A DNA stretch of 64,000 bases from Sphingopyxis sp. (lineage in GTDB: Bacteria; Pseudomonadota; Alphaproteobacteria; Sphingomonadales; Sphingomonadaceae). Both the position numbers and the translations under genes were made by a program. Positions 1 to 64,000 of the stretch are shown one piece after another. Below the pieces are notes generated by a model. The model was not told where the DNA came from. It made no database searches and saw only the letters and a list, made by a program, of their open reading frames with translations. Location: positions 62,001-126,000 of the forward strand of contig JAEULK010000050.1 of NCBI GenBank assembly GCA_016793775.1, read 5' to 3'. Position 1 is the stretch's first letter. Every line of letters starts with the position of its first letter.

Positions 1-1
1 C

Positions 2-973
<972 letters not shown>

Positions 974-995
974 CCACGTCGCCGCGCCCGACCCG

Positions 996-1601
996 ATGAC
1001 GATCTATTGCGACGAATCGGGCGGGCTCAACGCCGGTGCGATGACCTTTGCTGCGGTGATGCTGACGCCCCAGCAGGCGGCCGATATCCACGCGCGCTTT
1101 CGCGCGGTCACCGGAATGCGCGGCGAGCTCAAGGGCAGCCGCATCTCGATCGTCGAGCGCGCCTATCTGCTAGAACTTTTCGACCGCGCCGGCGGCCGCG
1201 CCTGGGTCGCGGTGGCCGAGCGCGACACGCTGGCGAAGAATGCCGGCGGCACCCTGCCGAGCGACCTCGCGCTCTATGGCGCGTTGCTCAACAGCGCGGT
1301 CGGCCGCTGGCTGCCCGAAACCGGCGGGGTGTGCACCGATGTGGTGATCGACGACGGGCGTTACGACCCCAAGATTCTCGGCCATGTCCGCGAGGAGATC
1401 CAGGCCGGCCTCGGCAATTGGGGCCGCGCCTCGCTCGCCGACAGCAAACGCAGCGACGGGGTGCAGATCGCCGATGTGATCGCCAACAGCCTGTTCAACA
1501 TCGCGGTAAAATCGCCGCGCGCGGCGCGGATCGCGCGGATCATCGAACCGATGCTGGCGTCGAAGGCAATCCGGGTGGCGGAGCTGGCGCGGGTTCCCTG
1601 A
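996..1601 (+). CDS. DUF3800 family protein
   Basis: A 201-aa protein starting MTIYCDESG. This N-terminal YxDESG signature, followed by a hydrophobic strand (GAMTFAAVML), is the hallmark of DUF3800 proteins, which are thought to have an RNase H-like fold. A later VIDDGRYD segment and a DSKRSDGVQIADVIANSLF segment supply the other acidic positions typical of the family (the QxADxxA motif). The molecular function is not established. The gene lies 22 bp after ftsH on the same strand and may be read through from it. I chose ATG 996 because the frame upstream runs inside ftsH, where the reading is antisense-like and low-complexity. Family call is firm; function is unknown. Confidence 0.82.
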   Translation: MTIYCDESGGLNAGAMTFAAVMLTPQQAADIHARFRAVTGMRGELKGSRISIVERAYLLELFDRAGGRAWVAVAERDTLAKNAGGTLPSDLALYGALLNSAVGRWLPETGGVCTDVVIDDGRYDPKILGHVREEIQAGLGNWGRASLADSKRSDGVQIADVIANSLFNIAVKSPRAARIARIIEPMLASKAIRVAELARVP

Positions 1602-1704
1602 AATCGAAGGTCGGTTCGGGGTGAAAGCCCACCCAAACCGTCGCCCACCAAAAAGGGCCGCAGTTTCCCGCGACCCCCCCTTGGTGATCTTGTGTCGCTT
1701 TGAT

Positions 1705-2049
1705 TTATTCGAAGTCGCTGCCACCGCCCGCGGGGCTGCGCGGCGGCGCGGCGGCGGTGAGGCGCAGGGCTTCGGCCGAGCGGCTGATCGAGCTGATTTC
1801 GTCGGGCGTATCGTCGTCGTCGACGACGACCTTCTGCAGCGAACCGGTCAGCGCTTCCTGCAGATCCTTTGGACGCACGGTCTGTTCGGCGATCTCGCGC
1901 AGCGCGACGACGGGGTTCTTGTCGCGGTCGCGGTCGATCGTCAGCTCCGAACCGCCCGAGATTTCGCGGGCGCGGTGCGCCGAGAGCAGAACCAGGTCGA
2001 AACGGTTGGAGACTTTGTCGACGCAATCTTCGACGGTAACGCGGGCCAT
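1705..2049 (-). CDS. rpoZ: DNA-directed RNA polymerase omega subunit
   Basis: A 114-aa protein starting [20 protein letters not shown], which matches alphaproteobacterial RpoZ almost end to end, including [15 protein letters not shown] and [11 protein letters not shown]. Omega helps the beta-prime subunit fold and assemble into RNA polymerase. The start is at 2049. An upstream in-frame ATG at 2088 would add 13 residues unlike the family and was not used. The C-terminal third is an acidic then Pro/Gly-rich extension ([11 protein letters not shown] onward), common in sphingomonads. The gene faces the DUF3800 gene and is divergent from the phospholipase D-type gene, with about 145 bp between the start codons. 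Confidence 0.95.
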
Positions 2050-2194
2050 AGATTTTCCTTGATCGAGGAGAGGCCAGCCCGGGGGCATGGCGGCAAGCGC
2101 TGCGCGCTAGCAGGCGGCCCCCGATATGTCAATAAAAGCGGACGCCCTCGCCGCCTCTTGCCCCGGCTGGCGACGCCCGCCTATGGTCGGCGCG

Positions 2195-3397
2195 ATGACC
2201 GCCGAGCCCGCCCCCGCCAGCGACCCCGATGCGCTGCGCGCCGATGTTGCGGGACACCGGATCGAGGTGATCGTCGATGGCGATGCCCGGCTCGATCGGC
2301 TGCTCGCGCTGCTGAACGGCGCGATCCGCAGCATCGACCTTATCATGTATATCTTCGAGCATGACGGGGCGGGAACGCGCGTGCTCGACGCGATGGCCGC
2401 CGCCGCGAAGCGCGGGGTGCGCGTACGCGCGGTGATCGACAGCTTCGGCTCGGGCGACATATCGGACAGCGCCTTCGATCCGCTGCGCGCCGAGGGCGGC
2501 AGCGTGACCTTTTTCTCGCGGCGCTGGCGCTCCACCTATCTGATCCGCAACCACCAGAAACTGCTGCTGATCGACGATGAGGTCGCCATGACCGGCGGCT
2601 TCAACATCGCCGATCCCTATCTCAGCACGCGCCAGACGCAGTGCTGGTTCGACATGGGCGTCGTGGTGCGCGGGCCGACGGTCGCGAGCATGGTACGATG
2701 GTTCGCCGCGATCCACCGCTATACCGTCGCGGACGACGGAAAATTGCTGATCCTGCGCCGCCTGATCCGCGAATGGCCGGTCGATGTCGGCCCCGTGTCC
2801 TGGCTCGTCGGCGGGCCGACCCAGCGCCTGTCGCCCTGGGCGCGCGCGGTGCGCAGCGATCTCGACAAGGCGCAGCAGCTCGACATGGCGATGGCCTATT
2901 TTTCGCCCGGCCAGGGCATGCTGCGCCGTCTTGGCCGCGTCGCCAAGCGCGGCCGCGCGCGCTTCGTGATGGCGGCGAAGTCGGACAATGCCGCGACGAT
3001 CGGTGCCTCGCGCCTGCTCTACGGCTATCTGCTGCGCAAAACGGCGGCGGTGTGGGAATATCAGCCGTGCCGGCTGCACATGAAGCTGATCGTCATCGAC
3101 GACACCGTCTATGTCGGCACCGCCAATTTCGACATGCGCAGCCTGTTCGTGAATGTCGAGGCGATGCTGCGCATTACCGATGCGGGCTTTGCCGAACGGA
3201 TGCGCGGCTTCGTCGCGGGGCTGGAACCCGATTGCGAGGTCATCACCGCCGAGGCGCACAAGGCGCGCGCCGGATGGCTCACCCGGCTGCGCTGGACGCT
3301 TTCCTGGTTCGTCGTCGGGGTGGTCGATTATACGGTGTCGCGGCGGCTCAACTTCGGCCTCGCCGACACCGATCCCGATCCCGATCCCGATCGTTAG
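2195..3397 (+). CDS. Phospholipase D-family protein, cardiolipin synthase-like
   Basis: A 400-aa protein with two HKD motifs: HQKLLLIDD with His at about residue 120 and HMKLIVIDD with His at about residue 295, the latter followed by YVGTANFDMRS. This arrangement is that of bacterial cardiolipin synthases (ClsB/ClsC type), which transfer phosphatidyl groups between phospholipids. Hydrophobic segments near residues 45-55 (IDLIMYIFEH) and 370-385 (TLSWFVVGVVDYTV) suggest membrane association. ATG 2195 was chosen; an earlier in-frame ATG at 2126 would put the divergent promoter region inside the protein. The C-terminus ends in a short Asp-Pro repeat (DTDPDPDPDR). The stop overlaps the convergent methyltransferase gene by 4 bp. 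Substrate cannot be told from sequence. Confidence 0.87.
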   Translation: MTAEPAPASDPDALRADVAGHRIEVIVDGDARLDRLLALLNGAIRSIDLIMYIFEHDGAGTRVLDAMAAAAKRGVRVRAVIDSFGSGDISDSAFDPLRAEGGSVTFFSRRWRSTYLIRNHQKLLLIDDEVAMTGGFNIADPYLSTRQTQCWFDMGVVVRGPTVASMVRWFAAIHRYTVADDGKLLILRRLIREWPVDVGPVSWLVGGPTQRLSPWARAVRSDLDKAQQLDMAMAYFSPGQGMLRRLGRVAKRGRARFVMAAKSDNAATIGASRLLYGYLLRKTAAVWEYQPCRLHMKLIVIDDTVYVGTANFDMRSLFVNVEAMLRITDAGFAERMRGFVAGLEPDCEVITAEAHKARAGWLTRLRWTLSWFVVGVVDYTVSRRLNFGLADTDPDPDPDR

Positions 3398-4032
3398 TCC
3401 TTCCAGCCCCAGAAGAGGAAACAGGGCGGGACGTTCACCCACTCGAACGCATTGTCGATATGCGCGAAATGCGCCGCGAGGAAATCGCGCGCGCGGGCGC
3501 GGAACTGATAGACGAGGAAGGCGCCGCCGGGGCGCAGCACGCGGTGCGTCGCCGCCGCGATCGCCGGGCCGACACCAGCGGGCAGGGTCGAAAAGGGCAG
3601 CCCCGACAGCACATAATCGGCATGGTCGAAACCATGCGCGCGGACGATCGCCTCGACGTCGGCGGCCGATCCGTGGACCGCGATGAAGCGGCTGTCGCGG
3701 ATATCCTTGCGCAGATAGTCGATGAAATCCTCGTTGGTGTCGATCGCGATCAGCGTCGCGTCGCCCGCCATCTTTTCGAGCACGGGACGGCAGAAGGTGC
3801 CGACGCCCGGGCCATATTCGACGAACAACCGGGTGGCTTTCCAGTCGACGGGTTCGAGCATGTGGCGGATCAGCGTCGGCGAGGAGGGCACGATCGACCC
3901 CACCATCACCGGATGCTTGATGAAACCGCGGACGAACATGCCCCACGGGCCCAGAAAGCGCTTCAGCCTGTCGCGAATCCTGCGGGACAGCGCGACCTTC
4001 GGTTCTTGGGCTTGCGCCCGGGGATTTGACAT
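3394..4032 (-). CDS. Class I SAM methyltransferase, phospholipid N-methyltransferase-like
   Basis: A 212-aa protein. The SAM-binding motif I is VEYGPGVGTFCRPVLEKM, preceded by the IVPSSPTLIRHML segment found in the phospholipid N-methyltransferase group (COG3963, PmtA-like). Further motifs are IAIDTNEDFIDYLR and ADYVLSGLPFSTLP. Such enzymes methylate phosphatidylethanolamine, although some relatives act on rRNA. The N-terminus is basic with an amphipathic stretch (RIRDRLKRFLGPWGMFVRGF), which fits peripheral membrane binding. The start at 4032 removes an upstream extension that runs into the MFS gene region. It converges on the phospholipase D-type gene, so two lipid-related genes meet tail to tail. 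The exact substrate is an inference. Confidence 0.8.
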   Translation of the reverse strand: MSNPRAQAQEPKVALSRRIRDRLKRFLGPWGMFVRGFIKHPVMVGSIVPSSPTLIRHMLEPVDWKATRLFVEYGPGVGTFCRPVLEKMAGDATLIAIDTNEDFIDYLRKDIRDSRFIAVHGSAADVEAIVRAHGFDHADYVLSGLPFSTLPAGVGPAIAAATHRVLRPGGAFLVYQFRARARDFLAAHFAHIDNAFEWVNVPPCFLFWGWKD

Positions 4033-4186
4033 GATGGCTTTCGCGTTGTTGCGGCTGGTCCGTGCGTGGCAAAATCGACACCGAAGCGCAAGAAAAGAGT
4101 CATGTATCAAGGCTGGACTGACGCCCCCCGCGCTGTAGGGAGAGGCCGAGGCACGACGAACGGCGGTGGCAGGGAAAGGCGCGCGA

Positions 4187-5497
4187 ATGTCGAATATCAG
4201 CCGCTCGATTCCGCCCGATCGCATGGCGGTGCTGTTCGCGGTGATGCTCGTCGCGGCGGCGGGCAATACCGCGATGCAATCGATCCTGCCGGCGATCGGC
4301 GCCAAGCTGCACATCCCCGACGTCTGGGTCAGCCTGGCCTTCAGCTGGTCCGCTTTGCTGTGGGTACTCACGGCGCCGCATTGGGCGCGCCAGTCGGACA
4401 AGCGTGGGCGCAAGGCGCTGATGGCGCTGGGAGTAATCGGCTTCCTCTCGTCGATGGCGCTGTGCGGGCTCGTGCTGTGGTCGGGGCTGGCGGGCTGGCT
4501 CGCCGCCGGTACGACCTTCATTCTCTTCGCGCTGTTCCGCAGCCTTTATGGCGGTTTCGGGTCGGCGGCGCCGCCGGCGGTGCAGGCCTATGTCGCGGCG
4601 CGCACCGAACCCGAGGAGCGCACGCAGGCGCTGTCGCTCGTCTCCTCGTCCTTCGGCCTCGGCACCGTCATCGGCCCCGCGATCGCGCCCTTCTTCATCC
4701 TGCCGCTGGTGGGGTTGGCTGGACCGCTGCTCGTCTTTGCGCTGATCGGGCTGGTCGTTCTCGTCATGCTGCGCTGGCGCCTGCCCGACGACATTCCGCG
4801 CTTTGCCGCGCGCGGCAATATCGCCTCCTACCCGACCACCGGCGGTTCGCCCGAAGCGACGACCGATGAGGCCGAAGACGAAATCGTCGATCCGTCGGCC
4901 GCCGCGTCGCCGCCGCTGCGCTGGAGCGACCGCCGCGTGCGCCCCTGGCTGCTCGCCGGCCTATTCGGCGGCCAGGCGCAGGCGATGATGCTCGGCGTCA
5001 TCGGCTTCCTGATCCTCGACCGGCTCGGACTGCGGCTGCGCCCCGACGAAGGCGCGGCGATGACGGGCATCGTGCTGATGGCCGGCGCCTTCGCCACATT
5101 GCTCGCGCAATGGGGTCTGATTCCCATTTTGAAGATGTCGGCGCGCACGGCGGTGCTCGTCGGGGCGGCGCTCGGCGGCATCGGCACGGTGATGACCGGC
5201 CTGTCGTTCGACCTGCATGGGATCATCATCGGCTTCGCCCTCGCCTCGCTGGGCTTCGGGCTGTTCCGTCCGGGCTTTACCGCGGGCTCGTCGCTTGCCG
5301 TCCCCCGCCGCGACCAGGGCAGCGTCGCGGGGATGACCGCGTCGATCAACGGGTCGGCCTACATCATCTCGCCCGCCGTCGGCGTGCTGCTCTACAACTG
5401 GCACCCGATGGTGGCTTACGGCCTGATGGCGGGCTTTTGCGGCTGGCTGGTCCTCTGGGGCTGGAACGCGCTCCGTCTGGACCGGCCCGCCGGCTAG
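4187..5497 (+). CDS. MFS transporter
   Basis: A 436-aa integral membrane protein with about 12 hydrophobic segments and the MFS motif A equivalent between helices 2 and 3 (WARQSDKRGRKALM). A long hydrophilic, acidic loop (TGGSPEATTDEAEDEIVDPS) sits in the middle, as expected between the two six-helix halves. ATG 4187 has an AGGGAAAGG ribosome site just upstream and is preferred to the GTG at 4166. It probably exports or imports a small molecule by proton coupling; no substrate can be assigned. Its end overlaps the convergent Cdc48-type gene by 4 bp. Confidence 0.9.
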   Translation: MSNISRSIPPDRMAVLFAVMLVAAAGNTAMQSILPAIGAKLHIPDVWVSLAFSWSALLWVLTAPHWARQSDKRGRKALMALGVIGFLSSMALCGLVLWSGLAGWLAAGTTFILFALFRSLYGGFGSAAPPAVQAYVAARTEPEERTQALSLVSSSFGLGTVIGPAIAPFFILPLVGLAGPLLVFALIGLVVLVMLRWRLPDDIPRFAARGNIASYPTTGGSPEATTDEAEDEIVDPSAAASPPLRWSDRRVRPWLLAGLFGGQAQAMMLGVIGFLILDRLGLRLRPDEGAAMTGIVLMAGAFATLLAQWGLIPILKMSARTAVLVGAALGGIGTVMTGLSFDLHGIIIGFALASLGFGLFRPGFTAGSSLAVPRRDQGSVAGMTASINGSAYIISPAVGVLLYNWHPMVAYGLMAGFCGWLVLWGWNALRLDRPAG

Positions 5498-7815
5498 TCC
5501 CCCGATCCGTCGTGCTTGCGTTCGCGCACCGGTTTCAACATGCCGGGCGCGAAGAAGCCGATCGGGTCGATGCTCATCGCGTTCTGCTTGATCTCGCCCT
5601 GGATCTTTTCATAATCCTTTTCCATCGCTTCGGTGACCGAAGCGCGCGTGTCCTTCAGCGCCGCCTCGAAATCCTCCATCGTCACCGTGTCGCTGTCGAT
5701 CGACCGTTTGAGCGCGGCAAGCCCGGCGCGGCGCGTCAGATCCTCGAGATCGGCGCCGGTGAAGCGGTCCGATGTCTCGGCCAGCACCGCCAGGTCGACA
5801 TCCTTCGCCAGTGGCATCTTCGCTGTCTGGATTTCCAGGATGCGCTTGCGCCCCTCGGCATTGGGCACCGACACATAGATCAGCTCGTCGAGCCGCCCCG
5901 GACGCAGCAGCGCGGGGTCGATCAGGTTGGGTCGATTGGTCGCGCCGATGACGACCACCGACTGCATCTCCTCGATCCCGTCCATCTCGGCGAGGATCGT
6001 GTTGACGACGCGTTCGGTCACTTGCGGCTCGCCCGACGTGCCGCTGCCGCGCGCGGGCGCCAGGCTGTCGAGTTCGTCGATGAAGATGATCGTCGGCGCC
6101 ACCGCACGCGCGCGCTGGAACAGCCGGGCGATCTGTTGCTCGCTCTCGCCATACCATTTGGAGAGCAGGTCCGACGACTTGATCGAGATGAAGTTCGCGT
6201 CGGATTCGCGCGCCGCCGCCTTCGCCAGCAAGGTCTTGCCCGTCCCCGGCGGGCCATAGAGCAGGAAGCCCTTCGCGGCACGGATACCGAGCCGCCGAAA
6301 CGCTTCGGGGTGCTTGAGCGGCAGCTCGATCCCCTCGATCAGCTTGTCGCGCGCGGCGTCGAGCCCGCCGATGTCGGTCCAGCGCGTCTTGGGCGCCTGC
6401 ACCATCACCTCGCGCATCGCCGACGGCTGGACGCGCTTCAGCGCATTGTTGAAGTCTTCGCGCGTCACGCGCAATTCTTCGAGCACCTCGGGCGGGATCG
6501 TGCCCTCCTCCAGGTTGAGCTTGGGCATGATCCGCCGCACCGCCTCGATCGCCGCCTCGCGGGTCAGCGCCGCCATGTCGGCACCGACGAAGCCGAAGGT
6601 CGTGCGCGCGAGTTCGTCGAGGTCGACATCCTCGCCGAGCGGCATGCCGCGCGTGTGGATGCCCAGTATCTCGCGCCGACCCTTTTCGTCGGGAACGCCG
6701 ATGACGATCTCGCGGTCGAAGCGGCCCGGGCGGCGCAGCGCCTCGTCGATCGCATCGGGGCGGTTGGTCGCGGCGATCACGACCAGATTGGTGCGCGGCT
6801 CGAGCCCGTCCATCAATGTCAGCAACTGCGCGACGAGACGCTTCTCGGCCTCGCCGGTCACCTGCCCGCGCTTGGGCGCGATCGAATCGATCTCGTCGAT
6901 GAACAGGATCGACGGCGCCGCCTTGGTGGCGGCCTCGAACACGTCGCGCAGCCGCTTTTCGGACTCGCCATAGGCGCTGCCCATGATCTCGGGCCCGTTG
7001 ATCAGGAAGAATTGCGCGTCGCTTTCATTGGCGACCGCGCGCGCCAGCCGGGTCTTGCCGGTGCCCGGCGGGCCGTGCAGCAGCACCCCGCGCGGCGGAT
7101 CGACGCCCAGGCGGCGGAACAGCTCGGGGTAGCGCAACGGCAGCTCGACCATCTCGCGGAGCTGGTCGATCGTCTCGCCCAGCCCGCCGAGATCGTCGTA
7201 AGTGACGTCGGTGCGCCGCGCGTCCTGCGGCTCCTGATATTCGGGGAGCAGTTCGATTTCGGTGTTTTCGTCGATGAAAACGACGCCCTTGGGGGTCGCC
7301 GACACGACGATGAGGCGCACCTCGGCCAGCGCATAGGCGGGGGCATTGAGCATCTGGCGCAGCTGCGGCGGCATGTCGCCCGCCGACACCCGCTGCTGCC
7401 CGGCGGTCGCCACCGTATCGCCGGCGACGAGCGGGCGGCCGAAGAAGCTGCGTTTCAGCGCGTTGGCCGAACCTTGCAGGCGCAGATTTTCCTGCGCCGG
7501 GGCGAACACCACCCGTGTCGCGGGGCGCGTTTCGACGCGGCTGAGCGTGACCATGTCGCCCGCCCCCGCGCCGGCATTGGCGCGCTGGAGGCCGTCGAGG
7601 CGGATCACGTCGAGACCTTCATCCTCGGCATAGGGTAAAACAACGCGCGATACGGTGTCGCGCTTGCCGCTGATCTGGACGATATCGCCTTCGGTAAGAC
7701 CCAGTTCGGCCATCGCGGCGCGGGGGATGCGCGCGATACCGCCGCCGCTTTCCTCGGCCCGGGCGTTGGCAACCTGCAGTTTGACCTGTTTTTCTTTTAC
7801 CGCTGCTTCGGCCAA
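5494..7815 (-). CDS. CDC48/VCP-type AAA+ ATPase
   Basis: A 773-aa two-ring AAA+ ATPase. Residues about 1-185 form the Cdc48 N domain (double-psi barrel start KLQVANARAEESGGGIARI). The D1 ring has Walker A GPPGTGKT at 248-255 and Walker B FIDEIDS. The D2 ring has Walker A GPPGTGKT at 521-528 and Walker B FIDELDS. Both rings keep the ATNRP sensor and arginine-finger RRPGRFD or RPGRLD segments. Family members are ubiquitin-linked unfoldases in eukaryotes and proteasome-linked in archaea; bacterial copies act without either. The C-terminus (DGSGD) lacks the archaeal HbYX proteasome-docking motif, so the partner protease, if any, is unknown. It diverges from the LysR gene. Confidence 0.95.
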   Translation of the reverse strand: MAEAAVKEKQVKLQVANARAEESGGGIARIPRAAMAELGLTEGDIVQISGKRDTVSRVVLPYAEDEGLDVIRLDGLQRANAGAGAGDMVTLSRVETRPATRVVFAPAQENLRLQGSANALKRSFFGRPLVAGDTVATAGQQRVSAGDMPPQLRQMLNAPAYALAEVRLIVVSATPKGVVFIDENTEIELLPEYQEPQDARRTDVTYDDLGGLGETIDQLREMVELPLRYPELFRRLGVDPPRGVLLHGPPGTGKTRLARAVANESDAQFFLINGPEIMGSAYGESEKRLRDVFEAATKAAPSILFIDEIDSIAPKRGQVTGEAEKRLVAQLLTLMDGLEPRTNLVVIAATNRPDAIDEALRRPGRFDREIVIGVPDEKGRREILGIHTRGMPLGEDVDLDELARTTFGFVGADMAALTREAAIEAVRRIMPKLNLEEGTIPPEVLEELRVTREDFNNALKRVQPSAMREVMVQAPKTRWTDIGGLDAARDKLIEGIELPLKHPEAFRRLGIRAAKGFLLYGPPGTGKTLLAKAAARESDANFISIKSSDLLSKWYGESEQQIARLFQRARAVAPTIIFIDELDSLAPARGSGTSGEPQVTERVVNTILAEMDGIEEMQSVVVIGATNRPNLIDPALLRPGRLDELIYVSVPNAEGRKRILEIQTAKMPLAKDVDLAVLAETSDRFTGADLEDLTRRAGLAALKRSIDSDTVTMEDFEAALKDTRASVTEAMEKDYEKIQGEIKQNAMSIDPIGFFAPGMLKPVRERKHDGSGD

Positions 7816-7972
7816 GGCGTGTCTCCCGCAAAATGGTCAGAACGGCGAAGATAGGAGGGCGGTTCCCGATTTGCGACCCCCCTTGCGTTCCGGGGCGTCC
7901 GACAACTTATGACGCACCGCACAAAATTCTGGCATGTCGGCGAAGGGCATGTCATCATCTTCGTCAGACGAT

Positions 7973-8851
7973 ATGGCACGCCTTCCTCCCCTCAGCAGCA
8001 TGGAGGCCTTTCTCGAGGTCGCCCGCCACGGTACGGTCAAGGCCGCCGCGAGCGAACTCGGGCTGTCGATGCCGGCGCTGTCGCGGCGTATCCAGACGCT
8101 GGAGCATGCGGTCGGCCGCCCGCTGTTCGACCGCCATCATCACGGGCTGCGGCTGACCGAGACCGGGCGCGTGCTGCAAGAGCAATTGTCGCCGATTCTC
8201 GACGAAATGCGCACGGTGATCGGCCAGGCGGGCAGCCCCGACGCATCGATGCGGCTCCACCTCAACGTCCTGCCGCTCTTCGCGCAGCAGCGACTGTTCC
8301 CGCGCCTGCCCGAACTGCGCCGCCAGCATCCCGAGCTGCACATCGACATCGACACCATGTCGCACGCCGAGGCGCGGCTCGGCGACGGCATCGACGCGGC
8401 GATCGCGCTGGCGCGCTCGATCGACCCGGTGCTCTATGCCGCGCGGCTCGACCAGGACAAGGTCTTCCCCATCGCCGCACGGACGCTGGCCGACGGCGAC
8501 CGCCCGATCACCGTGCCCGAACAATTGCAGCGGCTGACCATCCTCCTCCACCGCGAGATGCCCGAGACCTTCGGCGAGTGGAAAAAGGCGATCGGCATGC
8601 CCTATCTCGAGCCCGCCGGGATCGACTTTTTCGATTCGGGCCCGCTGATGCTCGAGGCGGCGGCGCAGGGCATCGGCGTCGCCTTCATGCACGGCCATCA
8701 TTTCGACGACGCGCACGACCCGCGGTTGATCCGGCTGTTCGATTTCGACGTCGACAGCCCATACAGCTATTGGTTCGTATGCCGCCCCCGCGCGCTGCGC
8801 CAGCCCGCGGTCAAGCTGTTCCACGACTGGCTGCTCGCGGCGAAGATCTGA
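7973..8851 (+). CDS. LysR-family transcriptional regulator
   Basis: A 292-aa regulator. Residues 1-60 form the winged helix-turn-helix (PPLSSMEAFLEVARHGTVKAAASELGLSMPALSRRIQTLE), followed by the linker helix and a two-lobed periplasmic-binding-like effector domain. The SSMEAF start and the effector domain (ELHIDIDTMSHAEARLGDGIDAAIAL) resemble the GcvA/AmpR branch. ATG 7973 gives the usual family N-terminus; ATG 7934 would add a Ser/Asp-rich 13-residue extension. LysR proteins usually control a divergent neighbour, here the Cdc48-type gene with about 155 bp between, but no palindromic T-N11-A site was convincing. The effector is unknown. Confidence 0.9.
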   Translation: MARLPPLSSMEAFLEVARHGTVKAAASELGLSMPALSRRIQTLEHAVGRPLFDRHHHGLRLTETGRVLQEQLSPILDEMRTVIGQAGSPDASMRLHLNVLPLFAQQRLFPRLPELRRQHPELHIDIDTMSHAEARLGDGIDAAIALARSIDPVLYAARLDQDKVFPIAARTLADGDRPITVPEQLQRLTILLHREMPETFGEWKKAIGMPYLEPAGIDFFDSGPLMLEAAAQGIGVAFMHGHHFDDAHDPRLIRLFDFDVDSPYSYWFVCRPRALRQPAVKLFHDWLLAAKI

Positions 8852-8916
8852 ACGGATTCAAGGCCGCGACCCGCGCAGATCGCCCAGAGGGCGAGGGTTG
8901 TCGAATGCCTGGAAAA

Positions 8917-8991
8917 TGGTGCTGCTGGACAGGATTGAACTGTCGACCTCGTCATTACCAATGACGCGCTCTACCACTGAGCTACAGCAGC
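8917..8991 (-). tRNA. tRNA-Thr (anticodon GGT)
   Basis: On the minus strand a full cloverleaf can be drawn: acceptor GCTGCTG pairs with CAGCAGC, the D arm is GCTCAGTGGTAGAGC, the anticodon stem CGTCA/TGACG holds loop TTGGTAA, and the T arm contains GTTCAATCC. The discriminator base is A and CCA is encoded at 8917-8919. Anticodon GGT reads ACC and ACT. The gene stands alone between the LysR gene and a short ORF. Confidence 0.96.
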
Positions 8992-9095
8992 AGCCGGGCC
9001 GCGGCGAAGGAGTTTCGTCGGGCAGGCGCGGCCTATGGCGGGACACCCCTCGCCTGTCAAGCCGCCAGACTTGACGCCGCGCGGATTTCGCGGGC

Positions 9096-9236
9096 ATGGA
9101 TCGCCGCGTGAGCAAAGCCCCTTCCCCCGCCGAACTCGAACGCCAGCAGCGGCTGGCCGACGCGCTGCGCGAAAATCTGCGCAAACGGAAGGCGCAGGCG
9201 CGCGAAAGCAAGGCGGACACTCGGCCTAAAGGCTGA
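9096..9236 (+). CDS. Small conserved-looking basic protein, 46 aa
   Basis: A short frame starting MDRRVSKAPSPAELERQQRL and ending at TGA 9234-9236. The middle is a strongly amphipathic, charged helix (ELERQQRLADALRENLRKRKAQARE), a composition unlike random translation of this GC-rich DNA. GTG 9108 is an alternative start (MSKAPSPAELE). I recall short ORFs of this type in other sphingomonads, but no function is known to me. Its last 11 bases overlap the end of the convergent DUF1905 gene. No clear ribosome site was found, so confidence is moderate. Confidence 0.6.
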   Translation: MDRRVSKAPSPAELERQQRLADALRENLRKRKAQARESKADTRPKG

Positions 9237-9540
9237 CGGTCACCGTCACATCGTCGCCTTCGGCGAGCGCCTCGGCCTTGCGCACCGCGGCCTTCACCGG
9301 AAGGATCCAGCCGCCGCTTTCCTTGTGCGGAAAGACCGAGGTCTGCCAGCTCGTATCGCCGATCGTCACCGCGACCCGCGCCGACCCGAATCCCCCGCGC
9401 TTGTCGAGCCACTGCCCCGACATCGCCGCAAAGCGGATGCCGTCAGCCACCTTGCCGTCGATGGTGAGGAAGAACCAGGCCGCAGGCGCCGTGGCCGATT
9501 GCCAGCGCCACAGGGGTGTTGTGGTGGTGAAGCTTTCCAC
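9226..9540 (-). CDS. DUF1905 domain-containing protein
   Basis: A 104-aa protein matching the DUF1905 pattern: WFFLTIDGKVADGIRF, then a GFGSARVAVTIGDTSWQTS strand pair, then SGGWILPVKAAVRKAEAL and a final DDVTVTVSL strand. The family is a small beta-barrel of unknown function, found alone or fused to YdeI-type domains. It is complete at normal family length. It lies 5 bp downstream of the cyclophilin gene on the same strand, so the two are probably one transcript. Confidence 0.86.
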   Translation of the reverse strand: MESFTTTTPLWRWQSATAPAAWFFLTIDGKVADGIRFAAMSGQWLDKRGGFGSARVAVTIGDTSWQTSVFPHKESGGWILPVKAAVRKAEALAEGDDVTVTVSL

Positions 9541-9545
9541 GGCCC

Positions 9546-10478
9546 TTATCTGACCGCCCGTACGGGCACCGGGATGTTGCAGATATCGGCTCCGCCCGCG
9601 GGTTTGATGAAGAAAGGATCGCGCCGGTTCGCCCGTGCATCGGCATATTTCGCGAAGCTGTCGCTCTCGGTCGACAGATATTCGAACCGGGGCTGCTCAG
9701 CGAGCGGCAGATCGGTCGCGATCCGGATCGAAGCGATCGGAACGCGCTCTGCTTCGGTTTCATAGAAGCCAAGCCCCCCGGTTCCACGTGGCAGGCTCGA
9801 TAGATATTCGATACCGCTGATGACGCGCCCGACGACCGCGATATTGCGGTCGAGATGTCGCGGGGCATGGCCGATGACGGTATAAAGTTCGGCGCCGGAG
9901 CCCGTGTCGGGGGACATATTGCGACCGACGCCGACCATGCCATAGCAGTGGACGGGCCAAGCACGGTCCTTGTCCATTGCGATCGGCCACCCCAGCAAGG
10001 GTATCGCCGCGTCAGCATAAGCGTCTTTTCGATCTTGTCGTCGCAGAACAACTCTGACGGGAAAGGCCCGGCCGCTAACCACATATTCACTCTCCTGCAC
10101 CGTCGCCAAACCCTCGGGCAGCGCCTTCTTCTCGGTCGCATCGCCCCATTGCACGACATAATTGTCCTGCACGCGGTTGACGCTCGTGCCGTCCCACCAG
10201 TGCGCGGCGGCGAGCTTGCGGATATTGCCGATCCAGCCCTGACTGAACGGCGCGGGCATCAGCTGGATCACGACCCGGCGCGGCTTGCCGTTCGCGCCGG
10301 GTGCCAAATCCATCACCAGCAGGTCGGAAGGCGCAATCGCCACCCAATCCTTCGCCGGCGCCGCGGCGGCGATTTCGCCCGGCGAGGGGATTTCGGGCGC
10401 GGCTGGCGGCGTCTGCTGCGCGGTGGCGGGAGCGGTGAGCGCGAGCGCCGCGGCGGCGGCAAGAAGGCGATGGTTCAT
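9546..10478 (-). CDS. Secreted cyclophilin-type peptidyl-prolyl isomerase
   Basis: A 310-aa protein with a signal peptide (MNHRLLAAAAALALTAPATA, cleavage near residue 20). A long linker follows, and the cyclophilin domain runs from about residue 50 to 275, seen in VVIQLMPAPFSQGWIGNIRKL, TSVNRVQDNYVVQWGD and the GMVGVGRNMSPDTGSGAELYTVIG core. Cyclophilins isomerise Xaa-Pro bonds to help folding, here in the periplasm. The usual FHRV is replaced by VNRV, and the catalytic-loop sequence is divergent, so activity may be reduced. ATG 10478 was preferred because the signal peptide begins there. Confidence 0.85.
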   Translation of the reverse strand: MNHRLLAAAAALALTAPATAQQTPPAAPEIPSPGEIAAAAPAKDWVAIAPSDLLVMDLAPGANGKPRRVVIQLMPAPFSQGWIGNIRKLAAAHWWDGTSVNRVQDNYVVQWGDATEKKALPEGLATVQESEYVVSGRAFPVRVVLRRQDRKDAYADAAIPLLGWPIAMDKDRAWPVHCYGMVGVGRNMSPDTGSGAELYTVIGHAPRHLDRNIAVVGRVISGIEYLSSLPRGTGGLGFYETEAERVPIASIRIATDLPLAEQPRFEYLSTESDSFAKYADARANRRDPFFIKPAGGADICNIPVPVRAVR

Positions 10479-10552
10479 AGCGCGTGTCTGCCACGCCCAT
10501 GCCGCTTGCGAAAGCCCCGCCAAGCGATTAGGGCGCGCCTTCCAGTGCATGC

Positions 10553-10643
10553 GGAGCGGTGGCCGAGTGGTCGAAGGCGCTCGCCTGGAAAGTGAGTATA
10601 GGTCAAAAGCCTATCGTGGGTTCGAATCCCACCCGCTCCGCCA
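10553..10643 (+). tRNA. tRNA-Ser (anticodon GGA)
   Basis: Acceptor GGAGCGG pairs with CCGCTCC, with G as discriminator base and an encoded CCA. The anticodon stem CTCGC/GTGAG (one wobble pair) holds loop CTGGAAA, giving anticodon GGA. A long variable arm (TATAGGTCAAAAGCCTATC) is present as required for a class II tRNA. The T loop contains GTTCGAATC. It reads TCC and TCT codons. Confidence 0.96.
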
Positions 10644-10649
10644 TTTTCC

Positions 10650-12050
10650 TCAGTTTGCCGAAACCCCGTCGTCGCCCAGCGACCGGTACAGCGTAATCCG
10701 GTTGCGGATCGCGGCGAGTTCGACCGCGATCTGGGCGCGGCGGGCGCTGTACAGGCTGCGCTGGGCGTCGAGGCTCGACAGGAAGCTGTCGACGCCGCCG
10801 CGGTAGCGGGCGTCGGTCAGGCGTGCCGTATCGACCGCCGCGCCGGTGTTCGCCCGCGCAGCGCGGAGGCGCTCGCCGAGGGTGCCCTGGTCGGCGAGGG
10901 CGTCGGCGACTTCGCGAAAGGCGGTCTGGATCGCGCGCTCATAGCTGGCGAGCGCGGCGTCGCGCTGCGCTTCGCTGACCGCGACGCCGGCGCGGCGCCC
11001 GCCGGCGTCGAAGATCGACAGGCTGGCGTCGGCGCCGGCGGTGAAACGGAAGGCGTCGCCGGTGAACAGCGCCCCCAGCGCGTCGCTCGCAAAGCCGAGC
11101 AGCCCGGTCAGCGAGATCGTCGGGAACAGCCGCGCGCGCGCGACGCCGATGTCGGCGTTGGCGGCGCGCAGCAGATATTCGGCCTCGACCACGTCGGGAC
11201 GGCGCAGCAGGATGTCGGAGCTGGTCCCGGCGGGCAGGGTCGCGATCGAGGCGCCGACCTCGTCGAGGCTCGCGGGCAGCAGTGCCTTGTCATAATCGGC
11301 GCCGACGAGCAGGCGGATCAGATTCTCGTCCTGCGCGACCGCCGCCGTTTGCAGCGCGAGGTCGCCCTCGGCGGTCGCCAGCACCTGTTCGGCCTGGCGC
11401 AGGTCGGTGCGCGGCGCGACCCCGCCCTCCAGCCGGGCACGGGTCAGTGTGACGCTCCTCCGCGCGCTGTCGGCGGTGTCGCGCGCGATGGCGAGCAGTT
11501 CGCGGTCGGCGGCGTGGTTGGTCCAGGCTTCGGCCAGGTCGGCGATCAGTGACAGCCGCACCGTACGCGCGGCGGCTTCGGTCGCGAAGGCGCGGTCGCG
11601 CTCGGCGGCGGTCGCATTGGCGAGCCGCCCGAACAGGTCGAGTTCGAACGCCGACACCCCGGCCTGGAGCGCATAACTCTCGCGCCCGCCGCTCGCGACG
11701 CCACCCGAGATGCCGCCGTCGATATAATCGGCCGACCCGCTGACCCCGATTGCGGGGAACTGCGCCGAGCGCGTCACGCGCACCTGCGCGCGTGCCGCCG
11801 CGACATTGGCGGCGGCGACGCGCAGATCGCGGTTGTTCGCCAGCGCCTGCCCGATCAGTGCCTGCAAGCGCGGGTCGCGGAACAGCTCGGCCAGCGCCAC
11901 GCGTGGCAGCGCCGCCTCGCTCTGCGCCAGATAAGCGTCGCCGACCGGCCAGGACGCCGGGGCCGGCAGCGCCGGCTGCACATATTTGGGCGCCAGCGAA
12001 CAGGCGCCGAGCGCCAGCGTCGCCGCAGCGGTCAGCAGCGTCCGCTTCAT
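10650..12050 (-). CDS. RND efflux outer-membrane factor, NodT/OprM family lipoprotein
   Basis: A 466-aa outer-membrane channel of the TolC/OprM type. The lipoprotein signal MKRTLLTAAATLALGAC places the lipid-bearing Cys at residue 17. Two repeats of the long-helix OEP domain follow (LIGQALANNRDLRVAAANVAAARAQ and a matching half near residue 260). The protein forms the trimeric outer-membrane duct of a tripartite pump. Its start overlaps the pump gene stop by 4 bp (ATGA), so the two are translationally coupled. It is the last gene of the three-gene operon that begins at 16443. Confidence 0.94.
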   Translation of the reverse strand: MKRTLLTAAATLALGACSLAPKYVQPALPAPASWPVGDAYLAQSEAALPRVALAELFRDPRLQALIGQALANNRDLRVAAANVAAARAQVRVTRSAQFPAIGVSGSADYIDGGISGGVASGGRESYALQAGVSAFELDLFGRLANATAAERDRAFATEAAARTVRLSLIADLAEAWTNHAADRELLAIARDTADSARRSVTLTRARLEGGVAPRTDLRQAEQVLATAEGDLALQTAAVAQDENLIRLLVGADYDKALLPASLDEVGASIATLPAGTSSDILLRRPDVVEAEYLLRAANADIGVARARLFPTISLTGLLGFASDALGALFTGDAFRFTAGADASLSIFDAGGRRAGVAVSEAQRDAALASYERAIQTAFREVADALADQGTLGERLRAARANTGAAVDTARLTDARYRGGVDSFLSSLDAQRSLYSARRAQIAVELAAIRNRITLYRSLGDDGVSAN

Positions 12051-15000
12051 GCCGCCACCTCGCTGCCGCCGCGGCGGCGCGTCCGCCAGTCGCGCACGGC
12101 CTGCAACCCGTCGCGCACGCCGCGGCGGACGAGAACGAAGAAGAGCGGGATGAAGAAGATCGCGAGGAAGGCGGCGGTCAGCATGCCGCCGATCACCGCG
12201 GTGCCGATCGCGACGCGGCTGTTCGCCCCGGCTCCGGTCGCGATGGCGAGCGGTAGCACCCCGAAGATGAAGGCGAAGCTGGTCATCAGGATCGGGCGCA
12301 GGCGGATGCGCGCCGCCGCGACCGCCGCCTCGATGACGCGCCGGCCCTTGCGTTCCTCCTGTTCGGCGAATTCGATCATCAGGATCGCATTCTTCGCCGC
12401 GAGCCCCATCGTCGTCAGCAGGCCGATCTGGAGATAGACGTCGTTTTCCAGCCCGCGCAGCGACACAGCGATCACCGCGCCGATCAGCCCCAGCGGAATG
12501 ATCAGCAGCACCGCGAGCGGCACCGTCCAGCTTTCATAGAGCGCGGCGAGGCAGAGGAAGACGACGAGCAGCGAGATCGCATAGAGGAAGGGTGCCTGCC
12601 CCGACGACAGCCGTTCCTGATAGGAGGAACCCGACCAGGCGACGCTGGTGCCGGCAAATTCGCCCGCCATGCGCTCCATCTCGTCCATCGCCTCGCCCGA
12701 ACTGGTGCCGGGCGCCGGCTGGCCCGAGATTTCGAACGCGGGCACGCCCTGGAACCGCGAGCTGCTGCTCGGCGTCGTCGACCAGCCGATCTTCGAGAAG
12801 GCCGAGAAGGGGGCCATTTCGCCGTCGTTCGAGCGCACATACCATTGGCCCAGATCCTCGGGCTTGGCGCGATAGGGCGCGTCGCCCTGGACATAGACGC
12901 GCTTGACGCGCCCCTTGTCGATGAAATCGTTGACGTAACGCCCACCCCAGGCGGTCGCGAGCGTGTTGTTCACATCGGAATTGGTGAGGCCGTAAGCGGT
13001 GAGCCGCTGGGTGTCGACATCGACCTTCAGCGTCGCGACATCGGGCAGGTCGGACAGGCGGACCGAGGTCAGCTTCGGATTGGCGTTGGCCATCGCGAGC
13101 AATTTCTCGCGTGCCTCGACGAACTGCTCGCGGGTCAGGCCGCTGCGGTTCTGGAACTGCATCGTGAAGCCCGACGAGTCTCCCAGCCCGCGCACCGCGC
13201 CCGGAACCAGCGCGAAAATCTGGGCATCGCGCAGGCCGCTGAGCGCCTTGCGCGCGCGCTCGGCGATCGCATCGGCGGTGCGGTCGGCGCCGGGCCGCTC
13301 GTCCCAGTCGACGAGGTTGACGAAGCCCTGCCCGGTATTCTGCCCCGCCGCGCCGCCGCCCCCGCCGCCCGCGATCAGGAACAGCGCGCCGGTGTTCGCC
13401 TTCTCCTGCGTCAGCATATATTTCTCGATCGCGTCGCGAACCTCGAGCGTGCGTCCCTGCGTCGCCCCCGCCGGCAAACGGAACTGGACCTGGACGCGCC
13501 CCTGATCCTCGTTCGGCAGGAAGCCACCGGGCAGGCGCAGGAACAGGAAGGCCAGCGCGACCAGCAGCACCGCATAGATGCCCAGGAACAGCCACTTATG
13601 ATCGACGACCTTGGTCACGCTGCCCACATAGCGTTCGACGACGCGGTCGAAGCGCGTGTTGAACCCATTCTTGGCGCGTTCGAGCAAGGCGCTGGCGCGC
13701 GGGAACCGGCCCTGCGGCGCTGCGGCGTCGCCATGCCCCTTTGGCTTGAGCAGCGTCGAGGTCAGCGCCGGGCTGAGGATCAGCGCCACCAGCACCGACA
13801 GCATCATCGCCGAAATGATCGTGACCGAGAATTGGCGATAGATGACCCCGGTCGAGCCGCCGAAAAAGGCCATCGGCAGAAATACCGCCGACAGCACGAG
13901 CGCGATCGCGACCAGCGCGACCTGCAGTTCCTGCATCGACTGGATCGTCGCCTCGCGCGCCGACATTTCGGGATTTTCTTCCATCAATCGCTCGACATTC
14001 TCGACGACGACGATGGCGTCGTCGACGAGCAGGCCGATCGCGAGGGTCAGCCCGAACAAAGTCAGCGTGTTGATGCTGAACCCCAGGATGTAGAAGATCG
14101 CGAAGGTACCGAGCAGCACGACGGGCACCGCGATCGCGGGGATCAGCACCGCGCGCCAGCTTTGCAGGAAAACGAACATCACGAGGATGACGAGCAGGAT
14201 CGCCTCGAGCAAAGACTTCTGCACCTCGCTGACCGACAATTTGATGAAGGCGGTCGAATCATTCGCGTAGCTGTAGGTCAGGCCGTCGGGGAAATCGGCG
14301 GCGAGTTCCTCCATCCGCGCCTTGACCCGGTCGGCGGTTTCGAGCGCGTCCGATCCGGGCGACAGCGAAATCGACATGCCCGCGCCGGGATGGCCGTTGA
14401 TTCGGCTGACGACGGCATAGCTTTCGGCGCCGATCTCGACCCGCGCGACGTCCTTGATCCGTACCGTCGATCCGTCGGACAGCGTCTTGAGCACGATATT
14501 CTCGAACTCGGGCACCGTCTGCATGCGCGACTGGGCGGTGACCGTCGCGTTGAGCATCTGGCCCTGCGGCGACGGCAGGCCCCCGACCTCGCCCGCGGCG
14601 ACCTCGCTGTTCTGCGCGGTGATCGCGGCGACCACGTCGCTCGGCATCAGCGCCACCGCGGCGAGCCGCTGCGGGTTGAGCCAGATGCGCATCGCGTGCG
14701 GGGCGCCGAAGATATTGACCTCGCCCACCCCCTCGACGCGCGACAGCGGATCCTGGATGTTCGACGCCATATAGTCGGACACGTCCTGGTTCACGCGCGT
14801 GTCGGTCTCGTCATAGACGCCGACGAGCAGCAGCGTGTCCGAATTGGATTTGGTGACGCGGATGCCCTGCGCCTGCACCTGCTGCGGCAGGCGCGACAGC
14901 GCCGACTGAACCTTGTTCTGGACCTGGACCTGGGCAATGTCGGGATCGGTACCCTTGGCAAAGATCGCGGTGATATTGGCCTGGCCGCGCGAGCTCGACT

Positions 15001-15241
15001 GCGAGCTGAAATAGAGCAGGCCGTCGAGCCCGGTCAGCTGCTGTTCGAGCACCTGGGTGACGCTGTTCTCGATCGTTTCGGCCGACGCGCCCGGATAGCT
15101 GGCGCGGATATTGACCTGAGCCGGCGCGATGTCGGGATATTGCTCGATCGGCAGCAGGTACAGCCCGCCGACGCCGCCCAGCATCACGATGATCGCCAGC
15201 ACCCAGGCGAAGATCGGCCGATCGATGAACAGGCGTGACAT
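12047..15241 (-). CDS. RND multidrug efflux pump, HAE1 (AcrB-like) family
   Basis: A 1064-aa inner-membrane pump with the HAE1 N-terminus (MSRLFIDRPIFAWVLAIIVMLGG). The proton-relay pair Asp407-Asp408 lies in TM4 (GLLVDDAIVVVENVERLM), and the large periplasmic porter loops and the second six-helix half (TTMGLAAKNAILMIEFAEQ) are present. The length is normal for AcrB relatives. It uses the proton gradient to expel hydrophobic drugs, solvents or bile-like compounds through the partner adaptor and outer-membrane channel. A Gly-rich stretch (AGGGGGGAAGQ) sits near residue 625. It lies 5 bp after the adaptor gene. Substrate range cannot be inferred. Confidence 0.96.
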   Translation of the reverse strand: MSRLFIDRPIFAWVLAIIVMLGGVGGLYLLPIEQYPDIAPAQVNIRASYPGASAETIENSVTQVLEQQLTGLDGLLYFSSQSSSRGQANITAIFAKGTDPDIAQVQVQNKVQSALSRLPQQVQAQGIRVTKSNSDTLLLVGVYDETDTRVNQDVSDYMASNIQDPLSRVEGVGEVNIFGAPHAMRIWLNPQRLAAVALMPSDVVAAITAQNSEVAAGEVGGLPSPQGQMLNATVTAQSRMQTVPEFENIVLKTLSDGSTVRIKDVARVEIGAESYAVVSRINGHPGAGMSISLSPGSDALETADRVKARMEELAADFPDGLTYSYANDSTAFIKLSVSEVQKSLLEAILLVILVMFVFLQSWRAVLIPAIAVPVVLLGTFAIFYILGFSINTLTLFGLTLAIGLLVDDAIVVVENVERLMEENPEMSAREATIQSMQELQVALVAIALVLSAVFLPMAFFGGSTGVIYRQFSVTIISAMMLSVLVALILSPALTSTLLKPKGHGDAAAPQGRFPRASALLERAKNGFNTRFDRVVERYVGSVTKVVDHKWLFLGIYAVLLVALAFLFLRLPGGFLPNEDQGRVQVQFRLPAGATQGRTLEVRDAIEKYMLTQEKANTGALFLIAGGGGGGAAGQNTGQGFVNLVDWDERPGADRTADAIAERARKALSGLRDAQIFALVPGAVRGLGDSSGFTMQFQNRSGLTREQFVEAREKLLAMANANPKLTSVRLSDLPDVATLKVDVDTQRLTAYGLTNSDVNNTLATAWGGRYVNDFIDKGRVKRVYVQGDAPYRAKPEDLGQWYVRSNDGEMAPFSAFSKIGWSTTPSSSSRFQGVPAFEISGQPAPGTSSGEAMDEMERMAGEFAGTSVAWSGSSYQERLSSGQAPFLYAISLLVVFLCLAALYESWTVPLAVLLIIPLGLIGAVIAVSLRGLENDVYLQIGLLTTMGLAAKNAILMIEFAEQEERKGRRVIEAAVAAARIRLRPILMTSFAFIFGVLPLAIATGAGANSRVAIGTAVIGGMLTAAFLAIFFIPLFFVLVRRGVRDGLQAVRDWRTRRRGGSEVAA

Positions 15242-15246
15242 GGGGC

Positions 15247-16443
15247 TTAGTTACCCTTCGCCGCCGGCTTTTCCGAACCGCCGCCTTTTGGCGCGCCGAC
15301 GCGCTGCGCGCTACTTGCCGCCACCGGGCGGATCGGCTGGCCGGCGCGCAGATTGCCGAGACCCTGGCTGATCACCCGGTCCCCGGGCTTCAATCCCGCC
15401 GTCACGATCCAGTCGGCGCCCATGGTGCGGTCGGCGGTCACCTTGCGCCGCTCGGCCTTGTTGTCCTTGCCGACCAGATAAACGAACGCCGATCCGTCGA
15501 AATCGCGCTGTATTGCGGCCTGCGGCACGCGGAAGGCATTTTCCTCGACCGCCTGGTCGAACACCGCCTTTACGAACATGCCGGGCAGCAGCGTGCCCTG
15601 GGGATTGGGGAAGCGCGCGCGCAAGGTCACCGTGCCGGTTTCCTCGCTGACCAAGGCTTCGGAAAATTCGATCGCTCCGGTCATGCCGTAAGCACTGCCG
15701 TCCTCCAGCCGCAGCCGCACGCTGGTGCTGCCGGGCAGGACGCCGCCGCTGGCGATCGCCTGACGCAGCGCGGTCAGCTCGGCGCTCGACTGCTGCATAT
15801 CGACATAGATGGGGTCGGTACGCTGGATGATCGCCAGCGGATCGGTCTGGTTGGCGTTGACCAGCGCGCCCGCGGTGAACAGCGTGCGCCCGATGCGCCC
15901 GCTGATCGGTGCGGTGACGGTCGTGTAGCGCAGGTTGATCCGCGCGGTTTCGAGCGCGGCGGCATTTTGCGCGACGACGGCGTTGGCGACCCGCGCCTGC
16001 GCCAATGCGTCGGTATAATCCTGCTTTGCGATCGCCTCCATCTCGGCGAGCGGGCGGAAGCGGTCGGCGCGGGTCTTCGCGGCCTCGGCGGTGGCGCGCG
16101 CGCTCGCCAGATTGGCGGAAGCCTGATCGACCGAGGCGCGGTACAGGCTGGGGTCGATCTGGAACAAAGGCTGGCCGGCGCGGACATAGCCGCCCTGCTG
16201 GAACAACCGGCTGCGGATCAGGCCGTTGATCTGCGGGCGGACCTCGCTGGTCTCGAACGCCACGGTGCGGCCGCCGAGTTCGATCGGCACCGGCACACTG
16301 CCCGGCTGGACGACGACATAGCCGACCTGCGGCGCCGGGCGATTGCCCCCGCCTTCATCGTCGCTCCCCGAACAGCCGGCGAGCAAAGCCATCACAACAC
16401 AGAAAGCGCCGAGCCGAACGCGCGGCCGCCTTAGTTCAACCAT
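15247..16443 (-). CDS. RND efflux periplasmic adaptor (membrane fusion protein)
   Basis: A 398-aa HlyD/AcrA-type adaptor. A lipoprotein signal ends in LLAGC with Cys at residue 24. The domain order is beta-barrel and lipoyl halves (VAFETSEVRPQINGLIRSRLFQQGGYVRAGQPLFQID), an alpha-hairpin (residues about 105-165), the second lipoyl half (TAPISGRIGRTLFTAGALV) and the barrel/membrane-proximal domain. It bridges the pump and the outer-membrane channel. It is the first gene of the operon adaptor-pump-channel. No TetR or MarR gene lies beside it; the divergent region up to the autotransporter holds two TTGCGACAA repeats that may be regulatory. Confidence 0.94.
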   Translation of the reverse strand: MVELRRPRVRLGAFCVVMALLAGCSGSDDEGGGNRPAPQVGYVVVQPGSVPVPIELGGRTVAFETSEVRPQINGLIRSRLFQQGGYVRAGQPLFQIDPSLYRASVDQASANLASARATAEAAKTRADRFRPLAEMEAIAKQDYTDALAQARVANAVVAQNAAALETARINLRYTTVTAPISGRIGRTLFTAGALVNANQTDPLAIIQRTDPIYVDMQQSSAELTALRQAIASGGVLPGSTSVRLRLEDGSAYGMTGAIEFSEALVSEETGTVTLRARFPNPQGTLLPGMFVKAVFDQAVEENAFRVPQAAIQRDFDGSAFVYLVGKDNKAERRKVTADRTMGADWIVTAGLKPGDRVISQGLGNLRAGQPIRPVAASSAQRVGAPKGGGSEKPAAKGN

Positions 16444-16529
16444 TCGACGAACCTTTTTGGGCTGGGGGAAAGCCTTAGCGCTTATCCTTCAGCAAATTGG
16501 GCGGCGCTGCGCAATGGCTGTGGTCACGA

Positions 16530-16548
16530 TTGCGACAAGTTGCGACAA
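16530..16548. promoter_or_regulatory. Tandem TTGCGACAA direct repeat, candidate binding site
   Basis: Two exact copies of TTGCGACAA at 16530-16538 and 16540-16548 start 10 bp apart, so they present the same face of the helix. They lie in the divergent region between the efflux operon start (16443) and the autotransporter start (16677). This spacing is typical of sites for cooperative regulator binding. The factor is unknown, and chance duplication cannot be excluded for a 9-mer. Confidence 0.35.
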
Positions 16549-16676
16549 AATAGATTTCGCGCGCCGCCCGATCGAAAAAGTTCCCCAAAGGCGAAATTTT
16601 TCCAAGGCCCTGCGCCGCAGGCTCCGTCTTGAAGATGTCGCGGGGCCTTTCCCGCCCCGATTTCAAGAGGACCTTC

Positions 16677-19600
16677 ATGCGCAAGACCCTACTCGCGTCA
16701 ACCTGTCTGGTGGCTGTCATCGCCGCGCCTGCCCATGCCGAAACCGTGATCGGCAATGCGCTGACCACCCCGATCCGTACCTCGACCGTCAATGGCGGGA
16801 CGTTGCCCGACGACGCGAAGCTCGCCGCGTCCGGCTCGATCAAACCGACCAGCGGCACCGCGGTAACGATCGACAGCAACCACAAGGTCACCAACGAAGG
16901 CACGATCCAGATAACCAACGCCAATGGTTCGACCGGCATCCTCGCCAACGCCGGGGTGACCAGCACGATCACCAACAGCGCCACCGGCAAGATCATCATC
17001 GACGAAACCTACGCCCCGACCGATATCGACAATGACGGCGATATCGACGGCCCCTATGCGGTCGGCAGCAACCGCGTCGGCATCGCGACCGCGGGCGCGT
17101 TCAACGGCAATATCGTCAATTCGGGCGGGATCACGGTCGAGGGCAATGACTCGGCGGGCATCCGGCTCGGCGGCCCGCTGACGGGTGCCTTCACCAACGA
17201 CGGCACGATCTCGGTCACCGGCGACCGCGCGCTCGGTGTCGGCCTGCAGGATGTCACCGGCAATGTCCGCCTGGCGGGCACGATCGGCGTGGTCGGCCTC
17301 GATGCGGTCGCGGCGCGCCTGTCGGGCAATATCACCGGCGCTTTGGTGGTTCAGGGCACGATCGGCTCGACCGGCTATCGCACCACCACACCGCCCGCCG
17401 ATCCGTCGAAGCTCGACGCCGACGATCTGCTCAACGGCGGCCCGGCGCTGTCGATCGAGGGCAATGTGACGGGCGGTATCGTCCTCGCCGTCCCGCCCAA
17501 GGACAACAGCACCACCGACAATGACGAAGACAAGGACGGCATCGAAGACGCCAAGGAAGGCAGCGCCTCGGTCCGCTCCTTCGGTTCGGCACCGGCGCTG
17601 CGCATCGGCGCGGCAAACCGCGACGTCACCATCGGCCCCGTCGCCGGCACCGGGACCAATTTCGGCGTAATCATCGACGGCGCGGTTCTCGGCAACGGCG
17701 TCTATGCCGGCAAGAACGCCAGCGCGGTGCAGATCGGCGGTCTCGGCGGCAACGTCGCCATCTCCGGCGGCGTGGCGCTCGGCAGCAGCGGTACGATCAC
17801 CGCCATCTCCAACGGCGCCTCGGCGACCGCGCTGCAGGTCGGCGCCGGCGCCACCCTCCCCGAAATCCGCAACGCCGGCAAGATCGAGGCGAACGGCGGC
17901 AATGCGGCGACCGCGATCGCCACCGGCATCATCGTCGAAACCGGCAGCCAGGTCGGCATGATCCGCAACAGCGGCACCGTCGGCGCCAAGGCGGCGGGCG
18001 ACAACGGCACCGCGCGCGCGATCGTCGATCTGTCGGGCAATGTCGGCCTCGTCGAGAACAGCGGCACGATCACCGCGACCGGCGCGCTCGCGACGTCGGA
18101 CCGCAACATCGCGATCGATCTGTCGTCGAACACCGGCGGCGCGACGGTCAAGCAGACCGCGGTCGCATCGGGCATCACGGCGCCGACGATCGTCGGCGAC
18201 ATCCGCTTCGGCGTCGGCAACGACCTGATCGACATCGCCGACGGTTCGGTGAAGGGCGATGCCTTCTTCGGCACCGGCAACAACACGCTGGCGCTGTCGG
18301 GCGACGGCATTTTCGACGGCACCGCGAAATTCGGCGGCGGCAACGACATCATGACGCTCGCCGGTACCTCGAAATTCGGTGGCCTCGCCGACTTCGGCGG
18401 CGGCAGCGACACGCTGACCATCGGCGGCACCGCGCTCTTCTCGGGCCGCCTCGCCAATGCGCAGGGCCTGGCAGTCACGGTCAACGGCGGCGCCTTCGAC
18501 GTGGTCGGCGCGGCTACGATTTCGTCGCTTGCGGTCACCAACAAGGGCGTGCTCGGCGTGACGCTCGATGGCGGCAGCGTGGGCACCGCGATCCAGGTGA
18601 CGGGCAACGCCAGCTTCGGCGCCGAATCGAAACTCGCGCTGCAACTGAGCAGCCTCGACGATGCCGAGGGCCAGCATATCGTGCTGACCGCCGGCTCGCT
18701 GACCGGCGCGAACAACCTCACCACCACCTCGACGATGCTGCCCTTCCTCTTCAAGGGCACGCTGACCTCGAACGCCACCCAGCTGATCGTCGACGTGTCG
18801 CGCAAGAGCTCGACCGAACTCGGCCTCAACCGCTCGGAATCGGGCGCGTTCAACGCCGTGATCGACGCCTTGTCGGCCGACGAGGACATCGAACAGGTGT
18901 TCCTCGACATCACCGACGGCGCCCAGTTCAAAAGCCAGCTCAGCCAGATGCTGCCCGAGCATGAGGGCGGCGTCTTCGAAACCGTCACCTCGGGCTCGCG
19001 CGCGCTCGGCCGCTATCTGATGGACCCCAACGCCGCGTATCAGGACGAAGGCAAATGGGGCTATTGGATCAACCAGGCGGTCTGGGGCACGTCGAAGAGC
19101 ATCGGCGACACTGCGGGTTACGACGTGTCGGGCTGGGGCATCTCGCTCGGCGCCGAAATCAAGACCGACATGGGCAATTTCGGCGGCTCGGTCGGCTATC
19201 TCAGTGGCAAGGACGGCAACGCCAGCAACGCCAACGCGGTGAGCTCGAGCCAGTTCGAGGGCGCGCTGCACTGGCGGCTCCGCTCGAACGACTGGATGGC
19301 CAACGCCCGCGTGTCGGGCGCCCCGATCAGCTTCAAGGGCACCCGCCTGTTCCAGGCCGAAGCCGGCGCCCAGGACATCAACGAGACGATTCGCGGCAAA
19401 TGGGACGGCACCCTGTGGTCGGCCTCGGGCTCGATCGCGCATGACGGCCGCGTCGCGGGCCTGTCCGTCCGCCCGACCGTCGCGGTCGATTATTACAAGC
19501 TGACCGAAAAGGGCTATACCGAAACCGGCGGCGGCGACGCGCTCGATCTCACCGTTCTCGGCCGCGACAGCGACGAGCTTGCGGTGTCGGGCACCGTCGC

Positions 19601-19889
19601 GCTCGGCCTCGAATTCGGCGGCGAGGACCAGTATGACGGCTGGACCCGCTTCGAGATCGAAGGCGGCCGGCGCCAGATCGTGGGCGGCTCGCTGGGTACG
19701 ACGACGGCGTCGTTCAAGGACGGCACGCCCTTCACCCTGGTACCCGGTGATCGCACGAGCGGCTGGGTCGGCCGCATCCGCGGCATGGCCGGCAATTCCG
19801 GTTTCCAGTTTGGCGGCGAACTTTCCGCGGAAGAACAGCAGAGCCGTGTGGCCTGGGCTTTCCGTGCGAGCCTCAAGGTCGGTCTCTAA
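16677..19889 (+). CDS. Autotransporter (type Va) with beta-barrel domain
   Basis: A 1070-aa protein. The signal peptide is MRKTLLASTCLVAVIAAPAHA. The passenger (about 25-770) is made of short Gly/Asn/Thr-rich beta-strand repeats (GIVLAVPP, AVQIGG, GSSGTITA, FGGGNDIMTLAG) that should form a parallel beta-helix. The last 290 or so residues are the outer-membrane autotransporter barrel (KWGYWINQAVWGTSKSIGD to AWAFRASLKVGL). The start at 16677 has a CAAGAGG ribosome site, preferred to an ATG at 16629. Two acidic calcium-type loops lie in the passenger (DIDNDGDIDG, DNDEDKDGIED). No protease or esterase catalytic motif was seen, so an adhesin-like or surface-structural role is an inference. Confidence 0.9.
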   Translation: MRKTLLASTCLVAVIAAPAHAETVIGNALTTPIRTSTVNGGTLPDDAKLAASGSIKPTSGTAVTIDSNHKVTNEGTIQITNANGSTGILANAGVTSTITNSATGKIIIDETYAPTDIDNDGDIDGPYAVGSNRVGIATAGAFNGNIVNSGGITVEGNDSAGIRLGGPLTGAFTNDGTISVTGDRALGVGLQDVTGNVRLAGTIGVVGLDAVAARLSGNITGALVVQGTIGSTGYRTTTPPADPSKLDADDLLNGGPALSIEGNVTGGIVLAVPPKDNSTTDNDEDKDGIEDAKEGSASVRSFGSAPALRIGAANRDVTIGPVAGTGTNFGVIIDGAVLGNGVYAGKNASAVQIGGLGGNVAISGGVALGSSGTITAISNGASATALQVGAGATLPEIRNAGKIEANGGNAATAIATGIIVETGSQVGMIRNSGTVGAKAAGDNGTARAIVDLSGNVGLVENSGTITATGALATSDRNIAIDLSSNTGGATVKQTAVASGITAPTIVGDIRFGVGNDLIDIADGSVKGDAFFGTGNNTLALSGDGIFDGTAKFGGGNDIMTLAGTSKFGGLADFGGGSDTLTIGGTALFSGRLANAQGLAVTVNGGAFDVVGAATISSLAVTNKGVLGVTLDGGSVGTAIQVTGNASFGAESKLALQLSSLDDAEGQHIVLTAGSLTGANNLTTTSTMLPFLFKGTLTSNATQLIVDVSRKSSTELGLNRSESGAFNAVIDALSADEDIEQVFLDITDGAQFKSQLSQMLPEHEGGVFETVTSGSRALGRYLMDPNAAYQDEGKWGYWINQAVWGTSKSIGDTAGYDVSGWGISLGAEIKTDMGNFGGSVGYLSGKDGNASNANAVSSSQFEGALHWRLRSNDWMANARVSGAPISFKGTRLFQAEAGAQDINETIRGKWDGTLWSASGSIAHDGRVAGLSVRPTVAVDYYKLTEKGYTETGGGDALDLTVLGRDSDELAVSGTVALGLEFGGEDQYDGWTRFEIEGGRRQIVGGSLGTTTASFKDGTPFTLVPGDRTSGWVGRIRGMAGNSGFQFGGELSAEEQQSRVAWAFRASLKVGL

Positions 19890-19920
19890 CGGGCTGCCCC
19901 CGCCCCGACCGACCTTGCCC

Positions 19921-19970
19921 GCAAGGGGGAAGCAATACCCCACCCTCCGCTTCCCCCTTGCCTTGCTTTT
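19921..19970 (+). terminator. Strong Rho-independent terminator after the autotransporter gene
   Basis: A 13-bp stem, GCAAGGGGGAAGC pairing with GCTTCCCCCTTGC, with a 15-nt loop, is followed by CTTGCTTTT. It begins 32 bp after the autotransporter stop codon and separates that gene from the sigma factor gene downstream. Confidence 0.85.
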
Positions 19971-20168
19971 GATGAACGATCGAGGATCATGATTGCCGCC
20001 ACCGCCCCTTCCTTCCCCCGCCAGAAACAGCGTTTCGCTGCGGGTGGAATCACGCTGCGGTTGCACGCGCCGCAGGGGACGCTATATGACGGCGCCGCCA
20101 GGGGGATGGGGGGCGCCGGCCAGACAGGTGTCGTTCAACAGCAGATGGCGTTCCGAATCAATCGATCC

Positions 20169-20690
20169 ATGACCGAGGCGACCGACGCACCAGGCCCCGC
20201 GCAGGGCATCGAAGGCGTATTGCTCGCCAACCGGGATCGCATCGTGCGTTTCCTGGAGGTGCGCGGCGCGGGCGACGGCGCCGAGGATCTGTTCCAGGAC
20301 CTGTGGATGCGCCTGACCGAACGGCGCAGCGGTCCGATCGCCGATCCGCTCTCCTATGTCATGCGCGCCGCGAACAATCTGATGCTGGACCGCTATCGCT
20401 CGGCACGCCAGCGGATGCTGCGCGACCATGCCTGGGGCGAAAGTGCGGCGGTCGAGAAACCCTCGGCCGAGACGGCGCTGATCTCTCGCGAACAACTCGC
20501 GCAGGTCGAGGCGGCGGTGAGCGCGACGGGCGACCGTCCCGCGCGCATCTTCCGCCGTTTCCGCGTCGACGGCATCGCCCAGCGCGAGATCGCCGCCGAA
20601 TTCGGCGTCAGCCTCAGCACCGTCGAGGCCGACCTGCGCAAAGTCTATGCGGCGCTCGCCGCGGTCAGGAGGCATTTCGATGCAAGCTGA
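20169..20690 (+). CDS. ECF-family RNA polymerase sigma factor, FecI-like
   Basis: A 173-aa sigma-70 family protein without region 1. Region 2 is seen in AEDLFQDLWMRLTERRSG and DPLSYVMRAANNLMLDRYRSARQR, and region 4 in RIFRRFRVDGIAQREIAAEFGVSLSTVEADLRKVYAAL. FecI-type factors are kept off until a FecR anti-sigma protein relays an outer-membrane receptor signal. ATG 20169 gives the usual family length; ATG 20145 would add eight residues. The stop overlaps the fecR-like gene start by 11 bp. The regulon probably includes the adjoining TonB receptor gene. Confidence 0.92.
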   Translation: MTEATDAPGPAQGIEGVLLANRDRIVRFLEVRGAGDGAEDLFQDLWMRLTERRSGPIADPLSYVMRAANNLMLDRYRSARQRMLRDHAWGESAAVEKPSAETALISREQLAQVEAAVSATGDRPARIFRRFRVDGIAQREIAAEFGVSLSTVEADLRKVYAALAAVRRHFDAS

Positions 20691-21615
20691 CCACGCCGCC
20701 ATCGAGGCCCGCGCGATCGACTGGGTCATCGCCCAGCGCGACCCCGATTTCGCCGACTGGGACGGTTTCGCCGACTGGCTCGCCGAGGATGCCGCGCACG
20801 CCGACGCCTATGATGCGATCGCCAGCCTTGACGCCGATCTCGACGCGCTGCCGCGCAGCCCGGCGCCGTCGGTCGCCATCCGCGCGGAAGCCCCGCCGCC
20901 CCGCCCGTCGCGCCGCGCCTGGTTCGGCGGGGCGATCGCCGCCGCGCTCGTCGTCGCGATCACCCTGCCCAATCTCGGCCTGCTCGGCGATCCCAACCGC
21001 ATCGAAACCAAGGCCGGCGAGCATCGCACGCTGACCCTCGCCGACGGGTCGAAGATCGAGATCAACGGCAATTCGGTCGTCACCCTCGACGAGGAGCGCC
21101 CGCGCTTCGCCCGCCTCGAAAGCGGCGAGGCGATGTTCCATGTCGTCCACCGCGACGGGGATCCCTTCGTCGTCCAGGCTGGCGACAACCGGATCGTCGA
21201 CCTCGGCACCGCGTTCAACGTCGTGCGCCGCGACCGCCAGACGAGCGTCGCCGTGTCCGAAGGCATCGTCGTCTATAACCCGCACCGCGACAATGTGCGT
21301 ATGGTCGCGGGCGAAGGGATCGAGGCCAGCGACGGCGCCGCGACGCCGCCCAAGGTGCGCAGCGTCGACACCGCTTCGGTCGGCGGCTGGCGCAGCGGCC
21401 TGCTCGTCTATGCCGATACGCCGCTGGCGACGGTCGCCGAGGATCTGAAGCGCACCGCGGGCATCAGCGTGACCATCGCCCCCGAAGCGGCGCAGCAATC
21501 GTTCCGCGGCGCGCTGATCGTCGGCGACGACCATGGCCGGACGATCGCCGACCTCGCCGCGCTGTCGGGCATGCGCGCCGAAAAACGCGGCGACAGCTGG
21601 GTGCTGACGCGCTGA
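20680..21615 (+). CDS. FecR-family anti-sigma factor / signal transducer
   Basis: A 311-aa inner-membrane protein. The N-terminal cytoplasmic domain (AIDWVIAQRDPDFADWDGFADWLAEDAAHADAYD) binds the sigma factor. A single membrane helix lies at about residues 88-105 (GGAIAAALVVAITLPNLGLL). The periplasmic FecR domain (AGEHRTLTLADGSKIEINGNSVV to GTAFNVVRRD) follows, and the C-terminal STN-like region contacts the receptor. Start 20680 overlaps the sigma gene stop. Position between sigma factor and receptor fits FecIRA-type cell-surface signalling. Confidence 0.93.
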   Translation: MQADHAAIEARAIDWVIAQRDPDFADWDGFADWLAEDAAHADAYDAIASLDADLDALPRSPAPSVAIRAEAPPPRPSRRAWFGGAIAAALVVAITLPNLGLLGDPNRIETKAGEHRTLTLADGSKIEINGNSVVTLDEERPRFARLESGEAMFHVVHRDGDPFVVQAGDNRIVDLGTAFNVVRRDRQTSVAVSEGIVVYNPHRDNVRMVAGEGIEASDGAATPPKVRSVDTASVGGWRSGLLVYADTPLATVAEDLKRTAGISVTIAPEAAQQSFRGALIVGDDHGRTIADLAALSGMRAEKRGDSWVLTR

Positions 21616-21616
21616 C

Positions 21617-24094
21617 ATGAACCGCACCCTGCCCCTTCTGATCGCCGCGGTCGCGCTATGCGCGCCGACGCTGGCATCGGCGGCGGAGGAGCGGGCGTTC
21701 GACGTGCCCAAGGATAGCCTCGCCAGCGCGCTGCCGCTGCTCAGCCGCCAGGGCGGGGTCAGCATCAGCGTCGCCGACGCCAAGCTGTGGAACGGGCGGG
21801 TCAGATCGGTACGCGGCCGCATGAGCATCGACGAGGCGATCGCGCGGATGCTCGCCGGCACCGATGCCCGCGCGGTCCGGGTCAGCGCGACGAGCTGGCG
21901 GATCGAGCGACGGCCGCCGCCGCCGCCCAAGGTCGCACGCCGCGCGACCTCGCCGCCGAAACCGCCGCCGCCCAAGGCGCGGGAGCCCGACAATATGGTC
22001 GCGGATCCCGGCGACGAGATCATCGTCACCGCCTCGAAAACCGACATTCCCCAAGCAAGTTTTGCGGGCGTCGCTACCGTTCTCGGTGGCGGCGATTTGG
22101 CGTTCGGCGGCGAGCGCGGCATGGAATCGATCCTGTCGCGCATGGCGACCGTATCCTCGACCCATCTGGGTTCGGGGCGCAACAAGCTGTTCATCCGCGG
22201 CATCGCCGATTCCAGTTTCACCGGACCCACGCAATCGACCGTCGGCCAATATCTCGGCGACATCCGGCTCAGCTACAACGCGCCCGATCCGGACCTGCGC
22301 CTCTATGACATCCAGAGCGTCGAGGTGCTCGAAGGGCCGCAGGGCACGCTCTATGGCGCGGGATCGCTCGGCGGCATCATCCGCGTCGTGCCGCAGGCGC
22401 CCGACCCCGATGCGCAGTTCATCCAGGCGAGCGCCGGCGTCTCGGTGACCCAGCATGGCGACCCCGGCGGCGACATCGGCGCGACGCTGAACCTGCCCGT
22501 CGCCGACGGCCGCCACGCGCTGCGCCTTGTCGGCTATATGGTCAGCGACGGCGGCTATATCGACAATCCGCTGCGCGGTCAGAAGGACACCAACCGCGTC
22601 AATGTACGCGGCGGGCGCGGTACCTTCCGCTTCGACGCCGGCGACGACTGGACCGTCGATCTCGGCGGCGTCTATCAGTCGATCCGGTCGCAAGACGCCC
22701 AATATACCGACCGCAATGCCCCGCCTTTGGTCCGCAACTCGATGGTCGATCAGAACGCCAGCGCCAAATATGGCATGGGCACGGTCGTCGTGATGAAGGA
22801 CTGGGACGGCCTGCATTTCCAGTCGTCGAACGCCGTGGTCAGCCACCGCGTCTTCGAGCGTTTCGACGCCAGCAAGCCCGGCGATCCGCCGCGCATCCTC
22901 GACCAGCGCAACAGCACGCGATTGTTCGTCAGCGAAACGCGCCTGTCGCGCCCCTATCGTGACGGGCTGGGCTGGGTGGTCGGCGCCAGCATCCTCGACA
23001 ATCGCACCCGCCAGAACCGCGACTTCGGCGATATCTTCATGCAGGCGCCGCTGACCGGCGTCACCAACAGCATCACCGAATTCACCGGCTATGGCGAGGC
23101 GACCGTCGAAATCATGCCGCGGGTGATCGCGGCGGGCGGGCTGCGCCTGTCGCATGCGCGCCTCGGTGGCAGCGGCGAGGACGTGCCGCTCGCCTTCGCC
23201 GCCGCGAACCGCGCCATAGCGGTCGAGGCGCACCGCACCGAAACCGACCTGCTGCCGTCGGCGTCGATCCTCGCCTCGCCGGTCGAGAATGTGACGCTCT
23301 ATGCCCGCTATCAGGAAGGCTTCCGCCCCGGCGGGCTGGCGGTCGACAGCAATTTCGTGCGCCGCTTCCGCAACGACCGGGTGCAGACGGTCGAGGGCGG
23401 CGTGCGCTTCGGCGAAAAGGGGCGCACGCCCTTCGACGCCAACATCGCGGTGTCGTACAGCCGCTGGCGCGATATCCAGGCCGATTTCATCGACAGCAAC
23501 GGCTTCCCCAGCACCGCCAATATCGGCGACGGAAAGATCACCAGCATTTCGGGCGCCTTTGCCGTGCGGCCCCTGCCCGGCCTGTCGTTCGACCTTGGCG
23601 GCGTCTATAATCACAGCCGCGTCGACCGCCTGTTTGCCGAGGCGCTGCGCTTCATCGTCGTCCAGAATGCGAGCGCCGGCGGCGGCGTGATCGGCAGCCC
23701 GGTCGGCGCCGACGGTGTGGTGCCCGAAGGCGTGCTGCTCGGCCGTCTGGGGCAAATCCCCAATGTCGCGCGCTACGCCGTCCGCGGCGCGGTCAATTAT
23801 GAAACGGTGATGGGCGACGAGGATTTCCGCCTCAACGGCTGGGCCAATTATGTCGGCCCGTCGCGGCTCGGCATCGGCCCGATCCTCGGCGAGAGCCAGG
23901 GCGACTATATCGACACCGGCCTCGCGGTGCGCGTCGGCGACAATCGCCGCGGCCTGACGTTGACGCTGACCAATTTGTTCGACGCGCGCGGCAACCGCTT
24001 CTCGCTCGGCACCCCCTTCGTCGAGGGCAGCGCGGGCTACCTGACCCCGCTGCGCCCCAGGACACTGCGCATCGCGATCGATCTGGCTTATTGA
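21617..24094 (+). CDS. TonB-dependent receptor with N-terminal STN signalling domain
   Basis: An 825-aa outer-membrane receptor. A signal peptide (to about ASAAEE) is followed by the secretin/TonB short N-terminal domain (FDVPKDSLASALPLLSRQGGVSISV, residues about 27-95). A Pro-rich linker and TonB-box-like DEIIVTA come next, then the plug (VEVLEGPQGTLYGAGSLGGIIRVV) and the 22-strand barrel ending PRTLRIAIDLAY. The STN domain lets a bound ligand signal through the FecR protein to the sigma factor. It starts 1 bp after fecR. The ligand may be a siderophore or glycan; the sequence does not decide. Confidence 0.94.
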   Translation: MNRTLPLLIAAVALCAPTLASAAEERAFDVPKDSLASALPLLSRQGGVSISVADAKLWNGRVRSVRGRMSIDEAIARMLAGTDARAVRVSATSWRIERRPPPPPKVARRATSPPKPPPPKAREPDNMVADPGDEIIVTASKTDIPQASFAGVATVLGGGDLAFGGERGMESILSRMATVSSTHLGSGRNKLFIRGIADSSFTGPTQSTVGQYLGDIRLSYNAPDPDLRLYDIQSVEVLEGPQGTLYGAGSLGGIIRVVPQAPDPDAQFIQASAGVSVTQHGDPGGDIGATLNLPVADGRHALRLVGYMVSDGGYIDNPLRGQKDTNRVNVRGGRGTFRFDAGDDWTVDLGGVYQSIRSQDAQYTDRNAPPLVRNSMVDQNASAKYGMGTVVVMKDWDGLHFQSSNAVVSHRVFERFDASKPGDPPRILDQRNSTRLFVSETRLSRPYRDGLGWVVGASILDNRTRQNRDFGDIFMQAPLTGVTNSITEFTGYGEATVEIMPRVIAAGGLRLSHARLGGSGEDVPLAFAAANRAIAVEAHRTETDLLPSASILASPVENVTLYARYQEGFRPGGLAVDSNFVRRFRNDRVQTVEGGVRFGEKGRTPFDANIAVSYSRWRDIQADFIDSNGFPSTANIGDGKITSISGAFAVRPLPGLSFDLGGVYNHSRVDRLFAEALRFIVVQNASAGGGVIGSPVGADGVVPEGVLLGRLGQIPNVARYAVRGAVNYETVMGDEDFRLNGWANYVGPSRLGIGPILGESQGDYIDTGLAVRVGDNRRGLTLTLTNLFDARGNRFSLGTPFVEGSAGYLTPLRPRTLRIAIDLAY

Positions 24095-24137
24095 TTGGGC
24101 GCTTTTGGGGGTAGGGAGCGGAGACGTTGCATAAACC

Positions 24138-24226
24138 GTCGCCCCCCGCGAAGGCGGGGGCCGCTAGCGCCTATTTCTGCATCGCTGTGTAAAAACGACA
24201 GCGGCCCCCGGCTTCGCGGGGGCGAT
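24138..24226. repeat. REP-like inverted repeat pair, copy 1
   Basis: Left half 24138-24164 (core CCCGCGAAGGCGGGGGCCGC) and right half 24201-24226 (core GCGGCCCCCGGCTTCGCGGG) are near reverse complements and each is itself palindromic. The 36 bp between them are unrelated. The pair lies between the TonB receptor stop and the acyl-CoA dehydrogenase stop, a convergent gap typical for REP/BIME-type elements. A second copy is at 25385-25472. Confidence 0.75.
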
Positions 24227-24233
24227 GCCAGGT

Positions 24234-25373
24234 TCACTCCCCCAACGTCAGCGCCTCATACCGCTCCATATGATAATCGGCGCTGCCGAACTGGCCCTCG
24301 ATCATCGTCGCGCGTTTGAAATAATGGCCGATCGCCAATTCCTGCGTGATGCCGATGCCGCCATGGGTCTGGATCGCGTTCTGCCCGACGAAGTTCGCGC
24401 CGCGCGCGACCTTGTTCTTCGCCGCCGACACCGCCGCCTTGCGTTCGTCGGCGGGAAGGTCGAGCTTCAGCGTGCCCATGACCGTCATCGAGCGCGCCTG
24501 TTCGACCTCCATGAACATATCGACCATGCGGTGCTGGAGCACCTGGAACTTGGCGATGGGAATGCCGAACTGCTTGCGCTGCTGCGTATATTCCAGCGTG
24601 CCTTCGTGCAGCTTCTGCATCACGCCGGTCGCTTCGGCGCAGACGGCAACGGTCGCCTCGTCGACGACCTGTTCGATCAGCGCCAGTCCCTCGCCTTCGC
24701 CGCCGAGCAGCGCGTCGGCGGGGATCGCGACATTTTCGAAATAGATTTCCGACGCGCGGCTGCCGTCGACGGTCGGATAGTCGCGGCGGACGATGCCCGG
24801 CAGATTGGCGTCGATCAGGAACAAAGATACGCCGTCGCGGTCGCGCTGGCCGCCCGACGTGCGGGCTGTGACGAGCAGGTGGGTCGCCCAGGGCGCGGCA
24901 TAGACAACACCCTTGTGGCCGCTCAGCACATAGCCCTCGCCATCCTTTTTCGCGCTGGTGCGCAGGTTGGCGAGGTCGTAGCGGCCCTGCGGTTCGGCAT
25001 AGGCGAAGGCGACGATGACGTTACCCGCGATGATCTCGGGAATGAACTTGTCGGCCTGCGCCCCGCCAACGGCCTTGAGCGCGCCGCCCGCGATGACCAC
25101 GGTCGGGAGGTACGGCTCGATGCCGAGCACCTTGCCGAGTTCCTCCATGATGATCGCATTTTCCAAAGCGCCGCCGCCGAGGCCGCCATGCTCTTCAGAA
25201 AAGGCCGCGCCGAGCATACCCAGGTCCTGCGCCAGCGCGGTCCAGATCGCGGGATCGCGACCTTCGTCGCTCGCGATGAACTTCTGGCGCGTCTCGAAAT
25301 CATAGGTATCGCCAAGGAAACGGGCCAGCGTGTCGCGGATCATGTCCTGCGTTTCGGTGTAGGTGAAATCCAT
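24234..25373 (-). CDS. Acyl-CoA dehydrogenase
   Basis: A 379-aa flavoprotein. The N-terminal helical domain (MDFTYTETQDMIRDTLARFL) is followed by the middle beta domain (VIVAFAYAEPQGRYDLANLRTSA, GYVLSGHKGVVYAAPWATHLLVTAR) and the C-terminal helical domain with QRKQFGIPIAKFQVLQHRMVDM and IQTHGGIGITQELAIGHYFKRA. It should oxidise an acyl-CoA at the alpha-beta bond using FAD. The sequence resembles the short actinobacterial-type FadE subunits that pair with a second dehydrogenase. The gene 107 bp upstream encodes another acyl-CoA dehydrogenase, so a heteromeric enzyme is plausible but unproven. REP-like pairs lie on both sides of this gene. Confidence 0.9.
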   Translation of the reverse strand: MDFTYTETQDMIRDTLARFLGDTYDFETRQKFIASDEGRDPAIWTALAQDLGMLGAAFSEEHGGLGGGALENAIIMEELGKVLGIEPYLPTVVIAGGALKAVGGAQADKFIPEIIAGNVIVAFAYAEPQGRYDLANLRTSAKKDGEGYVLSGHKGVVYAAPWATHLLVTARTSGGQRDRDGVSLFLIDANLPGIVRRDYPTVDGSRASEIYFENVAIPADALLGGEGEGLALIEQVVDEATVAVCAEATGVMQKLHEGTLEYTQQRKQFGIPIAKFQVLQHRMVDMFMEVEQARSMTVMGTLKLDLPADERKAAVSAAKNKVARGANFVGQNAIQTHGGIGITQELAIGHYFKRATMIEGQFGSADYHMERYEALTLGE

Positions 25374-25384
25374 CTTGTATCCCC

Positions 25385-25472
25385 GTCGCCCCCGCGAAGG
25401 CGGGGGCCGCTATAGGTTTATAGTGCGGTGCTGCGTAAGGCCGATCGCCGCCCCCGCCTTCGCGGGGGCGAC
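25385..25472. repeat. REP-like inverted repeat pair, copy 2
   Basis: Left half 25385-25410 (core GTCGCCCCCGCGAAGGCGGG) and right half 25447-25472 (core GCCTTCGCGGGGGCGAC) are near reverse complements, separated by 36 bp. The sequence matches copy 1 in both arms. It fills the gap between the two acyl-CoA dehydrogenase genes, inside what would otherwise be a simple operon, and could modulate read-through or mRNA stability. Confidence 0.75.
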
Positions 25473-25479
25473 GCGTGCG

Positions 25480-26673
25480 TCAGAGTCCGAGCACCATCTT
25501 CGCAATGATGTTGCGCTGAATCTCGTTCGAGCCGCCATAGATCGTCGTCTTGCGGACGTTGAAATAGGTCGGCGCCGCGCGGTGCGCATAATCGGGGCCG
25601 ATCGGATGCTCGTTGTCGCCCTCTCCGAAGCCGCGGAAATAGGGGGCGCCATAATGGCCCACGGCTTCCAGCGTCAGCTCGGTCAGCCGCTGCTGGATTT
25701 CGCTGCCCTTGATCTTGAGCAGGCTCGATTCCGGCCCCGGCCCGCGGCCCGTATTGGGGCCCGCCAGGCTGCGCAACTCGGTGAATTCGAGCGCGGTCAG
25801 GTCGATCTCGAGCTCGGCGATCTTGCGCTTGAAGAAGGCGTTCTGGATCAGCGGCTTGTCGCCGTCGAGTTCGGTGCGCGCGATCGCCTTGACCTTCTCG
25901 ACCCCGCGCTTCGACGCCGCGACGCCGGCGATGCCGGTGCGCTCGTGCGCGAGCAGGAACTTGGCGCAGGTCCAGCCCTTATTCTCGTCATAGACGCGCT
26001 GCGATTGAGGCACGCGCACGTCCTCCAACCACACCTCGTTGACCTCGTGCTCGCCGCCCAGCGTGATGATCGGGCGCACGGTGATGCCGGGCGATTTCAT
26101 GTCGATCAGAAGGAAGCTGATGCCTTCCTGCTGCTTGGCGTCCTTGTCGGTGCGGACCAGGAAAAAGCCCCAGTCGGCGTGCTGCGCCATCGTCGTCCAG
26201 GTCTTCTGCCCATTGACGATATAGTCGTCGCCATCGGGGACCGCCGTCGTGCGCAGGCTGGCAAGATCCGATCCCGCGCCGGGCTCCGAATAGCCCTGGC
26301 ACCACCAATCCTCGCCCGACAGGATGCGCGGCAGGAAATACGCCTTTTGCTCGGGGGTGCCGAAGGTGTAGATCACCGGGCCGACCATCGCGAGGCCGAA
26401 GGGCATCAGGCGGATGCAGTCGGCGCGCGCGGTTTCCTCGGAAAAGATGAAGCGCTGCGTCGGGGTCCAGCCGGTGCCGCCATATTCGACCGGCCAGGCG
26501 GGGGCGACCCAGCCCTTTTTGTAGAGAATCTTGTGCCAGGCGAGGAAATCCTCCTTCGCCAGCTCTTCGCCCTCATCCTGCTTGCCGCGCAGTTCTTCGG
26601 GGTAATTTTCGGCGATGAAGCTGCGCACTTCCTGTTGGAAGGCCAGGTCTTCGGGGCTGAACTCCATGTCCAT
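25480..26673 (-). CDS. Acyl-CoA dehydrogenase
   Basis: A 397-aa acyl-CoA dehydrogenase starting MDMEFSPEDLAFQQEVRSFI. Flavin and substrate segments include CQGYSEPGAGSDLASLRTTAV and GDDYIVNGQKTWTTMAQHADW, and the C-terminus has IYGGSNEIQRNIIAKMVLGL. ATG 26673 has GGGAGAA upstream and is preferred to an ATG at 26718. In many dehydrogenases the base is Glu in a YEG motif near the C-terminus; here the site reads YGG, as in many bacterial FadE proteins whose catalytic Glu lies elsewhere. It is upstream of the second dehydrogenase in the same orientation. The substrate is unknown. Confidence 0.91.
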   Translation of the reverse strand: MDMEFSPEDLAFQQEVRSFIAENYPEELRGKQDEGEELAKEDFLAWHKILYKKGWVAPAWPVEYGGTGWTPTQRFIFSEETARADCIRLMPFGLAMVGPVIYTFGTPEQKAYFLPRILSGEDWWCQGYSEPGAGSDLASLRTTAVPDGDDYIVNGQKTWTTMAQHADWGFFLVRTDKDAKQQEGISFLLIDMKSPGITVRPIITLGGEHEVNEVWLEDVRVPQSQRVYDENKGWTCAKFLLAHERTGIAGVAASKRGVEKVKAIARTELDGDKPLIQNAFFKRKIAELEIDLTALEFTELRSLAGPNTGRGPGPESSLLKIKGSEIQQRLTELTLEAVGHYGAPYFRGFGEGDNEHPIGPDYAHRAAPTYFNVRKTTIYGGSNEIQRNIIAKMVLGL

Positions 26674-26872
26674 GACGATTCTCCCAAGGGCTGTGCCCGG
26701 CTTATAGGATCGGTTCACGCTTACGTAAAGGTAAGTTGCTTCTTGCTACGCGATATGCGCGAAGATCGAGCAGTTGCGCCCATTTGTCCAGCACCCAGCA
26801 CATAGCGCCGCCAAGGCCGGGAGCGATGCTCCCGACCGGGCGAAACCTGGCGTGATCCGAAGGTGGCGCGCG

Positions 26873-27457
26873 TCAGCGGGGCTGGCGATAAGCGATGCAC
26901 CAACGCAGCGCGATAAAGGGGTCGCGATTGCTGAACGGCTGCGACTTGCCTTCGGGCGCGACCTGCACCGTTCCGGCATCAAGCTCGAATCCCGCCGGCG
27001 GATCATATCCCTCGATGAAGCTGTCTACGGCCGACACGCCGATCGCATTGCCGTTCGCCTGCGTCCGGTTCGCCAGGCCGGTGCTGGTTTGAACAGCCCC
27101 GCGATGGCCATGCGGAGGTAGATTGGAAACGGTCAGCACCGTCTGTTCATGGCCGAGCTTCTGGCCCGGCGCCACGGGGGACAGTCCCGGCCCCACCCCA
27201 TTGCCGACCGCCGAGCGGCTGCGCATATCGGGCAAATTGAAGACCCGGTTGTCGCCGCCATAAGTCGTCCCGATGGCATTATAGAGCGCCAGATTGTCGC
27301 GGATGACCAACTCCCTGCCGTCGGCCTCATAATAGTCGCTCGGGCAGTAAGGGAAGGATACGAGCATCATCTGTCCCAGCGTCGGTTTAACTTGCGCCGT
27401 GGCCGGGGCCACCAAAGCCGCCGCTGCGCACAATCCCACCGCAAAAACCGATTTCAT
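26873..27457 (-). CDS. Secreted phage-tail-collar-like protein, subtype A, operon IV
   Basis: A 194-aa exported protein, last gene of the fourth collar operon. The signal peptide ends near PATAQ (residue 22). The collar core TYGGDNRVFNLPDMRSRSAV is recognisable but is the most diverged of the four subtype A copies. Cys38 and Cys187 flank the single HGH motif at His116/His118; the Cys-to-His spacing is 78, one less than in the other eleven paralogues. The C-terminus ends CIAYRQPR and lacks the G-I-F-P-x-R-N tail. A 60-bp gap separates it from the subtype B gene. The family (COG4675, PF07484-type) has no settled cellular function. Start 27457 begins the signal peptide. Confidence 0.82.
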   Translation of the reverse strand: MKSVFAVGLCAAAALVAPATAQVKPTLGQMMLVSFPYCPSDYYEADGRELVIRDNLALYNAIGTTYGGDNRVFNLPDMRSRSAVGNGVGPGLSPVAPGQKLGHEQTVLTVSNLPPHGHRGAVQTSTGLANRTQANGNAIGVSAVDSFIEGYDPPAGFELDAGTVQVAPEGKSQPFSNRDPFIALRWCIAYRQPR

Positions 27458-27517
27458 GCCCCTATCGCGCCCCATAATCCGTCCCCCTCGAAATCATTTT
27501 GCTTGTCGCCATGCGGG

Positions 27518-28144
27518 TCAATTGCGCGGCGGATAGACACCCCATGCCGTTATGCAGAAGCGATTGACGGTGAAAGGCGACAGCGTCGAAACCGGATCGC
27601 TGCCGCCGGTCTTCTGCACCGTCAGCGTGTCGGGATGGAGATTGCCGTCGAAGGCGATCGTCGTCGAATATTCGGGTCCGCTGGTCTTGCCGAACGCGTT
27701 GCGAAACGAGCGCGGGCTGTCGGTATCGCCGTCGACCGACCGGATCAGCGCCTGATGGCTGTGCGTCGCGAGTTGTTCGATGGTCAGAACCTGGCTTTCG
27801 GTGCCGCCCGTCATGCCCAGCGGAATATTGGCCAGCCCCGGACCCCACCCGGCCCCGACGACAAGCCTGCCGCGCACATCGGGTATCGCAAAAGTGGTGA
27901 CGCCATCGCCGCCATAGGTCTTGTCGATCAGCGAAAAAAGCTGGGTATAGGAGGCTTTTTGCAACAGTCGGCCATCGGCCTCCATCCACCGCGCCGGACA
28001 GGGGCCGGCCATTTCGATCATCTGGCCGATATAATAATCCTCGACCGGATCGGGCGGCGGAAGCTGCGCACCAGCGGGCATCGCCGCCATCATCGCGCCG
28101 GTCCCGATCGACGCGAGTAGGGTCCCCTTTTTATACTCCATCAT
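27518..28144 (-). CDS. Secreted phage-tail-collar-like protein, subtype B, operon IV
   Basis: A 208-aa protein. The signal peptide (KKGTLLASIGTGAMMAAMPAGA) is followed by a Pro-rich DPVEDYYIGQMIEM start. The collar core is TYGGDGVTTFAIPDVRGRLVVG. Cys49 and Cys197 flank HSH at 128/130. Subtype B markers are SFRNAFGKT and VTVQKTGGSD-like LTVQKTGGSDPVST, and the tail is GVYPPRN. Two adjacent Met codons (28144, 28141) follow a GGGGAAT site. It is 26 bp after the subtype C gene. The closest relatives in the window are the B copies at 32845, 34971 and 37147. Confidence 0.85.
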   Translation of the reverse strand: MMEYKKGTLLASIGTGAMMAAMPAGAQLPPPDPVEDYYIGQMIEMAGPCPARWMEADGRLLQKASYTQLFSLIDKTYGGDGVTTFAIPDVRGRLVVGAGWGPGLANIPLGMTGGTESQVLTIEQLATHSHQALIRSVDGDTDSPRSFRNAFGKTSGPEYSTTIAFDGNLHPDTLTVQKTGGSDPVSTLSPFTVNRFCITAWGVYPPRN

Positions 28145-28170
28145 GAAATTCCCCGTTATGCGCTTGTGCC

Positions 28171-28770
28171 TCAGGCGGGCGACGCTCCGCTCACCAGAAC
28201 GCAATATTGGATGCCCAGACCCGGCGACCGGCGCTCGAACGGTTTGCCGTCGCCGCTGTTGGCGAAAACCACCGTGTCGCGGTTCATCAAATTCGATTGG
28301 GGTACGCCGCCGGCGACATATTTATTCGCACCGGTCGTCGCCAGGACCGCGCCCACGGCGCGATAGGCATTGCCCGCGCCGCTCGTCGTCCGGATCAGCC
28401 CGGCATGTTCGTGCCGGGGCATCTGGTTTTCGGTGAGCGTCACCATGTCGGTGCCGCCGATCTGTCCGCGCGGTCTTTCGGTCCGGCCATCGGCGACCCC
28501 CGCACCCATCGAGGCCCGCCCACGCATGTCGGGCAAGGCGAAGGTCGTCGAGCCGTCGCCGCCATAGGCCGAGCCGACGGTTGCGAAGAGATCGGCATAG
28601 TCCGCGATCTTCAAAAGCTGGCCTTCGGCGGGCAGGCTTCCCGCCGGGCAGGATTTGGTGGCGAATTTGACAAGTTCGCCGCGATACTGGGCCGATGCCG
28701 GGGGAATGGTCGCGGATAAGGCTACCAATATTCCGGCGCCCCACAACAGGCCCTTCTTCTTGTCAATCAT
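28171..28770 (-). CDS. Secreted phage-tail-collar-like protein, subtype C, operon IV
   Basis: A 199-aa protein and first gene of the fourth operon. The signal peptide is KKKGLLWGAGILVALSATIPPASA. The collar core is AYGGDGSTTFALPDMRGRAS. Cys41 and Cys190 flank HEH at 120/122 (MPRHEH). Subtype C markers TTGANKYVAGGVPQSNLMNRDTVV are present, but the C-terminus is GASPA rather than the usual Pro-Ser-Arg-Asn. The promoter copy at 28802-28830 lies 31 nt upstream of the start at 28770. The fourth operon is separated from the third by the TadE, TadG and PAS genes. Confidence 0.85.
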   Translation of the reverse strand: MIDKKKGLLWGAGILVALSATIPPASAQYRGELVKFATKSCPAGSLPAEGQLLKIADYADLFATVGSAYGGDGSTTFALPDMRGRASMGAGVADGRTERPRGQIGGTDMVTLTENQMPRHEHAGLIRTTSGAGNAYRAVGAVLATTGANKYVAGGVPQSNLMNRDTVVFANSGDGKPFERRSPGLGIQYCVLVSGASPA

Positions 28771-28801
28771 CACCCATATCCCCCCGATCACACGAATGGG
28801 A

Positions 28802-28830
28802 AGCTAGAGTAAAATTTCTTGAAGTCAAAA
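28802..28830 (-). promoter_or_regulatory. Conserved promoter of collar operon IV
   Basis: Read on the minus strand: TTTGAC (28830-28825), a 17-nt spacer, then TAGCTT (28807-28802), 31 nt before the ATG at 28770. The same layout stands before collar operons I, II and III. The -35 box is near consensus and the -10 box is not (TAGCTT against TATAAT), so it may need an activator. Confidence 0.7.
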
Positions 28831-28853
28831 ACTTAACGACGAAATGATGCGGA

Positions 28854-29762
28854 TCACCCTGCCGCATTCGGCAACGCCCTTGGCGTCACCAGCACCACTG
28901 CTCCATCACTGAAATAGGCGTTGCGCCGCTCGGCAATCGATAGCGTTACCGGCTTCGCCGTGCCGTCGCGCGCGACAAGGTCGGATTCGATCCGCGCCGT
29001 CCTGCCGCTGCGCAGGACCTCCTCTAGCGCTTCGCCGAACGGCGCGCGCCGCGCGATTGCCAGGAGCGCCGAAAATTTGACCCGCCGGATCGCCTCGCCG
29101 CCGACGCCTAGCATCGCCATCAGACCATCATTGGCATATTCGACCGCCTCGCGCAGCGAGATGCAGGCGTGGCCGATGCTGCCGTCGGCGTCGAGTGCGC
29201 GCAGCGCCGCGGTCCGCGCGTCGCTCGCCTCGAGCGCCGCGATCGCCTCGCTGACGTCGCGCAGGATGATCGCGCCGCCGACGGGGAGCGGCACGAGGTC
29301 GGCGTGGAGCCACTGCCCAGGCCGTAGCAGCGACGGCAGATCGCCCGAGAAACGCTCGCGATGGTCGATCATGCGCAGGATATGGTGGAAGATCAGGCTG
29401 GTTTCGATCGCCGGAAGCGCCGTTGCCAGCGACTGGCCCACCAACGAGGTCGCGGCGGCGTCGAGCAGATCGGCCGCTGCCGGATTGACCGCCGCGATCC
29501 GCCGGTCGCGATCGATCAGGATCAGGCCGTCGCGGACCGACTCGAGCAGCAATATCTGCGAATCCTGCAATCGCCCCGCGGTCGGCGCGCTGTCGCCCGC
29601 GCCGCCCATCCGCCGGTAGTCGTCGAGCGAGATCAGCACATGGGCGTCCTTGCCATGATGGGTCACCACGACGGGTCGACGCGCCGATTGCAGGCGCCAG
29701 CTGGCGAAGCCGCGGATGAAGTCGGCCGCCGATACGCGGTCATGGCCTTGGGTCGTTTCCAT
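28854..29762 (-). CDS. Phd/YefM-antitoxin-like domain fused to two PAS domains
   Basis: A 302-aa soluble protein. Residues about 10-53 (VSAADFIRGFASWRLQSARRPVVVTHHGKDAHVLISLDDYRRM) match the Phd/YefM antitoxin fold, which binds DNA. A first PAS domain follows (about 65-180, ESVRDGLILIDRDRRIAAVNPAA) and a second (about 195-290, ACISLREAVEYANDGLMAMLG, then LVARDGTAKPVTLSIAERR). No kinase, GGDEF, EAL or toxin domain is present and no toxin gene is adjacent. It is probably a small-molecule or redox-sensing DNA-binding regulator. The start at 29762 has a GGAGGAT ribosome site, deciding it against longer options. It lies 70 bp after tadG and 83 bp before collar operon IV. Confidence 0.75.
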   Translation of the reverse strand: METTQGHDRVSAADFIRGFASWRLQSARRPVVVTHHGKDAHVLISLDDYRRMGGAGDSAPTAGRLQDSQILLLESVRDGLILIDRDRRIAAVNPAAADLLDAAATSLVGQSLATALPAIETSLIFHHILRMIDHRERFSGDLPSLLRPGQWLHADLVPLPVGGAIILRDVSEAIAALEASDARTAALRALDADGSIGHACISLREAVEYANDGLMAMLGVGGEAIRRVKFSALLAIARRAPFGEALEEVLRSGRTARIESDLVARDGTAKPVTLSIAERRNAYFSDGAVVLVTPRALPNAAG

Positions 29763-29832
29763 AGCATCCTCCGAAACATTGCCGTTCCTTCGATGTAACG
29801 GCGCATGTCCGGCGGGTTCGCTCCGTTTCGGA

Positions 29833-31467
29833 TCAGCCGACCAGCTTGGCCTGGCCGCAGCGCAGCGCGTTGACCCGCGCATCGGCCTGTCCGACATGCA
29901 GGCCGAGCACCCCGGTGACCTGCTGCAGGACGCCGTCGAGCAGCGGCGCGGTGGCGCCGACGGTGGTCGCCACCAGCGACTTCAACGAGTTGAGATTCAG
30001 CCCGATTCCAAGGACATTACCGGTCAGGTCCATGCGATCGGCAAGCGACTTGGTTGCCCCCGCGACCAGTCCCGTGCTCGACACCGTCTTGACCGTCCCG
30101 GCGACGATATTGTCGCGCGAAAAGGCGACCGGTTTTTCCGCCAGATCGGACATAACCAGCTCGGCCTGAGCATCGACGCTGGCGAGCGGCAGCTTCAGCA
30201 CCCGGGCCTTTTTGGGAGCGAGCGGACGGTTCATGTCGCGAAAGTCGCTGTCGCTGACGGTACCGATCGCCAGCGACGCAGGCGACGTCGTCACCGCGAG
30301 CTTGACCGCTTCGGGTGCGTTCGTGCCGCAATCGATCGACGCGATGCGCGCCGAGGCTGACCCGAGTTCGGCAAGCACCGGCAATTCGATTGCCGCCACC
30401 GGCGTCGAGATCTTCGCATCGAGGCGCAGGCGAACCTGCGCGGTGCGCACGACGACCTGATTGTCGTCGGTCACCGCGATCAGCGGCGAATTTGCCGGCG
30501 GCTCGCCGACGATCAGCGCGAGCTTGAGCTGGCTCCCGCCCGGCAGCGCGCCGACGAGGTCGAGATCAACCTGGCGATCGGCCGAGCCGAGAATCAGCAT
30601 CGTGCGGAGCAGGCTGAGCAGGTTGACGCGCACCGGGTTCGCGGCATCGACGCGCACGCTTGACGACCGTGGCCCCAGGTCGATCGCCGATGCCGGCACC
30701 AGTTGGGTCGCGTTGGCGCGTGCGGCCATATGCTCGACCAGCGGCGCGACGGCGGGATCTGCCGAGGCGGCGAGTGCGGACAGCATCTGCGGCATCGTCA
30801 CCTGGCTGTCGAGCGTCTGGCCGAAGGTCAGTGCTTCGACCCCGATCTCGCTGCGCAGCGCGTCCGAAAATTTGAGCAGGTCGACGTCGGCACTGGCGAG
30901 CGCGTTGTAATCCATCACCGACAGGTTGAGCTGGCTGCCGGTCAGCGCCGACAATATGGCATTGGGCACTCCGCCGTTGACCGCCGCGACGCGCGACCCG
31001 AGCGAAAAGGCGGCATAACCGCGCCGCGCCCCGGTCGCCGAAGCGCTGATCGTCTTGCTGTCGGCCTCGGTCAAGATGCGGCCGAAGAATAAAGGGTGCT
31101 CTCGCGTGAGCACGATCCGCACCGCGTTGGGCGACGCACCGCCGGCGGTGAAGCGCCGCTCGGCGGCGACGCCAGCGTCGGCGATATAGCTGCCCCGGGT
31201 CAGCGACGCGATGGCGATGCCGCAGTCGCAATTGGCGGCGATGATGCGTTCGGCCGCCGCGCGTTCCTCGCCGGGCTTGGCCGCCGCCGCCATCGCCGCG
31301 GCATCGGCGATCCCCTGCAATTTGCGGCGGTCGAGGTGGAGCGAGCCGACATCGACCGCGAGCGCCGCGGCGCCGATCAGCATCACCATGCCAAAGGCGG
31401 CGGCGATGCTGATGCTGGCGCGATTGTCGCCGGACAGCCGCGCGAAAAGGCGAAACAGGCGCGTCAT
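29833..31467 (-). CDS. TadG-like pilus-assembly protein
   Basis: A 544-aa protein with one N-terminal membrane helix (ISIAAAFGMVMLIGAAALAVDVGSLHLDRRKLQGIADAAAMAAA), the signature of the TadG/TadE-like N-terminal domain (PF13400/DUF2134). The long remainder is extracytoplasmic and lacks a clear MIDAS motif, so a von Willebrand domain is not supported. TadG proteins accompany Flp/Tad pilus machines, but no tadA, tadB, rcpA or flp gene is in this window. It overlaps the TadE-like gene by 4 bp (ATGA), so the two are coupled. Start at 31467 fits the family. Confidence 0.82.
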   Translation of the reverse strand: MTRLFRLFARLSGDNRASISIAAAFGMVMLIGAAALAVDVGSLHLDRRKLQGIADAAAMAAAAKPGEERAAAERIIAANCDCGIAIASLTRGSYIADAGVAAERRFTAGGASPNAVRIVLTREHPLFFGRILTEADSKTISASATGARRGYAAFSLGSRVAAVNGGVPNAILSALTGSQLNLSVMDYNALASADVDLLKFSDALRSEIGVEALTFGQTLDSQVTMPQMLSALAASADPAVAPLVEHMAARANATQLVPASAIDLGPRSSSVRVDAANPVRVNLLSLLRTMLILGSADRQVDLDLVGALPGGSQLKLALIVGEPPANSPLIAVTDDNQVVVRTAQVRLRLDAKISTPVAAIELPVLAELGSASARIASIDCGTNAPEAVKLAVTTSPASLAIGTVSDSDFRDMNRPLAPKKARVLKLPLASVDAQAELVMSDLAEKPVAFSRDNIVAGTVKTVSSTGLVAGATKSLADRMDLTGNVLGIGLNLNSLKSLVATTVGATAPLLDGVLQQVTGVLGLHVGQADARVNALRCGQAKLVG

Positions 31468-31880
31468 TCGGCGGGCAGTTCGAAGGTCGCGCGGGCGCTG
31501 ATGATATCGCCGGGCATGGGGACGAACGTCGATCGCAACAGGCTCGTTTCGGGAACATGATAGGCAAGCTCGACGGTGACCGCATCGGTCGTTTCGGACA
31601 CCAGCACGCTGCGCAGTTCGGTACGATAGCCGCCGACGCCGGTCATGCTGCGGTCGATGGCGCGGATAGCGACGGCGCGGCGGTCGGCGGCGTCGAGTCC
31701 GGTGATCGCAGCGCGCGCGCCATCGTTCGCCGCCTGCTGCACGCTGTGCGCGAGCAGGAAATATTGGCCATAGATCAGGATGCCGAGCAGCAGCATGAGG
31801 AACAGCGGCAGCAAGATCGCGGTTTCGATCATCGCGGTGGCGCGCGTGTTTTCGGCGAAGAGCGTCGGGTGCTTTGTCAT
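31464..31880 (-). CDS. TadE-like pseudopilin
   Basis: A 138-aa protein with the TadE motif: a short basic leader, then ATAMIETAILLPLFLMLLLGILIYGQYFLLAHSVQQAANDGARAAI. The Glu in MIETAILLPL is the typical prepilin Glu after the processing site. TadE proteins are minor pseudopilins of Tad systems, cleaved by TadV-type peptidases. It is first of a pair with tadG. The gap upstream (31881-32179) separates it from collar operon III. Confidence 0.85.
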   Translation of the reverse strand: MTKHPTLFAENTRATAMIETAILLPLFLMLLLGILIYGQYFLLAHSVQQAANDGARAAITGLDAADRRAVAIRAIDRSMTGVGGYRTELRSVLVSETTDAVTVELAYHVPETSLLRSTFVPMPGDIISARATFELPAE

Positions 31881-32179
31881 GCGCCGATCATGCGCGGCGG
31901 ACGTAACCGGACGCGCCAGCGAGGTGCGATAAATGAATTGCCGAATTTACATAATTTCGACGGCGGTCAGGCCGATCGGGCGGACGAGCGGAAATCGAGG
32001 AAATCCAATGGTTTGGGTCGGATTGACTTTGCGCAATCCGATCGGATTACCCGCTGCTGAACGCCCATCGGCGCCGCAATGTCCGATTTTACGGGAAATC
32101 GGGGGGCGGGGCGGGGGATGGAATGAAAAGGGCCGCGCCTTTGCAGGCGCGGCCCGAATTCGATGCGGCTCGCCGCGTG
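31881..32179. other. Intergenic gap between collar operon III and tadE
   Basis: No gene was found in these 299 bases. They hold the tadE promoter region (a relatively AT-rich stretch near 31925-31955), an 8-bp inverted repeat TCGGATTG/CAATCCGA at 32018-32041 with an 8-nt loop, and the terminator of collar operon III at 32126-32155. The collar-type promoter is absent here, which suggests that tadE-tadG are not expressed with the collar genes. Confidence 0.6.
32126..32155 (-). terminator. Rho-independent terminator of collar operon III
   Basis: On the minus strand an 11-bp perfect stem, GGGCCGCGCCT pairing with AGGCGCGGCCC, with a 4-nt loop is followed by TTTT. It begins 24 bp after the stop of the subtype A gene and ends the third collar operon. 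Confidence 0.88.
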
Positions 32180-32803
32180 TCAGTTGCGCGAGGGGAAAAT
32201 TCCCTGAAGCGCGATACACGCCTGAATCGCCAGATAGGGCTGCAGGTTCGAAACGGGCTGGCTGTTGCCCGCCGGCTGGACCTGAACCATCGGGCGGTCC
32301 ATGAAATTGCCCGACGGCGCGGTCGCATTTTCATAGCTGTTGTTGCTCGACACGCCGAAAGCATTGCCATTCGGCGATGTCGAGTTGGCGGCGGCATTGG
32401 CGGTCTGGATCGCACCGCGATGATCATGTTTGAACAGGTTATTGGTGGTCAGCGTTACCGTCTCGCTGCCGACCTGTTCACCGAGCACGACCGGCGTCAG
32501 TCCCGGCCCGCTCCCCTGGTTGATGGCGGAGCGCCCGCGCAGGTCGGGCAGCCCGAAGGTCGTCTGGCCATTGCCGCCATAGGTGGTGCCGAGCAGCGAG
32601 AAGAGCGCCGTGTTGGTCGAGATCGCCAATATCTGACCCGCCGCCGCCGTATAGCCGCGCGGGCAGAAATTGGTCGGCATCAAAATGATCTCACCCAGAT
32701 AGGGCTGCGTCGCCTGCGCCATGACCGGCGCCGACCAGGACAGCGATGCCGTGCCGACGGCAAGTCCGATTGTGAAAGTGCGAATGGCCCCGTGTTTTTT
32801 CAT
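32180..32803 (-). CDS. Secreted phage-tail-collar-like protein, subtype A, operon III
   Basis: A 207-aa protein. A signal peptide (MKKHGAIRTFTIGLAVGTASLSWSAPVMA) is cut near residue 29. The collar core is TYGGNGQTTFGLPDLRGRSAI. Cys47 and Cys196 flank HDH at 126/128, followed by the subtype A block RGAIQTANAAANST and GVSSNNSYENATAPSGNFMD. The tail is GIFPSRN. ATG 32803 has a GGAGGCGGGC ribosome site; a longer frame starting at 32884 overlaps the B gene and was rejected. It is the last gene of its operon, 41 bp after the B gene, and precedes the terminator at 32126-32155. Confidence 0.88.
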   Translation of the reverse strand: MKKHGAIRTFTIGLAVGTASLSWSAPVMAQATQPYLGEIILMPTNFCPRGYTAAAGQILAISTNTALFSLLGTTYGGNGQTTFGLPDLRGRSAINQGSGPGLTPVVLGEQVGSETVTLTTNNLFKHDHRGAIQTANAAANSTSPNGNAFGVSSNNSYENATAPSGNFMDRPMVQVQPAGNSQPVSNLQPYLAIQACIALQGIFPSRN

Positions 32804-32844
32804 GCCCGCCTCCAAAATATCAAAAAGCCGCCGACTGCGCGCGA

Positions 32845-33444
32845 TCAGCTGCGCGACGGGAAGATGCCCTGGGTCGCGATGCAATAGCGCGTGACCAGAA
32901 ACGGCGAAATATTGGGGATCGCGTCGCTGCCCCCGGTTTTCTGTACCGTCACCGTCTGCGCATTCATGCTGCCGCTGTAGCTGGCGACGTTGGTCGTATA
33001 TTGATTGTCCGGCGTCACCGCGAACGAGTTACGGAAGGATTTGGTGTCGTTGGCGTTGACGTTGACCGTCTGGAACACCGCCTGGTGCACATGCTGCGGC
33101 ATCTGGTTGATGGTCAGCGTTTGCGATTCGACGCCGCCGACCTGGCCCAGAGTATAGGGGGAAAGCCCCGGCCCCATTCCCTGGCTTATCGCCAACCGGC
33201 CGCGGAAATCCGGCAGCGCGAAAGTCGTCTGACCGTTACCGCCGTAGGTGGTGCCCAAAAGCGAGAAGAGCGCGGTATTCTGGGCGATGGACAATATCTG
33301 CCCACTGGTGTCCGCGAAGCCGGCCGGGCAGAAATTGCCGCCAAAATGAATGATCTGGCTGAGGTAATAATCCTGCGCCATCGCAGGCGTCGCGATCCCG
33401 GTCGCCAGTGCCGTCGCCAGCGCGAAAGAAATTTTGTGCCGCAT
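32845..33444 (-). CDS. Secreted phage-tail-collar-like protein, subtype B, operon III
   Basis: A 199-aa protein. Signal peptide MRHKISFALATALATGIATPAMA. The mature start is QDYYLSQIIHFGGNFCPAGF, and the core is TYGGNGQTTFALPDFRGRLAIS. Cys39 and Cys188 flank HVH at 118/120. Subtype B markers are SFRNSFAVTPDNQYTT and TVTVQKTGGSD, with the tail GIFPSRS. Start 33444 begins the signal peptide and was preferred to 33531, which would reach into the preceding gene. It is 47 bp after the C gene. Confidence 0.88.
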   Translation of the reverse strand: MRHKISFALATALATGIATPAMAQDYYLSQIIHFGGNFCPAGFADTSGQILSIAQNTALFSLLGTTYGGNGQTTFALPDFRGRLAISQGMGPGLSPYTLGQVGGVESQTLTINQMPQHVHQAVFQTVNVNANDTKSFRNSFAVTPDNQYTTNVASYSGSMNAQTVTVQKTGGSDAIPNISPFLVTRYCIATQGIFPSRS

Positions 33445-33491
33445 CGTCTGTCCCCTCAAAATCCGCTGGTCGTCATATCCACCCGACCGAA

Positions 33492-34109
33492 CTAGTTGCG
33501 CGGCGGAAAAATCCCCGCGCTCACCACGCAATATTGGATGGCCAGCGCCGGCGGGCGATGATCATAGGGCAAGCCCTCTCCCGCGTTGCGGATGATCACC
33601 GTGTCGCGGTTCATCAAATTCGATGCGGGCGTCGTGCCGCTGACATATTTGTTCGCCGGGGTTATGCCAAAAGCGTTGCGGAACGCGCGCGGCGAATCGC
33701 CCGCTGCGGTCGATGCCTGGACGAGCGCGACATGCTCGTGGCGCGGCATCCGGGTTTCGGTCATCGTGTTGGTTTCGGTGCCGCCGACCTGCCCGGTCGT
33801 ATAGGGCGACAGGCCGGGTCCCTGTCCGGGATGGATCGGTGCGCGCCCGCGCAGGTCGGGCAACGCGAAGGTCGTTTGCCCGTTGCCGCCATAGAAGGTT
33901 CCGTAGAGCGAGAAGAGCGCGGTATTCTGCGCGATCGATAGCAAGGCGCCATTGGCGTTGAGGGTATTGCGCGGACAGAAATTATAGGGCGTTTCGATGA
34001 TCATCCCGAGATAATAGTCCTGCGCCGCCGCAGGTGCCGTGAATCCGGCGGTTCCCGCCGCCAGCACCGTCGTCGCCATCAAAAGCCGCGATTTGCGTCC
34101 GAAAGCCAT
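33492..34109 (-). CDS. Secreted phage-tail-collar-like protein, subtype C, operon III
   Basis: A 205-aa protein. Signal peptide MAFGRKSRLLMATTVLAAGTAGFTAPAAA. The core is FYGGNGQTTFALPDLRGRAPI. Cys45 and Cys194 flank HEH at 124/126 (MPRHEH). Subtype C markers FGITPANKYVSGTTPASNLMNRDTVI are present, with the tail GIFPPRN. It opens the third operon, 32 nt below the conserved promoter at 34142-34170. It is very close to the C copy at 35640, including the N-terminal MAF-x-RKSR. Confidence 0.89.
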   Translation of the reverse strand: MAFGRKSRLLMATTVLAAGTAGFTAPAAAQDYYLGMIIETPYNFCPRNTLNANGALLSIAQNTALFSLYGTFYGGNGQTTFALPDLRGRAPIHPGQGPGLSPYTTGQVGGTETNTMTETRMPRHEHVALVQASTAAGDSPRAFRNAFGITPANKYVSGTTPASNLMNRDTVIIRNAGEGLPYDHRPPALAIQYCVVSAGIFPPRN

Positions 34110-34141
34110 GGCTTCGCCCCCCTGTCCCTATGAAGGTGAGA

Positions 34142-34170
34142 AAGCTAACCGCTTTTTAACCAATGTCAAA
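34142..34170 (-). promoter_or_regulatory. Conserved promoter of collar operon III
   Basis: On the minus strand: TTTGAC (34170-34165), a 17-nt spacer, and TAGCTT (34147-34142), 32 nt before the ATG at 34109. It is identical in both boxes and spacing to the operon I and IV copies, while the spacer sequence differs. Confidence 0.72.
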
Positions 34171-34220
34171 TGGCGGGGCCAGCTTCGCGGTCTTTGCATC
34201 GCCAAACGTCGAAAAACCTG

Positions 34221-34252
34221 CAAAAACAAAAGCCGCGACCTTGCGGCGCGGC
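34221..34252 (-). terminator. Rho-independent terminator of collar operon II
   Basis: On the minus strand GCCGCG pairs with CGCGGC around a 9-nt partly paired loop (CCGCAAGGT) and runs into TTTTGTTTTTG. It lies between the subtype A gene stop at 34306 and the operon III promoter. Confidence 0.82.
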
Positions 34253-34305
34253 GTTTGTCGGGTTGTCCCGGCGAAGGGCCTGGCCGAGTCGTCGGCCCGG
34301 CGATG

Positions 34306-34929
34306 TCAGTTGCGCGGCGGGAAAATCCCCTGCGTCGCTATACACCACAACACCGTGTTATAGGGGGGGCGCACCGAAAAGGGGACCGAACTGCCCGCGG
34401 TCTGCACCTGAACCATCGTCTGGTTCATCAGATTGCCCGTCGGGTCGCCGCCGCCGCTGAGGTAGCTGTTGTTCGACGAGATGCCGAAAGCCGCGCCGCT
34501 GGCGGTGGTGCTATTGGCGACGGCGTTGGCGGTCTGGATCGCCGAGCGATGCGTGTGGCCCGGCATTTCGGCGATCGCCAAGCTATGCGTTTCCGCGCCG
34601 CCCTGCTGACCGAGAACATAGGGCGACAGTCCAGGGCCCGAACCCTCGTTCACCGCCATGCGGCCACGCATGTCGGGAAGCTGGAAAGTCGTGGTGCCGT
34701 TGCCGCCATAGGTGACGCCGATCAGCGAAAACAGCGCGGGGTTCGTTTGAATGGCAAGAAGCTGCCCCTGCGCCGCCGCATAGCCGCGCGGGCAAAAAGT
34801 GAAGCCAACCTGAATCATCTGGCCGACATAAGGATCGACCTGTGCCGATGCCGACGGCGCCAGCGCGAAGGCGCTGCTGCCCGCAAGCGCCGCCATCGTG
34901 ATTTTCCTGAATGTCCCCGTGCGTGTCAT
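34306..34929 (-). CDS. Secreted phage-tail-collar-like protein, subtype A, operon II
   Basis: A 207-aa protein. Signal peptide MTRTGTFRKITMAALAGSSAFALAPSASA. The core is TYGGNGTTTFQLPDMRGRMAV. Cys46 and Cys196 flank HTH at 125/127, followed by RSAIQTANAVANSTTASG and GISSNNSYLSGGGDPTGNLMN. The tail is GIFPPRN. It is the last gene of operon II, 41 bp after the B gene. Its Asn-rich loop after the HxH motif is shared only with the other A copies. Confidence 0.88.
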   Translation of the reverse strand: MTRTGTFRKITMAALAGSSAFALAPSASAQVDPYVGQMIQVGFTFCPRGYAAAQGQLLAIQTNPALFSLIGVTYGGNGTTTFQLPDMRGRMAVNEGSGPGLSPYVLGQQGGAETHSLAIAEMPGHTHRSAIQTANAVANSTTASGAAFGISSNNSYLSGGGDPTGNLMNQTMVQVQTAGSSVPFSVRPPYNTVLWCIATQGIFPPRN

Positions 34930-34970
34930 TTACGCCTCCCAAATATCAAAAAGCCGCCAATTGCGCGCAA

Positions 34971-35585
34971 TCAGTTGCGCGACGGGAAAACCCCCGCGGT
35001 CGCGATGCAATAGCGCGTGACCAGGAAGGGCGACATCATCGGCGCCACGGTCGACGTCACATCGCCCGCCCCCTGCACCGTGATCGTTTCGCTGTTCATG
35101 GTGACGTCGAGATTGGTCGAGTTCGTATATTGATTGTCGGCCGTGACCGCGAAGGCGTTGCGGAACGACTTGTTGTCGTTCGCATTCGACGTCGAAGTTT
35201 CGAAAACGCCCGTGTGGCTGTGAATGGGAAGATTGGGGAGCGTCAGCGTTACCTGTTCACTGCCCCCAATCTGCCCTTGCGTATAATTCTGGAGGCCCGG
35301 CCCCTGCCCCAGGCTGATCCCCATCCGGCCGCGCAGATCGGGCAGATTAAAGGTGGTGACGCCATTGCCGCCATAGGTGGTGCCGAGCAGCGCGAACAAC
35401 GCCTGGTTCTGGGCAATCGGGAGGACCTGGCCGTTGGTTTCCTGAAAGAACTTCGGGCAATAAGTGCCGCCGACTTCGATCAACTGCCCGATATAATAAT
35501 CCTGCGCCACCGCCGGCGTTGAAGCCGCGACGGCGAGCGCGCTCGCCGCGCCGAGCGATAAAATCCTTGTATGCCGCATCGTCAT
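34971..35585 (-). CDS. Secreted phage-tail-collar-like protein, subtype B, operon II
   Basis: A 204-aa protein. Signal peptide MRHTRILSLGAASALAVAASTPAVA; a second Met at 35579 is an equally good start. The core is TYGGNGVTTFNLPDLRGRMGIS. Cys43 and Cys193 flank HSH at 122/124. Subtype B markers SFRNAFAVTADNQYTN and ETITVQGAGDVTS are present, with the tail GVFPSRN. It is 54 bp after the C gene and 41 bp before the A gene. Confidence 0.88.
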   Translation of the reverse strand: MTMRHTRILSLGAASALAVAASTPAVAQDYYIGQLIEVGGTYCPKFFQETNGQVLPIAQNQALFALLGTTYGGNGVTTFNLPDLRGRMGISLGQGPGLQNYTQGQIGGSEQVTLTLPNLPIHSHTGVFETSTSNANDNKSFRNAFAVTADNQYTNSTNLDVTMNSETITVQGAGDVTSTVAPMMSPFLVTRYCIATAGVFPSRN

Positions 35586-35639
35586 ACTCCCCTGAAATCC
35601 CTCAAAGCGCCGCTTACGCCGCGACGCCGCTCAAACGCG

Positions 35640-36251
35640 TCAGTTCCGCGACGGAAAGATGCCGGTCGTCAGCACGCAATATTGGATCGCCAGATAGGGC
35701 GGCCGATGATCATAGGACTGGTTGCCGCCCGTCTGTCCCAGGACGATCGTCCCGCGCTCCATCAGCTGCGACGCCGGCGTCGTGCCGGTGATATATTTGT
35801 TCGCCGGCGTGGTGCCGAAGGCGTTGCCGACCGGTGTCGTCGAAGTGCCGGCCGCGCTGCTGGCTTTGAGCAAGGCGATATGCTCGTGCTTCGGCATCGT
35901 CGCGAGCGTCATCGTATTGGCCTCGGTCCCGCCCGTCTGGCCCAGAGTGCGCGGCGTCAGGCCGAGGCCGTTTCCAGTATGCATCGTATAGCGTCCGCGC
36001 ACGTCGGGGACACCGAAAGTGGTGACCCCGTCGCCACCATAGGTGGTGCCATACAACGCATAGAGCGCCGACTCATTGGCAATCGACAGCAGCCGGCCAT
36101 CGGCCGGAACCGTGCCGACCGGGCAGAAAGTATTGGCGAGCTTCATGACCTCGCCCAAATAGAAATCCTGCGCCGCCGCCGGTGCCCCGAACCCTGCGGT
36201 CGCCGCGATCGCCGTCGTCAGATACCAACGCGATTTACGAACGAAAGCCAT
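35640..36251 (-). CDS. Secreted phage-tail-collar-like protein, subtype C, operon II
   Basis: A 203-aa protein. Signal peptide MAFVRKSRWYLTTAIAATAGFGAPAAA. The core is TYGGDGVTTFGVPDVRGRYTM. Cys43 and Cys192 flank HEH at 122/124 (MPKHEH). Subtype C markers FGTTPANKYITGTTPASQLMERGTIV are present, with the tail GIFPSRN. Start 36251 begins the signal peptide; a longer frame to 36347 would run through the promoter. It opens operon II, 32 nt below the promoter at 36284-36312. Confidence 0.89.
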   Translation of the reverse strand: MAFVRKSRWYLTTAIAATAGFGAPAAAQDFYLGEVMKLANTFCPVGTVPADGRLLSIANESALYALYGTTYGGDGVTTFGVPDVRGRYTMHTGNGLGLTPRTLGQTGGTEANTMTLATMPKHEHIALLKASSAAGTSTTPVGNAFGTTPANKYITGTTPASQLMERGTIVLGQTGGNQSYDHRPPYLAIQYCVLTTGIFPSRN

Positions 36252-36283
36252 CGCCTCATCCCCCTGCCCAAATAGTGATGCGC

Positions 36284-36312
36284 ACGCTATTCTGTTTTCG
36301 GCGAATGTCAAA
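36284..36312 (-). promoter_or_regulatory. Conserved promoter of collar operon II
   Basis: On the minus strand: TTTGAC (36312-36307), a 17-nt spacer, and TAGCGT (36289-36284), 32 nt before the ATG at 36251. This copy has one change in the -10 box (TAGCGT for TAGCTT). Confidence 0.68.
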
Positions 36313-36390
36313 CCGCGATGCATATATATTTGAAAAAATTGGACCATTGCGGCCGAAGGGCCGCATCACCGACACGAAAGAACAATGACC

Positions 36391-36408
36391 CCACCCCTGC
36401 GGGCGTGG
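36391..36408 (-). terminator. Possible weak terminator of collar operon I
   Basis: On the minus strand CCAC-G-CCC pairs with GGGGTGG around a 3-nt loop, with one bulge, about 70 bp after the stop of the subtype A gene. The U-rich tail is poor (GGTCATTGTT), so it is weaker than the terminators of operons II and III and may allow read-through. Confidence 0.35.
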
Positions 36409-36479
36409 CCATTATTGAGTATCCCCTGTAATCTGTCGGTCACAATATTATAGCGACCATCGGTATCGCCGCTCCGCAA

Positions 36480-37103
36480 TCAATTGCGCGGTGGATAAAT
36501 ACCCTGCAATGCGACGCACCATTTCAGCGCGATGTAGGGCGGGCGGTTGTTCACCGGCTGCGATCCGCCGGTCGGATTCACCTGGATCGTCGAACTCGCC
36601 ATCAGATTGCCCGAGGGCGTGGTTCCCGACTGGAAACTGTTGTTCGACGACACGCCGATCGCATTGCCGTTCGCGGAGGTGCTGTTCGCGTTCGCATTGG
36701 CCGTCTGCAACGCAGCGCGGTGATCGTGCGGCGGCAGGTTGGCGGGGATCAGCGTCGTCGTTTCGCTGCCAGCCTGCTCGCCGATCGAATAAGGCGAAAG
36801 CCCCGGGCCGTTCCCCGGGGTGTTGGCGGCGCGTCCCGACAGGTTCGGCAAGGCGAAGGTCGTTCGCCCATCGCCGCCATAGTTTGTGCCAAAGAGCGAA
36901 AAAAGTGCGGTATTTTGCGAGATCGGAAGGATCTGGCCCGCTGCCTGTGCCCAGCCCAGCGGGCAGAAATTGAAGCCGACCTGCATCAGCTCGCCCAAAT
37001 AGCTTTGCGTCGCGTCCGCCGAAGCCGGCGTGGCATAGGCCAGCGCCGAGCCGCCGGCCGCCAGAGCCATGGTGAAGTTCCGGATTGCTGATTTGCCTGT
37101 CAT
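36480..37103 (-). CDS. Secreted phage-tail-collar-like protein, subtype A, operon I
   Basis: A 207-aa protein. Signal peptide MTGKSAIRNFTMALAAGGSALAYATPASA. The core is NYGGDGRTTFALPNLSGRAAN, with Asn-Leu-Ser where the others have Asp-x-Arg. Cys47 and Cys196 flank HDH at 126/128, followed by RAALQTANANANSTSANG and GVSSNNSFQSGTTPSGNLM. The tail is GIYPPRN. It is 43 bp after the B gene and the last gene of operon I. The A copies share an N-terminal R-x-F-T motif before the hydrophobic core. Confidence 0.88.
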   Translation of the reverse strand: MTGKSAIRNFTMALAAGGSALAYATPASADATQSYLGELMQVGFNFCPLGWAQAAGQILPISQNTALFSLFGTNYGGDGRTTFALPNLSGRAANTPGNGPGLSPYSIGEQAGSETTTLIPANLPPHDHRAALQTANANANSTSANGNAIGVSSNNSFQSGTTPSGNLMASSTIQVNPTGGSQPVNNRPPYIALKWCVALQGIYPPRN

Positions 37104-37146
37104 ACCCCGCCTCCAAAATCTCGATATTCGATCGTGTCGTCGCCGG

Positions 37147-37767
37147 TCAGTTACGCGAAGGGTAGAGACCCAGCAGCGCGATGCATGTGCGGGTCACCAG
37201 AAAGGGCGACATATTGTTGAACGCCACGCCGTCGGTGCCCGTTTTCTGCACGGTCACGGTCTCGGCTTGCAGAGATCCGTCGAAGGCCGGGCCGGTGACC
37301 GGTATTTTATATTGATTGTCCGGCGTCACCGCGAAGGAGTTGCGAAAGGACTTATTGTCGTTGCCGGCGGTAGCGACCGACTGAAGCGACCCCGGATGGA
37401 CGTGAGCCGGCAGCGTGTTGAGGGTCAATGTCACGGTTTGCGTGCCGCCGATCTGTCCCTGATTATAGAAGCTGCCGCCCGGCAATTGCCCGTCGCCGAT
37501 CACCATGCGTCCGCGAACATCGGGGAGTGCGAAGGTTGTGGTGCCGTTGCCGCCATAGGTCGTGCCGAGCAGCGAGAAAAGCGCCTGATTCTGGGCGATC
37601 GACAGAATCTGCCCGCTGGCGTCGGCAAATCCGCGCGGGCAATAGGTCCCGGCAACCTCGATCAACGACCCCATAAAAAATTGCTGCGCCGCCGCCGGCG
37701 AGGCGGAAAACGCCATCAGCCCCGAAGCGGCGGCCACCGCCAATGATTGTCCATGCCGCATTGCCAT
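37147..37767 (-). CDS. Secreted phage-tail-collar-like protein, subtype B, operon I
   Basis: A 206-aa protein. Signal peptide MAMRHGQSLAVAAASGLMAFSASPAAA. The core is TYGGNGTTTFALPDVRGRMVIG. Cys43 and Cys195 flank HVH at 122/124. Subtype B markers SFRNSFAVTPDNQYK and ETVTVQKTGTDG are present, with the tail GLYPSRN. It lies 43 bp after the C gene and 43 bp before the A gene. The MRH start is shared with the B copies of operons II and III. Confidence 0.88.
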   Translation of the reverse strand: MAMRHGQSLAVAAASGLMAFSASPAAAQQFFMGSLIEVAGTYCPRGFADASGQILSIAQNQALFSLLGTTYGGNGTTTFALPDVRGRMVIGDGQLPGGSFYNQGQIGGTQTVTLTLNTLPAHVHPGSLQSVATAGNDNKSFRNSFAVTPDNQYKIPVTGPAFDGSLQAETVTVQKTGTDGVAFNNMSPFLVTRTCIALLGLYPSRN

Positions 37768-37810
37768 ACTCCCCTAAAGCCCCTCAACCGCCCGGCGGAC
37801 CGGTCGCGCC

Positions 37811-38419
37811 CTAATTCGTCGACGGGTAGATTCCCTGCGTGACGACGCAATATTGCAAGGTCAGCGTCGGCGGCAGGTGGCTCCACGGCTGGCTGCTGCC
37901 CGTGCTGCCGACGATCACGAGATCGCGGTTCATCAGCTGCGATGCCGGAACCGCGGCCGACGCATATTTGTTCGCCGGGGTTGTCGCCAGGACATTGCCG
38001 ACGGGGCTTGTCGAATCGGCCGCTTGCGACGTGGTGCGGAACAACGCCGTATGTTCGTGCCGCGGCATGTTGCCGAGCGTCATCGTATTGGTTTCGGTGC
38101 CGCCAACCTCGCCCAGAACCCGATTGGTCAATCCCGGCCCCTGCCCCTCATGCAGCGACACGCGGCCGCGATAATCGGGAACGGCGAAGGTGGTTTGCCC
38201 ATCGCCGCCATAGGTCGTACCGATCAAGTTAAACAGCGTGCTTTCCTGCGCGATGCTCAGCAGGGCGCCATTGGCGGCGACGGTTCCGATGGGGCAGAAG
38301 GTATAGCCCGTCCGGAGAATCTGCCCGATATAATTGTCCTGAGCCGCCGCTGGATTCGCCACCCCCGAAAAAGCGAGTACCACCGCCGTCGCGGATATCC
38401 CAACCGATCTGCGCAACAC
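37811..38419 (-). CDS. Secreted phage-tail-collar-like protein, subtype C, operon I
   Basis: A 202-aa protein and first gene of the whole array. Signal peptide MLRRSVGISATAVVLAFSGVANPAAA. The core is TYGGDGQTTFAVPDYRGRVSL. Cys42 and Cys191 flank HEH at 121/123 (MPRHEH). Subtype C markers LATTPANKYASAAVPASQLMNRDLVI are present, with the tail GIYPSTN. The promoter at 38453-38481 lies 33 nt upstream. The convergent or tandem neighbour upstream is a GST gene on the same strand, ending at 38523. Confidence 0.88.
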   Translation of the reverse strand: MLRRSVGISATAVVLAFSGVANPAAAQDNYIGQILRTGYTFCPIGTVAANGALLSIAQESTLFNLIGTTYGGDGQTTFAVPDYRGRVSLHEGQGPGLTNRVLGEVGGTETNTMTLGNMPRHEHTALFRTTSQAADSTSPVGNVLATTPANKYASAAVPASQLMNRDLVIVGSTGSSQPWSHLPPTLTLQYCVVTQGIYPSTN

Positions 38420-38452
38420 AGCCGTCCCCCCACCGATGCCCTTGATGGAAGA

Positions 38453-38481
38453 AAGCTACCGCAAATTTTGGCAAAGTCAAA
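38453..38481 (-). promoter_or_regulatory. Conserved promoter of collar operon I
   Basis: On the minus strand: TTTGAC (38481-38476), a 17-nt spacer, and TAGCTT (38458-38453), 33 nt before the ATG at 38419. It lies in the 103-bp gap after the GST gene. Confidence 0.72.
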
Positions 38482-38522
38482 GGCGGTCGTGGCAAATATC
38501 CGGCTCTTTGCCGCGCGCGATC

Positions 38523-39404
38523 TCAATTGCCTTCAGCGGGTTCCAATTTGTCCTGAGTCCGCAAATCGAAGTCCGACGCATCGTGCCGTTCGCGCAGCTG
38601 GCTGGCCGGGTCGCCCATCACCCGGTTGACCATGCGGCCGCGCTTCACCGCGGGCCGCGCGGCGATCTGGTCGGTCCAGCGCTGGACATTCCTATACTCC
38701 TGCACCTGCAGGAATTCGCCGGCGTCGTAGACGAGGCCTTTGACCAGCGCGCCGTACCAAGGCCAGACCGCCATGTCGGCGATGCTGTAGTCGGCGCCGC
38801 CCAGATACTCGCTCTCGGCCAGCCGGCGGTCGAGCACATCGAGCTGGCGCTTCACCTCCATCGCATAGCGATTGATCGGATATTCCTGCTTGGTCGGCGC
38901 ATAGGCGTAAAAATGTCCGAAGCCGCCGCCGAGGAAAGGCGCGCTGCCCATCTGCCACATCAACCACGACAGCACCTCGGCGCGCGCGGCGGTTTCGGTC
39001 GGCAGGAAGGCGCCGAATTTCTCGGCGAGATGGATCAGGATCGCGCCCGATTCGAAGATGCGGATCGGCTCGGGTCCGCTGCGATCGACCATCACCGGGA
39101 TCTTGCTGTTCGGATTGGCGGCGACATAGCCGCTGGAGAATTGGTCGCCTTCGCCGATGTTGATCAGCCAGGCATCATATTCCGCGCCGCCATGGCCCGC
39201 CGCGAGCAGTTCCTCGAGCAGCACGGTGACCTTCACCCCATTGGGCGTGCCGAGCGAATAGAGCTGGAGCGGATGTTGGCCGACCGGCAGTTCCTTGTCA
39301 TGGGTCGGCCCGGCGATCGGCCGGTTGATGTTCGCGAAACGCCCCCCGCTTTCCTTGTCCCAGGTCCAGACCTTCGGCGGAACATAGTCGGTGGCGTCGC
39401 TCAT
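38523..39404 (-). CDS. Glutathione S-transferase, YghU-like
   Basis: A 293-aa protein of the YghU/Nu-class GST type, longer than ordinary GSTs because of an N-terminal extension (DYVPPKVWTWDKESGGRFANINRPIAG). The thioredoxin-like domain (HPLQLYSLGTPNGVKVTVLLEEL, then NPNSKIPVMVDRSG and FESGAILIHLAEKFG) and the helical C-terminal domain (SEYLGGADYSIADMAVWPWYGAL) are complete. Relatives bind two glutathiones and reduce disulfides or organic peroxides in the cytoplasm. The Thr-Pro-Asn-Gly at the active-site turn is the family signature. It is 75 bp downstream of the CaiB-type gene. Confidence 0.92.
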   Translation of the reverse strand: MSDATDYVPPKVWTWDKESGGRFANINRPIAGPTHDKELPVGQHPLQLYSLGTPNGVKVTVLLEELLAAGHGGAEYDAWLINIGEGDQFSSGYVAANPNSKIPVMVDRSGPEPIRIFESGAILIHLAEKFGAFLPTETAARAEVLSWLMWQMGSAPFLGGGFGHFYAYAPTKQEYPINRYAMEVKRQLDVLDRRLAESEYLGGADYSIADMAVWPWYGALVKGLVYDAGEFLQVQEYRNVQRWTDQIAARPAVKRGRMVNRVMGDPASQLRERHDASDFDLRTQDKLEPAEGN

Positions 39405-39479
39405 GGGGGAACTCCTGCGATAGATTGTGTACTGACCGGTATCTAATCATGCCGTACGCTGGCGTCCAGCCGGGCGGCG

Positions 39480-40658
39480 TCAAATAATCCTTTGCTCGCG
39501 CAAAGCCGAAATCGCGTCGGCGCTGTAACCGATCTCGGAAAGGATCGCATCGCTGTGTTCGCCCAGCCGCGGCGCGGCGGCGGGCGCGGCTTTGGCGCTC
39601 GACGACAGGGTGATCGGCGTGCGCACCACTGGGGCGAGCCCGAAACCGCCCGGATAGTCCATAGCATCGACCAGTCCCGTCGCGGTCACTTGGGGATGCG
39701 CCAATGCCTCGGAGGGTTTGAGCACGGGCCCCGCCGGCACCTTTGCGGCGCCCAGTTCGGCAAGCGCCTGCTCGTTGGTCCGCGCCGCGCACCAGTCGCG
39801 CATCACCCCGCCGATCTCCTCGCCATGATCGCCGCGCGATATGTCATCAGCGAAGCGCGGGTCTTCGACCAGCTCGGGCCTCCCGACGAGGGTCGCCCAG
39901 CGTGCGAAGATCGGGTTGCCCACGACCTGCGTCATGATCCACCCGTCCTGCGTCGCGAAAATATCGGTCGGCGCCGAGCTGAAGGCGCGGTTGCCCATCA
40001 TGCCGCGGTCGATGCCGTTCAGCGCATGGTCGATCGTCAGCCCGTTGGTGATCGCGAGCGCGGTGCCGAGCAGCGAGCCCGACACGCGCTGGCCGACGCC
40101 GGTCACCTCGCGCTCGCGCAGCGCCAGCATCACGCCGAAGGCGCAGTGAAGTGCGGTGGTGAAATCGACATAATTGACCTGCGCGCGCATGGGTTCGCCA
40201 TCCTTGCCGCCGATATGGACCGCGCCCGACATCGCCTGTCCCACTGCGTCGAAGCCGACATGCTGCGCCAGCGGGCCTTCGTTGCCGAAGGCCGAGGCGG
40301 TGGCCAAAATGATGCGCGGGTTGAGTGCCGCCAGCGTCGGATAGTCGAGCCCCAGCTTGACGAGCGCATCATCGGGCAGATTGGCGATCACGACATCGGC
40401 GGTCGCGACCAGCTTGCGCACGATCTCGCGGCCTTGGTCGCTGCCGGGCTTCAGCGTCAGGCAACGCTTGTTCCGGTTCATCTGCAGGAACATCGCGCCC
40501 GAGCCGTCCTCGGCGACGGGGACCGAAAAGCGATCCTCATTGCCCGCCGGACCCTCGATGCGGATGACGTCGGCGCCATAGTCGGCGAGCAGGGCGCCGC
40601 AATAAGGACCGGCGATATAGCGGCCGAAATCCAGCACCCTGACATCCTTCAGCGGCAC
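39480..40658 (-). CDS. CaiB/BaiF-family CoA transferase
   Basis: A 392-aa class III CoA transferase starting MPLKDVRVLDFGRYIAGPYCGALLADYGADVIRIEGPAGNEDR. The interlocked-dimer motifs (LTLKPGSDQGREIVRKLVATADVVIANLP, VGFDAVGQAMSGAVH) are present. The catalytic Asp expected near residue 170 is supplied by YVDFTTALHCAFGVMLAL. The enzyme moves CoA between carboxylic acids; substrates cannot be told. Together with the GST, and with the acyl-CoA dehydrogenases elsewhere, it points to breakdown of organic acids or aromatics. Confidence 0.91.
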   Translation of the reverse strand: MPLKDVRVLDFGRYIAGPYCGALLADYGADVIRIEGPAGNEDRFSVPVAEDGSGAMFLQMNRNKRCLTLKPGSDQGREIVRKLVATADVVIANLPDDALVKLGLDYPTLAALNPRIILATASAFGNEGPLAQHVGFDAVGQAMSGAVHIGGKDGEPMRAQVNYVDFTTALHCAFGVMLALREREVTGVGQRVSGSLLGTALAITNGLTIDHALNGIDRGMMGNRAFSSAPTDIFATQDGWIMTQVVGNPIFARWATLVGRPELVEDPRFADDISRGDHGEEIGGVMRDWCAARTNEQALAELGAAKVPAGPVLKPSEALAHPQVTATGLVDAMDYPGGFGLAPVVRTPITLSSSAKAAPAAAPRLGEHSDAILSEIGYSADAISALREQRII

Positions 40659-40799
40659 GCCTAACCCTCCCCCATTCTTCTTTGGCTTTGCGCTAGCAGC
40701 CGTCCGTCGAGCCGGCCAGCGCCTTCGTCGAAACCGCGCGCTTGCCTTCGCGCCCCAAAGCCATATGGTCGCAGCATAATTTCAACAGGGGAAACTAAA

Positions 40800-44045
<3,246 letters not shown>

Positions 44046-44056
44046 AAAGTCGAAGC

Positions 44057-44086
44057 GCGGGTCCGGGATTCGACGCCCGGCCCCGC
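44057..44086 (+). terminator. Hairpin after the amidohydrolase gene, possible terminator
   Basis: GCGGGTCCGGG pairs with CCCGGCCCCGC around an 8-nt loop, with one mismatch, 11 bp after the stop. There is no T run, so it may be a weak or Rho-assisted terminator that still separates the gene from the VirB operon. Confidence 0.45.
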
Positions 44087-44207
44087 TCCCGTTATGAAAC
44101 GACGAAGTGTTGTGGTGAACGGCGCATCACCCTTGCGCCGCGAAGCCCTTTGCCTATAGACATTTAGGCTTGGGGAGTACTGAGGCTCGCAGGCCGGGGG
44201 GACGATT

Positions 44208-44531
44208 TTGCGTAAATTGAGTGCCAGAATATCGGCGATTGCGGCTTCGGTGACGGGCCTGCTCCATGCGACGGCCGCCTACGCCCAAAGCACCCTGCCC
44301 GACCCCGAAGGCTCGGGCGCGATCGTCAATGCCGTTCGCTGGCTGCAGGGCACGCTGCTCGGCACCGTCGCCACCGTCGTCGCGATCATCGCGGTCGCCT
44401 CGGTCGGTTTCCTGATGCTGACCGGGCGGATCAACTGGCGCTATGGCGCCACGGTGATCCTCGGTTGCTTCGTCCTGTTCGGCGCCGCGAGCATCGTCGC
44501 CGGCATCCAGTCGACCTCCGGCGGGCTCTAG
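44208..44531 (+). CDS. virB2: Type IV secretion pilin-like protein VirB2
   Basis: A 107-aa protein with a signal peptide (ending near AAYAQ, residue 27) and two hydrophobic helices (TVATVVAIIAVASVGFLMLTG and YGATVILGCFVLFGAASIVAG) separated by a short RINWR loop, the VirB2/TrbC pilin pattern. The start is TTG at 44208, with a GGGGGGA ribosome site five bases upstream; no ATG fits. It forms the pilus or channel subunit of the VirB machine. First gene of the operon virB2-3-4-6-8-9-10-11. Confidence 0.88.
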   Translation: MRKLSARISAIAASVTGLLHATAAYAQSTLPDPEGSGAIVNAVRWLQGTLLGTVATVVAIIAVASVGFLMLTGRINWRYGATVILGCFVLFGAASIVAGIQSTSGGL

Positions 44532-44540
44532 GACCAGGCG

Positions 44541-44825
44541 ATGAGCGACCTCGACCGCGACCCCCTGTTTGTGGCGCTGACGCGCCCGCAGATGTTCGCG
44601 GGCGTCACCTACAGCTTCTTCGTGATCAACGCGATCGCGGCGACCGAGCTGTTCCTGATTTTCCGTTCGCTCTGGGCGCTGTTCGGCGCGCTGCTGATCC
44701 ATCTGGTCGGCGCGCTGCTGTGCCTGCGCGAACCGCGCTTCTTCGACATCTGGCTGACCAAGGTCAGCCGCTGTCCGCGCGTGACCAATTTCAAGACCTG
44801 GCAGTGCAACTCCTATCGGCCCTGA
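44541..44825 (+). CDS. virB3: Type IV secretion protein VirB3
   Basis: A 94-aa inner-membrane protein starting MSDLDRDPLFVALTRPQMFAGV, the usual VirB3 signature, with two hydrophobic segments (residues about 22-60) and the RFFDIWLTKVSRCPRV end. VirB3 cooperates with the VirB4 ATPase at the inner membrane. It starts 9 bp after virB2, and its end overlaps the virB4 start. Confidence 0.9.
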   Translation: MSDLDRDPLFVALTRPQMFAGVTYSFFVINAIAATELFLIFRSLWALFGALLIHLVGALLCLREPRFFDIWLTKVSRCPRVTNFKTWQCNSYRP

Positions 44826-47176
44826 AGCCCCGCCCCGCGGCGAGTGACGGCGAGGTGCCGGCGGGCAAGCATCTGCCCTATGCCCGCCATGTCGATGACC
44901 ATACGATCGAGACGCGCGACGGCCTGTTGATGCAGGTCATCCGCCTGCGCGGCATCCTGTTTGAAACCGCCGACAGCGACGAACTCAACTACCGTAAACT
45001 GCTGCGCGACGCGATGCTGCAGGCGATCGGATCTTCGCGCTACGCGCTCTATCATCATGTCGTGCGGCGCGAGGCGAGCATCGAACTCGACGGCGAATTC
45101 GGCGACGATTTTTCGGCGGGCCTCGACGAACGCTGGCAGGCACGGCTCGCGATCAAGCAGCTCTATCGCAACGACCTCTACCTCACGCTCGTCCGCCGCC
45201 CGGCGCCCGGGCGGATGGGACTGCTCGACCGGCTTTCGGGCTGGCTCGGCTCGACCGGGCAGGATTATCAGGCGACGGTGGCGCAGGAACTACGCCTGCT
45301 CGACACCGCGCGCGAGGCGCTGATGGCGCAGCTCGGCAGCTACCAGCCCGAACTGCTCGGCCTCTATGACAGCGACCAGGGGCTCTGCTCCGAGCCTCTC
45401 GAATTTTTCGGCCAGCTTTTCTCGGGCGAACCGCGCCGTCTGCTCGCGCCGCATCAGGATGCGGGCGACTATCTGCCCGACCGGCGGATCAGTTTCGGTG
45501 CCGAGACGATCGAGCTGGCTCCCGTCGGCAATGCGGCACGCCGCTTCGTCGGCATCGTCGCGATCAAGGATTATCCCGCGTCGACCGCGACCGGCATGTT
45601 CGACGAACTGCTGCGCCTGCCGTTCGAGATGGTGATGGCGCAGAGCTTCGCCTTCGTCGATCGCCAGCCCGCGCTCGGCAAGATGAACCTCGCGCTGCGC
45701 CGGATGCGTTCGACCGAGGATGAGGCGCTCAGCCTGCGCGACCAGCTGGCGCGCGCCAAGGACGATGTCGCCGCGGGCCGCGCCGCATTCGGCGAGCATC
45801 ATATGACGATCGCGGTGCATGGCGCGACCGAGGCCGAGGTCAGCGCCAATATCGCCGACGTCCAGGCGTCGCTCGCCGAACTGGGGATCATCTCGGTGCG
45901 CGAGGATATCGCGCTCGAGCCAACCTTCTGGTCGCAGTTTCCCGGAAATTTCAAATATATCGTCCGTCGCGGCATGGTTTCCTCGGCCAATTTTGCCGGC
46001 CTCGCCAGCGGGCATAATTTCGCTGCGGGGCGCGCCGATGGCAATGTCTGGGGCAAGGCGGTCACGGTGTTCGAGACCACCGCCGCAGGCCCTTATTATT
46101 TCAACTTCCATCAGGGCGACCTCGGCAACTTCACCGTCATCGGCCCGTCGGGGTCAGGCAAGACCGTCGTCGTCAATTTCCTGCTCGCACAGGCGCGCCG
46201 CTTCGATCCGCGTATCATTTTCTTCGACAAGGACCGCGGCGCCGAGCTGTTCATCCGCGCGATCGGCGGGCGCTACGACCAGCTCCGCCCCGGCATCGCC
46301 AGCGGACTCAACCCGCTCCAGCTCGACGACACGCCGGTCAACCGCCAGTTCCTGATCGACTGGCTCGCGCAACTCGTGGGCGGCGCGAGCATCGAGGAAA
46401 TGGCGCAGATCAAGGACGCGGTCGACGCAAGCTATGCGCAGCCGCCCGCGCACCGCCGCCTGCGCCACGTGGCCGAACTGTTCCGCGGCGGCGCCCGCCC
46501 GCGCGCCGACGATATGTGGTCGCGGCTGCGCCCCTGGTGGGGCGACGGCGAACGCGCCTGGCTGTTCGACAATGTCGAGGATCTGACCGACATGGACAGC
46601 CCGACCATAGGTTTCGACATGACCGTCATCCTCGACGATGCGGCGATGCGCACCCCGACGATGATGTACCTGTTTCACCGCGTCGAGGAACGGCTGACCG
46701 GCGAGGAAACGATCATCGTCGTCGACGAAGGCTGGAAAGCGCTCGACGACGATGTCTTCGTGCGCCGGATCAAGGATTGGGAAAAGACGATCCGCAAAAG
46801 GAACGGAATCGTCGGTTTCGCAACGCAAAGCGCGCAGGACGCGCTGGAGAGCAAGATCGCCAGCGCGCTGATCGAGCAGGTCGCGACGCAGATCTTCATG
46901 GCGAACCCCAAGGCGCGCGCGACCGACTATATGGACGGCTTTGGGCTGACCGAGCATGAGTATCAACTGATCCGCACCCTGCCCGACGATGCGCATTGCT
47001 TCCTGGTCAAACATGGCAATGACAGCGTCGTCGTGCGGCTCAACCTGTCGGGCGAGCGCGACCTGCTGACCATATTGTCGGGCCGCGAGCGGACGGTACG
47101 GTTGCTCGATCAGATCCGCGAGACCGCGGGCGATGATCCGGGCGTGTGGATGTCGCGTCTGCTGGCGGTCGCATGA
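44804..47176 (+). CDS. virB4: Type IV secretion ATPase VirB4
   Basis: A 790-aa cytoplasmic ATPase, normal length for VirB4. The N-terminal domain begins about GKHLPYARHVDDHTIETRDGLLMQVIRL. The C-terminal RecA-like domain has Walker A GPSGSGKT at 447-454, the DKDRGAELFIRAIGG segment and Walker B IIVVDEGWKALDD. It powers assembly of the secretion channel. GTG 44804 is the only plausible start near the virB3 end (22-bp overlap); an alternative GTG lies about 50 bp downstream. The stop overlaps the virB6 start (ATGA). Confidence 0.94.
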   Translation: MQLLSALKPRPAASDGEVPAGKHLPYARHVDDHTIETRDGLLMQVIRLRGILFETADSDELNYRKLLRDAMLQAIGSSRYALYHHVVRREASIELDGEFGDDFSAGLDERWQARLAIKQLYRNDLYLTLVRRPAPGRMGLLDRLSGWLGSTGQDYQATVAQELRLLDTAREALMAQLGSYQPELLGLYDSDQGLCSEPLEFFGQLFSGEPRRLLAPHQDAGDYLPDRRISFGAETIELAPVGNAARRFVGIVAIKDYPASTATGMFDELLRLPFEMVMAQSFAFVDRQPALGKMNLALRRMRSTEDEALSLRDQLARAKDDVAAGRAAFGEHHMTIAVHGATEAEVSANIADVQASLAELGIISVREDIALEPTFWSQFPGNFKYIVRRGMVSSANFAGLASGHNFAAGRADGNVWGKAVTVFETTAAGPYYFNFHQGDLGNFTVIGPSGSGKTVVVNFLLAQARRFDPRIIFFDKDRGAELFIRAIGGRYDQLRPGIASGLNPLQLDDTPVNRQFLIDWLAQLVGGASIEEMAQIKDAVDASYAQPPAHRRLRHVAELFRGGARPRADDMWSRLRPWWGDGERAWLFDNVEDLTDMDSPTIGFDMTVILDDAAMRTPTMMYLFHRVEERLTGEETIIVVDEGWKALDDDVFVRRIKDWEKTIRKRNGIVGFATQSAQDALESKIASALIEQVATQIFMANPKARATDYMDGFGLTEHEYQLIRTLPDDAHCFLVKHGNDSVVVRLNLSGERDLLTILSGRERTVRLLDQIRETAGDDPGVWMSRLLAVA

Positions 47177-48411
47177 GCTTCGCGCACGCCACGACTTGCG
47201 CGCCCTCGTCGGCCGACAGCTTCGTTGCGGGAACGCTCGCGTCGATAGAATGCCATGCGCAGACGATCGGCAATGCCGGTTACCTTGCGCTGTCGGCGCC
47301 GGGTTCGGGCATCATGGCGTTCCTGACCGCGATGCTGACGATCTTCATCGCGCTGATCGGCTATCGCATGTTCGTCGGACGCGGCCCCGATCTCGGCGGC
47401 GGGTTGCTGATCTTCGCCAAGATCGGCATCGTGCTGGCGCTCGCGACGAGTTGGCCGGCCTTTCGTACCCTGATCTACGATGTCGCGATCGACACGCCGG
47501 CGCAGATCGGCACCACCGTCGGCGGCGCGGCGTCGCTGACCGGCGGCGGGGCCGCCCTCAGCGATCGCCTGTCCGAAACCGACCGCGCGCTTCGCACGCT
47601 CAACGCCTGGGGTGTTGGCAGCGAGCGGAACCGCGCCGGGGTCAGCGACAACCAGAATATCGAACCCGACACGACTTATGAAACCAAGGCGCTCGGCGCG
47701 GCGCGGATGAGTTTCCTGACCGGCGCGATCGGCAGCATCGCGCTGACCCGGCTGGCGGCGGGCGTGCTGCTCGCGCTCGGCCCCTTGTTCATCGCCTTTC
47801 TGCTGTTCGATGCGACGCGCGGGATATTCGGCGGCTGGCTGCGCGGGCTGATCGGGCTGACGCTCGGCACCACCGCGAGTTCGCTCGTCCTCGCGGTCGA
47901 GACCGCGATCGTCCAGCCGCGCGTCGTGACGCTGATCAACCTGCGCGCCTCGGGCTATTCGATCGCGGGGTCGGCGACAGAACTGCTCGTGCTCGGCATC
48001 GTCTTTGCCTTCGTCACCCTCGCGATCTTGCTCATTTCCTTCTACGTCGCCGCAGGTCTCCGCCTGCCGAGTTGGCAATGGACGCAGCAATATCTGCCCG
48101 CTTCGCTGGGCGGCGCGGGGGTTGGCGCGGGGCAGCGCCCGCTGACCCAGCCCGCCGAGCGCGCAGATCCACGCTCGCGCGCCGCGGTGGTCGTCGATGC
48201 GGTCGAGGCGATGCAGCGCCGCGAAGCCACTGCCGGCGCCAATGCGGGTGGCGGCCATGATCGCGCCCGCGCGGTCGCCGGTGCCGCCTCCGCCGCCACG
48301 GCGTCGCGCAACACCCAGCGCGCGCCGATCGACACAGGAGGCGACGCGCCCACGCGCCGCCGCACCACCGGTCGCAGCTCGACGAGCGGGACCCGGCGGG
48401 ACACACGCTGA
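47173..48411 (+). CDS. virB6: Type IV secretion channel protein VirB6
   Basis: A 412-aa polytopic membrane protein with five or more hydrophobic segments (GIMAFLTAMLTIFIALIGYRMFV, LLIFAKIGIVLALATSW, LAAGVLLALGPLFIAFLLF, LLVLGIVFAFVTLAILLISFYVAAGL) and the Trp-containing region WLRGLIGLTLG. The C-terminal 100 residues are hydrophilic, Ala/Arg-rich. ATG 47173 overlaps the virB4 stop. Position between virB4 and virB8 supports the VirB6 call. Confidence 0.88.
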   Translation: MSFAHATTCAPSSADSFVAGTLASIECHAQTIGNAGYLALSAPGSGIMAFLTAMLTIFIALIGYRMFVGRGPDLGGGLLIFAKIGIVLALATSWPAFRTLIYDVAIDTPAQIGTTVGGAASLTGGGAALSDRLSETDRALRTLNAWGVGSERNRAGVSDNQNIEPDTTYETKALGAARMSFLTGAIGSIALTRLAAGVLLALGPLFIAFLLFDATRGIFGGWLRGLIGLTLGTTASSLVLAVETAIVQPRVVTLINLRASGYSIAGSATELLVLGIVFAFVTLAILLISFYVAAGLRLPSWQWTQQYLPASLGGAGVGAGQRPLTQPAERADPRSRAAVVVDAVEAMQRREATAGANAGGGHDRARAVAGAASAATASRNTQRAPIDTGGDAPTRRRTTGRSSTSGTRRDTR

Positions 48412-49250
48412 TGAAGCAGGATATGAAACAGAACCGCGAAGACTATCTGCAGGCCGCCGAAAGCTGGGGCGCCGACCGGCACGACGAGCTGACCAAATCG
48501 CGCCGTACGGCGTGGATCGTCGCCAGCGTCGCGGCGGCGATCGCGCTGTTCGAGGCATTGGCGCTCGTCTTCCTGATGCCGCTCAAGACGGTCGAACCCT
48601 ATACATTGCTCGTCGATCGCCACACCGGCTATGTTCAGGCGCTCAATCCACTTGAGCCCGCGCGCGTCAATGGCGACACCGCGCTGACGCAAAGCTTCCT
48701 CGTCCAATATGTCATCGGGCGCGAGAATTACGACGTCGATTCGGTCCAGAACGATTATCGCAAGGTCGCGCTGTGGTCGGCCGACAGGGCGCGCAGCGAC
48801 TATCTGGCGCTGATGCAGGCGAGCAATCCCGCCAGCCCGTTCGCCCGCTATCCGCGTAACACCGTCATCGAAGCACAGGTGAAGAGCGTGTCGCCGATCA
48901 GCGCCAATGTCGCACTGATCCGCTTCGACACCCGCCGCCGCGACGCCGCGGGCGACTGGCAGCCGGCGCAGAGCTGGGTCTCGACGGTCAAATATCGTTT
49001 CACGGGCGAGCCGATGAAGCAGGAGGACCGGGTGTTCAACCCGCTCGGTTTCCAGGTCGTCAGCTATCGCCGCGACGCTGAGATGCTTCCCGCCGCACTG
49101 CCCGCCGACACCCGTCCGGCAGTAGCGAACGGCGGAGCGGCCGCCCCGATCGCGGTCGGGAACGAAGTGCTGCCGCAACCGCCGGCGGGTCCGCCGCGCA
49201 AAGGCGACGTCGTCAAGGTCCTTCCCAACGGCACACAGGTCACGCTGTGA
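48411..49250 (+). CDS. virB8: Type IV secretion core protein VirB8
   Basis: A 279-aa bitopic protein: a short cytoplasmic N-terminus (QAAESWGADRHDELTKSRRTAW), one membrane helix (residues about 32-56) and a periplasmic VirB8 domain (LKTVEPYTLLVDRHTGYVQAL, then IGRENYDVDSVQNDYRKVALWS). The last 50 residues form a Pro-rich extension (LPQPPAGPPRKGDVVKVLP) not usual for VirB8. VirB8 nucleates the inner-membrane assembly. ATG 48411 shares bases with the virB6 stop (TGATG). Confidence 0.93.
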   Translation: MKQDMKQNREDYLQAAESWGADRHDELTKSRRTAWIVASVAAAIALFEALALVFLMPLKTVEPYTLLVDRHTGYVQALNPLEPARVNGDTALTQSFLVQYVIGRENYDVDSVQNDYRKVALWSADRARSDYLALMQASNPASPFARYPRNTVIEAQVKSVSPISANVALIRFDTRRRDAAGDWQPAQSWVSTVKYRFTGEPMKQEDRVFNPLGFQVVSYRRDAEMLPAALPADTRPAVANGGAAAPIAVGNEVLPQPPAGPPRKGDVVKVLPNGTQVTL

Positions 49251-49945
49251 ACCGATTGACGCCCTTGCTGCTGGCGGCGCTGTTCGCGGTGCCGGCGACG
49301 GCGCAGATCGAGCCCGAGCCGGTCGGCATCGACGCGTCGATCCAGTCGGTGACTTATGCGGAGGGCAAGGTCGTCCGGCTGACCGCGGCGCTTGGCTATC
49401 AGCTGACCGTCGAAATCTCGGCCGACGAGACGATCGAGAATATCGCGGTCGGCGACAGCAGCGCCTGGCAGGTATCGCCGAGCCGCCGCGGCGACCGCAT
49501 CTTCGTCAAGCCGCTCCAATATGGCATCACCACGAACATGACGGTGGTGACGGGCACGCGCACCTATTTGTTCGAACTCTCTTCCTCGGGCTATGGCGGC
49601 CCGGGCGCGGCGCAGATCGTCCGTTTCGCCTATCCCGAAGCGAAGCCGGTGATGACCCCGCCCGACGACCAGCGCGTCGATCAGGGCCTCTACAAGCTCA
49701 CCGGCACGCGCGAATTGTTCCCCGCCGCGATCAGCGAGGACGGTCAGCGCACCTATATGCAATGGAATGACGATGGCTTGCTGCCCGCCATTTATGTGGT
49801 CGACAAATTGGGGCAGGAAGTGCTGGTCGATGCGATGATGCGCGACGGCATATTGACCATCGACGAAGTGGTGCCCAGCCTCGTCTTCCGGCTCGACGGC
49901 AAGCTCGCGCGCGCCGTCCGCCGCAGCCCGGCGCGCTCGAAATGA
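49247..49945 (+). CDS. virB9: Type IV secretion outer core protein VirB9
   Basis: A 232-aa periplasmic protein with a signal peptide (RLTPLLLAALFAVPATA) and the VirB9/CagX domain (GKVVRLTAALGYQLTVEISADETIENIAVGDSSAWQVSPSRRGDRIFVKPL, then RTYMQWNDDGLLPAIYVVD). Start is GTG 49247, overlapping the virB8 stop. It pairs with VirB7 and VirB10 in the outer core; no VirB7 gene was found here. Confidence 0.92.
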   Translation: MNRLTPLLLAALFAVPATAQIEPEPVGIDASIQSVTYAEGKVVRLTAALGYQLTVEISADETIENIAVGDSSAWQVSPSRRGDRIFVKPLQYGITTNMTVVTGTRTYLFELSSSGYGGPGAAQIVRFAYPEAKPVMTPPDDQRVDQGLYKLTGTRELFPAAISEDGQRTYMQWNDDGLLPAIYVVDKLGQEVLVDAMMRDGILTIDEVVPSLVFRLDGKLARAVRRSPARSK

Positions 49946-51000
49946 CCGAAACCACAACCGCCGCCTCCCCCGAACCCGCCAGCGCGCCCGTCGTCCGCCG
50001 TCCGCGTCAGGGGCTGCCGACGCCGCTGCTGGTCGGCGCGGCCTTGCTCGCCGCCGTCATCCTTTTCGTGGCGCTGGAGGCGCGGCGCCAGAATGCCGAG
50101 GCCCCCGCGGTTGCGGGTGCCGGAACCGCGACGATCGCCGCGCCGCCACCGCTCGCGCTTCCCGATTATCCCCAGCCGCCGCAATATCTCGCGGTGCCAC
50201 TGGCGCCCGAGCCCGAAGCGCCGACGCGGGGTGCGCCGCCTCCGCCGCCGCAGATCGTCTATATGCCGCAACCGAACCAGGGACCGCCGCCGGGTTACGA
50301 CCCGCCGCAGCCGCCGCCGCGCGCGGTGGGTGCCGGCCCCGTGCTCGTCTATGATGGCGGCGCGCCCGGTGCTGCCGCAGGCGGGGCGCAGGACGACGGC
50401 AATGGCGCGCCGCGCGCCGGGGCGCTTCCCGAGGCGGGCCGCGTGCGCGCCGGGGTGCTCGCCAATCGTTCGATGACGGTCGTGCAAGGGTCGCTGATCC
50501 CCGCCGTGCTCGAGACCCCGCTCGACAGCTCGCGCCCGGGCTTCTCGCGCGCGGTCGTGTCGCGCGATGTGCGCAGCTTCGACGGCAGCCGGGTGCTCAT
50601 CCCGCGCGGCAGCCGCCTGATCGGCGAATATCGCTCCGAAGCGACGCAGGGCCAGAAACGCGCCTTCATTACCTGGACGCGGCTGATCCGCCCCGACGGC
50701 GCGACGATCGCGCTGAACTCGCCCTCGGGCGATCCGCTCGGCCGCGGCGGGCTGAAGGCCAAGGTCAACAGCCATTTCTTCTCGCGCTTCGGCGAGGCGA
50801 TCCTGCAATCGGTGCTCGACATCGGCGTCAATGCGGCCGCGAGCGCGACCAATTCGCCGGTCGTGATCCTGCCCGGCGGCACCGGCGCCCAGCGCCCGCA
50901 GCCCACGACGATCGCCCCGACGCTGAAGGTTGCGCAGGGCACCAGCATCTCGGTGTTCGTCGCGCGCGACCTCGATTTTTCGGGCGTGGAGCGCCGCTGA
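49942..51000 (+). CDS. virB10: Type IV secretion outer core protein VirB10
   Basis: A 352-aa protein with an N-terminal membrane helix (TPLLVGAALLAAVILFVAL), a long Pro-rich periplasmic linker (residues about 65-135) and the C-terminal TrbI/VirB10 barrel (VQGSLIPAVLETPLDSSRPG, SRLIGEYRSEATQGQKRAFITWTRLI). It spans the envelope and lines the outer-membrane pore. ATG overlaps the virB9 stop by 4 bp; the stop is 1 bp from the virB11 start. Confidence 0.93.
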   Translation: MTETTTAASPEPASAPVVRRPRQGLPTPLLVGAALLAAVILFVALEARRQNAEAPAVAGAGTATIAAPPPLALPDYPQPPQYLAVPLAPEPEAPTRGAPPPPPQIVYMPQPNQGPPPGYDPPQPPPRAVGAGPVLVYDGGAPGAAAGGAQDDGNGAPRAGALPEAGRVRAGVLANRSMTVVQGSLIPAVLETPLDSSRPGFSRAVVSRDVRSFDGSRVLIPRGSRLIGEYRSEATQGQKRAFITWTRLIRPDGATIALNSPSGDPLGRGGLKAKVNSHFFSRFGEAILQSVLDIGVNAAASATNSPVVILPGGTGAQRPQPTTIAPTLKVAQGTSISVFVARDLDFSGVERR

Positions 51001-51001
51001 G

Positions 51002-52003
51002 ATGGGCCATGTCGCGGCCCTGCCCGACGACCGCGTCTATTTCCGCAGTTATCTCGCGCCGCTTGCGCCTTTGCTCGCGCGCGACGACGTCACCGACATC
51101 TATGTCAATCGCCCAGGCGAGGCCTGGGCCGAATCGCTGAGCGGCAAGATCGAGACGCACGAGATCCCGGCGCTGACCGAACAGATGCTCGAACGGCTGG
51201 CGCGGCAGATTGCGGCGCTGTCGCACCAGGGGATCAACCGCGAGCATCCGTTGCTGTCGGCGACGATGCCCGACGGCGCGCGCGTGCAGATCGTCGCGCC
51301 GCCCGCGACGCGGGCCACGATGGTGCTGGCGATCCGCAAGCATGTGTCGCCCGACCTGCGCCTCGAGGATTATGCGGGCAGCGGTGCCTTTGCCGCGACC
51401 CGGTCGGGACGCATCGGCGACGCGAGCGATCTCGACCGCAAATTGCACGACCTGCTCGATGCCGGCGATATCCCCGCGCTGCTCCGCACCGCGGTGCAGA
51501 GCCGCAAGAATGTGCTGATCTCGGGCGGCACCTCGTCGGGCAAGACGACCTTCCTCAACGCGCTGCTGCGCGAGGTGCCCGAGCGTGAGCGCCTGATATT
51601 GATCGAGGATACGCCCGAAATCACCATTCATCATCCGAACGCCGTCGGGCTGCTCGCGGCGCGCAGCGCGCTCGGCGAAACGCATACGACGGCGGAGGAT
51701 CTGCTCAGCGCCTCGCTGCGCCTGCGCCCCGACCGCATCATCCTCGGCGAGCTGCGCGGGCCCGAGGCCTTCTCCTTCCTGCGCGCGGTCAACAGCGGCC
51801 ATCCGGGGTCGATGACGACGATCCACGCCGACAGCCCCGAGCGCGCGATCGAACAGCTCACCTTGCTCGTGCTGCAATCGGGCAGCCGCCTCGACCGCGC
51901 CGATGTCCATCATTATGTGCGCTCGACGGTGGACGTCTTCGTCCAGCTCGACCGCAGCGGCGGCAAGCGGCATATCAGCGAAGTGAAATTGCGCGAGGGC
52001 TGA
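51002..52003 (+). CDS. virB11: Type IV secretion ATPase VirB11
   Basis: A 333-aa hexameric ATPase of the VirB11/PilT class. The N-terminal domain contains DIYVNRPGEAWAE. The C-terminal domain has Walker A GGTSSGKT with Lys181, the Asp box LILIEDTPEI, Walker B LRPDRIILGELRGPEAF and the His box GHPGSMTTIHAD. It is the last gene of the operon. No coupling ATPase VirD4 follows; the next genes are convergent. Confidence 0.94.
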   Translation: MGHVAALPDDRVYFRSYLAPLAPLLARDDVTDIYVNRPGEAWAESLSGKIETHEIPALTEQMLERLARQIAALSHQGINREHPLLSATMPDGARVQIVAPPATRATMVLAIRKHVSPDLRLEDYAGSGAFAATRSGRIGDASDLDRKLHDLLDAGDIPALLRTAVQSRKNVLISGGTSSGKTTFLNALLREVPERERLILIEDTPEITIHHPNAVGLLAARSALGETHTTAEDLLSASLRLRPDRIILGELRGPEAFSFLRAVNSGHPGSMTTIHADSPERAIEQLTLLVLQSGSRLDRADVHHYVRSTVDVFVQLDRSGGKRHISEVKLREG

Positions 52004-52037
52004 CGGTTACCGCGTCCTCATCAAGGCACGCAGATGG

Positions 52038-53012
52038 CTATTTCTTGACAACGCCGCCGGTAAAGCTGCCATTCGATTGATTGCCGGCGAATATATTGTC
52101 GCGGGCGCTGGCGACCGACGCTCCATCCTGGGTGGCAATCCCCAGCACATTGTTGGTGATGCTGCTGCCCTTCACCGCGACCTGCGCGCCGCTGCCGCGC
52201 GCGCCGATGGCTGCCACGATATGGTTGGCGAGAACGACGTCATCGACCTCCAGATCGATCCGACCGGCGCGCGCATCCACAGATATTCCATGCTGGGCAA
52301 AATCGAAGCGAGTCGGCGAGGAAGTTCGGACGATCCCGCTCTTCGCCACCACTCCGGTCATCGCCGCTGCCGGCGAGCTGGTGCCGATGGCCACTCCGAA
52401 ACGGATTGCGCTATCGATTGTCAAATTGCTCAACGCGAAGCGAAAATTTCCGGCAGTTGTCGCGCCCAGGCCGACGCCGCAAAAATTATTAACCGACGTG
52501 ATATTGTCGACGGTGACCAATGCCACGTTGCGCGCGCCCACGGCGCAGTCGCCGAGCGCATAGAATGTCGAATTGCGGACATGGAGTGCCCCGCCCGAGG
52601 TCATCAATATACCGCCCTGCCCGGCCCGGTAATTTCCCTGAATCGTCAGGCCGCTGATGAGGACGGTATCGGTGGGGCCGGCATCGATGATGATGGTCGG
52701 AACATATCCCTCATCGGTCTCTACCGCCTCGATGCCGCCGTGCGCGTCATCGCAGATCACCGAGATCGACTTGGTGATGGTGAACATCCCGAACATGCCC
52801 GAATCGAGGCAATTGATCTCGCCCCCGGCGGCCGTCTTGCCATGCGCCCCCGCAAAGGTCCGGCACGGCGCCGTCCTGCTACATGGATTGAGGTCGTCGC
52901 CGACGCCTGAAACCCAGGTGCGTGTGGCCTGCGCCGATGCTGGCGCGGCAAAGCCAACTGCCAGGGCGAACAAAAGTGCCGCGCCAAGCAGAGCGCCAAT
53001 GCGAAGGGTCAT
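52038..53012 (-). CDS. Secreted right-handed beta-helix protein
   Basis: A 324-aa exported protein. The signal peptide (MTLRIGALLGAALLFALAVGFAAPASA) leads to a conserved N-terminal cap (WVSGVGDDLNPCSRTAPCRTFAGA, then GGEINCLDSG and ISVICDD) with four cysteines. The rest is a series of short strands and Asn/Gly turns (VLISGLTIQGNY, VRNSTFYALGD, LSNLTIDSA, VKGSSITNNVLGIA), the pattern of a pectate-lyase-like parallel beta-helix. No catalytic acid cluster was recognised. It is a paralogue of the next gene; the cap is shared almost word for word. Confidence 0.8.
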   Translation of the reverse strand: MTLRIGALLGAALLFALAVGFAAPASAQATRTWVSGVGDDLNPCSRTAPCRTFAGAHGKTAAGGEINCLDSGMFGMFTITKSISVICDDAHGGIEAVETDEGYVPTIIIDAGPTDTVLISGLTIQGNYRAGQGGILMTSGGALHVRNSTFYALGDCAVGARNVALVTVDNITSVNNFCGVGLGATTAGNFRFALSNLTIDSAIRFGVAIGTSSPAAAMTGVVAKSGIVRTSSPTRFDFAQHGISVDARAGRIDLEVDDVVLANHIVAAIGARGSGAQVAVKGSSITNNVLGIATQDGASVASARDNIFAGNQSNGSFTGGVVKK

Positions 53013-53084
53013 ATCATCCCCGATGTCGAAACGGAAAGGTGTGCATAGGGTCGGCGCCTTCCGACGCCGACCCTGATGCCCGGC

Positions 53085-54056
53085 TTACTGCTTGGTAGCA
53101 GTCGCCGTGAAGCTGCCGTTGTTGTTGTTGCCGACCACCACATTGTCGCCGAAGGTGACGAGATTGCCGCCGGTCAGCGAACGGACGCCGTTGCCATTCT
53201 GGGTGATCGTGTTGCCGCTGGCGTTGACGGTCGCCAGCGCGTCTTCGGACATCACACCGGTGCTGCCGTTACCGCTCACGACCGAGTCGGTCAGCGTGAC
53301 GTTGACCGTGCCACCGCCGGGCGCCGAGCGGGCATAGACCCCGATCTGGCTGTCGACGATTTCACTGCCCGAGATCGCACCCTTGACGCTCGAACCCGCG
53401 GCGCTCGCGTCGATGCGGATGCCGCCGCGGTTGTTGTCGGCGATTTTGGTGTTGGCGATCAGGAGGTTCACCGCCACGCCGGCGCCCGGCTGCACCTGCA
53501 CGCCGCCGGTAACGCCCGACGCAGCGCCGTTGTCGATGATCGTGACGTTTTCGAGCGTCAGCGACGAACCGCTTGTCGTCGTCGACTGGAAATTGATCCC
53601 AAAGCCGCCGCCGCGGAAACCGCGGATGACCGAATTACGGATGTGCAGGCCGGCCCCGGTGTTGAAGCGCACGCCGTTGACCCCGGCACCGAACCCCTGA
53701 AGGTCGAAACCGCTGAGCAGCACGACGTCGTTCACGCCTGCGGAGATGTTGATGCCGTTGCCGCCCGACGCCAGGATGCCGTTAAGTTCGCCTTCGCAGA
53801 TCAGCGAGATCGCCTTGGTGATCGTCACCGCACCGAAACCGCCCGGATCGAGGCAGTTGATCTCTCCGCCCGCGGCGGTCTTCGAAATCGCACCGGCGAA
53901 GGTCTTGCACGGCGCGGTGCGGCTGCACGGATTGGCGTCGTCGCCGACGCCCGAAATCCAGGTGCGCGTCGCCTGCGCCGAAGCGGGCGTTGCGAGCGGA
54001 ATGGCGAGCATCGCCACAAAGGCGGCGAGCAGGCCGCGCAACATATATCTGGTCAT
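53085..54056 (-). CDS. Secreted right-handed beta-helix protein (paralogue)
   Basis: A 323-aa exported protein, paralogous to the gene at 52038. Signal peptide around LLAAFVAMLAIPLATPASA. It shares the cap GVGDDANPCSRTAPCKTFAGA, KTAAGGEINCLDPGGFG and ITKAISLICEG. The helix body has strands such as LHIRNSVIRGFRGGGFG, LTLENVTIIDNGA and LIANTKIADNNRGGIRIDA. ATG 54056 has GGGGGATATT upstream and was preferred to a long extension to 54296. The two genes are tandem with a 72-bp gap, convergent to the VirB operon. Role unknown; surface glycan binding or cleavage is a guess. Confidence 0.82.
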   Translation of the reverse strand: MTRYMLRGLLAAFVAMLAIPLATPASAQATRTWISGVGDDANPCSRTAPCKTFAGAISKTAAGGEINCLDPGGFGAVTITKAISLICEGELNGILASGGNGINISAGVNDVVLLSGFDLQGFGAGVNGVRFNTGAGLHIRNSVIRGFRGGGFGINFQSTTTSGSSLTLENVTIIDNGAASGVTGGVQVQPGAGVAVNLLIANTKIADNNRGGIRIDASAAGSSVKGAISGSEIVDSQIGVYARSAPGGGTVNVTLTDSVVSGNGSTGVMSEDALATVNASGNTITQNGNGVRSLTGGNLVTFGDNVVVGNNNNGSFTATATKQ

Positions 54057-54401
54057 CGAATATCCCCCAATGATCGCCCCGATCGGCCATCGGCGCATGC
54101 CGTTCGGTCGAGGCAGTTTTCCCACTGTGCCGCGAGGAAGCTGAAATCTGCGGCGCCACCCTATATGGCGGCGCTTTCCTGCCGGGCACGGAGAATCGCG
54201 AGCCCCCACGAGGCCGCGCTCTCCTGTCGGGAGCATGGCAGCATATCGGGTGCCTAGCAAGCGCTTAACCATGAGGGCGCGCGCCCTTAAACGCAAGACA
54301 ACTGCTTGTCTTTACTCGATTTCTCTCGGTTATGGCGGTTTCGGGCACGCGCAGGGGTTGCCAGATCGCAGGAGCGCCGCTAGGGGCGTCTGCCTCAGCG
54401 A
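54057..54401. other. Intergenic gap before tRNA-Ser(CGA)
   Basis: No protein gene was found in 345 bases. The stretch contains the upstream region of the beta-helix gene, a GGGCGCGCGCCC palindrome near 54276-54287, and a possible tRNA promoter (TTGTCT, 18-nt spacer, TTATGG) near 54305-54335. Open frames crossing it lack family matches or ribosome sites. Confidence 0.5.
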
Positions 54402-54491
54402 GGAGAGTTGGCTGAGTGGTCGAAAGCGTCGCACTCGAAATGCGAAGTGCCGGCAACGGTACCGAGGGTTCGAATCCCTCACTCTCCTCCA
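54402..54491 (+). tRNA. tRNA-Ser (anticodon CGA)
   Basis: Acceptor GGAGAGT pairs with ACTCTCC; the anticodon stem TCGCA/TGCGA holds loop CTCGAAA, giving anticodon CGA. A long variable arm (AGTGCCGGCAACGGTACCGA) and T loop GTTCGAATC are present, with CCA encoded. The discriminator base is T, whereas the tRNA-Ser at 10553 has the usual G. It reads TCG codons. Confidence 0.94.
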
Positions 54492-54561
54492 TTTTTCCCA
54501 TCATCGACCAAAGATGGGTGGCGCACCGCCCCGGACGGTTCCGGGGCGGCCGCACCGATCG

Positions 54562-55197
54562 CTAGGCGCCCGGAATGACGATCGCCGGCGCGGCGAGCGC
54601 GGCGACGATCAGCCCGATGACGAAGAACAATGCGATCGCGACGAGGACGACGACGGCGGTATAGCCGATCGCCTTGTCCTGCGGCGCCTTCATCAGGATC
54701 GGGAGCCCCAAGTAGAGCAGATACAGGCTGTAGAGGCCGACGACCCCCAGGACGGCGAGCGCCGGGATCAGGCCGAAAATGCCGGCGAGCCAGGCAGCGG
54801 TCCACGAATAGGCCGAAACCTTCAGCGCCTGGATCTGGTTCTTCTGACCGCCGAAGGTCGGCGCCAGCCCGTCGATGACCAGCGCGACAATATATATGCT
54901 GACCAGCGTCAAGCCATAGGACAAGATCGACTGGAGCACCGCGCCGACGAGCGGCGGGCGATAGGTGACGCCGAACAGGCTATAGCCGAAGACCTGTCCG
55001 CCGAGCAACTGCGCGATCGGGCCGATCGCCGCGAGAACCAGCACATAGGGCCTGTAGATCGACTGGGTGGTCGCGGGCTCGGCGTCGATCGCCGCCCAGG
55101 TCTCTTTCGGCTTGAGGATGATATCCTTGGCGCGCGCGATAACCCCCGGCGCCGGGGTACCGGGCTGGATGGGGTCGCCAAAAGGTGTGTCGTTCAT
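54562..55197 (-). CDS. Yip1-family integral membrane protein
   Basis: A 211-aa protein with a hydrophilic start (ARAKDIILKPKETWAAIDAEPAT, the Yip1/DUF1282 entry motif) and five hydrophobic helices (VLVLAAIGPIAQLLGG, LTLVSIYIVALVID, WLAGIFGLIPALAVLGVVGLYSLYLLYLGL, VVVLVAIALFFVIGLIVAALAAPA). Bacterial Yip1 proteins have no defined role. Start 55197 has GGGAAGGG upstream and is preferred to 55221. Confidence 0.83.
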   Translation of the reverse strand: MNDTPFGDPIQPGTPAPGVIARAKDIILKPKETWAAIDAEPATTQSIYRPYVLVLAAIGPIAQLLGGQVFGYSLFGVTYRPPLVGAVLQSILSYGLTLVSIYIVALVIDGLAPTFGGQKNQIQALKVSAYSWTAAWLAGIFGLIPALAVLGVVGLYSLYLLYLGLPILMKAPQDKAIGYTAVVVLVAIALFFVIGLIVAALAAPAIVIPGA

Positions 55198-55374
55198 GCA
55201 ATGCCCTTCCCTTGTTGCCAATCAGGACGGCCCGGAATCCGACGTCGAACAGGCGGAGGCCGCGCGAACAACCTAACCCAAACGACGAAGCCGTCTATAA
55301 TCTTCGTCACAGCGAATTCGGCGAGCCGAGTGTAACGGGCTTGAAACATGCGTGAATAGCCATAGATTGGACCG

Positions 55375-55758
55375 ATGATGCCCGAATCCCCGACCGAATT
55401 TTCCGGCTCCGCGCAAAAGCCCGCCGCCCCGCTGATCGACCGTGCGCGCTTCGCGCCCGGCGACATCGTGCGGCACCGCATGTTCGATTTCCGCGGCGTC
55501 GTGTTCGACATCGACCCGGTCTTCGCGAACAGCGACGAATGGTATGAGGCGATCCCCGAGGGCATGCGCCCGGCGAAAGAGCAGCCCTTCTACCACCTGC
55601 TCGCCGAAAACGAGGACAGCTCGTACATCGCCTATGTCAGCCAGCAGAATCTGGTGGCCGACGGCGAACGCGGCCCGGTCGACCATCCGCAGATCGACGC
55701 GATGTTCGAAGGCCTCGAACAGGGGCGGTACAGGCTGCGCGCGATCCACCGCCACTGA
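55375..55758 (+). CDS. hspQ: HspQ-like heat shock protein
   Basis: A 127-aa protein. After a 20-residue variable start, it matches the HspQ/YccV hemimethylated-DNA-binding-like fold: FAPGDIVRHRMFDFRGVVFDIDPVFANSDEWYEAIP, QPFYHLLAENEDSSYIAYVSQQNLV and HPQIDAMFEGLEQGRYRLR. In E. coli HspQ modulates Lon. ATG 55375 and 55378 are adjacent alternatives. Gene name is by family only. Confidence 0.85.
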   Translation: MMPESPTEFSGSAQKPAAPLIDRARFAPGDIVRHRMFDFRGVVFDIDPVFANSDEWYEAIPEGMRPAKEQPFYHLLAENEDSSYIAYVSQQNLVADGERGPVDHPQIDAMFEGLEQGRYRLRAIHRH

Positions 55759-55767
55759 TTCGGATAG

Positions 55768-56652
55768 CTACGCCTTGAGCTTCCAGCCCGAGGCGAGCAG
55801 GCGATAGGTGAGTACGCCCAGCACGACATTGACGCCGACAAGCGCGAGGATCGCGGTCAGGATAGGGTTCGCAATCGTCGAATCGACCGTGCCGATGAAG
55901 CCGTAGCGAAAGCCCATGATCGCATAATAAACGGGGTTGGCGTGGGCGACGCCCTGGAACGCCGGCGCCAGCCGGTCGATCGCATAAAAGGTGCCCGACA
56001 GCAGCGCGAGCGGGGTCACGACGAAGTTGGTCACCGCGGCGGCATGGTCGAACTTCTCGGCCCATACCGAAGTGATCAGCCCCAGAAAGCCGAGCATCGA
56101 CGCGCCGAGCACGCCGAAGGCGACGACCGCCCACAAATGGTCGGGCAGGATATGCACGCCGGGCCAGAGCAGCATCGCCAGCCACAGCGCAAAACCGACG
56201 AGGATCGCGCGCGTCACTGCGGCGCCGATCAGCGCGATGATGAGTTCGCCGACCGCGAGCGGCGGCATCAGATAATCGACGATCGTCCCCTGAATCTTGC
56301 CGACGAGCAGCGAGAAGGAACTATTTGCGAAGCTGTTTTGCAGCATCGCCATCATGATCAGTCCCGGTGCCACGAAATCGGCGAAGGGCACCCCGATGAC
56401 GGTCCGCCCTGCCCCGCCGAGCGCGACGGTGAAAATGACCAGGAAAAGAAGCGTCGTGATCGCCGGTGCCCAGATAGTTTGCAGCTGCACCTTGAAAAAG
56501 CGCCGCACCTCTTTGACATATAGGGCCTGCATGCCGGGCACGTTGAGCGTCCGGATATGCGGAACGCCCGGCTCCGCAAAAGGCGGGGTCGCGGCGAAAT
56601 CACCCGATACTGGGCCCGAGTCGGGGCGCGAAATTTGGGGCTGGTCGTTCAT
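55768..56652 (-). CDS. ABC-2 type transporter permease
   Basis: A 294-aa inner-membrane protein with six hydrophobic segments and the ABC-2 layout: a coupling helix (LYVKEVRRFFKVQLQTIWAPAITTLLFLVIF), then FVAPGLIMMAMLQNSFANSSFSLLVGKIQGTIVDYLMPPL and the LLSGTFYAIDRLAP reentrant region. It probably exports a polysaccharide, lipid or drug. No ATP-binding partner is beside it in the window, so the ATPase must be encoded elsewhere. Start 56652 gives the natural N-terminus; the longer frame to 57567 is antisense to gcrA. Confidence 0.88.
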   Translation of the reverse strand: MNDQPQISRPDSGPVSGDFAATPPFAEPGVPHIRTLNVPGMQALYVKEVRRFFKVQLQTIWAPAITTLLFLVIFTVALGGAGRTVIGVPFADFVAPGLIMMAMLQNSFANSSFSLLVGKIQGTIVDYLMPPLAVGELIIALIGAAVTRAILVGFALWLAMLLWPGVHILPDHLWAVVAFGVLGASMLGFLGLITSVWAEKFDHAAAVTNFVVTPLALLSGTFYAIDRLAPAFQGVAHANPVYYAIMGFRYGFIGTVDSTIANPILTAILALVGVNVVLGVLTYRLLASGWKLKA

Positions 56653-56763
56653 GGCGTTCTCGCCTATCGCCTCCCCGACTTTCCCGCAAGCCGGGCAACG
56701 ACGGCCGCGTTCCTCAGGGAGCCGCCGGACCGCCCGCATGGCGGTTTGATGAGGATTTGAAGA

Positions 56764-57459
56764 ATGTCTTGGACCGACGAGCGCATCGAGCAGCTGCGCA
56801 ATATGTGGGAAAAGGGGCTGACCGCCAGCCAGATCGCCGACGAACTCGGCGGTGTCAGCCGCAATGCGGTGATCGGCAAGGCGCATCGCCTGGGCCTGAA
56901 ATCGCGTCCGTCGCCCGTGAAGGCGACCGAGAAGGCCAAGCCCGCGAAGGTCGCGGCGCCTGCCGCGCCCAAGCCCGCAGCCCCGCCGCCCGCGCCGCGC
57001 GCTGCCGCACCCGCACCGGCACGCCCGGTCGCGGCTGTTCGCCCCGAACCCAAGCCCGCGCCGGAAGCCGACAGCGATGAAGAGGATGGCGTCGAAGCCG
57101 AAGCGCCGCGCAAGCCCGACGCCCCGCGCATCGTCTCGATCGGCCCCGGCGGCTTTATCCGCCAGGGTCCCGGCGACCAGCAGGCTCCGATTCCGCCGGC
57201 GCCGCCGCGCCGCCTGGTGCCCGCCAAGCCGAGCCCCGAGATCGCCGACAAGACGACCCTGCTCGACCTCAACGACCGCATCTGCCGCTGGCCGATGGGG
57301 CATCCGGGCGAGCCCGACTTCCACTTCTGCGGCGTCGCGGTGAACCCGGGCTTCCCCTATTGCGTCGAGCATTGCGGCCGCGCCTATCAGGCCCAGCTGC
57401 CGCGCGGCACGCGCCGCCCGCCCCCGCCGCCGCCGTTCGGAGGCCCGCGGGTCCGTTGA
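56764..57459 (+). CDS. gcrA: Cell-cycle regulator GcrA
   Basis: A 231-aa alphaproteobacterial regulator. The N-terminal helix-turn-helix (MSWTDERIEQLRNMWEKGLTASQIADELGGVSRNAVIGKAHRLGLKSR) is diagnostic. A long Ala/Pro-rich linker (residues about 50-130) leads to a C-terminal segment (DLNDRICRWPMGHPGEPDFHFCGV, YCVEHCGRAY) with five or more Cys/His that binds sigma-70 region 2 in the family. GcrA works with CcrM methylation at GANTC sites to activate S-phase genes. It starts 112 bp from the divergent ABC permease. Confidence 0.96.
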   Translation: MSWTDERIEQLRNMWEKGLTASQIADELGGVSRNAVIGKAHRLGLKSRPSPVKATEKAKPAKVAAPAAPKPAAPPPAPRAAAPAPARPVAAVRPEPKPAPEADSDEEDGVEAEAPRKPDAPRIVSIGPGGFIRQGPGDQQAPIPPAPPRRLVPAKPSPEIADKTTLLDLNDRICRWPMGHPGEPDFHFCGVAVNPGFPYCVEHCGRAYQAQLPRGTRRPPPPPPFGGPRVR

Positions 57460-57469
57460 GCTGCGTCCC

Positions 57470-57865
57470 TTGAGGTCGTTTACGCAGGATTTCGCTTTCG
57501 CCCGCGCGCTCGGCCTCCGCATGGTCGAGCGCGGCGAGGGCCGCTGCACGATGGCGATCGAGATCAACGCCGCGCAGCATTTCAGCCCGCAAGGCGCCGC
57601 GCATGGCGGCGTCGCCTATGGCCTGGCCGATTCCGCCATGGGTGGCGCGGTCACCAGCCTGCTACCCGACGACCGATGGTGCGCGACGCTGGAAATCAAG
57701 TTCAACTATCATGTCCGCGTCGTCGAAGGGTTGCTGACCTGCGAAGCCTCCGTTCTCCACAGCGGAAAGCGCATCGCCAATGTCGAGGCGCGGCTCTATC
57801 AGGGGGGCCGGCTGGTCAGCAGCGCCAATGGCAATTTCGCGATTTTTGCCGCACCGACCGCCTGA
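57470..57865 (+). CDS. PaaI-type hotdog thioesterase
   Basis: A 131-aa hotdog-fold protein: LGLRMVERGEGRCTMAIEINAAQHFSPQGAAHGGVAYGLADSAMGGAV holds the HGG turn and the long helix, followed by strands ATLEIKFNYHVRVVEGLLTCEASVLHSGKRIANVEARLYQGGRLVSSANGNFAIF. It should hydrolyse acyl-CoA or phenylacetyl-CoA type thioesters. TTG 57470 is taken as start, 10 bp after gcrA; ATG 57521 would cut the first helix. Probably read with gcrA. Confidence 0.85.
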   Translation: MRSFTQDFAFARALGLRMVERGEGRCTMAIEINAAQHFSPQGAAHGGVAYGLADSAMGGAVTSLLPDDRWCATLEIKFNYHVRVVEGLLTCEASVLHSGKRIANVEARLYQGGRLVSSANGNFAIFAAPTA

Positions 57866-57869
57866 TAGG

Positions 57870-57904
57870 GAAAAGGCGCCGAACCGCTTGCCGGTCCGGC
57901 GCCT
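57870..57904 (-). terminator. Rho-independent terminator of the outer-membrane barrel gene
   Basis: AGGCGCCG pairs with CGGCGCCT, with an inner ACCG/CGGT pair and a short loop. On the minus strand it runs into TTTTCCC. It lies between convergent genes and may end both transcripts; the plus-strand tail (CCCTTAAATC) is weaker. Confidence 0.75.
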
Positions 57905-57934
57905 CCCTTAAATCTTCCGCAGTTTGCCAACCAT

Positions 57935-58771
57935 CTAGAAGCGGAAGTTCAAACTCGCGCGCACGCTGTGGGTACGAAATTTATCGTCGCCCCGCTTCAT
58001 GTCGGTGCCGCCGCCATTGAGCAAGAAGGGGTTGGTCGGCGGTGCGGTACCCGGCCCGACATTCACGACGAAATCATCGTCCTGGATGTCGGTGTAAAGA
58101 TATTCGAGACCGAGCGAGATATTCCTGGTGAGCATCGCCTCGGCGCCGCCGCCCGCGACATAGCCCCAGCCGTTGGTCCGGCCATTGTCGGCGAAGCTGT
58201 TGACGCTGTTGGTGGTCGAGAATCTATTGTCGAGCTTCGCATAGGCGCCGCCACCCGTCGCATAGAAGAGCACCCCGCCGCCCGGCGTATAGCCCGCCCG
58301 CAGCCGCGCATTGGCCTGATAATCGGCCGAGCGGTTGAAGCGATAGGTGGCGGGGGTCGACGAAAAGCCCGTCACGCTGTCGCTGGCTTCGCTGCGGCCG
58401 CCTTCGAGCACCGCGCCGACGACGAAATTGCCCATGCGCTTGTCGTAACCGAGCTTGCCGAAATATTCGAAGCCGTCCTTGTCGTTGCGACAGTTCAGAT
58501 TGGCGGTGCCGGTCGGCGAACCCCCGCAGAAGCCGGGCAAAAAGGCATCCACGCCGCCCGACGTGTTGACCGTATCGCCGAACGTTCCGTCGCGGTTGGT
58601 GTCGAATACCAAGGTTTCGCGGCCGTCGTTCGGCTGGACCGTGTAGCCGCCGGTGACGCCGACATAGGGGCCGTCAAAGTCCTGCGACGCGTCGCGTTCG
58701 GTCTGGGCGAAGGCCGGGGTGGCGAGCGTGATCGCCGCCGCCGAAGCAGCGAGGAGAGAGAGGATTTTCAT
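57935..58771 (-). CDS. Outer-membrane beta-barrel protein
   Basis: A 278-aa protein with signal peptide MKILSLLAASAAAITLATPAFA and the porin-opacity (Omp25/OmpW-like) barrel: DGPYVGVTGGYTVQPND, GRSEASDSVTG, ANARLRAGYTPGGGVLFYATGGGAYAKL, NGWGYVAGGGAEAMLTRNISLGLEYLYTDI and a C-terminal VRASLNFRF ending in Phe as outer-membrane proteins do. Two Cys (in FCGGS and LNCRN) may form a loop disulfide. Role is structural or porin-like; the substrate is unknown. Confidence 0.9.
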   Translation of the reverse strand: MKILSLLAASAAAITLATPAFAQTERDASQDFDGPYVGVTGGYTVQPNDGRETLVFDTNRDGTFGDTVNTSGGVDAFLPGFCGGSPTGTANLNCRNDKDGFEYFGKLGYDKRMGNFVVGAVLEGGRSEASDSVTGFSSTPATYRFNRSADYQANARLRAGYTPGGGVLFYATGGGAYAKLDNRFSTTNSVNSFADNGRTNGWGYVAGGGAEAMLTRNISLGLEYLYTDIQDDDFVVNVGPGTAPPTNPFLLNGGGTDMKRGDDKFRTHSVRASLNFRF

Positions 58772-58911
58772 GATTTAACTCCACTTTTTGAATGACTTTG
58801 CGTCAGCGGAAGAACCCGGCCCGCACAGCGGAAGTTCCGCCCCGTTCGGAAAACGGGATGAAGCGAGCCGGCGTGGTGCGTCGCAACGGGTCTCGAAATC
58901 GGCGCTCGACG

Positions 58912-60396
58912 CTACGCCTTCGGCGCCGATCTTTTGATCGCGGCGGGCGCGAAGGCGATCGATCCGGTCGCCGATACGGTGAAGCGATAGGCCTCGTTCA
59001 TCCCCTTCTTGCCGCTGTGGGTGAAAGCCAGAACCCGCTCGCCGTCGGTGCGGATATGGACGATGCCGAAATTGGTCCGTTCGAACCCTTCGAACCGCCG
59101 TTCCGGGTTGCCATCACGCGCGGGCTGCATCACGGTGCCGCGATAGGCGAAAAAGGCGGCAAGTTCGGTATTGAAGATCACCGCCGGCGTGCCCCGCGAT
59201 GCCTGGCCCAGCGCCGCCATCAGCGTCGCGCGCGGGTGGATATATTCCTTGGCCTCGCTCTCGTCGCCCGACGAGATCAGCGACACCACCGAGCTCGCCT
59301 CGCGCAGATAGGCCATTTCGAAATCGGCGGCGCCATGGTGCGGCACCTTCAATATCTCGGCGGTCAAGGACGCCTGCGGCATCGCCTGCCGCAGCATCGC
59401 CATCGATTCATGATTGAGGTCGCCGGTCAACAGGAAGCGGACATTGCCATAGCGCATTCGGAAACTGATCGAATGGCCGTTGATCGTATGCGACGCCGAC
59501 ACCGATCCGCCGGTCGGCGGCACCGTCCCGGTCATCAGGCTGGCGTCATCGGGCGGGTCGCGGAAAAAGCGTAGCGCCGGACTACCATCCACGGTCTCCG
59601 AAATCGGCCCGTGCAATTCGACGAACACGCCCTCCTGGGCCAGAAAATCGAAGGCGTCGCCCTGCAAATGGTCGATCCGCCGCACCGCGATCGGGGCCCC
59701 GGTCGCCGCCTGCGTCCGCGCATCCCAATGGTCGAGCGTCGCGCACCAGGTGGCGAACGGGCCGTTGCGGTCGATTTCGGCGACCGTGCGCGGATCGTCG
59801 GCGAGTTCGGTCGCGAAGCTGATCCCGCCGACCTTCTTGCTCGCGCCGAACATCTCGGCATCGGGACGTCGCGCGCCGCCGGGCTTGGTCGTCGGTCGCT
59901 TGACCAGGCCGTTGTGGAACACCCGCTTCGGCGCCAGGAACAGCGCCTTGCCGGGCCGCGTGTCGGTTTCGGATTTGCGGATATCGGTGAGCCCGTCGAA
60001 ATGATCGGCGTCGCCATGGGTGACGATGATCGCATCGACGATCTTCGGCGCCGCCGCGCTGCTGTTCGGAAAGCGCGTCGCGGCGTGCCGCGCGAACAAT
60101 TTATTATCGCCGCCGTCGATGAAGATCGTCTGGCCGCCGGCGGTTTCGATGATCATGCCGTCGCCCTGCTGGACGTCGATCATCGACAGGCGCAGGATCG
60201 GGGTAGATCGCAGCGCCGTCCGCGCGTCGACGAAGCCGCTCCATGCCTGGCCGAACTGCCCGACCATCGACACGCGCATCTTGCCCGCGACATCGCCCGC
60301 CGGATCGCGCTCGACGGCATCGCCCCAATAATGTTCCCAGGTCGAGCCGTCGTCGCGGCGCAGCAGCACGATATCGTCGTCGAGATAGTCGGTCAT
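58912..60396 (-). CDS. Metallo-beta-lactamase-fold hydrolase, ComEC C-terminal-like
   Basis: A 494-aa soluble protein. Residues about 68-140 start the MBL fold (LRLSMIDVQQGDGMIIETAGGQTIFIDGGDN) and contain the metal-binding THGDADHFDGL motif (HxDxDH). Later pieces RFLLTGDLNHESM and ILKVPHHGAADF are the other metal ligands, in the order seen in ComEC/Rec2-type nucleases and lone MBL proteins. No membrane segment is present, so it is not a DNA channel. A nuclease activity is possible but unproven. It diverges from parE, about 107 bp apart. Confidence 0.85.
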   Translation of the reverse strand: MTDYLDDDIVLLRRDDGSTWEHYWGDAVERDPAGDVAGKMRVSMVGQFGQAWSGFVDARTALRSTPILRLSMIDVQQGDGMIIETAGGQTIFIDGGDNKLFARHAATRFPNSSAAAPKIVDAIIVTHGDADHFDGLTDIRKSETDTRPGKALFLAPKRVFHNGLVKRPTTKPGGARRPDAEMFGASKKVGGISFATELADDPRTVAEIDRNGPFATWCATLDHWDARTQAATGAPIAVRRIDHLQGDAFDFLAQEGVFVELHGPISETVDGSPALRFFRDPPDDASLMTGTVPPTGGSVSASHTINGHSISFRMRYGNVRFLLTGDLNHESMAMLRQAMPQASLTAEILKVPHHGAADFEMAYLREASSVVSLISSGDESEAKEYIHPRATLMAALGQASRGTPAVIFNTELAAFFAYRGTVMQPARDGNPERRFEGFERTNFGIVHIRTDGERVLAFTHSGKKGMNEAYRFTVSATGSIAFAPAAIKRSAPKA

Positions 60397-60503
60397 GGCA
60401 CCCCTCCTCCGCCGTCAATCCAGTCTAGCACCCCGCCGATGACAAGTATGGGACGAAAGCGCCACGGATGCCCTTGCCACCGCGACTCCCCGCCCCCTAT
60501 AGC

Positions 60504-62489
60504 ATGGCCATGAGTCACGATTTGTTCGACGGCAACACGCCCGCCACCGACAGCTACAACGCCTCGCAGATCGAGGTTCTCGAAGGCCTGGAACCGGTGC
60601 GCCGCCGCCCCGGCATGTATATCGGCGGCACCGACGAGCGCGCGCTCCACCACCTTGCCGCCGAAGTGATCGACAACAGCATGGACGAGGCGGTCGCGGG
60701 GCACGCGAGCCGCATCGAAATCACCCTCGACGCCGGGAACCGCCTGACCGTCGTCGACAACGGCCGCGGCATGCCGGTCGACCCGCATCCCAAATTCCCC
60801 GGCAAGTCGGCGCTGGAAGTCATCATGACCATGCTCCACTCGGGCGGCAAGTTCGAGGGGAAAGCCTATGCGACATCGGGTGGCCTCCACGGCGTCGGAG
60901 TCAGCGTCGTCAACGCGCTGTCGGTCGACACGGTGATCGAGGTTGCGCGCAACAAATTGCTGTACCGCCAGCGTTTCTCGCGCGGCGCCCCGCAGGGCGG
61001 GCTCGAGGAGCTCGGGCCGACGCCGAACCGGCGCGGCACCAGCGTGTCCTTCGTTCCCGACACCGAGATATTCGGCGACCATGGCCGCTTCAAACCCCAG
61101 CGCCTCTATCGCATGGCGCGGTCGAAGGCCTATCTGTTCGCGGGTGTCGAGATCCGCTGGAAATGCGCGCCCGAACTGATCGGCGACGATACGCCCGCCG
61201 AAGCGACCTTCCAGTTCCCCGGCGGCCTCGCCGATCATTTGAAGGAACAGATCGGTACGCGCGAATGCGCGACCGCCGAGCCCTTCATCGGGCGCCAGGA
61301 TTTTCCGAACGATCAGGGCCGCGCCGAATGGGCGATCGCCTGGCCGCTCTGGTCCGACGGATCGTACAGCTGGTATTGCAACACCATCCCGACGCCCGCG
61401 GGCGGCACGCATGAGGCGGGGCTTCGCTCGGCGCTGACCAAGGGGCTGCGCGCCTTCGGCGAGCTGATCGGGCAGAAAAAGGCGGCGCAGATCACCGCAG
61501 AGGACGTGTTCAACGGCGGCGAGATGATGCTGTCGGTCTTCATCCGCGACCCGCAGTTCCAGAGCCAGACCAAGGACCGCCTCTCCAGTCCCGAGGCCGC
61601 GCGCCTCACCGAAAATGCGGTGCGCGACCATTTCGATCATTTCCTGTCGGACAATATGGACCGCGGCCGCGCGCTGCTCGGCCTGATCCTCGAACGCATG
61701 GACGAACGCCTCAAGCGCAAGGCCGAGCGCGAGGTCAAGCGTAAGACCGCCACCAGCGGGCGCAAGCTGCGCCTGCCCGGAAAACTTACCGACTGCGCCA
61801 ATGACGGGCCCGAGGGCACCGAATTGTTCATCGTCGAAGGCGACAGCGCCGGCGGCAGCGCCAAGCAGGCGCGCGACCGCAAGACGCAGGCGATCCTGCC
61901 GATCCGCGGCAAGATTTTGAACGTCGCCAGCGCCAGCGCCGACAAGATCCGCGCCAACACCGAGATCGCCGACCTCGCGCTCGCGCTCGGCTGCGGGATG
62001 CGCAAGGACTGCGATTCCGACCGGCTGCGCTACGAAAAGATCGTCATCATGACCGACGCCGACGTCGACGGCGCGCATATCGCGACCTTGCTGATGACCT
62101 TCTTTTTTCAGGAAATGCCCGACATCGTCCGCAATGGGCATGTCTATCTCGCGCAGCCGCCGCTCTATCGCCTGACCGCTGGCAGCACCTCGGCCTATGC
62201 CCGCGACGACGCGCATCGCGCCGAGATCGAAGCGACGCTGTTCAAGGGCAAGAAGGTCGAGGTCGGCCGCTTCAAAGGCTTGGGAGAAATGAACCCCAAC
62301 CAGTTGAAAGAAACGACAATGGACCCAGCGACGCGCTCGATGCTGCGCGTCACGCTGCCGCAGGAATATGAGGAGCGGCATCTGGTGAAGGACCTCGTCG
62401 ACCGGCTGATGGGCAAGCATCCCGAGCATCGTTTCCAGTTCATCCAAGCCAATGCCGCGAGCCTCGACGAGGCAGCGATCGATGCCTGA
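60504..62489 (+). CDS. parE: DNA topoisomerase IV subunit B (ParE)
   Basis: A 661-aa GHKL-ATPase topoisomerase subunit. It has the ATP site (EVIDNSMDEAVAGHASRIEI, VVDNGRGMPVDPHPKFPGKSALEVIMTMLHSGGKF, then TSGGLHGVGVSVVNAL), the transducer and the TOPRIM domain (LFIVEGDSAGGSAKQARDR, IMTDADVDGAHIATLLMTFFF) ending RFKGLGEMNPNQLKETTMDP. It decatenates daughter chromosomes together with ParC. DNA gyrase B would be longer. ATG 60504 or 60510 are both possible starts. Confidence 0.96.
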   Translation: MAMSHDLFDGNTPATDSYNASQIEVLEGLEPVRRRPGMYIGGTDERALHHLAAEVIDNSMDEAVAGHASRIEITLDAGNRLTVVDNGRGMPVDPHPKFPGKSALEVIMTMLHSGGKFEGKAYATSGGLHGVGVSVVNALSVDTVIEVARNKLLYRQRFSRGAPQGGLEELGPTPNRRGTSVSFVPDTEIFGDHGRFKPQRLYRMARSKAYLFAGVEIRWKCAPELIGDDTPAEATFQFPGGLADHLKEQIGTRECATAEPFIGRQDFPNDQGRAEWAIAWPLWSDGSYSWYCNTIPTPAGGTHEAGLRSALTKGLRAFGELIGQKKAAQITAEDVFNGGEMMLSVFIRDPQFQSQTKDRLSSPEAARLTENAVRDHFDHFLSDNMDRGRALLGLILERMDERLKRKAEREVKRKTATSGRKLRLPGKLTDCANDGPEGTELFIVEGDSAGGSAKQARDRKTQAILPIRGKILNVASASADKIRANTEIADLALALGCGMRKDCDSDRLRYEKIVIMTDADVDGAHIATLLMTFFFQEMPDIVRNGHVYLAQPPLYRLTAGSTSAYARDDAHRAEIEATLFKGKKVEVGRFKGLGEMNPNQLKETTMDPATRSMLRVTLPQEYEERHLVKDLVDRLMGKHPEHRFQFIQANAASLDEAAIDA

Positions 62490-62856
62490 CGATCGCTCAC
62501 GCCCTGCTTCGACGACACTCTATCGCACGGGATCCCTCGCAGTTTTGATGCTGGCGGCTACATTCGGAGCGTCTCCGTCAAAGGCGAATGATGGCGCCGA
62601 ACTCGATCTGGCTCGACTTCACCTTTTTCCGTCTGAAGCGATTCGGGTCGGCGAGACGAAGAAACGCAAATCGTTCGACAGCAATCGCAGGATCAGCAGC
62701 AAATCATATCCGGTCGCACTTTCCTACGGCGACGCATCCGTTACGGTTTTGGGATATGATTCCAACTCTGAAACGATGACGTATCGGGTCGACAAAAATC
62801 TGATCGAGCGGCCCGCCGGCGTGCAGTGGGTCACATCGTCGGGGTATCTTGGATAA
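62482..62856 (+). CDS. Small exported protein of unknown function
   Basis: A 124-aa protein beginning MPDDRSRPAS, with a hydrophobic export segment (TGSLAVLMLAATFGASPSKAND, cut near residue 37). The mature part is charged and strand-rich (LDLARLHLFPSEAIRVGETKK, SYGDASVTVLGYDSNSETMTYRVDKN). ATG 62482 overlaps the parE stop by 8 bp, which suggests coupling to parE. The base composition is lower in G+C than its neighbours, a hint of recent acquisition. I do not recognise the family. Confidence 0.6.
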   Translation: MPDDRSRPASTTLYRTGSLAVLMLAATFGASPSKANDGAELDLARLHLFPSEAIRVGETKKRKSFDSNRRISSKSYPVALSYGDASVTVLGYDSNSETMTYRVDKNLIERPAGVQWVTSSGYLG

Positions 62857-62963
62857 ACGATGCTCATCTACGAATGATCGCCTCTGCCGACTTGTGCGAC
62901 CCGCCGCGCCGCCGCCCTGCTCCGCGCCCAGATCGACCGCGCGGCCACGACAGGAGATACCGA

Positions 62964-64000
62964 ATGAAGCCCCTTCATGCTACGCTACTCGCCGCCGCGA
63001 TGCTCTTCCCCGGCGCCGCCGCTACGGCGCAGCAGACACCCGAAACCGCCGCCGCGGCGGCCACGGCCTTCGACCGCCGTGCCGCCCAGCTGGTCGATCT
63101 CCTGACCGGCAAGATCGCGTTCGGCGACTATTTCGACGCCAGCTTTCAGGCGGTGCTGCCCGAGGCGCAGTTCAGGGCGGTGAATACCAGCCTGGTCGCG
63201 CAATATGGCCAGCCGGTGGCCGTCGAAAAGGCGACCTCGACCGACGGGCGCTCGGGCATCGTGCTCCTGCGCTTCGAGCGCGGCGTCGCGACGATATTGC
63301 TCGACGTGACCGCCGCGGCCGACCAAAAAGTGTTCGGCCTGCGCGTCACGGGCTTTGCGGTCAGCGGCGACAGTTTCGACAAGGTCGCCACCGAGATCGG
63401 CGCGCTGCCGGGTAGCACCGGATTCCTCGTCGCGGAGGTCGAGGGCAACGGCTTCAAACCGCTTGCCGCTGCCCGCCCCGACCGCCAATTCGCGATCGGC
63501 TCGACCTTCAAACTCTATATTCTCGACGAATTGGCGGCACAGGTGGCGGCCGGGCAACGGAAATGGTCCGACGTCGTGCCGCTGTCGCACGCCAGCTTCT
63601 CGTCGGCGGGAACCGCCAACTGGCCCAAGGACATGCCGGTCACGCTGCAAACGCTCGCCAACTGGATGATTTCGGTCAGCGACAATGGCGCGACCGACAC
63701 GCTGATCCACCTGCTCGGCCGCGAGAGGATCGAGGCGCGGATGACGGCCGCGGGGCACAGCGATCCGTCGCGCAACATCCCGTTCCTGACGACCGTTGAA
63801 GCCTTTGCGCTGAAAGGCAATAATTTCACCGCCGAACGCGCCGCCTTCATCGCTGCGAACGACAAGGCGCAGCGCAAGCTGCTCGATGCCGACAAGGACC
63901 GCCTGATCCTGGCCAATGTCGATGGCGTCAGCTTCGGCGGCGCGCCGCGCTTCATCGACAGTCTGGAATGGTTCGCCAGCCCCGACGACATCGCGCGCGC
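62964..64000 (+). CDS. Class A beta-lactamase-like serine hydrolase (cut by window end)
   Basis: An exported protein of at least 345 aa, open at the window end. Signal peptide MKPLHATLLAAAMLFPGAAATAQ. A first domain (about 30-150, ending before STGFLVAEVEG) looks like the small DUF3887-type fold. The hydrolase domain has the S-x-x-K motif STFK at 180-183 (Ser180 nucleophile) and SDN at 239-241. The start is ATG 62964, with AGGAGA upstream. The Lys-Thr-Gly motif and the Glu166 region lie beyond or near the window end, so true beta-lactamase activity cannot be judged; esterase or peptidase relatives share this pattern. Confidence 0.85.
   Translation, partial: MKPLHATLLAAAMLFPGAAATAQQTPETAAAAATAFDRRAAQLVDLLTGKIAFGDYFDASFQAVLPEAQFRAVNTSLVAQYGQPVAVEKATSTDGRSGIVLLRFERGVATILLDVTAAADQKVFGLRVTGFAVSGDSFDKVATEIGALPGSTGFLVAEVEGNGFKPLAAARPDRQFAIGSTFKLYILDELAAQVAAGQRKWSDVVPLSHASFSSAGTANWPKDMPVTLQTLANWMISVSDNGATDTLIHLLGRERIEARMTAAGHSDPSRNIPFLTTVEAFALKGNNFTAERAAFIAANDKAQRKLLDADKDRLILANVDGVSFGGAPRFIDSLEWFASPDDIAR

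Follow-up and report, generated by a model that had tools for sequence, protein, structure and literature searches.

Four operons of three secreted collar-domain proteins in Sphingopyxis: predicted exported heterotrimeric tips

Twelve collar genes at one locus

The window, a stretch of 64,000 nucleotides from a Sphingopyxis contig (JAEULK010000050.1), carries on its minus strand, between positions 26873 and 38419, twelve genes for small collar-domain proteins, which are transcribed in the order C-B-A three times, followed by genes for a TadE-like, a TadG-like and a PAS-domain protein and then by a fourth C-B-A set. In transcription order the features are:

37811..38419, minus: T1C, collar subunit C of triplet 1, 202 aa, HxH motif HEH, signal peptide by eye; Pfam Collar 7.1e-20; clade C
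37147..37767, minus: T1B, subunit B of triplet 1, 206 aa; Pfam Collar 6.9e-23; clade B
36480..37103, minus: T1A, subunit A of triplet 1, 207 aa; Pfam Collar 3.8e-22; clade A
35640..36251, minus: T2C, subunit C of triplet 2, 203 aa; genome collar search and tree
34971..35585, minus: T2B, subunit B of triplet 2, 204 aa; genome collar search and tree
34306..34929, minus: T2A, subunit A of triplet 2, 207 aa; genome collar search and tree
34232..34247, minus: terminator-like hairpin 3' of triplet 2; consensus match
33492..34109, minus: T3C, subunit C of triplet 3, 205 aa; genome collar search and tree
32845..33444, minus: T3B, subunit B of triplet 3, 199 aa; genome collar search and tree
32180..32803, minus: T3A, subunit A of triplet 3, 207 aa; genome collar search and tree
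32130..32155, minus: terminator-like hairpin 3' of triplet 3, 11 pairs, T-rich tail; consensus match
31464..31880, minus: TadE-like protein, resident neighbour outside the triplets; PF07811 4.9e-12; occurs without collars
29833..31467, minus: TadG-like protein, resident neighbour; PF13400, PF09977
28854..29762, minus: PAS-domain protein with Phd/YefM-like N-terminal part, resident neighbour; PF08448 3.5e-15, PF02604 3.2e-6 (below cut-off)
28171..28770, minus: T4C, subunit C of the diverged triplet 4, 199 aa; Pfam Collar 5.6e-20; clade C
27518..28144, minus: T4B, subunit B of triplet 4, 208 aa; Pfam Collar 3.8e-18; clade B
26873..27457, minus: T4A, subunit A of triplet 4, 194 aa; Pfam Collar 5.2e-15; clade A

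These coordinates, the lengths of 194-208 aa, which depend on the start codons chosen in the analysis, and the order of the four triplets agree with the first-pass annotation, as does the signal peptide on all twelve proteins, called from the N-termini by eye. Each protein also contains a collar domain and an HxH motif. All six window proteins scanned belong to PF07484 (55.6-80.8 bits against a curated cut-off of 24), the cut-off is exceeded by all twelve in a search of the genome, and at an E-value of 0.001 the search of the assembly yields no collar match beyond these twelve. Gaps within triplets measure 26-60 nt, the gap between triplets 1 and 2 is 228 nt and that between triplets 2 and 3 is 196 nt. 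Terminator-like sites, identified by consensus match only, number 17 in the region as compared to 10.9 (sd 4.1) in shuffled sequences. Neither a C-terminal sorting motif (PEP-CTERM) nor RTX repeats were found in the six of the twelve proteins scanned, and PADLOC on five proteins and Rfam over positions 26500-38800 returned nothing at the limits used.

Inheritance of the triplets and their neighbours

How are the twelve genes related to each other? In a tree of the twelve proteins the A, B and C subunits form three clades of four (support 100/98, 100/98 and 100/99), and the four groupings by operon are all rejected (p-AU 7.7e-4, 7.3e-6, 6.7e-11 and 5.6e-127), as predicted by the proposal that each subtype is closer to its own kind than to its operon partners. 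The sequence motifs by which the subtypes had been defined fit triplets 1 to 3, with variants, and triplet 4 only loosely (SFRNAFGKTSGPEY, AVQTSTG, GANKY). Triplet 4 is much more diverged than the other three in all three subunits.

Collar matches of any kind occur in 13 of 80 genomes of the genus. Eight of these 13, including that of the window, contain genes of the window kind, numbering 12, 12, 12, 6, 6, 6, 6 and 3 and arranged in C-B-A order; the other five have one or two matches each, single proteins of 138-220 aa without this layout, a tally that leaves out one weak match in genome G272. Of the 63 genus genes one, in locus L100, is interrupted by a frame shift and was omitted; in the tree of the other 62 proteins the A (21), B (21) and C (20) subunits each form a clade, with support of 100/98-100, that matches the position in the triplet, and triplet families reappear across the A, B and C parts. 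Moreover, the distance matrices of operon partners are correlated at r 0.87-0.92 for 20 triplets and at r 0.69-0.77 for the 14 left after dropping triplet 4 and one near-duplicate genome; swapping partners within genomes lowers r to about 0.1, and only 11-18 of 4999 shuffles reach values as high. Since gene counts are multiples of three, the 62 proteins fall into three clades and partners co-diverge, it is strongly supported that triplets are duplicated as whole units, as the first-pass annotation had suggested.

The same annotation considered the genes between triplets 3 and 4 to be a three-gene insert, which they probably are not. The locus is flanked in the window by genes for a glutathione S-transferase (GST), a CoA transferase, two acyl-CoA dehydrogenases and a TonB receptor, and the GST, the CoA transferase and acyl-CoA dehydrogenases also flank it in all seven other collar-bearing genomes. 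In 12 of 16 collar-free genomes picked from the genus the TadE-TadG-Phd/PAS genes stand alone between the GST and the dehydrogenase; of the remaining four, one retains just part of the PAS gene and the others lack all three genes. Because they are kept at so many collar-free sites, the Tad genes are most simply residents, and the triplets, which have come and gone on both sides of them, are probably the variable part: 3, 6 or 9 collar genes are found on the GST side of the Tad genes and 0 or 3 on the dehydrogenase side. That the collar proteins are a cell-surface or envelope accessory of pilus-like nature, tied to TadE and TadG, would agree with Tad genes adjoining triplets in six of the eight collar-bearing genomes, three of which have triplet 4 across the Tad genes. 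Such a tie is nevertheless improbable, given that the Tad genes are missing at two collar-bearing loci (L099 and L101) and persist without collars at the sites just mentioned, and that a terminator-like hairpin (consensus match only) divides T3A from TadE.

The genes could also code for the fibre tips of a phage-like particle, left over from or carried by a prophage, tailocin or contractile injection system, and in the six proteins scanned those PHROG matches that have a functional category are all tail proteins, a few others being of unknown function. The surroundings argue against this origin, which we regard as highly improbable: the flanks are metabolic and transport genes, of which the GST, the CoA transferase and the dehydrogenases are shared by all collar-bearing genomes, no tail, baseplate or other phage genes were found among the nine neighbours scanned, no capsid genes adjoin the triplets, and the genome has no other collar gene. 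In addition, the window proteins bear signal peptides as judged by eye, which virion proteins are not known to do.

Sets of three and the parts of the subunits

Sets of three collars are not peculiar to the genus. In a phylum sample of 160 genomes, at least 95% complete and searched at E 1e-8, 46 genomes have collar matches, and with the genome of the window set aside 45 genomes have 91 matches, which group at spacings under 2 kb into 51 clusters: 30 with one match, 2 with two, 19 with three, which include fused chains such as that of genome G103, and none larger. A further 80 named loci, taken from many bacterial phyla and one archaeal record, are biased to threes because they were ranked by how much of a three-collar query they cover, a ranking of which the phylum sample is free; 67 of them consist of three adjoining single-collar genes and 11 of one gene with three collars, while one locus has six and one has four. 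The proteins of these three-gene loci rarely have signal-peptide-like starts (4 of 201 by a crude rule). Two subtype clades, X and Y, were picked post hoc from the tree such that as many loci as possible have a single member of each; they are represented exactly once in 57 and in 56 of the 67 loci, and 47 loci, in five gene orders, have one of each of three subtypes (X, Y and Z), the other 20 being misfits. In the 47 fitting loci one of each subtype persists despite changes in order.

On viral contigs, 80 loci comprise 56 single collars, 8 twos, 10 threes, several of them near-copies, and 6 larger, and none of 277 phage records found with T2A as query covers 80% of it. Secreted relatives outside the genus, in the family sample, often stand in pairs or alone, the larger groups being one of three, two of five and one of six; in four of eight secreted pairs the two genes are mutually nearest, and the other four, which make up two couples of related loci, are sorted by position at least in part. 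This argues against a constant need for three kinds.

Did the three subtypes of the window arise together with those of the unsignalled loci? A tree was built from 18 A, B and C rows of the window genus (triplet 4 left out), 14 other secreted proteins of the family and 14 X/Y/Z loci drawn from the 47 that fit the split. All 32 secreted rows lie on one side of a branch (100/99), and groupings of window C with X, C with Y and B with Y are rejected (p-AU 0.0024, 0.0023 and 0.0035). As the secreted rows share one side and these groupings fail, the division into A, B and C seems to be of separate origin from that into X, Y and Z, with the caveat that in such a tree secreted proteins could be pulled together by composition and shared cysteines.

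Three collars also occur in natural fusions. Four proteins of the family sample contain a signal peptide as judged by eye, three collars, three HxH motifs and a PEPxxWA-CTERM tail (NF035944, 45-54 bits against 35), and other three-collar fusions end in RTX repeats or a Hint domain. The order of elements differs between fusions and single-collar proteins, with limits of 5 and 12 bits set in the analysis: a strand motif (near QPYLxxxxCIAxxGIFPSRN) follows the collar in 62 of 62 genus and 201 of 201 cross-phyla single-collar proteins (two with an extra one), whereas of 20 fusions 17 have it ahead of the first collar and none has it behind the last, and the strand-collar unit is repeated three times in 14. 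In the simplest reading, the first strand of the fusion would close the last unit of a three-collar ring, but each unit may instead simply be permuted. AlphaFold models of the three-collar fusion A3 (11 alignment rows) and of T3A (A1, 12 rows) have mean pLDDT values of 48.8 and 39.8, too low for packing to be read, and the proposed ring closure is therefore read from sequence order. Foldseek found no PDB match at E 0.001, the best, to 1ocy, having an E-value of 0.088 with a query model of low confidence.

The subunits themselves share a core and differ towards the end. The HxH motif stands at one position in all 62 genus chains, aligned to the HxH of 8kec, and somewhere in all 201 cross-phyla chains. 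Its middle residue is Glu in 19 of 20 C; in the 21 B it is never acidic and Glu comes next in 6, and of the 21 A, 11 have Asp there and 20 have Arg as the following residue. All 62 genus chains share two invariant cysteines, which could tie the collar to the returning strand by a disulphide; none of the 201 cross-phyla relatives has the first of them, which lies in an FCP-like motif. Computed without triplet 4 and one near-duplicate genome, identity between HxH and strand is 27% between subtypes and 44-58% within, the biggest subtype gap apart from signal peptides, and the collar differs least (60% between, 68-72% within), which would fit a common collar core with a specialised tip.

Could A, B and C form separate homotrimers, subfunctionalised binders that are merely co-expressed? 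Gp12 and gp37 of phage T4 are homotrimeric (PMC3004832, PMC12724248), and one- or two-gene secreted relatives exist in the same family. Homotrimers alone would leave unexplained the few twos and the lack of fours or more in the phylum sample, the fusions of exactly three, the subtype-specific HxH centres, three Glu together being presumably unfavourable in a homotrimer of C, and the co-purification of a virophage trio at 1:1:1 (PMC12724248). We consider separate homotrimers unlikely. A heterotrimer, predicted from the genes, is the best supported reading of the layout.

A predicted heterotrimeric tip and its relation to known systems

We propose as the probable function of each C-B-A operon the production of one exported A:B:C heterotrimer, with the architecture of a T4-type receptor-binding tail-fibre tip and binding a surface ligand, the operons together providing a repertoire of tips. 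The three chains would be exported by Sec and their collar domains would pack around a three-fold axis, on which one HxH per chain would meet to form a six-histidine metal site, while the C-terminal strand of each chain would return to the collar. Beyond HxH the chains would form an asymmetric tip for a surface ligand, probably a glycan or LPS, and the several triplets of a genome would supply tips that differ in specificity, each triplet being gained or lost as a whole at this one site. Given the likeness to T4 gp12, to the DSLV2 virophage trio and to the HxH precedents, a trimeric tip is the predicted mode of action and a heterotrimer its likely form. The first-pass proposal of a heteromeric surface fibre of fixed ratio is well supported in its heteromeric part, though indirectly, by three-collar fusions, one HxH per chain and the virophage precedent; a place at the cell surface is no more than a possibility, and about 180 mature residues amount to a fibre tip and not to a long fibre.

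More broadly, we lean slightly towards the view that bacteria have repeatedly, and at least partly independently, made a homotrimeric phage-type tip into an obligate three-part exported one, by unsignalled trios, by A/B/C and by fusions, and that the genus duplicates triplets as a repertoire of heads. In this view the unsignalled three-gene route would be old and spread over many phyla. Annotations commonly label the genes of three-collar sets as phage tail proteins. Should the sets prove to be exported heterotrimers, many such chromosomal labels would denote a class of cellular binding proteins, and fusions and triplet arrays would offer a direct test of the transition from homotrimer to obligate heterotrimer.

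Among unsignalled three-gene sets, which we take to be the 'microcystin-dependent protein' or MdpB of annotations, collar, HxH and C-terminal strand are as in the window, whereas the FCP-type cysteine is lacking and the X/Y/Z subtypes differ from A/B/C (C/X, C/Y and B/Y tested). The name 'microcystin-dependent protein'/MdpB also appears on viral entries. In T4 gp12 a zinc ion on the three-fold axis is held by His445 and His447 of each chain in a fold called 'knitted' (PMC3004832), and HxH motifs of phage fibres have been discussed as iron sites (PMC11705849). The gp12/gp37 tip, which is among the best structural matches of the low-confidence fusion model, resembles the window proteins in collar domain, HxH and returning C-terminal strand, but T4 fibres are homotrimers with long shafts on a virion. 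Neither T4 protein is known to carry a signal peptide. A collar protein of R. pomeroyi was listed among secreted proteins (PMC4949626). The rhizobial operon rhiABC(D), linked to plant interaction, likewise includes a collar domain, in RhiB, but RhiA and RhiC have no Pfam domain (PMC13133039).

Among the closest systems is the DSLV2 virophage, so that the earlier statement that no function was described is no longer quite right: in 2025 its three consecutive PF07484 proteins were reported to be purified after co-expression as a 1:1:1 complex of about 55 kDa, which formed fibres of about 16 nm and bound Synechococcus cells (PMC12724248). This is the only paper on such sets that a literature search for bacterial three-gene collar sets found, subscription journals being mostly outside the search, and its sections 24 and 28 do not treat bacterial triplets. 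The two systems share three consecutive PF07484 genes and trees that group by gene position (PMC12724248). They differ in that the DSLV2 trio is viral and lies beside a minor capsid gene, whereas the window set is chromosomal, has signal peptides and the cysteine pair and occurs in up to four copies. The window set would thus be an exported, chromosomal, multi-copy version of a tripartite collar tip.

PAS-domain gene beside the triplets

28854-29762, gene for a PAS-domain protein with an N-terminal part similar to the Phd/YefM antitoxin

The antitoxin likeness has an E value of 3.2e-6 and lies below the Pfam cut-off. The gene is retained at the collar site together with those for the TadE-like and TadG-like proteins.

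Collar sets at other loci

Elsewhere in the family, the loci L042, L060 and L076 each hold an array in which five or six genes encode secreted collar proteins; these genes look like local duplicates rather than ordered triplets. A collar set of three genes is found in a record titled Methanoregulaceae archaeon (L168), and two contigs of a viral collection (L207 and L209), which may be bacterial sequence, contain a consecutive run of six or seven collar ORFs.

Three-collar proteins

Three-collar proteins end in RTX repeats at seven loci, as assigned by Pfam (L058, L073, L077), by pattern (L111, L115, L139) or by length and layout only (L055), and in a Hint domain at L151. In these eight the HxH motif, a putative metal site, is absent save for a single occurrence inside the Hint part of L151. 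Proteins composed of three collar domains with a PEPxxWA-CTERM tail (L046, L050, L052, L078 and, by pattern match alone, L108) perhaps represent an exosortase substrate type that has no name.
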